Shown here in pieces: positions 1 to 29,643 of a stretch of 29,643 nucleotides of DNA; the first letter of the stretch is position 1, and each line of letters begins with the position of its first letter. Location: positions 1-29,643 of the IMG/VR virus record IMGVR_UViG_3300031787_000609; one strand, written 5' to 3'. A program made the position numbers and the translations under genes. This DNA comes from a virus. Below the pieces are notes generated by a model. The model searched no databases. It worked only from the letters and a program-made list of their open reading frames with translations, and had not been told where the DNA came from.

Positions 1-3000
1 CTAGGTGTTTCTTCTGGTGTTAAGCGTGGTTCTGCTAGAATCAGAGCTATTGAATATGAATCTGGCGCTATTGGTACTTCACAAGCAAGATACAAAGTAT
101 TCTTGTTTAACGTAGTTATGGATGTTGTACCAAATACAAATGGTAGAAGATATTCCATTACAAACAGAGTTAAACAAATTGTTATCCCAGCAACTACTAC
201 AACTGCAACATTCACAGCGGATGTTTCATTAAACGCAGTTCAAACTTCTGGAACTGTTATCGTTAATGGCACTTCTGTATTCGGTACAGGGACATCATTC
301 ACAACAGAATATGAAGTTGGTGAATATGTTTATATTAATGGTATCTACGCCAGAGTAGAGACTGTAGTATCAAACACTGCGATGACACTTAGTACAAACG
401 TGTCAGGGACAACATCAATTACAGTAGATGGTTCTAATGCAGCTTTATTTGATCTAACAAACGATATAATTAGTTCAACTGCCCATGGTTTAACTACTGG
501 GGCTGAAGTTAGCTATGATGCTGGAGCTATTGTAACTCTTTCTACCAATTCTATTTCTGTAGATACTACCACTGATGTGATTACAGTTCCATCAACTACA
601 GGATTGAGTGCTGGAAAGGTTATTAGATTTGGTACAAATATTGCAGGTATTGCAGCAAGTAAATTTTACTATGTTAAGACAGTTCCAAACGGAACAACTT
701 TCACTATCTCTGAAACATCTGGTGGTGCAACACTTGATCTAACACCAGAAGTAACTAAAAATGTTACCTCTTTAGTTCCAAGCACAAACGTTATAACACT
801 TTCTGATGTAACATCAATTGCAGACACTGATAAAATAAGATTCTCTGGTACTACCTTTGGTGGCATTGTAGCAGGAACTGATTATTTTGTTAAAGGTGCA
901 CCAGTAGGAAATACTATTAAAATTTCTACAACTTCTGGTGGAACAGAATTTGATATTACTGCAGTTACTACTACAGCAACTGCAGTAGAAAAGACTACAA
1001 ACTTTGTAACTGTTTCTAGCGTTGCTGGTATGGCAGTAGGTAATTCTATCACATTAAGCGGAACAGCCTTTGGTGGATTGGCTGCTGCTCAATATTGGAT
1101 TAGATCTATTGATGCTGCTGCGAAAAAGATTACAATTTCTACTTCTAGCACAGGCTCGGTTGTAGTATTTGCAAATACTGTTACAGGATCTATGACAGTT
1201 ACACTCGACACTGTAGCTACTTCTATGACTGTGTCAGAAGCTATAGTCGCAAAGACTTCATCTCTGACTTTTGATGCTAATGCTATTGCAGGTTTAGTTA
1301 ATGGTAGATCTTACTTTGTTTTTGCAGGAACAACTGCTACACCTACACCAAATACTTTTGTTCTGTATGATTCTCGTACTGGGGCAGAAACTGGTAGTAC
1401 ACTCGGTAGAGTAAATATCACTGCAGTAGGAACAGGAACTGCACATAAATTTACAAGAAACACTACATCAGGTGTAAAGGTAGAAAAAGCATTCAGACCT
1501 CTAGTTAATGCTGGTGCAACTAGCCTAATCTTTAGACTTCCATATCCTTTTATCAAGAACGTTTCTGATGTTAGATATACAGTATCCAGAACGTATGTTG
1601 GTACAATAGCTTCGGGTTCTGTTGCAGTATCATGCGATTTACCGTACCAATTCACAGATCCTAATGCCACTGGATCTTACCAAATTGTAAGTAGAACTAC
1701 TGGTAACTATCTTACATATAGTGGAGCAACACGTTCTAACAACAATACGACCATCGTATTTGGCGGGTTAAGTTCTAATAATGGACAGCAGGTGCTGATA
1801 CAAACTACATTAGGTGTATCTGCAAACAATCTAAGAATCAAAACTCTAAAGAGCGCAACACATACAGTTACGTCTAAAACTATTGGAGAGTCCAAAGCTA
1901 TCTACACAGGCAAGGCAGATGGTATTCGAGTGGTTAGTGTCAAAATGGATACTGGATCATGGGGACAACCCTCTGGTCTTTATACCACAGATATTACAAG
2001 TAGATTTAACTTTGTAACAAACCAGACTGATTCTTACTATGGTATCTCTTTTATTCAATTGAAAGATGGTCAGCCTAAGCCTACAGCACCTATTAGAATA
2101 GTATTTGAATACTATGAACATAGCGGTTCTGGAGACTTTTTCTCAGTTAGATCATACGATGGTATCCCATATCAAACTATTCCAGTTTATAACGGATTGT
2201 CTCTAGCAGACTGTATTGACTTCAGACCTAAAGTAACAGACAACTTTACTGGTGCTGTAGTATTTACAGACGATGAAACATTGATGCCTAAGTTTGGCAC
2301 TGATATGGTTCTTGACCTAGAGTATTATCTTGGTAAAAAGTGTAAAGTCTTTATGGATCGTACTGGTAGAGTTACTATCAGCGAAGGTGCATCTACACTA
2401 GTCAATCAACCAAGCGCACCAGAAATTAGTGACAATATTTTATTGTACAATATTCAACTGCAACCATACACATTTGGAACTTCTTCTGAAAACATCTTAA
2501 TTGCTGGTGTAGACAATAAACGCTACACCATGGCTGATATTGGTAAGTTAGAACGAAGAATTAACAATCTAGAATATTACACATCTCTATCATTGTTAGA
2601 ATCTGAGACACAGAACTTAACAATACGTGATGCTGATGGTCTTGAGAAATTTAAAAATGGTTTCGTTGTAGATAACTTTACAGGTCATGCTATTGGTGAT
2701 ACTAGAAATCCAGATTACCTAAATTCTATTGATTTTGATTCTAGAATACTACGACCATTCTTTGTTCAAGATCAAATTCCATTCGTAGAAGTAGCATCAT
2801 CAAATAACGATAGAGCAGCACGTAACTATGCTTTGACTGGTAAGTACATAACATTACCATTCACTGAAACCAAGTATGTCGATCAACTGAGATCTTCTTC
2901 TAGCGAAAAGATTAACCCATTTGCTTTCTTTACATTCTTGGGTAGCATGACTATAACTCCAGCAAGCGATACTTGGTTTGCAGTTGAGCGTAGACCAGAT

Positions 3001-6000
3001 ATTATTGTTGAAGAAAAAGAAGGTAACTATAATACAGTTAAGAATCTTGCTGAAAAGGCAGGTGTTCTTGGTACTATTTGGGGTGCGTGGAGTATAAATT
3101 GGGCAGGTCGCACAGAAAATGTTCTTTCTTCTAAAACATACGCTGCAAGAACCGTGGGTGGTGGAAACTTTGCTGGTGGTTGGGGTATTAACGGAAATAG
3201 CTTCACTGTTTCTACAGTTCAGGTCAGTACACCAAAATCAAGAAAAGGCACAGAAACCTATGTAAAATCCATCTATGAAGAACGAGTCTTAGAAGATAAA
3301 ATTTTAAGCACTACTATTCTTCCATACATGAGATCTCGTCGCCTGGCAGTTCAAACAAAATCACTTAAGGGTGGTACTGTATTCTATCCATTCTTTGATG
3401 GTAGAAATATACAACAGTATTGCACTCCTGCAGAAAAGATTATATTCAATGCAAGAACTGGTAAATCTACTGAGTTTGATACAGTTAGTCGCGCAGGTAA
3501 TAATTATTCTGAAACTGCAAGATTGTTTGCAGGAGACTCTACAGATTTGGCTATTAGCGTAGGTGATGTTTTAGTAGAGTATAATTCATTAGGAACTGTT
3601 GCAACTGGTGTTACAGCCGTAGTAGTTGGCTGGGAAAAGTATGAAGCTGGTCCAGATGCAGGTAAATATGCTGTTTATGTAGTTAATAGAAAGTATCCAG
3701 TTAACGCTGCTACTACTGGTTTTGGCGTAGGTAACGTTATAAAAGGTACATTGAGCGAAGCTGAGGGTACTATTGTTTCCGCAACCACAGCAAAGGCAGG
3801 TGGCGAACTAAGAACTTCTTTACAAGGTTCTTTACACTTTATCTTCCATGTTCCAAACACTGACGCTGTTAAATTTAATACTGGATCTAATGAACTAGCA
3901 TTACTTGACGTTGAAACATATGATAAAAAGTCATCTACATCATCTGCTACAAAGGCATTTACTGCAAGTGGTGTTTACCAAGAAAGACAAAATCAGATTC
4001 AGCGAATCCGTAATGGTGAGTTGGCCACTAAACAAGTTGATGATTTTGGAAATGATTTATCAGATCCAGAAACTAGATTCTCAAATTCACCTGGATGGTA
4101 CGATCCACTGGCTCAGACTTTCTTAGTTCAAGAAACTAATGGTGTATTCGTAACATCTGTAGACTTGTACTTCTACAAGAAAGATGTTTCTGCTCCAGTT
4201 ATAGTAGAGATCCGAGAAGTTGTTAATGGATACCCAGGTAAGAATGTTCTAACAACTGCTAAGACACAAATCGCAGCTTCACAGATTCTAACATCCGATA
4301 ATGCTAGCGTGGCAACGAATGTCAAGTTTCCATCTCCTACATATCTAAACGGTAATACTGAATATTGTATAGTTCTAATGTCTAACTCTGATATTCCAGA
4401 AATCTTTGTTGCAAAACAGGGTGAACTATCTAAAGAAGATGGTAGTCAGATCGACAAGCAACCATACATGGGCGTATTCTTCAAGTCTCAAAATGCTTCT
4501 ACTTGGACAGCAGAGCAAACTATAGATATGAAGTTCAAACTAAACAAAGCTGTGTTTTTAACTAACACAGTTAGTAACGTTGCTTTTGAAAATTCAAACG
4601 TAGCTGATTCTACTCTTGACGACAATCCTTTGTTGTTTACAGCAGGTTCTAGAAAAGTTAGAGTTTCTCATGACAACCATGGCATGAACACAGATTCAGT
4701 TGTAGCTATTAAAGCACTGCCACCTGTAGCAATTGGTGAGATTTACAGTGCAACTAATTCTGCAATCGTTTCTGGTATTGGAACTAAATTCGCAACTACC
4801 AATGGTATTGTACCAGGTGCGATTATTTACAGAGAAGATGGTAAAGTTATCGGTGAAGTTCTGTCTGTTGCTAGCGATACTCAGCTTACACTAAAGGCTA
4901 ATTCAAAGTCTAACTATGGTGTTATATCAAACACTGAACCTTTTAGATTCATGAATCCATTAAATGGGGTTTCACCTAATGAAATCTTTAAGGTAGATGC
5001 AAACGGCAATTACTTGACGCACAATGTAGATTCTGTTGAACTAGACAGCTATGTTATCACTATTGGTAGCGATAATTTACAGTCAACTTTAAACACTTCT
5101 TCTACTACAGTTACACTTTCTACTGGCGATACATCTAATATGTTTGCTGGTCAGCCAGTTATAAAGACAAGCGGTACTGGAGTTTTTTCTACAACTGCTA
5201 CAGTCACAGTTGCTTCCATAACAAACTCTACAACATTCGTGTTGAGTGTCGCCCCAGAAACAAACGGTGCGGTTGTGTTCTCTGTAGGTGACATTCCTAC
5301 AGTCACTGGCAAGAGTGGTGGTGTTGGAGTAATGGCATCCAGAGATGTTCCATATGACATGTTTAATCCATCTATAAACATTGAAAACTATACTGGAACA
5401 AACAGCATTATTACATATCAAGGTGTTACTGGAAAGAGTATGGATGGAGCTCAAACTCCATATCTAACCTTCTCTAATGCTAACCTACCTTACGTGAATA
5501 CATTCAGTATCACTCCTGGTGAGGATAATTATACCCCTGTTCCTATGGTTATTGCTTCTAGAGAAAACTCTGTTGCAAAAGGTTTGAACCTGTCTACGTT
5601 ATCATCTTTGAGAAATACTGCAGTTATCAATGCTGAGCTTATTACAACTAATCCAGATTTATCACCTATCATTAATATTGAAAACGTAGCTATCACTGCA
5701 GTCTCTAACAAGACAAACAAGCCAACCACCTCTATGAATATCGATCCTATTGATTACATAGAAGTAGTTTCGGATGATCCAGGCATTGTGTTTAATGGCA
5801 CTGGCGTTATGGTTATAGAAGATGCAGGGCTGCGCCAAGCTATTGCTGGTATAATTTCTGGACAGTATATTCAAATTTCTGGTTCTAGCGTTACTCAAAA
5901 TAATGGAACTTGGTTTGTAACTGATGTTGATCCAGAAGGAAATACACTAACAGTTCAAGGAACACTAGATGCTAAAGCAGCATCTGATACTATTACTATT

Positions 6001-6390
6001 AAAGCACTGGATCGTTACTTCTCAGAACGAACACCAGTTGGTAGTTCTAGCATTAACAAGTATGTTACTCGCAAGCTGAAGTTTGCAAACCCTTGCACTT
6101 CAATTAAGATCAAGTTTGATGCTGACGTTCCACCAGCAGCAGATATTGGAGTATACTACAAATTGAACCCAACTGGAACTGAAACAGACTTTAACTTTGT
6201 AGAATATGAAGATGCCAGAACAACAGTTCCTGCAAATTTAAAGAGTAAAGATTCTGCATTCTTTGAGCATGAGATTGATCTAGATGACTTGCCATCGTTT
6301 GATGCGATAACAGTTAAACTTGTTATGACATCTACAGATTCTACACAGATCCCTAGAATTTCTGACCTTCGAATAATTGCTCTTGCTTAA
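1..6390 (+). CDS. Giant DUF4815-like tail/baseplate structural protein (5' partial)
   Basis: The frame is open from base 1, so the gene starts before the window; a TTG at 103 is internal. About 2129 residues are visible. Near the window start SGVKRGSARIRAIEYESG is typical of DUF4815-type proteins of T4-like marine phages. A conserved core spans about nt 2100-2800 (FFSVRSYDGIPYQTIPVYNG, KRYTMADIGKLERRINNLEY) and continues around nt 4100-4250 (DPLAQTFLV, VIVEIREVVNGYPG). Between about nt 570 and 1430 there are four tandem beta-rich repeats of about 70-80 residues. Two further module types lie at about nt 250-420 with 4735-4950, and at 5080-5290. No catalytic motif or membrane segment is seen. 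The role is inferred: a virion component of the baseplate or fibre attachment region, because related genes sit beside the neck and sheath genes. Some cyanophage genomes label relatives VrlC. Assignment to a DUF4815-type structural protein is fairly sure; the exact position in the virion is not. Confidence 0.85.
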   Translation, partial: LGVSSGVKRGSARIRAIEYESGAIGTSQARYKVFLFNVVMDVVPNTNGRRYSITNRVKQIVIPATTTTATFTADVSLNAVQTSGTVIVNGTSVFGTGTSFTTEYEVGEYVYINGIYARVETVVSNTAMTLSTNVSGTTSITVDGSNAALFDLTNDIISSTAHGLTTGAEVSYDAGAIVTLSTNSISVDTTTDVITVPSTTGLSAGKVIRFGTNIAGIAASKFYYVKTVPNGTTFTISETSGGATLDLTPEVTKNVTSLVPSTNVITLSDVTSIADTDKIRFSGTTFGGIVAGTDYFVKGAPVGNTIKISTTSGGTEFDITAVTTTATAVEKTTNFVTVSSVAGMAVGNSITLSGTAFGGLAAAQYWIRSIDAAAKKITISTSSTGSVVVFANTVTGSMTVTLDTVATSMTVSEAIVAKTSSLTFDANAIAGLVNGRSYFVFAGTTATPTPNTFVLYDSRTGAETGSTLGRVNITAVGTGTAHKFTRNTTSGVKVEKAFRPLVNAGATSLIFRLPYPFIKNVSDVRYTVSRTYVGTIASGSVAVSCDLPYQFTDPNATGSYQIVSRTTGNYLTYSGATRSNNNTTIVFGGLSSNNGQQVLIQTTLGVSANNLRIKTLKSATHTVTSKTIGESKAIYTGKADGIRVVSVKMDTGSWGQPSGLYTTDITSRFNFVTNQTDSYYGISFIQLKDGQPKPTAPIRIVFEYYEHSGSGDFFSVRSYDGIPYQTIPVYNGLSLADCIDFRPKVTDNFTGAVVFTDDETLMPKFGTDMVLDLEYYLGKKCKVFMDRTGRVTISEGASTLVNQPSAPEISDNILLYNIQLQPYTFGTSSENILIAGVDNKRYTMADIGKLERRINNLEYYTSLSLLESETQNLTIRDADGLEKFKNGFVVDNFTGHAIGDTRNPDYLNSIDFDSRILRPFFVQDQIPFVEVASSNNDRAARNYALTGKYITLPFTETKYVDQLRSSSSEKINPFAFFTFLGSMTITPASDTWFAVERRPDIIVEEKEGNYNTVKNLAEKAGVLGTIWGAWSINWAGRTENVLSSKTYAARTVGGGNFAGGWGINGNSFTVSTVQVSTPKSRKGTETYVKSIYEERVLEDKILSTTILPYMRSRRLAVQTKSLKGGTVFYPFFDGRNIQQYCTPAEKIIFNARTGKSTEFDTVSRAGNNYSETARLFAGDSTDLAISVGDVLVEYNSLGTVATGVTAVVVGWEKYEAGPDAGKYAVYVVNRKYPVNAATTGFGVGNVIKGTLSEAEGTIVSATTAKAGGELRTSLQGSLHFIFHVPNTDAVKFNTGSNELALLDVETYDKKSSTSSATKAFTASGVYQERQNQIQRIRNGELATKQVDDFGNDLSDPETRFSNSPGWYDPLAQTFLVQETNGVFVTSVDLYFYKKDVSAPVIVEIREVVNGYPGKNVLTTAKTQIAASQILTSDNASVATNVKFPSPTYLNGNTEYCIVLMSNSDIPEIFVAKQGELSKEDGSQIDKQPYMGVFFKSQNASTWTAEQTIDMKFKLNKAVFLTNTVSNVAFENSNVADSTLDDNPLLFTAGSRKVRVSHDNHGMNTDSVVAIKALPPVAIGEIYSATNSAIVSGIGTKFATTNGIVPGAIIYREDGKVIGEVLSVASDTQLTLKANSKSNYGVISNTEPFRFMNPLNGVSPNEIFKVDANGNYLTHNVDSVELDSYVITIGSDNLQSTLNTSSTTVTLSTGDTSNMFAGQPVIKTSGTGVFSTTATVTVASITNSTTFVLSVAPETNGAVVFSVGDIPTVTGKSGGVGVMASRDVPYDMFNPSINIENYTGTNSIITYQGVTGKSMDGAQTPYLTFSNANLPYVNTFSITPGEDNYTPVPMVIASRENSVAKGLNLSTLSSLRNTAVINAELITTNPDLSPIINIENVAITAVSNKTNKPTTSMNIDPIDYIEVVSDDPGIVFNGTGVMVIEDAGLRQAIAGIISGQYIQISGSSVTQNNGTWFVTDVDPEGNTLTVQGTLDAKAASDTITIKALDRYFSERTPVGSSSINKYVTRKLKFANPCTSIKIKFDADVPPAADIGVYYKLNPTGTETDFNFVEYEDARTTVPANLKSKDSAFFEHEIDLDDLPSFDAITVKLVMTSTDSTQIPRISDLRIIALA
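571..1434 (+). repeat. Four tandem ~70-80-residue beta-rich repeats in the giant structural protein
   Basis: At protein level, four consecutive units are seen, roughly at nt 571-765, 769-972, 982-1191 and 1192-1434. The first three share a pattern: a threonine/valine strand, a G-x-x-I-x-F/L-S-G-T turn, FGG[IL]-x-A, an aromatic Y[YFW] strand, then an I/F-T-I-S strand and a small/Gly-rich end. The fourth is more diverged (NGRSYFVF). This resembles the widespread phage structural module with the pattern HGL..G..V / YYV / TFTLS. Nucleotide identity between units is low, so the duplication is old. Confidence 0.65.
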
Positions 6391-6392
6391 TT

Positions 6393-6617
6393 ATGGAACT
6401 GTTAAAGGTTGAAAACCATGAGGGTCTCTATCGAGACCCTACAACTAATGTTATTATAAATAACAATAGCAAAGCATATACAGAATATGTTAAACGCAGA
6501 CAACTGCTAGAGAAAAAACAACAAGAGTCAATTTCTAGAGATCAAGAAATTGAAGGTCTTAAACGTGATATCGCAGAAATAAAAAAGATGCTTTTAGATG
6601 CACTCGATAAAAGGTAA
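6393..6617 (+). CDS. Small charged coiled-coil protein of the late structural cluster
   Basis: 74 residues, starting two bases after the stop of the giant gene, with no clear Shine-Dalgarno sequence, so translation is probably coupled. The N-terminal part (MELLKVENHEGLYRDPTTN, then INNNSKAYTEY) looks like a short conserved cap. Residues about 33-74 are highly charged with heptad-like spacing of I and L (RDQEIEGLKRDIAEIKKMLL), predicting a coiled coil. No signal peptide or membrane segment. Small proteins of this type occur beside DUF4815-type genes in T4-like phages. The function is not known; a structural or assembly adaptor role is inferred from position only. The coding sequence contains a hairpin at 6421-6440 and an exact TATAAATA at 6455-6462, so the DNA may serve a regulatory purpose as well. 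Confidence 0.75.
   Translation: MELLKVENHEGLYRDPTTNVIINNNSKAYTEYVKRRQLLEKKQQESISRDQEIEGLKRDIAEIKKMLLDALDKR
6421..6440 (+). other. Perfect 8-bp hairpin within the 74-residue gene
   Basis: AGGGTCTC pairs exactly with GAGACCCT across the 4-base loop TATC. It starts at base 29 of the gene and lies 14 bases before a TATAAATA motif. No U-tract follows, so it is not an intrinsic terminator. The stem is GC-rich against AT-rich surroundings. Confidence 0.75.
6455..6462 (+). promoter_or_regulatory. Exact T4-type late promoter motif TATAAATA, inside the small gene
   Basis: TATAAATA is the T4 late promoter -10 consensus recognised by the gp55 sigma factor. In T4, transcription starts about 6 bases after the motif, which would be near 6468. 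That would place the fibre gene at 6621 about 150 bases downstream. The motif sits within the 74-residue reading frame, so it could be chance in AT-rich DNA. It is the only exact match I noticed in the window. Confidence 0.45.
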
Positions 6618-6620
6618 CAA

Positions 6621-8852
6621 ATGCCATTAGTATTAAGAACAGCTGTAGGTAGAACTACTCCGTTATCCAACACTGAGTTGGATGGCAATTTCACCTATCT
6701 AGAATCATATACTGCTACAAAACTTAGCTCAGCAGATTATAACTATCTTACAATAAGATCAAACTTAAACGCTGCTCCAACAAGTGGTGCTAATAGAGGA
6801 TATGAGTCTGGTTTAGATGTTAGATACTTGCAAGGTCATGAGCCAAACAACGTATTACCTAGCATAACGAATAAGAGTTCGATTGTACTACGTGATGCAA
6901 ATGGAGACTTTACTGCTCGTTATATAACTGCATCCTCTTTCGAAGGTAGATCTACAACATCTGGTGTGGCTGAACAAGCTACTAAACTACAAACCGCAAG
7001 AAAAATTAACGATGTAAATTTTGATGGCACAGCAGCTATCACCATTTATGATAAAACAAAGTTACCTTTAACTACACAATTTGTAGCGACTGCAGTAACT
7101 ATTGGTGTCACATACATTATCGATGAAGTAGGTTCAACAAACTGGGTTGCTATGGGTGCAGCAGCCAGTACTGCTGGTCTTATATTCACATGTACTGCAG
7201 TAGGTGCTGGAACTGGTAAGTGTTCTACAGTAATGTTAGACAAACTAAACCTTGCAGCAACTACAACTGCAAGAGCCAGTATTAGATTGAATCATGGAAC
7301 TGCTCCTACTACTCCACTTAATGGTGATTTTTGGACAACTACTGCTGGGCAGTTTAACTACATAAACGGAAACGTAAAAACTGTTGCGTATACAGATTCA
7401 AACATAACTGGAACATCTAGCAATATCACTGGAGTTGCAGCAATTGCAAACGGTGGTACTGGAAAAACTACAGTAGCTGAAGGGCGTGCTGCATTAGATG
7501 CAGCAAAACGTGGTGCCAACTCTGACATCACATCTATTACAGGATTGACTACTGCACTGGCTACTAGTCAAGGCGGTACTGGAATGGGATCTCCTGGAAA
7601 TACTGGAAACATTCTTATTAGTGATGGATCTATATGGACTACAGCTAAACCATCAGGTAAGTGGGATATATCTATCTCTGGTAATGCTGATACTGCTACA
7701 ATATTAGTATCTAGAGATTCAAGAGATGATGTAACGACTCCAAGCACATTAACTGCCCCTGGCATTGTTTTTGACTTTAAGAAAAATTCGTCTTCAGAAT
7801 TAACTGATGGTGGAGACTACCATGGTCTAATGACTTTCCGTAAATATGGTGCAACAACAGATTGGACAGGTGGTAAATCTCATCAACTTGGATTCACTGA
7901 TAACAATAACTTGTTTATTAGAAGCGGTACTTTAGCCACTTGGGGTGCTTGGCACAAGTTTGTTACAAGTGATAACATTGATGATTATGCTCCATCAAAG
8001 ACTGGTAGTGGTGCTTCTGGCACATGGAGTATTAACGTATCAGGAACTGCTGCGTCAGCAGGTACTGCTACATCAGCTAGTTCTGCTACTCTAGCAGCTA
8101 GTGCAACTAAGCTAGCAAACAAAAGAAAAATCAATGGTGTAGATTTTGACGGTACTGCAGATATTACAATTTCTGACTCTAATGCACTCGCAAACGATGG
8201 TGGTACTTCTACTGGCAATATCACAATCAAAAATACCCAACCTACATTATTTTTAGATGATACTAATTCAGAGGGTGGTGGTATTGAACTTGCTATCTCG
8301 GTTCAAAATGAAAGTTTTATCATTTATGAGCCAGATGCTAGTGATGAAGAGTGGTTTCGTATTAACGACACATCATTTGATGAACCAGCTGGTGGTCCTG
8401 CTGGCGCCTATGTGCGTGGACAACATATCTTAGATGCAAGCAATTACACTACCTATGTTCCATCAAAGACTGGTAGTGGTGCTTCTGGCACATGGAGTAT
8501 TAACGTATCAGGAACTGCTGCGACAGCAACCAAACTAGCCAATGCAAGAAAAATCAACGGTGTTGCTTTTGATGGTACTCAAGATATTAGTATTAGTATT
8601 CCAACATCCGCATTTGCTTCTGACGTTTACTCTTGGGCAAAGGAAGCTACTAAACCTAGCTATTCTTATTCTGAAATAACTGGCACTAAACCTAGCTATT
8701 CTTATTCTGAATTGACTGGAACTGCACCAACGTTTAATCAAGACACAACTGGTAACTCGGCTAATGCACCAAAATGGGATGGAGCGAAAAAATATGTACA
8801 GTCATCAGAACCATCTGGTGCAGCAAATGGTGATATCTGGTTTAAGGTATAA
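6621..8852 (+). CDS. Tail fibre protein with repeated beta modules
   Basis: 743 residues; RBS AAAGG about 9 bases before the ATG. The N-terminus (PLSNTELDGNFTYLE) matches the short motif found at the start of many phage fibre proteins, and a related motif starts the 1111-residue fibre downstream. Three copies of the classic fibre repeat ATKL-x-x-x-RKIN-x-x-x-FDGT-x-x-I lie near nt 6980, 8105 and 8525. GGTG motifs occur near 7450 and 7570. A segment typical of long tail fibres (GLMTFRKYGATTDWTGG, HQLGFTDNNNLFIRSG) spans about 7820-7940. A small GSTNW/GAA/GTG module lies at 7080-7236. A 64-base exact repeat and a 36-base tandem repeat fall in the 3' half. The C-terminus is short and has no S74 chaperone. 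Virion localisation as a trimeric fibre is inferred from these families. Confidence 0.85.
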   Translation: MPLVLRTAVGRTTPLSNTELDGNFTYLESYTATKLSSADYNYLTIRSNLNAAPTSGANRGYESGLDVRYLQGHEPNNVLPSITNKSSIVLRDANGDFTARYITASSFEGRSTTSGVAEQATKLQTARKINDVNFDGTAAITIYDKTKLPLTTQFVATAVTIGVTYIIDEVGSTNWVAMGAAASTAGLIFTCTAVGAGTGKCSTVMLDKLNLAATTTARASIRLNHGTAPTTPLNGDFWTTTAGQFNYINGNVKTVAYTDSNITGTSSNITGVAAIANGGTGKTTVAEGRAALDAAKRGANSDITSITGLTTALATSQGGTGMGSPGNTGNILISDGSIWTTAKPSGKWDISISGNADTATILVSRDSRDDVTTPSTLTAPGIVFDFKKNSSSELTDGGDYHGLMTFRKYGATTDWTGGKSHQLGFTDNNNLFIRSGTLATWGAWHKFVTSDNIDDYAPSKTGSGASGTWSINVSGTAASAGTATSASSATLAASATKLANKRKINGVDFDGTADITISDSNALANDGGTSTGNITIKNTQPTLFLDDTNSEGGGIELAISVQNESFIIYEPDASDEEWFRINDTSFDEPAGGPAGAYVRGQHILDASNYTTYVPSKTGSGASGTWSINVSGTAATATKLANARKINGVAFDGTQDISISIPTSAFASDVYSWAKEATKPSYSYSEITGTKPSYSYSELTGTAPTFNQDTTGNSANAPKWDGAKKYVQSSEPSGAANGDIWFKV
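6665..6683 (+). other. 7-bp hairpin near the start of the fibre gene
   Basis: ATCCAAC pairs with GTTGGAT across the 5-base loop ACTGA. It begins at base 45 of the gene. Two flanking U-G wobbles could lengthen the stem. No U-tract follows. Confidence 0.5.
7991..8054 (+). repeat. 64-base direct repeat, copy 1
   Basis: Identical over 64 bases to 8459-8522. It encodes PSKTGSGASGTWSINVSGTA within the 743-residue fibre. This is a familiar fibre repeat unit. The perfect nucleotide identity suggests a recent duplication or gene conversion within the gene. Confidence 0.9.
8459..8522 (+). repeat. 64-base direct repeat, copy 2
   Basis: Identical to 7991-8054, same reading frame, 468 bases downstream. 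Both copies are followed by an ATKLAN-x-RKING-type repeat, so the duplicated protein unit is longer than the exact DNA match. Confidence 0.9.
8649..8720 (+). repeat. Tandem 36-base repeat, two units
   Basis: Units at 8649-8684 and 8685-8720 differ at only a few bases near their ends and encode TKPSYSYSEITG and TKPSYSYSELTG. This repeat precedes the C-terminal domain of the fibre and probably adds one turn of a beta-structured shaft. Confidence 0.85.
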
Positions 8853-8855
8853 CAA

Positions 8856-10268
8856 ATGATACAATTTCAGTATAGTGGTTACACTAGAGCAGTAACGGTT
8901 CTGAACACATCTAGAGTTTACTACACGTTAATTGGCGGTGGTGGTGGAGGAGGAGGAAACGACTCTTCTGCTGGAACTAGAGGAACTTCTGGTGGTAAAC
9001 TTGGTGGATACATAGATGTTGAAAAAGATGATGTTTTATATGTAGCAGTAGGTGGTGGTGGAGGAGCAGGTGGATCTGGCAGAGGAAATGCACTTGGTGG
9101 GTATGGAGGTTATTCTTTAAGAGGCTTCGGTGGTGGATATGGCGGTAATGCGGGTGCATATGGAAGCTCAGGTGCAGGCGGCGGTGGAGGTGGTGCCACT
9201 GTTTTATATAAAAAATCTGGAAATACAAGAACCACTATTGGAGTAGCCCACGGAGGTGGTGGAGGTGGTGGTGGTGGAAATGGAGTTCCTGGGTCATTTG
9301 TAAGCGACACTTTCTTCGCATCCTCGGCTGCAACCATTCCTTCATCATACGCCCCCGCACCACAACATGGTGAATATTCTGCAATAGCTAATAGTTATGG
9401 TGTGCAGATTTTCTCCTCTAGAAATAACACATGGAATAGACTTTCTTGGGCATATAATGCTCCTACCACTGGCACGTATACTCTTCGTTATAGTGTAGAT
9501 AACTATGGACACTTTTATGTTAATGGTTATATAGTAGCAACTTCACCAACATGGGGTAACGAAAGTGAACCTAGAAATCATTCTAGTTATGTGGAAAGTT
9601 ATATTTACTTAAACGCTGGTATTAATATACTCTCAGCAACTTATGCAGATCTAGGTCGAGAACATATGGTTGCTGCAGCAATTTATAATTCTAGCATGAA
9701 TCTTGTTTGGACTACAAGAGATGCAACTAATAAAAATTTAGTTCCTACTATGGGTTCGTCTGGACAGGCACAGCGTGGAGATGGTGGCGGTGGTGGCGGT
9801 GGCGGTGGCGGGGCAACTGGCGGCGCTGGTGGTAGAGTCGCTGGCGATGAAGACTATTCGCACTATATCTATGGTGGACCAGTTGGGTCAGCAGATTGGG
9901 GTGGAATGTCTGGAAGTCCAGGATATTCCTTCAACACATCAGGTACTTCATACTCAGATGGCGCTGGTAATGGAACGATGAAACTTTCTTATGGAACATA
10001 TGGTCAAGCCACAGAGAACGGATCTTCTGGTTATGCTGCGCTCTACTCTAAAGATTCTAAATTGGCTGTATTATCTGGCTCTAGTTGGAAACCTATCTAC
10101 GGCGTATATATTAAACAACCAACATACTGGGCAGAAGCAAAGCAGGTTTATGTGAGAAAAGACAACGCATGGGTTAGTGTATATGGTGACAATATACCAA
10201 GCAGCGAATATTCATCGGAGCCTTTTGATGGTTCATCTTGGGGTGAACGTACATATACACAATATTAA
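8856..10268 (+). CDS. Glycine-rich adhesin-like protein (candidate receptor-binding tip)
   Basis: 470 residues; starts four bases after the fibre stop, RBS AAGG at 8844-8847. Residues 1-25 (QFQYSGYTRAVTVLNTSRV) lead into polyglycine runs: YTLIGGGGGGGGND, VAVGGGGGAGGSG, AGGGGGGATV, HGGGGGGGGGNG, and a long run near nt 9778-9815. A segment of roughly residues 148-305 has ordinary composition (YTLRYSVDNYGHFYVNG, GREHMVAAAIYNS) and looks like a beta-sandwich, perhaps carbohydrate-binding, inserted into the glycine-rich lattice. The C-terminus (SSWKPIYGVYIK, KQVYVRKDNAWVSVYGD) is a motif pair common at ends of phage tail proteins. Glycine-rich motifs of this sort form polyglycine-II helix bundles in gp38-type adhesins of T-even-like phages. 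I infer a host-recognition role from this and from its place directly after a fibre gene. Direct homology to gp38 is not shown. Confidence 0.75.
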   Translation: MIQFQYSGYTRAVTVLNTSRVYYTLIGGGGGGGGNDSSAGTRGTSGGKLGGYIDVEKDDVLYVAVGGGGGAGGSGRGNALGGYGGYSLRGFGGGYGGNAGAYGSSGAGGGGGGATVLYKKSGNTRTTIGVAHGGGGGGGGGNGVPGSFVSDTFFASSAATIPSSYAPAPQHGEYSAIANSYGVQIFSSRNNTWNRLSWAYNAPTTGTYTLRYSVDNYGHFYVNGYIVATSPTWGNESEPRNHSSYVESYIYLNAGINILSATYADLGREHMVAAAIYNSSMNLVWTTRDATNKNLVPTMGSSGQAQRGDGGGGGGGGGGATGGAGGRVAGDEDYSHYIYGGPVGSADWGGMSGSPGYSFNTSGTSYSDGAGNGTMKLSYGTYGQATENGSSGYAALYSKDSKLAVLSGSSWKPIYGVYIKQPTYWAEAKQVYVRKDNAWVSVYGDNIPSSEYSSEPFDGSSWGERTYTQY

Positions 10269-10290
10269 TATGTTTCACCAACATTTGATG

Positions 10291-10310
10291 TATAAATCTT
10301 AACCTAAATA
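10291..10310 (+). promoter_or_regulatory. Late-promoter-like motifs before the S74 fibre gene
   Basis: This 68-base gap contains TATAAATC (10291-10298) and CTAAATA (10304-10310). CTAAATA is the late-promoter-like form described for T4-like cyanophages. A start about 6 bases after the second motif would give a leader of about 20 bases. The sequence between motif and ATG is A-rich with no strong Shine-Dalgarno. No terminator is seen in this gap. Confidence 0.5.
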
Positions 10311-10336
10311 ATTCTAGTACAATTTAAAGAAAAAAC

Positions 10337-13300
10337 ATGGCACAGTTAAATCTTAGAAACGCTATCGCAGCTGGATTGACAAATACCCAGATAGATAACA
10401 ACTTCACGTCATTGCAAAGAGACGACACACTTACAGTTTCTAATGCTGTTGCGTGGGCACCTAGCACTGCATATACACTAGGTCAAATTCTTTATACTTT
10501 AGAATCTGTATATCCAGGTGGTGTACAAGAATCTATGGGATTCTTGAAAACTGGCGTATCATACACAACAACTGTAGCTGCTAGAAGTAATCTTTCTACT
10601 GTTACAATTTCAGGTACAGCTGGTCAATTTACATGCGCTACAGAAACCCTTTCTGTTGGTATGGCAGTTAACATCACTGGAACTAATACTGGAACTGGAT
10701 CTATCACAGGATACGATCCTACCGCAATTAACGTATATTATATTATTGGAACTCCGACTAGTACGACGTTTACACTTTCTGCCACTCCTGGTGGAACTGC
10801 CATAACAACTACTGCTGGAACACCAGCAGGATTAACGTTTACCAGATCTGGCGCTTTCACTGCAGCTGGTGCGCCAAATAACTTTATTGGTACAGTCTTT
10901 ACTGCAACTGGCGCTGGTGTTGGTAGCACTGGTACTGCAACTCGCGTAACTAGATTTTATCAAGTAACTACTGCTGGAACAACATCTACTACTGCACCAA
11001 ACTGGTTAGCACCAACAAGTTCTACATCTGGAACTGCAACATTACTTGCTATTGATCTACCTCCAGCATATCTTCCATTAGATGTTTTAGATAAAATTAA
11101 ATTAGTTGATGGTGCTGGATCTGCATTAGATGCCGACCTTTTAGATGGACAACAAGGCAGTTATTACTTAGATACTAGCGCTACTGCACAAACGAAAACA
11201 GGTGACTTGACTATTGCAGGTAACCTAACTGTTAATGGAACTACTACAACAATAAACTCATCTACCATTACAGTAGATGATAAAAATATTGAACTTGGTT
11301 CAGTTAGTGGAGTAGCAGGGCTTATTGCAACATTAGCAACTGGAACTGCAGTTGTTACATTAACTACAGGAACAACTAGAGGTTTAATTCCTGGACAAGC
11401 ATTAACCAAATCAGCTGGTACAGGTGTGTTTGGCACAACTCCTGTAATTGCTACTATTGATAGCCTAACACAATTTACAGCATCTGTTAACCATGCAACG
11501 GCAGGATCAATTACGTTTGACGCTGGTGGTGTAACTGATACTACTGCCAATGGTGGTGGTATTACGCTAAGAGGTGCTACAGATAAAACATTCCAGTGGC
11601 TAAGCACTACTGCTGCATGGACTAGCAGCGAGGATATAAATCTCGTTACAGGTAAAGTCTACGAAATTAACGGAACTACAGTATTAAGTTCAACTGCTCT
11701 TGGCTCTGGCGTAACTGGTTCTTCTCTAACTTCTGTTGGAACTATTGGAACAGGAATCTGGCAAGGAACTTCTGTTGCAGCAGCATACGGTGGTACTGGA
11801 CAAACAAGTTATGCTATTGGTGATTTATTATATGCCACAAGTTCAACTGCATTAGGAAAATTAGCTGATGTAGCTACAGGAAATGCTTTACTTTCTGGTG
11901 GTGTAGCTACAGCGCCATCTTGGGGTAAAGTTGGTTTAACTACTCATGTTTCTGGAACACTTCCTATTGCTAACGGTGGTACTAATAGTACTACAACTCC
12001 AACTAACGGTGGTGTTGCATATGGAACTGGCACTGCACTAGGTTATTCTCTAGTTGGAACTGCTGGTCAATTTTTAAAATCTGCCGCAGCAGCTGCTCCA
12101 GTATGGGCAACTTTGCAGATGACAGATATTCCAGATGCTGCATTTAAGAAATCAGTCACGGTTGCAACTACAACAGATCTTGCAGCTAGCAGCTGGACTA
12201 CAGCTGCTAGTGGAACATTAAGCGGTTATTCTGCCAGTGCTTCTCTTGCTGTTACAACTACTCTGAGTTCTACAACTGCTACTACTACAAGCACATCAGG
12301 TATTAAAGTTGGAGCAACAATTTCTGGTAATGCGAATATTCCAGGTGGCGCAACTGTAACTGCAATAACTAACGCTACAACATTCACTCTTTCTGTAGCT
12401 GCTACTGCAGCAGCATCGGCAGTAACTACAACATTCACAAACACTATTGCAGCTCTTTCAATTGACGGTGTTTCAGTTGCAGTAAACGATAGAGTTCTAG
12501 TTAAAGATCAATCTACTCTTGGTGGTATAGCAGATGCAACTGCAGCAGCAAAACATGGTATCTACACTGTATCTGCAATTGGGTCAGCATCAGTACCTTG
12601 GGTTTTAGTTCGTGCCGTTGATGCAGATGTAAGTAGTGAAATTTCTTCTGCCATAGTTGCTGTTGATAATGGCACCGTTAATGGTTCAGATTTATGGACT
12701 AATACATTTAGAGTAAGTGACACTCTCAATACCACTGCTATGAATTGGTATGAGATATTATATAATTCTGGAAGCTGGGCAATATCAACAACAGGTTCAG
12801 CTGCAACACTAACTACTTCAAGAACTCTTTGGGGGCAATCATTTAACGGATCTGCCAACGTTACAGGGGCATTGTCTAGCGTAACAACCATTGGTATGTC
12901 TGGTCAACTGACCAACACACAGGCAACTGGTAGTGCACCATTCGTGATAACTTCTACTACTAGAGTAGCTAACCTAAACGTAGCTACTGCTGGTACTGCT
13001 GATACACTAACTACCGCTAGAACAATTAACGGAACTAGCTTTAACGGTAGTGCAAACATTACTACCACAAACTGGGGTACTAGTAGAAACTTAACTATTG
13101 GTGGAACAGCTAAAGCAGTTGATGGTTCTGCCGCTGTGTCTTGGTCTTTGGCAGAAATTGGTGCTCTTGCTTTAACTGGTGGAACAATAGCAACAACTAA
13201 CAGTTCAGCGTCATTAACTATTTCTGATACTGGAACTAGCGGTGCCAACATAAGACTGACAGGCAACGGAGCTACAACACCAAGCAAAACCATCAGAGCC

Positions 13301-13672
13301 TCATCTGGTGAACTTCAAGTAGTAAATAATGCTTATTCAACAGTTATACTTTCATTAACTGATGCTGGAAATCTTACTGCAGTTGGTAACGTAACTGCTT
13401 ATTCTGATGCTAGACTAAAGACTGATCTAGAAGTTATTACTGGTGCTCTTGATAAAGTAGAACAACTAACTGGTTATGTATACACTAGAACTGATAGTGG
13501 TGAAAGACAGACTGGTATTTTAGCTCAAGATGCATTAAAGGTTCTGCCAGAAGTCGTTAATACTAACGGTGAATACTACTCTGTTGCATACGGTAACATG
13601 GCTGGTCTTATTTTTGAAGCAATCAAAGAATTGCATGCAAAAGTTAAAGATCTTGAAACTAAAATAAAATAA
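10337..13672 (+). CDS. Tail fibre with C-terminal S74 intramolecular chaperone
   Basis: 1111 residues. The N-terminus (GLTNTQIDNNFTSLQ) is the short motif shared with the 743-residue fibre. The shaft contains several phage modules: a YYIIGTPTSTTFTLSATPGG unit (nt 10598-10850), two SGTGVF- or ATTFTLSV-type units (11321-11530 and 12241-12440), GGTG motifs near 11790 and 11975, a VNDRVLVKDQST / HGIYTV module near 12480-12760, and two TARTINGTSFNGSANIT-type fibre repeats. The last 91 residues match the peptidase S74 (endosialidase-type) chaperone: SDARLKTD with predicted nucleophile Ser1023 and Lys1028, then GILAQDALKVLPEVV and a terminal coiled coil. In this family the domain guides trimer folding and then cuts itself off just before the serine. 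The mature fibre would thus be about 1022 residues. Confidence 0.88.
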   Translation: MAQLNLRNAIAAGLTNTQIDNNFTSLQRDDTLTVSNAVAWAPSTAYTLGQILYTLESVYPGGVQESMGFLKTGVSYTTTVAARSNLSTVTISGTAGQFTCATETLSVGMAVNITGTNTGTGSITGYDPTAINVYYIIGTPTSTTFTLSATPGGTAITTTAGTPAGLTFTRSGAFTAAGAPNNFIGTVFTATGAGVGSTGTATRVTRFYQVTTAGTTSTTAPNWLAPTSSTSGTATLLAIDLPPAYLPLDVLDKIKLVDGAGSALDADLLDGQQGSYYLDTSATAQTKTGDLTIAGNLTVNGTTTTINSSTITVDDKNIELGSVSGVAGLIATLATGTAVVTLTTGTTRGLIPGQALTKSAGTGVFGTTPVIATIDSLTQFTASVNHATAGSITFDAGGVTDTTANGGGITLRGATDKTFQWLSTTAAWTSSEDINLVTGKVYEINGTTVLSSTALGSGVTGSSLTSVGTIGTGIWQGTSVAAAYGGTGQTSYAIGDLLYATSSTALGKLADVATGNALLSGGVATAPSWGKVGLTTHVSGTLPIANGGTNSTTTPTNGGVAYGTGTALGYSLVGTAGQFLKSAAAAAPVWATLQMTDIPDAAFKKSVTVATTTDLAASSWTTAASGTLSGYSASASLAVTTTLSSTTATTTSTSGIKVGATISGNANIPGGATVTAITNATTFTLSVAATAAASAVTTTFTNTIAALSIDGVSVAVNDRVLVKDQSTLGGIADATAAAKHGIYTVSAIGSASVPWVLVRAVDADVSSEISSAIVAVDNGTVNGSDLWTNTFRVSDTLNTTAMNWYEILYNSGSWAISTTGSAATLTTSRTLWGQSFNGSANVTGALSSVTTIGMSGQLTNTQATGSAPFVITSTTRVANLNVATAGTADTLTTARTINGTSFNGSANITTTNWGTSRNLTIGGTAKAVDGSAAVSWSLAEIGALALTGGTIATTNSSASLTISDTGTSGANIRLTGNGATTPSKTIRASSGELQVVNNAYSTVILSLTDAGNLTAVGNVTAYSDARLKTDLEVITGALDKVEQLTGYVYTRTDSGERQTGILAQDALKVLPEVVNTNGEYYSVAYGNMAGLIFEAIKELHAKVKDLETKIK

Positions 13673-13675
13673 ATA
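13669..13675 (+). promoter_or_regulatory. Weak late-promoter-like ATAAATA overlapping the fibre stop codon
   Basis: ATAAATA overlaps the TAA stop at 13670-13672. A start 6 bases later would lie at about 13681, after the RBS (AGAAGG, 13675-13680) and a few bases before the ATG at 13685. The transcript would be almost leaderless, so promoter function is doubtful. It is listed because similar motifs recur in the other gaps. Confidence 0.2.
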
Positions 13676-13684
13676 GAAGGTAAC

Positions 13685-14020
13685 ATGGCAACGATTTCTA
13701 ATCTCTATATTGATCAGGGGTCTGATTTCAATGGACTTATTACGCTTACAGACCAGGAAGGGAATCCTTTGATTTTAACTGGATATACAGTAAAGTCTCA
13801 GTTTAGAAAATCATACAATTCATCTTCTTTTACAGATTTCACTGCAACTGTAAGTAATGCTAGTCAGGGAATTATAAACCTCCAGCTAACAGCTGCGCAA
13901 TCTAGCGCAGTTAGAGCGGGAAGGTATTTATATGATATAGAAATCACATCATCTTCTGGAACTAAAACCAGAGCGCTAGAAGGTATAGTTATAATTACAC
14001 CAGAAATAACAAGATCATGA
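13685..14020 (+). CDS. Small beta-rich accessory structural protein (BppU-N-like)
   Basis: 111 residues; RBS AGAAGG five bases before the ATG. The pattern (NLYIDQGSDFNGLITLTDQE, LTGYTVKSQFRKS, GRYLYDIEITSSSGTKTRAL, GIVIITPEITRS) is a single beta-sandwich resembling the N-terminal domain of phage BppU-type upper baseplate proteins and small proteins of T4-like aquatic phages. No catalytic motif, signal peptide or membrane segment. The 3' end overlaps the next gene by four bases (ATGA), which implies coupled translation. A structural or adaptor role is inferred. A bulged hairpin lies in its coding sequence at 13886-13914. Confidence 0.75.
   Translation: MATISNLYIDQGSDFNGLITLTDQEGNPLILTGYTVKSQFRKSYNSSSFTDFTATVSNASQGIINLQLTAAQSSAVRAGRYLYDIEITSSSGTKTRALEGIVIITPEITRS
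13886..13914 (+). other. Bulged 10-bp inverted repeat in the 111-residue gene
   Basis: CTGCGC (13893-13898) pairs with GCGCAG (13905-13910) over a 6-base loop. CTAA (13886-13889) and TTAG (13911-13914) extend the stem across a 3-base bulge. No U-tract follows. It lies about 100 bases before the start of the overlapping downstream gene. Confidence 0.45.
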
Positions 14021-14265
14021 GTAATATTACTGCTAAAGTTAGAACACAAGATTCACTTCGAGTTTCTATAACAAGCCCAAACCAGCCTACTGTTTCTTCA
14101 GTAGGTATTGGTACAAATAACATCGGATTAGACTCTAATAGTATGTCTAATGTTGATACGTCATCTTTGACTAATGGTTCCGTTCTGGTCTACAAAACAA
14201 CAACAAGTAAATGGACATCTACCACTACGCTCGATGCGCAGAATATGGAAGGTGGAGAATTTTAA
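14017..14265 (+). CDS. Small hypothetical structural protein
   Basis: 82 residues, overlapping the upstream stop as ATGA. The start MSNITAKVRTQDSLRVSIT is followed by a polar, serine- and threonine-rich sequence and an ending with SSLTNGSVLVYKTTTSKW and a short acidic tail. The motif 'TNGSVLVYKTTTSKW' resembles units seen in phage fibre proteins. No enzyme motif or membrane segment. I do not recognise a named family. It is tightly coupled to the upstream beta-rich gene and followed 16 bases later by a fibre gene, so it is probably another virion or assembly protein. Confidence 0.65.
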   Translation: MSNITAKVRTQDSLRVSITSPNQPTVSSVGIGTNNIGLDSNSMSNVDTSSLTNGSVLVYKTTTSKWTSTTTLDAQNMEGGEF

Positions 14266-14281
14266 TCGGAGAAAATAAAAG

Positions 14282-16036
14282 ATGGCTTCTGTAATAAGAA
14301 TTAAAAGATCCTCAGTAAGCGGAAATCCAAGTACGCTTGCTGCAGGCGAGTTAGCCTATTCTGCACTAACAGACAATGGCTCTAATGGAGGAGACCGACT
14401 TTATATCGGTATTGGAACTGAAACGTCTGGTAATGCAGCAAACCACTTTGTAATCGGTGGTAAGTACTTTACTGATCTTTTAGATCACACACCAGGTGTA
14501 CTAACTGCTACATCAGCACTGCTTGTCGATAGTAATAAAAAACTAGATGAACTCTTAGTAGATAATTTGAGTTTAAATGGCAATAGTGTTACATCAACAA
14601 ACACTAATGGTGATATCAATATTACGCCAAACGGTGCAGGTAAAACTGTTATCGGTAATGCGTATATTGGAGATACCTCTACTTCTCTTGCTGAGTATAT
14701 CTACGATACCGTTGGTGGAGCAATTACTCAGGGTACTGGTATTACTATTACCAATTCTGATGCAGGTAATACTTCTACAGTTGCTATCACTAATACTACA
14801 GTAACTGCTGGTAGTTACGGTTCTACAACACAGATTCCAACGTTCACTGTTAACGCACAAGGTCAACTAACTGCAGCAGGCACTGCTTCTGTAGCAAGCA
14901 CGTTGAATATATCTGGTGACACAGGTGCTGATGCTATTGCCTTGCTTAGTGAGACCTTAGGTTTCGTTGGTGGTACTGGTATTACTTCTTCTGTAACTGC
15001 AAATACCGTTACCTTTGATATTGATTCTACAGTTGCTACTCTGACTGACACTCAGACGTTAAGTAATAAAACTTTTGTGGCACCAGTTCTAGGTGCTGCT
15101 ACTGCCACTAGCATTACTGCTACTTCTGGTAACTTGACTCTTGCTGCTGCTGCGGGAAATAATAACGTTTCTATTACACCAACTGGCACTGGTACTGTTG
15201 ATGTTGCTTCTAAGAGAATCACTTCTGTTGCAGAACCTACACAACCTCAAGACGCTGCAACAAAGAACTATGTAGATACTGTTGCTGAAGGTCTGCATAT
15301 TCATGAAGCTGCTCACTGTGCAACTACTGATACTCTGGCAGTTCTTTCTGGTGGAACTGTAACATACAATAATGGTACTGCTGGTGTTGGCGCAACACTT
15401 ACTCTTTCTGTTGGATTAACTGCGATTGATGGTCACACATTAACTAATGGTGATCGTATCCTTGTTAAAAACGAAGCAACACAAGCACACAATGGTATGT
15501 ATGTTCGTACCAGTGCAACAGTATTGACTCGTTCTCTAGATATGGATACTGCCCTTGCAATGGCAGGTGGTGACTTTACTTTCGTTGAGAATGGTACTCT
15601 TTATAACAGCACTGGTTGGGTTCAAACTGAAGAAGTTTTAACTGTAGGTACAGATAACGTTATCTGGCAACAGTTCTCTGGTAGTGGAACATTTACTGCT
15701 GGTAATGGTTTAACACTTTCTGGAACTGAATTTAACGTTGGTGGAACTGCTAACAGAATTAGCGTGACTGCAGATGCTGTTGATATCGCGTCAACTTATG
15801 TTGGTCAAACATCAATCACTACATTAGGTACTATTGCAACAGGTACTTGGAGTGCAACTACTATCGCTACAACTCGTGGTGGTACTGGTATAACTACATA
15901 CGCTACTGGTGATTTACTATACGCATCAGCTTCTAATACTCTGTCTAAATTAACGGCAGGTGCTGATGGAACAATATTGCAAATGAACGCATCAGGAGTC
16001 CCAGTATGGGGAGACCTTGATGGCGGAACGTACTAA
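14282..16036 (+). CDS. Tail fibre-type structural protein
   Basis: 584 residues; RBS CGGAGA about 9 bases before the ATG. The N-terminus (SVIRIKRSSVSGNPSTLAAG, then ELAYS and DRLYIGIG) is a recurring attachment-type motif of aquatic phage fibres, loosely like the Mtd N-terminal domain. A short version forms most of the gene at 16098. The middle has ITPNGAGKTVIG, TDTQTLSNKTF and the AATKNYVD unit. From about nt 15290 comes a module common in phage structural proteins (NGDRILVKNEATQAHNGMYV, TRSLDMDTALAM). The end has a GGTGITTYATGDLLYASA unit and stops at VPVWGDLDGGTY, with no chaperone domain. Role inferred: fibre or fibre-like appendage. It is followed at once by a strong terminator. Confidence 0.82.
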   Translation: MASVIRIKRSSVSGNPSTLAAGELAYSALTDNGSNGGDRLYIGIGTETSGNAANHFVIGGKYFTDLLDHTPGVLTATSALLVDSNKKLDELLVDNLSLNGNSVTSTNTNGDINITPNGAGKTVIGNAYIGDTSTSLAEYIYDTVGGAITQGTGITITNSDAGNTSTVAITNTTVTAGSYGSTTQIPTFTVNAQGQLTAAGTASVASTLNISGDTGADAIALLSETLGFVGGTGITSSVTANTVTFDIDSTVATLTDTQTLSNKTFVAPVLGAATATSITATSGNLTLAAAAGNNNVSITPTGTGTVDVASKRITSVAEPTQPQDAATKNYVDTVAEGLHIHEAAHCATTDTLAVLSGGTVTYNNGTAGVGATLTLSVGLTAIDGHTLTNGDRILVKNEATQAHNGMYVRTSATVLTRSLDMDTALAMAGGDFTFVENGTLYNSTGWVQTEEVLTVGTDNVIWQQFSGSGTFTAGNGLTLSGTEFNVGGTANRISVTADAVDIASTYVGQTSITTLGTIATGTWSATTIATTRGGTGITTYATGDLLYASASNTLSKLTAGADGTILQMNASGVPVWGDLDGGTY

Positions 16037-16040
16037 ATAG
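16033..16040 (+). promoter_or_regulatory. CTAAATAG motif overlapping the fibre stop, upstream of a terminator
   Basis: It matches the cyanophage-type late motif CTAAATA and overlaps the stop codon at 16034-16036. A start about 6 bases downstream (near 16046) would run straight into the terminator at 16052. It is therefore either chance or part of an attenuator-like arrangement. Confidence 0.25.
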
Positions 16041-16051
16041 TATAGAGTAAC

Positions 16052-16078
16052 AGGGGAGTTTTTACTCCCCTCTTTTTT
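16052..16078 (+). terminator. Strong rho-independent terminator
   Basis: AGGGGAGT (16052-16059) pairs perfectly with ACTCCCCT (16064-16071) across the loop TTTT, and a run of six T follows at 16073-16078. It lies 15 bases after the stop of the 584-residue fibre gene. The U-tract is on the plus strand only, so it stops plus-strand transcription. It splits the fibre cluster into two parts. Confidence 0.9.
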
Positions 16079-16097
16079 CCTTTCTTAAGGGTGCTAA

Positions 16098-16292
16098 ATG
16101 GCAAACAAAATCATATTAAAGAAATCCTCTGTCGGAGGAAAAGTCCCACTTGCTGGCGATCTGGTCTATGGCGAACTCGCCTTAAATTATGAAGACGAAA
16201 AACTTTATTTTAAGAATTCGTCAAATTCGGTCAAACAAATACCTTCTACTGATACAGTTTGGACTAGAACATTTTTACTAATGGGAGCATAA
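16098..16292 (+). CDS. Mini-protein made of the fibre N-terminal module
   Basis: 64 residues; preceded by TAAGGG about 6 bases before the ATG. NKIILKKSSVGGKVPLAGD, GELALNYEDEKLYFKN and KQIPS follow the same order of motifs as the N-terminus of the 584-residue fibre protein (RIKRSSVSGNPSTLAAGELA... DRLYIGIG). The protein is thus a stand-alone copy of an attachment-type module with no shaft. The end (TDTVWTRTFLLMGA) is slightly hydrophobic but too short for a membrane anchor. It begins 20 bases after the terminator and is followed 2 bases later by the next gene. Function unknown; a connector or capping role is only a guess. Confidence 0.75.
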   Translation: MANKIILKKSSVGGKVPLAGDLVYGELALNYEDEKLYFKNSSNSVKQIPSTDTVWTRTFLLMGA

Positions 16293-16293
16293 C

Positions 16294-16626
16294 ATGGCAG
16301 CAGATGGATTAAAAGTATTGGGGCAGTTAGCACCCGCAGCAACTACAGATACAACTTTGTACACTGTACCCGCATCAACAAAAACTACAGTTTCTACATT
16401 AACTGTTTGCAACAGAACTGCAACGGCAACATCATTTAGAGTTAGCGTGCGACCTGCTGGCGCGACTCTGGCAAATCAGCACTACATATACTACGACCAA
16501 GCAATTGATGGCAACAGTACATTCGCATCAACAATAGGTATGACATTAGCTGCTACTGACGTTATCACAGTATATGCAGCTAATGCAAATTTATCATTCA
16601 CAGCATTCGGCGTAGAGGTAGCATAA
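16294..16626 (+). CDS. Small beta-sandwich structural protein
   Basis: 110 residues; RBS GGGAG just before the upstream stop, spacing about 6 bases. The sequence (GLKVLGQLAPAATTDTTLYTV, STLTVCNRTATATSFRVSVR, YIYYDQAIDGNSTF, AATDVITVYAANANLSFTAFG) is a single beta-sandwich pattern seen in many small phage virion proteins. No catalytic motif. It is flanked two bases away on one side by the mini-protein and one base away on the other by the giant fibre gene, so all three are probably translated together. Function inferred as virion structural. Confidence 0.75.
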   Translation: MAADGLKVLGQLAPAATTDTTLYTVPASTKTTVSTLTVCNRTATATSFRVSVRPAGATLANQHYIYYDQAIDGNSTFASTIGMTLAATDVITVYAANANLSFTAFGVEVA

Positions 16627-16627
16627 T

Positions 16628-19600
16628 ATGGCACAAGGTTCTTCAAACCCAACAACAGACATTAAAAAGGTTGCTGGCACAGCAGTCGATACAAACACAG
16701 GTAATGCTTCTGCAGGAACGCAACGTGTAGTTCTTGCATCTAACCAACCAGTTATTCCTGTTTCAGATAATGGTGGTTCAATCACAGTTGATGGTACTTT
16801 CTGGCAAGCAACACAACCAGTATCTGGTCCACTAACAGACACTCAATTACGAGCTAGTGCAGTTCCTGTTTCTATTGCATCTGTTCCATCACATGCAGTT
16901 ACAAACGCTGGTACATTTGCAGTTCAAGTAGATGGTGCTGCATTAACAGCATTACAACTTCTTGATAATGCTGTTGCAACAGACGGTTCAGCAGCTGTAA
17001 CTGGCATGTTCCAGGTTGGTGGTACTGATGGTACAAACGCTCAGATTTTATCTACAAACACATCTGGTCATGTAAACATTGCAGATGGCGGCAACTCTAT
17101 TACTGTCGACGGTACACTTGCATCAACCCAGTCTGGAACATGGACAGTTCAACCAGGCAATACTGCCAACACTACTCCATGGTTAGTTAAGCCAGCAGAA
17201 TCTCTTGGCACTGCTACTGCTCTTGGTGCTCTTAACGCAGAAATCGTACAAGCACTAAACGGAAATCTCGGAGCAGGTGCTACCATTACCGCTACCGCAA
17301 CACCTGTTGGGGTAACGTTAACACCATATGCGTCTTACGATGGTGGAACTAACTGGACAGTAACTCAATTCTTTAATTCTGTTAATGGCGACGTCGTACC
17401 TACTTTAACATCATTTACTGTAGGCGAAGCATATTCGTTGTCTGCTGGTGATGGCGCAACACACGTTAAAGTCAGAGCCACAGGTTGGACTAGTGGTAGT
17501 GTTACTGTTAGATTATCTGCAAGTAACTCTCAAGGCTTAGTCAACTTAAAGGCGACTGCAACTCATGACGACCCAGTTGGTTCATTCATTATTCAAAATG
17601 GTGCTTACGCTTCATCCACTGCTCCATCTGCTGTTGCAAACGGAGACGCTGTTCGTTTATGGGCAACTACCTCTGGTGCATTGAATATCGCCGATGGTGG
17701 CGGTAACATTTCTATTGATGACGGTGGAAACAGTATCACTGTTGATGGTACTGTTACTGCTAATGCTGGTACTGGTAACTTTACAGTTACGCAAGCTACA
17801 GCTGCCAACTTGAATGCTACTGTTACAGGTACCGTTGAACTTGGAGCTACTTCTCTAGCTGCTTTGGAAAACATTAGCGTAACAGTTCCAGGTACAGTTG
17901 ATCTTGGTACAGTTTCATTAACAGCACTAGAAACAATAACTGTTACATCAGGCACTCCTAATAACTTTCAAAGTAAAGCATATGGTGCCGTAACCACAGC
18001 TGCACCAGCATATACAAATGCTACAGATAATGCATTGAGCTTAACTACCAGTGGTTCATTACGCACTGCAGTTTCTGAAGCATTACCTGCAGGTACCAAT
18101 AATATCGGTGACGTTGATGTATTATCTGTAATTCCTGGAACTGGCGCTACAAACTTAGGTAAAGCAGTTGACAGTGCATCAGCTGCAACTGATACAGGTG
18201 TTGCTAGTTTAGCAATAAGAACAGATACTTTAGCAACAATAACTCCTGCTGTTAGTGATTACACACAATTGAGAGTTAACTCAGTTGGCAGACTTTGGGC
18301 ATCTGCAACAATTGATGCTGCACTACCAGCTGGTACGAATGCTATTGGTTCTATTACTAATACGTCATTTGCAGCAACACAATCTGGAACTTGGACAGTA
18401 CAGCCTGGAAATACGCAAAATACTACGCCATGGCTTGTAACTTCTGGCGCAACATTGGGTACGCCATTTATCTCCTCAATTGCACAGGGTGCTACTGCTG
18501 GAACTGTTCCATCTGGTTTGTATTACTTTAGAGTAGTCGCTGTAGATGCTTTTGGTGGTACCACTCTACCAAGTTCAGAATCAAGTGTGACTGTCACTGG
18601 TCCTACTTCAATCAACTTGCAAGTACAAGCGACCAATATTCCTGGTATAGACCATTATAGAGCATACTTTACCACAACTTCTGGTAACTATACTAGTGGT
18701 AATTACATTAGGTTTGAATCATACTATACTACAATCACTTCTTTGAGTGGTACAGCAAGTGCGACTCTACCCACTGCAAACACAACTTATGACAGCAGAA
18801 ATAAAGAATTAGCTTCATCCAACGATCCGAATAATAGCACTGTTATTAACCTTGCTGGCAATGCGGTATTTACAGGTAATACTACTGATATTTCAGAATT
18901 TTCTCAGATTTCTTTATCGGTATATTCATCCCATGCATCAGCGACTGATGGTCTTTCTTATCAATTCTCTCAAGATGGTACTAATTGGGATCAGGTAAAT
19001 ACAGCAAGCGTATTAGCTACAACTGAGCTATCGATCATTCTTGCTAGTAGACTTCGTTATTTTAGACTCGTTTATACTAACGGTGCTACCACTACTACAA
19101 CATTAAGAATACAAACTCGTCTATGGAGAACCAGTTCTCCATCTACTATTAAAGAGTTAGCATTAGCAACAAAAGAGCAAGATTTAGTAACACAGACTCG
19201 TTCTGTATTGACTGGAAGAAACGTACCAGCTGGAACTACATTTAATGATGTAGTTGTCAAACCTGCTTCTACTGCCGCTGCCGCAACTGATACTGCCTTA
19301 GTTGTTGCAGTTAGAGATTCAGTACCTGTTACTGGAACCTTTTACCAAGCAACACAACCAGTATCATTAGCTTCTGTTCCATCTCACCCAGTAACGAATG
19401 CTGGCACTTTTGCAGTTCAAGTAACATCGGCTCCAACTACTGCAGTAACTGGCACTTTCTGGCAAGCAACACAACCAGTATCTGGTACAGTTACAGTAAA
19501 TCCACTCCCAACTGGAACGAATTCAATTGGTAAACTTGCTGCTAACTCTGGTGTCGATATTGGTGACGTTGATGTTTTATCAATCGTACCTGGAACTGCT

Positions 19601-22600
19601 GCAACCAACTTAGGTAAAGCAGTAGACGGTGTTGCTGGTGCTACAGACACTGGTGTTATGGCACTTGCAGTTAGAGATGATGCTTTAGCTACATTAACAC
19701 CAATAGATGGCGACTATACGCAACTAAGAGTTACTTCTCAAGGTAGATTGTGGGCATCGGCAACGATTGATGCTGCGCTACCAGCTGGTACAAATGCTAT
19801 CGGTTCTATCACTAATACTACTTTCTCTGTTACTAATGCGGTTGCTACTAACTTAAAGGTGGAAGCTCAACAAGTACAAGGTTCTGCAGCCACTCGTTGG
19901 TATACACAGATATCCGATGGTACCAATAGTCCAGCTATTAAAGCAGCATCTACTGCAGCAGCTACTGCTGATCCTGCGATGGTTGTATCTTTCGCTGCTG
20001 CTAACTCTGCTACTAAGATTAGCGATGGTACTACCACTGCTACAGTTAAAACTGCTATCACCGAACCAGCGTTTGGTCTTGATACTGCACTTACTGTACA
20101 GACTCGTGATCCAGTTCGTATTCGTCCTTCAGAAACTTATCGTGACCCAGTTGATAAGATGCGTGTTTCTATGGGTCAGTCTCTTATCGATACTGACTTT
20201 GAATATGGTATTCAGCCAACTAAGTGGGAGAGTTTGACACTACTAAACAATAGAGCTACAGCTTTCTACGATGTAACTCAAGTTGTTCCTGGTGTTATCA
20301 ATACCACAACAGTTAGTGTTGGTAATATAACAGCATCTGGTAAAACTGTTACAGTTACTGGTAATAACTTCAATGGCGCATTCGTTGTTGGTCAGCCGTT
20401 TTTTATAACTGGCACTTTAGATACTGCCAACGCAGATGGTTGGTGGATTGTTGATTCTGTAGTTTCCAATACACTGACTTTCTTAGTTAATAATGCCCCA
20501 GCAGCTAGTCTTTATGACGCTACTAAAACTTACATATATCCAGGCACATTCTTTACTGGTTCCAGTATAGCTCTTCCTTCTAATACTACAATTGCAGCTA
20601 CAGTTGCTACTGCTGACACTGTAGGTAACTTTACTTGTGGTGCTACAGCAACTCTTGCAGTTGGTAATCCAGTTTATGTAACTGGCACTAACTCTGGTAC
20701 TGGTTCTATCTCTGGTTATGCTTCAGGTAACGTTTATTATATTATTGCAACTAACGGTTCTACTACATTCCAACTATCTGCAACTCCAGGTGGTGCAGGA
20801 GTAACAACTGTTGCTGGTTCATTAACTGGTTTATCATTCTCTATGAATGCTATTACTGTAACTGGTACTACTGTTATAGTTAGAACTTTAGCAGACCATG
20901 GATTGCGTGTTAACAATGGCATTTATATGAAAGGCACTACTGGTGTCACTGGCGGACCAGTTAATGGTACTTGGAATATTGCCACAACACCATTAAATAA
21001 CGTATTTACTTATACTACTAATGCAACTGCAACTGGTGCGATTACTGCTTCAGCTGGTGTAAGCGCAACTCTATATCCTCGTCAACCTGGATATATTGAA
21101 CATCGTCCATATGATGGTGGTGTTCAATTCTCTAACGAAACTGCGTATCATGGATATTCTGATATCCGTCAAACACGTCGTTACTTCCGTTATCAATCTG
21201 GTAAAGGTATTCAGTTCTCAACTGGTACTATCATGAAGCCACCATTCTATGTCGATCAGTTGACATCTTCTGGCACTACTGTCACTGTTACTACTAAGTA
21301 TCCTCATGGATTATTAGTTGGTTCAACTGTAATTGTTTCTGGGGCTACTCCAGCAGCATATAATGGAACTTTTACAGTCACTGCTTCTACACCATTAACT
21401 ATCACTTACACAGCAGGTTCTGCACCTGGAACTTCTCCTGCCACTGGATTCCCTATTAACGTTAGCCCTGGAACATGGTACGGTGGTTCTAACCGTGTTG
21501 GTATGTTTGACCAACAGAATGGATTCTTCTTTGAATTTGATGGACAGACACTATATGCTGTAATTAGAAAGTCAACAGATCAAATTTCTGGTAAGGTTGG
21601 TGTTACTTTAGGTAGTCAAACTGTCACTGGAACTAATACGTTCTTTGCAAGTCAATTAAAACCTGGCGATCAAGTTGTTATCCGTGGTATGGCTTATCTT
21701 GTTCAAAACATTCAAAGCAATACATCTATGACAGTATATCCAGAATATCGTGGTGTTACTACTTCTAATTGCATATGTACTAAAACAGTTGAGATTAGAA
21801 CTTCACAATCTGGGTGGAACATTGATACTGTCAACAGCGGAACACGTTCTTTAACTAACCCAAATGGTTTCCAATTAGACTTGACTAAAATGCAGATGTT
21901 CTATGCTGATTATAGCTGGTATGGTGCTGGTGCTGTTCGTTTTGGTTTCAAAGATCAACGTGGTGAAGTTATTTTCTGTCATCGTGTTGTTAATAGTAAC
22001 GTTAACTACGAAGCATATATGCGCTCTGGTAACTTACCAGCAAGATATGAAACAAATACTCTTCCTGCAAGAACTCACTTGACAGCAACATTAGCTGCAG
22101 CAACTACTACTGGTGGCACTATTACTGTTGATGCAACAACATTATTCCCATCAAGCGGTACTGTAATCCTAACGCAATCTACAGCAACAGGTGCATACTC
22201 TGAATATATCACATACTCAGCTAAAACTGCTACCACTTTCACTATCACTGCTCGTGCACAAACTGGTGGTGTTGGTACTGCGCAAACCTTTACTTATAGT
22301 GCAACTGCTCCTATTAAAGTTGAACTATATGCCCCACAAGCTGCTCAAACTCTAAGTCACTGGGGTTCTTCTGTTATTATGGATGGTGGATACGATGACG
22401 ATAAATCTCTGGTGTTTAACACTGGTATGACTACACCTATGGTAACAGCCACAGCAGGAACTCGTTATCCACTAATGAGTTTACGTTTAGCTCCTACTGT
22501 AGACAATGGTATAACTGGTCTACTTGGCGCTCGTGAAATTATTAACCGCATGCAATTAGCTTTAAGATCTATCGGTACTTATACAACTAACGTAGCGTTC

Positions 22601-22951
22601 CGTATTGAAATTTTACTTAACGCTCGTGTTAGCGGTGGAACATTTGCTCCTGTTGGTGGTTCTAGTTTATCACAGATCTGTTATCATACAAATACACAGA
22701 CGGTGGCTGGCGGTGAGTCAATGTTTGCGTTTTATGCAACTGCAAACGACACCAACTCTATGGACTTAGAACAGGTTCGAGATCTAGGTACTTCTATTCT
22801 TGGCGGTGGTACTACTCTATCATTCCCTACTGGAAATAATGAGAAGTATCCAGATGGTCCAGATATTGTTACCGTTATTGCTATTCCACTAACATCAAAC
22901 GCATCATCAAGTATTGTGGCTAGATTGAACTGGACAGAAGCTCAAGCGTAA
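16628..22951 (+). CDS. Giant fibre/adhesin-like virion protein
   Basis: 2107 residues, starting one base after the upstream stop, RBS AGAGG. The N-terminus (KKVAGTAVDTNTGNASAG, QRVVLASNQPVIPV) is a motif seen in large aquatic-phage structural proteins. About nt 16790-19820 is built of imperfect repeats: TFWQATQPVSG three times, SGTWTVQPGNT twice, and a segment of about 95 residues twice (18083-18364 and 19505-19819). An interposed region at about 18440-18800 (SGLYYFRVVAVDAFGGTTLP) looks like a fibronectin-type fold. The C-terminal third starts at about 20120 (DKMRVSMGQSLIDTDFEYGI, QPTKWESLTLLNN) and includes a YYIIATNGSTTFQLSATPGG module, two HGL-type modules, and a conserved-looking end (FYADYSWYGAGAVRFGF, NYEAYMRSGNLPARYE) known from T4-like aquatic phages. 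No chaperone domain is seen. I infer a large appendage whose C-terminal part is conserved and whose N-terminal part varies. Confidence 0.82.
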   Translation: MAQGSSNPTTDIKKVAGTAVDTNTGNASAGTQRVVLASNQPVIPVSDNGGSITVDGTFWQATQPVSGPLTDTQLRASAVPVSIASVPSHAVTNAGTFAVQVDGAALTALQLLDNAVATDGSAAVTGMFQVGGTDGTNAQILSTNTSGHVNIADGGNSITVDGTLASTQSGTWTVQPGNTANTTPWLVKPAESLGTATALGALNAEIVQALNGNLGAGATITATATPVGVTLTPYASYDGGTNWTVTQFFNSVNGDVVPTLTSFTVGEAYSLSAGDGATHVKVRATGWTSGSVTVRLSASNSQGLVNLKATATHDDPVGSFIIQNGAYASSTAPSAVANGDAVRLWATTSGALNIADGGGNISIDDGGNSITVDGTVTANAGTGNFTVTQATAANLNATVTGTVELGATSLAALENISVTVPGTVDLGTVSLTALETITVTSGTPNNFQSKAYGAVTTAAPAYTNATDNALSLTTSGSLRTAVSEALPAGTNNIGDVDVLSVIPGTGATNLGKAVDSASAATDTGVASLAIRTDTLATITPAVSDYTQLRVNSVGRLWASATIDAALPAGTNAIGSITNTSFAATQSGTWTVQPGNTQNTTPWLVTSGATLGTPFISSIAQGATAGTVPSGLYYFRVVAVDAFGGTTLPSSESSVTVTGPTSINLQVQATNIPGIDHYRAYFTTTSGNYTSGNYIRFESYYTTITSLSGTASATLPTANTTYDSRNKELASSNDPNNSTVINLAGNAVFTGNTTDISEFSQISLSVYSSHASATDGLSYQFSQDGTNWDQVNTASVLATTELSIILASRLRYFRLVYTNGATTTTTLRIQTRLWRTSSPSTIKELALATKEQDLVTQTRSVLTGRNVPAGTTFNDVVVKPASTAAAATDTALVVAVRDSVPVTGTFYQATQPVSLASVPSHPVTNAGTFAVQVTSAPTTAVTGTFWQATQPVSGTVTVNPLPTGTNSIGKLAANSGVDIGDVDVLSIVPGTAATNLGKAVDGVAGATDTGVMALAVRDDALATLTPIDGDYTQLRVTSQGRLWASATIDAALPAGTNAIGSITNTTFSVTNAVATNLKVEAQQVQGSAATRWYTQISDGTNSPAIKAASTAAATADPAMVVSFAAANSATKISDGTTTATVKTAITEPAFGLDTALTVQTRDPVRIRPSETYRDPVDKMRVSMGQSLIDTDFEYGIQPTKWESLTLLNNRATAFYDVTQVVPGVINTTTVSVGNITASGKTVTVTGNNFNGAFVVGQPFFITGTLDTANADGWWIVDSVVSNTLTFLVNNAPAASLYDATKTYIYPGTFFTGSSIALPSNTTIAATVATADTVGNFTCGATATLAVGNPVYVTGTNSGTGSISGYASGNVYYIIATNGSTTFQLSATPGGAGVTTVAGSLTGLSFSMNAITVTGTTVIVRTLADHGLRVNNGIYMKGTTGVTGGPVNGTWNIATTPLNNVFTYTTNATATGAITASAGVSATLYPRQPGYIEHRPYDGGVQFSNETAYHGYSDIRQTRRYFRYQSGKGIQFSTGTIMKPPFYVDQLTSSGTTVTVTTKYPHGLLVGSTVIVSGATPAAYNGTFTVTASTPLTITYTAGSAPGTSPATGFPINVSPGTWYGGSNRVGMFDQQNGFFFEFDGQTLYAVIRKSTDQISGKVGVTLGSQTVTGTNTFFASQLKPGDQVVIRGMAYLVQNIQSNTSMTVYPEYRGVTTSNCICTKTVEIRTSQSGWNIDTVNSGTRSLTNPNGFQLDLTKMQMFYADYSWYGAGAVRFGFKDQRGEVIFCHRVVNSNVNYEAYMRSGNLPARYETNTLPARTHLTATLAAATTTGGTITVDATTLFPSSGTVILTQSTATGAYSEYITYSAKTATTFTITARAQTGGVGTAQTFTYSATAPIKVELYAPQAAQTLSHWGSSVIMDGGYDDDKSLVFNTGMTTPMVTATAGTRYPLMSLRLAPTVDNGITGLLGAREIINRMQLALRSIGTYTTNVAFRIEILLNARVSGGTFAPVGGSSLSQICYHTNTQTVAGGESMFAFYATANDTNSMDLEQVRDLGTSILGGGTTLSFPTGNNEKYPDGPDIVTVIAIPLTSNASSSIVARLNWTEAQA
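18083..18364 (+). repeat. ~95-residue internal repeat, copy 1
   Basis: It begins LPAGTNNIGDVDVLSV and ends RLWASATIDAALPAGTNAIG plus SITNT. The same order of motifs (GDVDVLS, ATNLGKAVD, ATDTGV, DYTQLRV, GRLWASATIDAALPAGTNA) recurs at 19505-19819. DNA identity is partial, so the duplication is not recent. Confidence 0.85.
19505..19819 (+). repeat. ~95-residue internal repeat, copy 2 (with a short insertion)
   Basis: It begins LPTGTNSIGKLAANSGVDIG, with about 10 extra residues relative to copy 1, then follows the same motifs through to AALPAGTNAIGSITNT. Confidence 0.85.
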
Positions 22952-22958
22952 CTAAATA
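22952..22958 (+). promoter_or_regulatory. Late-promoter-like CTAAATA before gene 13
   Basis: CTAAATA directly follows the stop of the giant fibre gene. A start about 6 bases downstream (near 22964) gives a leader of about 20 bases holding the RBS AAAGG (22973-22977) before the ATG at 22984. This spacing fits a working late promoter for the gp13-gp14-gp15-gp17 set. Confidence 0.55.
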
Positions 22959-22983
22959 TAATAAGAGAATATAAAGGTCTACC

Positions 22984-23721
22984 ATGCCAGTAACCAGTAA
23001 AGAACAGTTAAAAGAATATTGCTTGCGAGCACTGGGAGCACCAGTGCTTGAAATAAACGTCGATGAAGATCAGTTAGAAGATCGTATCGAAGAAGCATTA
23101 GAGTACTGGAGACAATATCACCCAGATGGTGTTGAAAAGGTTTACCTAAAACACCAAGTAACTGCTCAAAACATAGCAAACAAGTACATAGAATTCCCAG
23201 ATTTGGTGTATGGAATCACGCGAGTTATTCCATACAATCAAGGGTCTTCTTCTAAAAATCTATTTGATCTTCAATATCAACTTAGACTAAATGACTTGTA
23301 TGATCTAACATCAACTTCGCTGATTTATTATAAAACTGTTATGAGTCATCTGGCTTTGCTAGATCTAGAACTGAATGGACAGACATTGTTTAGATTTAAC
23401 CGCAGACAAAATAGGTTATATCTTGACATCAACTGGGAAAGCGATATTGTTGAAAACGAATTCATAGTTGTTGAAGCGTATCGCGCACTTGATCCAGTAG
23501 AGTACAGCAAAGTTTGGAACGAATCTTGGCTAAAACACTATGTAACAGCACTGTTTAAAAAGCAGTGGGCAGTCAACATTAAAAAGTTTCAGGGCTTACA
23601 ACTTCCTGGTGGCGTAACTTTAGATGGTAATGGTTTGTACGACGAAGCCACTAAAGAAATTGACGACTTAGAAAATGACCTAATGACAAAGTCTGCACCT
23701 TTGGATTTCTTCTTAGGATAA
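22984..23721 (+). CDS. gp13: Neck protein gp13 (T4-like head completion)
   Basis: 245 residues; T4 gp13 is 309. The N-terminus (SKEQLKEYCLRALGAPVLEI, DEDQLEDRIEEALEYWRQYH) is the hallmark of gp13 in T4-like aquatic phages, followed by KVYLKHQVT and a mixed alpha/beta body ending in EIDDLENDLMTKSAP. In T4, gp13 binds below the portal after packaging and forms the neck with gp14, making filled heads able to join tails. It acts in the host cytoplasm during assembly. Its start has a good RBS and a late-promoter-like motif upstream. The next gene starts one base after its stop. A strong hairpin lies in its first 70 bases. Confidence 0.93.
   Translation: MPVTSKEQLKEYCLRALGAPVLEINVDEDQLEDRIEEALEYWRQYHPDGVEKVYLKHQVTAQNIANKYIEFPDLVYGITRVIPYNQGSSSKNLFDLQYQLRLNDLYDLTSTSLIYYKTVMSHLALLDLELNGQTLFRFNRRQNRLYLDINWESDIVENEFIVVEAYRALDPVEYSKVWNESWLKHYVTALFKKQWAVNIKKFQGLQLPGGVTLDGNGLYDEATKEIDDLENDLMTKSAPLDFFLG
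23026..23050 (+). other. Strong hairpin near the 5' end of gene 13
   Basis: AGCACTGG (23028-23035) pairs perfectly with CCAGTGCT (23041-23048) over a 5-base loop. A G-U and a C-G pair extend it to 23026-23050. The perfect stem begins at base 45 of the gene. There is no U-tract. Confidence 0.7.
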
Positions 23722-23722
23722 T

Positions 23723-24634
23723 ATGGCAAGAAATGTCTACTTTTCTCATGGAACTAAGAACGAACAGTTCCTAATTGAGGATATTATTGTTGAATCACTT
23801 GCCATTTATGGGCAAGACTTTTACTACATTCCACGAACACTGGTTTCTAAAGATAACATTCTCGGAGAAGATCGTCTTAGTGAATTTAAGACAGCGTATC
23901 CAATTGAAATGTATTTAGAAAACACTGAAGGGTTTGAAGGACAGGGCGCATTTATGCAAAAGTTCGGCTTGATGGTTGAACAAACTGCAACATTAACAAT
24001 GGCTCGACGTCGCTGGGATCAGTTAGTTGGTCGCTTTGGTCAAACGATTTTACCTAACCGTCCATGTGAAGGAGACTTACTTTACTTTCCATTGACAAGA
24101 GGTTTATTTGAGATTAAGTTTGTGCAACATCAAGATCCATTCCATCAACTAGGCAAGCTATATGTGTATAAGCTGCAAGTTGAATTGTTCCAGTACTCTT
24201 CAGAACGTATTGATACTGGAATTGAAGAGATTGACGCATTCGAATCGTTAAAGAGTTTTACTACAGATTCAACACGATCACAATACGGTGGAGTTTTTGC
24301 AATCAATGTGACTAATAATGGTACAGGTTACAACAGCGTTCCTAACGTTACAATAACAGGCGGTGGTGGAAGTGGTGCTACTGCATATGCTGTTATTGGA
24401 ACTGGTGCAACCTTAGGTAAGGTAGTTTCTATTGTGGTGTCCAATCCTGGTGAAAATTACGAAACTACACCGACTGTTACCATAGCTGCATCAGGTGGAG
24501 TTAGAGCGACAGCAGTTGCAGTAATTAAACCAGATATTGACAGGGTAGATTCTTTTGGTGATAACAATGCCTTTAAAGAAGAGGGATCTAACTATATGTT
24601 CAATGAGTCAAACCCATTTGGTGAGGTAGAATAA
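23723..24634 (+). CDS. gp14: Neck protein gp14 (T4-like) with extra C-terminal beta modules
   Basis: 303 residues; T4 gp14 is 256. Residues 1 to about 182 are the gp14 core (NVYFSHGTKNEQFLIEDIIV, LGEDRLSEFKTAYPIEMYLE, GDLLYFPLTRGLFEIKFVQH). gp14 sits below gp13 and closes the neck, providing the surface for the tail. Residues about 188-265 hold two units of a G-x-G-Y-x-S-x-P-x-V-T-I module (GTGYNSVPNVTITGGGG and GENYETTPTVTIAASGG). The protein then returns to a typical gp14-like end (FGDNNAFKEEGSNYMF). The same module is in gp18 here, so it is an add-on, probably exposed on the virion surface. It overlaps gp15 by one base (TAATG). Confidence 0.93.
   Translation: MARNVYFSHGTKNEQFLIEDIIVESLAIYGQDFYYIPRTLVSKDNILGEDRLSEFKTAYPIEMYLENTEGFEGQGAFMQKFGLMVEQTATLTMARRRWDQLVGRFGQTILPNRPCEGDLLYFPLTRGLFEIKFVQHQDPFHQLGKLYVYKLQVELFQYSSERIDTGIEEIDAFESLKSFTTDSTRSQYGGVFAINVTNNGTGYNSVPNVTITGGGGSGATAYAVIGTGATLGKVVSIVVSNPGENYETTPTVTIAASGGVRATAVAVIKPDIDRVDSFGDNNAFKEEGSNYMFNESNPFGEVE
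24289..24525 (+). repeat. Two G-x-GY-x-S-x-P beta modules inserted in gp14
   Basis: Unit 1 has GTGYNSVPNVTITGGGG and unit 2 has GENYETTPTVTIAASGG, each followed by an A-T/V-A-x-A-V-I strand. Three related units lie in gp18 (about 27331-27910). They lie between the gp14 core and its C-terminal tail. Confidence 0.75.
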
Positions 24635-25380
24635 TGCTAAGTGGAAATGTATTTTATCATGGTATAATTAGAAAAACCATAGTTTCGTTTGGCAAGCTGT
24701 TTAGTTCAGTTTACATAGATCGCAAAGAAGGAGACTCTGTAACAGGTACTACCGTTCAGCGTCTACAAGTACCGCTAGCATATGCCCCAAAAGAAAAGTG
24801 GTTAGTTAGATTAGAACAAGATCCAGATCTATCCAACAATACATACACCTCTCTACCAAGAATGTCTTTTGAGATACTTGGTTATACGTATGACTCTACC
24901 CGCAAAACAAATAGAATGCAAAAGATTGTTTGTGGTAGCGGTGAAGACAGTATGAACTTTGTTTACTCACCAGCACCTTACAATATTGAGATAGCTTTAT
25001 ACATTCTAACAAAGACTCAAGAAGATGGTTTGCAAATCATCGAGCAGATCCTTCCAACGTTCACTCCAGAATATACTCTTTCCATAAAGGTGCTACCTGA
25101 AATGAACATCATTCAAGATGTTCCTGTTATCCTAAATTCAGTTAACGTTCAGGATGACTATGATGGTGACTTTCAAACTCGCAGATTCGTAACACATACT
25201 TTAAACTTTACGTTGAAAACTAATCTGTATGGCGCTATTGAAAACAATAAGGTTATTGCAGAAGCAGGAGTCAATTTGTCAGAAAATCAAGACGGATCCT
25301 CACCTTATAAAACTTATACCGCGACTGGAGATTCTACAACATCTACAGTTACAGATGAAAGTTGGATTGATAATTTCTAA
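24634..25380 (+). CDS. gp15: Tail completion and sheath stabiliser gp15 (T4-like)
   Basis: 248 residues; T4 gp15 is 272. The N-terminus (MLSGNVFYHGIIRKTIVSFG, KLFSSVYIDRK) and LQVPLAYAPKEKWLVRLEQD are diagnostic for gp15. Further motifs are LPRMSFEILGYTYDSTRK and LPEMNIIQDVPVILNSVNVQ. In T4, gp15 forms a hexameric ring on the last sheath and tube ring, stabilises the extended sheath and provides the docking face for the neck. The last 30 residues are polar and probably flexible. Translation is coupled on both sides by one-base TAATG overlaps with gp14 and gp17. The direct overlap with gp17 leaves no room for gene 16. Confidence 0.95.
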   Translation: MLSGNVFYHGIIRKTIVSFGKLFSSVYIDRKEGDSVTGTTVQRLQVPLAYAPKEKWLVRLEQDPDLSNNTYTSLPRMSFEILGYTYDSTRKTNRMQKIVCGSGEDSMNFVYSPAPYNIEIALYILTKTQEDGLQIIEQILPTFTPEYTLSIKVLPEMNIIQDVPVILNSVNVQDDYDGDFQTRRFVTHTLNFTLKTNLYGAIENNKVIAEAGVNLSENQDGSSPYKTYTATGDSTTSTVTDESWIDNF

Positions 25381-26960
25381 TGGCTGAAACTGGTTATAAC
25401 TCAAACCCCAATTTAAAACCAATTGGGGTATCAATACAGTATACCGAAGAACAGGTACAGGAATACTATAAGTGTTCTCAAGACCCTGTATACTTCATTG
25501 ACAACTACTGTTACATCGTGACGATCGATCACGGTCTACAACCATTCAAGTTATACGACTGTCAGAAAGAAAAGGTTGAGTTTATACACTCACACCGTAA
25601 GACTATTCTGATGGAAGGTCGTCAGCAAGGTAAGACTACTACTTCTGCTGCGTATATTTTATGGTACACTATCTTCAATGACAGTAAGAACGTAGCTATT
25701 CTGGCTAACAAAGCATCTACTTCTCGTGAAATTCTTTCTCGTTATCAGCTAATGTATGAGAATTTACCTATCTGGATGCAGCAAGGTATCAGAACATGGA
25801 ACAAAGGTGACATTGAATTAGAAAATGGATCCAAGGTATTTACTGCGGCAACGACTGCAGCTGGTATTCGTTCTAAGTCTGTTAACTTATTGTACATTGA
25901 CGAAGCTGCTATTATTCCAAACACAGTTGCGGAACAATTCTTTACATCTGTTTACCCTACAATTTCTGCGGGTACGACTTCTAAGATTCTTATTACGTCC
26001 ACACCACTTGGTTACAATCACTTTTGGAAATTCTGGAACGATGCTGAGAATGGTCGTAATGACTTTAAGTCTATGTTCATTCCTTATTGGAAGATTCCTG
26101 GGCGTGATGAAGCATGGGCGCTGGAACAAAAGCGCCAGCTTGGAGATCTAAAGTATAACCAAGAGGTGCTGTGTAAGTTCCTTGGTTCTGCACTAACCCT
26201 AATCAATGCAGACGTTATTGCTAGATTGTCATACAATAATCCAATCTTTACCAACGAAGGCTTGGATGTATACAAAAAGCCTACCAGAAATCACACTTAT
26301 GTTATAGTGGCAGACGTTGCAAAGGGTGTTGGTGGAGACTATTCGGCATTCTGCGTGGTAGATATCACTGCAGCACCCTACGAAGTTATAGCTAAATATA
26401 GAAACAATAACATTAGCCCATTGCTGTATCCTAACGTAATCTACAAAGTTGCAAAAGAATACAATAATGCCTACGTTTTATTAGAAACAAATATCTCGGA
26501 ACAGGTAGCCCACATCCTCTATCAGGAATTAGAGTATGAGAATATGCTGTTTGTTTCTAGAGCAGGTGGAACCCAGCATGTGTCTAGCGGCTTTGCAGGA
26601 TCCACATTACAGTATGGTGTAGTTACTGACAAAAAAGTCAAACGAGTTGGATGTCATAACTTCAAGTCTCTTGTAGAAGAGAATAAACTACTTATTATGG
26701 ATGCTGATATTATTTCGGAAATATCAACATTTATTGAGACGAAAAATAGCTACGAAGCTGATGATGGATACCATGACGACTTAGTTATGTGTCTTGTGTT
26801 ATTCAGCTGGTTAACATCTAATGCGTATTTTAAAGACCTAAATAATATCAATCTAAGGCAATTAATGTACGATGAGAAGATTAAGGCTATAGAAGAACAG
26901 TTGACGCCGTTTGGATTTTATAACGACGGCAATGATACAGAAACTCTCTACAATTTTTAA
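25380..26960 (+). CDS. gp17: Large terminase gp17 (DNA packaging ATPase-nuclease)
   Basis: 526 residues; T4 gp17 is 610, and the difference is mostly at the N-terminus. gp17 docks on the portal, pumps DNA using ATP, and cuts the concatemer. ATPase domain: Walker A GRQQGKT at residues 80-86 (Lys85), Walker B LLYIDEAA at 170-177 (Asp174, Glu175), coupling motif TSTP at 206-209. Nuclease domain: VADVAKGVGGDYSAF with Asp311, LLETN with Glu369, and YHDDLV with Asp466 and Asp467, consistent with the T4 acidic triad. All expected catalytic residues are present, so the enzyme should be active. The start is the A of the upstream TAATG. A 9-bp hairpin begins at base 26 of the gene. No intein or intron interrupts it. 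Confidence 0.97.
   Translation: MAETGYNSNPNLKPIGVSIQYTEEQVQEYYKCSQDPVYFIDNYCYIVTIDHGLQPFKLYDCQKEKVEFIHSHRKTILMEGRQQGKTTTSAAYILWYTIFNDSKNVAILANKASTSREILSRYQLMYENLPIWMQQGIRTWNKGDIELENGSKVFTAATTAAGIRSKSVNLLYIDEAAIIPNTVAEQFFTSVYPTISAGTTSKILITSTPLGYNHFWKFWNDAENGRNDFKSMFIPYWKIPGRDEAWALEQKRQLGDLKYNQEVLCKFLGSALTLINADVIARLSYNNPIFTNEGLDVYKKPTRNHTYVIVADVAKGVGGDYSAFCVVDITAAPYEVIAKYRNNNISPLLYPNVIYKVAKEYNNAYVLLETNISEQVAHILYQELEYENMLFVSRAGGTQHVSSGFAGSTLQYGVVTDKKVKRVGCHNFKSLVEENKLLIMDADIISEISTFIETKNSYEADDGYHDDLVMCLVLFSWLTSNAYFKDLNNINLRQLMYDEKIKAIEEQLTPFGFYNDGNDTETLYNF
25405..25429 (+). other. Perfect 9-bp hairpin near the 5' end of the terminase gene
   Basis: ACCCCAATT (25405-25413) pairs exactly with AATTGGGGT (25421-25429) over a 7-base loop. 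It starts at base 26 of the gene. No U-tract follows, so it is not a terminator. It is the longest perfect stem I noticed in the window. Confidence 0.75.
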
Positions 26961-26972
26961 AATATCAAAAAA

Positions 26973-26981
26973 GATAAATAA
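26973..26981 (+). promoter_or_regulatory. Late-promoter-like GATAAATAA before gene 18
   Basis: ATAAATA (26974-26980) differs from the T4 late consensus TATAAATA by one base at its 5' end. It lies 13 bases after the gp17 stop. A start near 26987 gives a leader of about 50 bases holding the palindrome at 26993-27006 and the RBS AAGGAG (27025-27030). Sheath is needed in large amounts, so its own late promoter is expected. Confidence 0.6.
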
Positions 26982-26992
26982 GTTGTAGGCTG

Positions 26993-27006
26993 GCGCTTTA
27001 AAGCGC
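26993..27006 (+). promoter_or_regulatory. Perfect 14-base palindrome in the gp18 leader
   Basis: GCGCTTTAAAGCGC is a perfect palindrome, GC-rich at its ends in an AT-rich leader. It is 6 bases after the predicted late start and about 20 bases before the RBS. It could form a short 5' mRNA hairpin that protects the sheath message, or be a protein-binding site. No U-tract follows. Confidence 0.55.
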
Positions 27007-27037
27007 ATAATGATATAACAAGGCAAGGAGAAAATAC

Positions 27038-29643
27038 ATGGCTAATTTATTAAGTCCAGGCGTGCAAGTAGTAGAGAAGGATCTAACCCAGATCGTTCCT
27101 AAAGTTTCTACTTCACGTGGAGCATACGCTGGAAGATTTAACTGGGGACCAGTACTGGATCCGCAGTTGGTGTCTAATGAACCTGAGTTGGTAACCGTGT
27201 TCGGTAAACCAAACAATGACACATACGAGTCTTTCTTTACCGCAGCAAACTTTCTGCAATATTCTAATAGTATGTACGTTAACCGTGCAGACTCTGCTAA
27301 CCTAAAGAATGCTGTTGCAAAGCCATCTTCTAGCGTTGATGGTATTACACTCGTGACAGCTGGATCTGGTTACACTAGCGCTCCAACAGTTCAAATTGGT
27401 GCACCAAATACATTCGATGGACAACAAGCTGTTGCTGTTGCAGTATTGCAAGGTGCAGGTGTTCTTGTTGAAGCCTCTGGTGGTTCAAACTATTTACCTG
27501 TAAACTTAATTACTTCTTCTGGTACAGGCTTTACTGTTGGTATGAAGGTTTTGTTTAGTGTACCGCAGCAAACTGTAGACACTACTGATGATAACGGTGT
27601 TGTCACTCAACAATTAATCGGTGCACAGGGTGAAATTGCAGAACTTACCGTTGGTACTGGTATTGCAAAAATTAAAATCACTCAACAAGGTGCAGGTTAT
27701 ACCTCTCCAGCAACTATTACTGGTATCACTAACCCAGATGGTTCTACAGTTAGTGTGAATACATTTACACATGACCCAGTTCCAGTCGGAACTTCTGTCC
27801 TAAAATCAATTAACGTAACTGTTGAAGGTTCTGGTTACACTAGCGTTCCAGCTGTTACTATTACTGGCGGTGGTGGATCTACACAAGCAACAGGTACAGC
27901 TGTTATTCTACCAGTTGGTATTAAGGTTCGTAACAAGAATCATTACGAGCAAAACTTTATTGACGGTCAAGGAAACTTTGGTCCAGTAGCGGCTAAGTAT
28001 GCAGGTTCATTAGGCAACTCATTGCTATTTGCAATGGCAGATAATGCTACCTTTAAGTCTTCCATTGATGGAAATGTCTTGGTTAGAACTCGCGTTGAGC
28101 GTTATGAATCTAAAGCAGAAATCACTAAACTTCGTAGACTGATTCCAGCGAATATCCCTGGTTCTAGTGCAGCATCTACTTTTACTACAGCAAGTTCTGG
28201 ACTTGTTGGTAAAGTTATAAGAACTAGATCTACCAACGTAAAGAAATCTGGCGCAGCTGGTGGTACTCAATCTTATGGTAATATTGAGTTGGGGTTGGTT
28301 CGTTCAGTAGAAGCTGGTAACTTTATTAAAGTTAGATTAGCTAAACCTAATCCATACTTAAAAGGCACTCCAGGCGCACCATTCACGACTCCTGTGCTTC
28401 AAGGCGCAGACGTTACACTGAACCGTACTGGTTTAACTCCAACCGTGATTGGAACTTTTGACGGATATGCTAAACGTTGGAGTGAAGGAATTGATGATTA
28501 TGTAATCGACGATAATGCTTTCTATATTAAACTTAATACAGCTGGTGCAGCATTAACTCTTTCTACAACTGGTACTGATACTCTAAGTATCGCACAAGTT
28601 GGTGGTAGAATCGTTACTGCAGGTCAAATGATTGCAGGTTATCAGTACGTTATCAGCGTTAAAGGTACTACAAACTTTACACCTGCTGCTGCAAACAACA
28701 ACCCAGGAACTACATTTACTGCTGCAGGTCCTTTAACTGGTAGCGGTTCTGTGCTTACTGTTGCTAGAGTTGGCGCGATTACCCGTGTGGAAAAGGTTGA
28801 AGTTTTAAACATGGTAGGAAACAACAAAGCAGAGGCATTTGATGCTTCATGCGATCGTGAGTGGAAATATAGTAAAGAGTTCTCTCGTGCTCCAGGTACA
28901 ACTGCATATGCAGAAGCAGCTGGTGGATCAAATGATGAGGTTCACATGCTGTTGATCGACACTACTGGTGCTATCACTGGTGCTGCTGGTACTATTATCC
29001 AGAAATGGGAAGGTGCTTCTAAAGCAGTTGATGCTAAAGCAAGCAATGGAACTTCTTCTTACTACAAGAACTTGATCAATAATTCTGGCTGGTTATGGTG
29101 GTTAGATACCCCAGATACAGCAGATCTTGTTGGTCGTGCAAACTGGGGTTCTGTCGCTAAGAACAACAACTTTGACGCTCTGGCAAATAACCCAGACGTT
29201 ACACTAGCTGGTGGCGATGATGGTGATGCACTAACTCAAGCAAACCTAATGGACGCATATGAAATGTTCAATGATGCTTCTGCATATGACATTTCTCTAA
29301 TGCCTACAGGTAATGTTTCTGCAGATACTGCCGCATGGATTATTGAAAACGTTGCAGCAGTTCGTAAGGACATTGTGGCATTCGTTTCTGCTCCACTGTT
29401 AATTGGTACTGCTTCTGATATTGCTACTGAAATGGTACAATATCGCGACACTATTGATGTTGGTGACGCTCTTGCATCTTACGGTGTAATGGACTCTGGT
29501 TGGAAGTATCAATATGATCGCTACAACGATGTATTCCGTTGGCTCCCTCTAAACGGTGACGTTGCTGGTCTGTGTGCTTACACTGATAGCGTATCTGATG
29601 CATGGTTCTCTCCAGGTGGTTTCAATCGCGGACAGATCAAGAA
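27038..29643 (+). CDS. gp18: Tail sheath protein gp18 (3' partial), enlarged
   Basis: At least 868 residues and cut by the window end; T4 gp18 is 659 in total. The frame is open from the ATG at 27038 (RBS AAGGAG) to base 29643. The N-terminus (MANLLSPGVQVVEKDLTQIV, TSRGAYAGRFNWGPVLDP) and the region near the window end (DAYEMFNDASAYDISLMPTG, RKDIVAFVSAPL, WKYQYDRYNDVFRWLP, DAWFSPGGFNRGQIK) are diagnostic for T4-type contractile sheath. Between about nt 27331 and 27910 lie three G-x-GY-T-S-x-P modules like those in gp14. Around 28621-28770 is a G-T-T-x-F-T/GSGS module like one in the fibre at 7080. These additions explain the extra length and probably decorate the sheath exterior. gp18 polymerises around the tail tube and contracts during infection. 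Confidence 0.96.
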   Translation, partial: MANLLSPGVQVVEKDLTQIVPKVSTSRGAYAGRFNWGPVLDPQLVSNEPELVTVFGKPNNDTYESFFTAANFLQYSNSMYVNRADSANLKNAVAKPSSSVDGITLVTAGSGYTSAPTVQIGAPNTFDGQQAVAVAVLQGAGVLVEASGGSNYLPVNLITSSGTGFTVGMKVLFSVPQQTVDTTDDNGVVTQQLIGAQGEIAELTVGTGIAKIKITQQGAGYTSPATITGITNPDGSTVSVNTFTHDPVPVGTSVLKSINVTVEGSGYTSVPAVTITGGGGSTQATGTAVILPVGIKVRNKNHYEQNFIDGQGNFGPVAAKYAGSLGNSLLFAMADNATFKSSIDGNVLVRTRVERYESKAEITKLRRLIPANIPGSSAASTFTTASSGLVGKVIRTRSTNVKKSGAAGGTQSYGNIELGLVRSVEAGNFIKVRLAKPNPYLKGTPGAPFTTPVLQGADVTLNRTGLTPTVIGTFDGYAKRWSEGIDDYVIDDNAFYIKLNTAGAALTLSTTGTDTLSIAQVGGRIVTAGQMIAGYQYVISVKGTTNFTPAAANNNPGTTFTAAGPLTGSGSVLTVARVGAITRVEKVEVLNMVGNNKAEAFDASCDREWKYSKEFSRAPGTTAYAEAAGGSNDEVHMLLIDTTGAITGAAGTIIQKWEGASKAVDAKASNGTSSYYKNLINNSGWLWWLDTPDTADLVGRANWGSVAKNNNFDALANNPDVTLAGGDDGDALTQANLMDAYEMFNDASAYDISLMPTGNVSADTAAWIIENVAAVRKDIVAFVSAPLLIGTASDIATEMVQYRDTIDVGDALASYGVMDSGWKYQYDRYNDVFRWLPLNGDVAGLCAYTDSVSDAWFSPGGFNRGQIK
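27331..27910 (+). repeat. Three G-x-GY-T-S-x-P beta modules inserted in the sheath protein
   Basis: Units contain GSGYTSAPTVQIG (about 27366), GAGYTSPATITGI (about 27690) and GSGYTSVPAVTITGGGG (about 27830). The third is nearly identical in motif to gp14 unit 1 (GTGYNSVPNVTITGGGG). They follow an N-terminal sheath core of about 95 residues. Confidence 0.75.

What the first reader, a model, noticed from the sequence alone, without database searches (positions are those of the whole stretch)
8856..10268. Glycine-rich adhesin interrupted by a lectin-like segment
Polyglycine runs of 5-11 residues flank a ~155-residue segment of normal composition (about nt 9300-9775) with YTLRYSVDNYGHFYVNG, a pattern reminiscent of jelly-roll or PA14-like sugar-binding folds. 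In gp38-type adhesins glycine-rich strands form polyglycine-II bundles with short receptor-binding loops. Replacing a loop with a whole domain would be a different recognition design.
Basis: partly seen in the sequence, partly recalled or inferred. Interest (0 to 1): 0.55.

Follow-up and report, generated by a model that had tools for sequence, protein, structure and literature searches.

The report
Phage fibre-tip adhesin carrying lectin-like domain
An uncultured T4-like phage makes a glycine-rich protein, probably the tip of its tail fibre, with a whole sugar-binding-type domain built into one of its loops; a related phage has the same protein without the domain, so phages may change hosts by swapping such domains.

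Summary
ORF 8856-10268 (470 aa) has glycine runs of 5, 6, 8, 9 and 10 residues flanking a 156-residue segment (aa 147-302, nt 9294-9761) with 6% glycine.

The segment is best read as a PA14/CBM-like beta-sandwich: AlphaFold2 core strands mostly at pLDDT 70-85, PDB matches mostly sugar-binding domains, and profile homology to cyanophage PA14 proteins. It falls below Pfam's PA14 cut-off and has Asp-Asn where calcium-binding PA14 lectins have Asp-Asp.

The scaffold is not gp38-like. It resembles the TNF-like/glycine-rich domain of ALK, the fold published for myocyanophage Pam3 fibre gp24. Locus L059, in a like gene order, has the scaffold without the insert.

A C-terminal module with three tryptophans 14 residues apart is homologous to the N-terminal module of glycine-rich proteins that follow fibre genes in Rhizobium and Pelagibacter phages.

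Best explanation: a monomeric cap on the trimeric fibre, displaying a lectin-like head. The insert is 40% identical between the two insert-bearing lineages; the VrlC-like protein and the fibre are 86% and 82%. Sugar binding and tip location are inferred. New variant of a known kind.

The parts
6621..8852 (+). tail fibre gene, 743 aa; the probable carrier of the adhesin
   Evidence: PHROG tail fibre matches, best E 1.8e-26; full-length relatives in L002-L004
8769..8849 (+). C-terminal fibre tip, ...KWDGAKKYVQSSEPSGAANGDIWFKV
   Evidence: like ending in L004 and L059; similar endings in unrelated phages, 5 of 12 loci fetched followed directly by a glycine-rich ORF
8856..10268 (+). glycine-rich fibre-tip adhesin, 470 aa
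8856..9293 (+). N-terminal scaffold (aa 1-146): predicted beta-strands alternating with Gly runs, TNF-like/glycine-rich fold
   Evidence: Pfam Gly_rich_2 E 2.2e-4, below cut-off; ALK by sequence E 5e-4 single, 1.5e-5 profile; two shuffled controls negative for ALK; Foldseek of a low-confidence model
9294..9761 (+). inserted PA14/CBM-like beta-sandwich domain (aa 147-302)
   Evidence: absent in L059
9498..9503 (+). Asp215-Asn216, at the place of the Asp-Asp pair seen in several cyanophage PA14 repeats
   Evidence: alignments; residues
9762..10049 (+). C-terminal part of the glycine-rich scaffold (aa 303-398), 10-Gly return run and last predicted strand (aa 393-397)
10077..10187 (+). three-tryptophan module (W411, W425, W439), proposed cap on the trimeric fibre
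   Evidence: hhalign score 51.1 against best of 100 column shuffles 14.9; HMM hits
10337..13672 (+). downstream fibre with Peptidase_S74 intramolecular chaperone (context)
   Evidence: Pfam E 1.7e-12

Best explanation
ORF 8856-10268 is a receptor-binding protein that caps the distal end of the trimeric fibre encoded just upstream. Its C-terminal module of three tryptophan repeats binds the three-fold-symmetric fibre tip, so one adhesin chain sits on three fibre chains (inferred). The middle of the protein is a TNF-like beta-sandwich whose loops run out as parallel polyglycine-II stems, as in Pam3 gp24 and ALK (supported by sequence and by a weak model). One stem pair (the runs at aa 133-141 and 310-319) does not end in a short loop. 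It splits to hold a complete PA14/CBM-like beta-sandwich at the distal end (fold supported; position inferred from the order of strands and runs). That domain is the receptor-binding head and most likely binds a cell-surface glycan (inferred from the fold).
For: Insert fold: model pTM 0.62, core strands mostly at pLDDT 70-85. The 50 PDB rows shown are mostly sugar-binding or glycosidase-linked domains: CBM35, CBM6, MpPA14/MhPA14, Flo1/Flo5, Epa1/6/9, Pleurotus lectin. VIA: phage Chi tail tip Z 11.1, rhamnosidase module 10.1, Pleurotus lectin 9.6. Best viral match is named 'Glycine-rich domain-containing protein', E 1.1e-6, rmsd 1.8 over 98 columns. Homology: phrog_773 E 8.7e-6; insert profile against cyanophage PA14 repeats 65.1, 100 column shuffles at most 18.3. 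Scaffold: seven ALK sequences at 1.5e-5 to 3.1e-5; the first 21 Foldseek rows are ALK or LTK entries. Optional insert: L059. Attachment module. Divergence, window against L004: VrlC-like 86.0%, fibre 82.4%, S74 fibre 72.4%, whole adhesin 53.9%, phrog_1084 protein 54.1%; leaving out window Gly positions the insert is at 38%, the other three adhesin regions at 44-56%. Literature passages: distal tips of the Pam3 gp24 glycine-rich domain proposed as receptor sites; mutations in the like domain of Klebsiella phage TFP_Y restored sensitivity of bacteria to the phage.
Against: The Pfam PA14 score of the window insert is 14.6 against a cut-off of 24, and the L004 insert alone gives no PA14 match. By plain tblastn the insert reaches no phage record below E 0.2 and the L004 insert none below E 1. 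The Asp-Asp calcium motif reads Asp-Asn. TM-scores of the insert's PDB matches are low (0.32-0.53 by query length), and most VIA rows have Z of 7-8, which the tool warns may mean only a common arrangement. The full-length model is poor (pLDDT 41), its ALK matches have TM-scores of at most 0.31, and AlphaFold may recall ALK structures. The L004 adhesin alone finds no PDB chain at E<=1. Few lineages are known: two with the insert and one without. The phrog_1084 protein is as divergent as the whole adhesin, and with gaps counted the adhesin's C-terminus is as divergent as the insert, so divergence alone does not prove receptor pressure.
Confidence: 0.65

Rival explanations
1. Fibre-tip adhesin as above, but the PA14-like insert is not a lectin: it recognises a protein, or is a spacer, and the short glycine-stem loops make the specific contact.
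For: Asp-Asn instead of the Asp-Asp calcium motif (motif). Komagataella PA14 adhesins KpFlo4a-f that lack the motif are described as apparently without C-type lectin function.
Against: Many of the best fold matches (CBM35, CBM6, Pleurotus lectin) bind sugars; that they do so without a PA14-type Asp-Asp is recalled, not tested. The insert is more divergent than the scaffold.
Confidence: 0.2
2. The protein is not at a fibre tip but is another virion component (baseplate or whisker decoration) giving weak reversible attachment.
For: I know of no proteomics or structure for this uncultured phage (not searched for). Homologous PA14 proteins of cyanophages lie in stretches with no annotated tail gene, near psbA/psbD, nrdC or purM.
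Against: It starts 3 nt after a fibre gene with the shared ending and carries the three-Trp module that other phages have on proteins next to fibres.
Confidence: 0.12
3. True gp38 homologue: beta-helix plus polyglycine sandwich with an enlarged loop.
For: Same gene position after a fibre gene, Gly-rich motifs with variable segments between them.
Against: No gp38 chain among the PDB sequence hits at E<=1, while ALK is found; the first 21 Foldseek rows are ALK or LTK and no S16 gp38 is in the 50 shown; attachment module C-terminal and predicted beta, not an N-terminal helical bundle.
Confidence: 0.05

Closest known systems
Pam3 gp24 / ALK TNF-like plus glycine-rich (TG) domain
   Same: Beta-sandwich strands continuing into stacked glycine-rich loops; scaffold aa 26-138 aligns to ALK at E 1.5e-5; the model's best PDB matches are ALK and LTK; Pam3 gp24 is a myocyanophage fibre from Lake Chaohu that its authors liken to ALK.
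   Different: Pam3 gp24 is itself the trimeric fibre, with short distal loops and a chaperone; here the adhesin is a separate gene, has a three-Trp module, and one loop holds a whole domain. Pam3 gp24 was not returned by the PDB sequence searches nor among the 50 Foldseek rows shown.
T-even/S16/PP01 gp38 adhesins
   Same: Separate gene after the fibre gene; glycine-rich motifs; variability at the tip; three Trp contacts with a trimeric fibre in S16.
   Different: S16 gp38 has an N-terminal helical attachment domain, a beta-helix and short hypervariable loops; here C-terminal attachment module, TNF-like scaffold and a 156-residue insert.
PA14 / GLEYA / CBM35 sugar-binding beta-sandwiches (MpPA14, Flo5, Epa1)
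   Same: Predicted beta-sandwich fold.
   Different: Below the Pfam cut-off; Asp-Asn instead of Asp-cis-Asp.
Cyanophage PA14-domain proteins (phrog_773: S-RIM8, ACG-2014b, P-SSM7)
   Same: Homologous over about 70 residues (hhalign 96.7%); the window copy shares their N-L-V/I-W-T/S-T-R-D-A-T end, the L004 copy does not keep it.
   Different: Free-standing multi-domain proteins in stretches without annotated tail genes, and without the glycine scaffold.
RTX adhesin 'split domains'
   Same: Ligand-binding domains, including carbohydrate-binding modules, project out of a split host domain.
   Different: Bacterial surface adhesins with mostly Ig-like split domains; here the split host domain is a phage polyglycine scaffold.

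Membership tests
PA14 (PF07691) | Pfam gathering score 24 bits | tested here: not met
   14.6 bits, E 0.03 for the window insert; no PA14 match for the L004 insert
PA14 (PF07691) | PA14-like beta-sandwich fold | tested here: met
   MhPA14 6m8m E 4.8e-4, Flo5 5.6e-4, MpPA14 6x8a 2.0e-3, Epa1 by Foldseek, TM-scores 0.35-0.48; VIA Z 7.1-7.4 for MpPA14/Flo1/Flo5, a middling value. Fold only; CBM35/CBM6 and lectin folds score as well.
PA14 (PF07691) | Asp-cis-Asp calcium/sugar motif (PMC6218569, PMC8092209) | tested here: not met
   Asp215-Asn216 at the aligned place; L004 also has D-N
PA14 (PF07691) | binds glycans | not testable with these tools
   needs protein
TNF-like/glycine-rich (ALK, Pam3 gp24) | sequence similarity to a solved member beyond glycine composition | tested here: met
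   ALK E 1.5e-5; with Gly fixed and other residues shuffled, no ALK at E<=10 in 2 of 2 controls. Against: L004 alone none; neither the invertebrate ALK 7LIR nor Pam3 gp24 is in the sequence lists
TNF-like/glycine-rich (ALK, Pam3 gp24) | TNF-like sandwich with stacked polyglycine loops | tested here: inconclusive
   first 21 Foldseek rows are ALK or LTK, but mean pLDDT 41
Gly_rich_2 (PF21722) | Pfam gathering score 24.3 bits | tested here: not met
   21.7 bits, E 2.2e-4; not found in the L004 or L059 adhesins
gp38 adhesins | separate gene directly after a fibre gene | tested here: met
   gap 3 nt in the window, 2 nt in L002/L004, 6 nt in L059
gp38 adhesins | N-terminal helical attachment domain | tested here: not met
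   N-terminus predicted as strands from residue 2 in a low-confidence model; attachment-like module is at the C-terminus
gp38 adhesins | beta-helix plus polyglycine sandwich | tested here: inconclusive
   no gp38 match by sequence or in the 50 Foldseek rows shown; the model is weak

The most novel reading that the evidence does not exclude
Phages with an ALK-like polyglycine scaffold use it as a 'split domain' socket at the fibre tip: complete, independently folding lectin domains are gained, lost and replaced at one distal loop, giving host switching by domain insertion instead of by mutation of short loops. The cap module that holds the adhesin on the fibre can sit at either end of the chain.
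Probability: 0.4. Interest if true: 0.65.

Novelty: new variant of a known kind. Interest (0 to 1): 0.5.

Why it matters
The polyglycine tip adhesins described in the papers seen here (S16 and PP01 gp38, Pam3 gp24) are thought to read their host through short variable loops. Here a natural pair, with and without the domain and in a like gene order, suggests that a whole sugar-binding-type domain can be plugged into one loop. It links three separately known parts: an ALK-like glycine scaffold, a lectin-like fold, and a three-fold attachment module that recurs beside fibre genes in unrelated phages. It gives a directly testable rule for finding receptor-binding domains in uncultured phages.

Tried and rejected
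No relative found: tblastn of the whole protein in phages, tblastn-confirmed scans of viral contigs with the protein, the insert and the scaffold alignment, the insert alone against PDB sequences, NCBIfam for the insert and the whole protein, the insert alignment in genome contigs. BLAST's low-complexity filter probably hides the scaffold. tblastn of the insert in phages at E<=10 gave 48 records, best E 0.2, mostly cyanophages; four were Mycobacterium phage records, and Phelemich's protein was not found again by the insert profile (phmmer E 0.076). A scan with the insert alignment returned only the three contigs already known. A DNA pattern for RYDGGG[A/G]GGGG matched 5 contigs: the three with the insert, the L059 contig without it, and one unrelated, L116. 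This small survey found no further insert types.

Rejected: the phrog_773 label 'major head protein' for the insert. The matched cyanophage proteins are 'PA14 domain-containing', numbered or hypothetical in depositors' records and 'major head protein' in several RefSeq versions. Rejected: a homology claim for the fibre tips of haloviruses HF1 and HRTV-16 and Enterococcus phage Aramis. The 29-aa tip query matched inside their genes, not at the ends. Tip matches have E of 0.1-9, so they count only together with gene order. A regular-expression count of three-Trp modules was weak: 9 hits against 2.45 expected, at least two of the hits spurious on inspection. The HMM and hhalign tests replaced it. 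An A8 profile search of the PDB gave engineered TPR proteins and one enzyme, taken as chance. The Paso adhesin found no gp38 chain by sequence, although its record cites HHpred similarity to the S16 receptor recognition protein. No photosystem gene (PF00124) was found in the four related contigs searched, so the host is not settled.

Literature: no held paper has all of PA14 domain, tail fiber, phage and glycine-rich. With 5 of 6 broader terms only PMC13243795 appeared, and it has no PA14. 'PA14 domain' with 'cyanophage' gave one paper, not on adhesins. This covers open-licence PMC only. Papers were seen as search listings and found passages, none read whole: PMC12892980, PMC8651126, PMC6851490, PMC9608196, PMC6218569, PMC12077191, PMC13243795, PMC12671077, PMC10605310, PMC7468147, PMC8092209.

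Full report
WHAT WAS CHECKED. The window is a 29,643-base IMG/VR virus record. It carries T4-like tail and packaging genes: a VrlC-like protein (phrog_358, E 1.9e-288), fibres, a head-tail adaptor, head closure, tail sheath stabiliser and terminase. The VrlC-like protein's best-ranked isolate matches are Synechococcus phage BUCT-ZZ01 (35% identity over 70% of the query) and Pelagibacter phage Mosig (37% over 46%), both listed under Kyanoviridae. The host is not settled. The finding's ORF 8856-10268 is real and has the composition described.

THE PROTEIN RECURS. The upstream fibre has 78%-identical full-length relatives in three contigs, one of 168 kb. In each the next ORF is a 475-aa protein with the same glycine runs and the same kind of segment, starting 2 nt after the fibre in the copy examined. 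Identity to the window copy by region, gaps counted: N-scaffold 66%, insert 40%, C-scaffold 59%, C-terminus 40%. Leaving out the window's Gly positions and gaps: 56%, 38%, 44% and 48%. Neighbouring proteins: VrlC-like 86.0%, fibre 82.4%, S74 fibre 72.4% of aligned residues, phrog_1084 protein 54.1%. Within the insert, predicted strands are 46% identical (26 of 57) and the rest 37% (37 of 99).

A RELATIVE WITHOUT THE INSERT. Locus L059 lies in a like order: a VrlC-like C-terminal part and an S74-like fibre (both recognised by eye), a fibre ending NGDFWFKI, the glycine-rich protein, and a phrog_1084-type protein (found). It has the scaffold and the three-Trp module. Between the two glycine runs it has 35 residues where the window has 168 (aa 142-309). 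Direction of change, gain or loss, is not known. The L059 protein instead continues into two stretches with Hint/intein-like Pfam matches.

THE INSERT. Pfam PA14 gives E 0.03 and phrog_773 E 8.7e-6. A profile of the two inserts finds three cyanophage PA14 proteins at E 1.1e-7 to 2e-9 among 3,472 ORFs. Those three, and a Mycobacterium phage protein that the profile did not find, had been chosen by an earlier BLAST with the insert, so this is not independent. Seven contigs were then fetched by a DNA motif for the shared NLVWTTRDAT end; five gave hits at E 4.3e-8 to 1.6e-4 and two gave none. One of the five is S-RIM8 again, and two share one domain sequence. Profile against profile: score 65.1, 96.7%, 71 columns, with 100 column shuffles at most 18.3 and the reversed alignment 15.5. 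AlphaFold2 with six rows gives eight strands, mean pLDDT 57.5 and pTM 0.62; blocks within residues 51-145 reach 71-85, apart from 91-100 (45), 121-130 (61) and the end (57). Foldseek and VIA place it among PA14, CBM35/CBM6, Flo/Epa and rhamnosidase-type modules, with a phage Chi tail-tip domain best by VIA (Z 11.1). The best viral model is another 'Glycine-rich domain-containing protein'; I did not obtain its sequence. It suggests the combination exists elsewhere. PA14 lectins use an Asp-cis-Asp pair to hold calcium; the window has Asp215-Asn216 there, so calcium-dependent binding of the classical kind should not be assumed.

THE SCAFFOLD. The single sequence finds seven ALK sequences in the PDB at 5e-4 to 1.1e-3 and the three-row profile finds seven at 1.5e-5 to 3.1e-5. 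The alignment joins GGGGGG-ATVLYKK...IGVA-GGGG to the ALK stretch of the same pattern. Two controls with glycines fixed and other residues shuffled give no ALK hit even at E<=10. The full-length model is weak (pLDDT 41), yet its first 21 PDB rows are all ALK or LTK, with low TM-scores over 136-159 columns. Against: the L004 protein alone finds none, and Gly_rich_2 stays under its cut-off. The myocyanophage Pam3 fibre gp24 has this TNF-like plus glycine-rich fold, was compared by its authors to invertebrate ALK, and is proposed to read receptors with its distal tips. In a Klebsiella phage fibre likened to Pam3 gp24, mutations at two residues of the glycine-rich domain restored sensitivity of bacteria to the phage; its authors ask for further validation. 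In the window protein a predicted strand pair (aa 115-131) leads into the run at 133-141, then the insert, then the returning run at 310-319. The insert is therefore expected at the far end of one stem pair (inference).

THE ATTACHMENT MODULE. Trp 411, 425 and 439 lie exactly 14 apart and are kept in L004 and L059. The module matches the N-terminal module of glycine-rich proteins that directly follow fibres in Rhizobium phages Paso, RL2RES, P10VF and RHph_Y48 and Pelagibacter phage HTVC023P: hhalign score 51.1, 97.5%, 100 shuffles at most 14.9, reversed 16.6. An HMM made only from those five hits six other ORFs among 4,422 at E<=0.05. These are the window copy (1.6e-4), the L002 copy (1.1e-8), L059 (0.009), one ORF of Ochrobactrum phage vB_OspM_OC and two of Methylophilales phage MEP402, all near or at the C-terminus except L059, where more sequence follows. 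Fibre endings of the type PSGGxDGD(I/V/T)W occur upstream. Of 12 loci fetched (of 31 records matched by the tip), 5 have a glycine-rich ORF (20-27% Gly) 3-9 nt after a fibre with this ending. Two haloviruses have a glycine-rich next gene, but the match lies inside the fibre gene. Five have a next ORF that is not glycine-rich, and in one of these (Aramis) the match is also inside the gene. Three pseudo-repeats suggest one adhesin capping a trimer. S16 gp38 does this with three Trp on helices; here the module is predicted beta in a low-confidence model, so this is likeness of working, not membership.

VERDICT. Shown: composition, recurrence, absence of the insert in one relative, greater divergence of the insert than of the scaffold and fibre. 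Supported by prediction and homology: fold of the insert, fold of the scaffold, identity of the module. Inferred: tip location, one-on-three stoichiometry, glycan binding. The design is a new variant of a known kind: a polyglycine tip adhesin whose reading head is a lectin-like domain.

Noticed in passing
L059:5706-7829 (+), residues about 390 to 707: The insert-free relative of the adhesin continues into two stretches with Hint/intein-like Pfam matches (Vint E 1.7e-10, Intein_splicing 7e-7), each ending near HNK; self-processing of a fibre-tip protein would be unusual. L054 ORF 17094-18869, another protein directly after a fibre, also ends in a Hint-like stretch by eye.
   Followed up: partly
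cyanophage records NC_020486, NC_047718, NC_015290, NC_031242: PA14-type proteins carry the RefSeq/PHROG label 'major head protein', which looks like a propagated misannotation.
   Followed up: partly
window 10337-13672 versus L004 9467-11650: The downstream S74 fibre is 384 aa longer in the window than in its relative (1111 against 727); the ends align well and the middle is replaced or expanded.
   Followed up: no
168-kb contig of L004, positions 131086-132699 (-): A second protein with two Gly_rich_2 matches (E 8.2e-13 and 6.8e-6) in the same genome, in an 826-codon open frame outside the adhesin locus.
   Followed up: no
L105:3253-4376, L104:3060-3668: Non-glycine-rich proteins near fibre genes (MEP402, Ochrobactrum phage OC) carry the three-Trp module at their C-termini, so the module may be a general marker of fibre-cap adhesins.
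   Followed up: partly
window 16628-22951: A 2107-aa ORF matching phrog_5838 'virion structural protein' (E 2e-212) lies beyond the fibre cluster.
   Followed up: no
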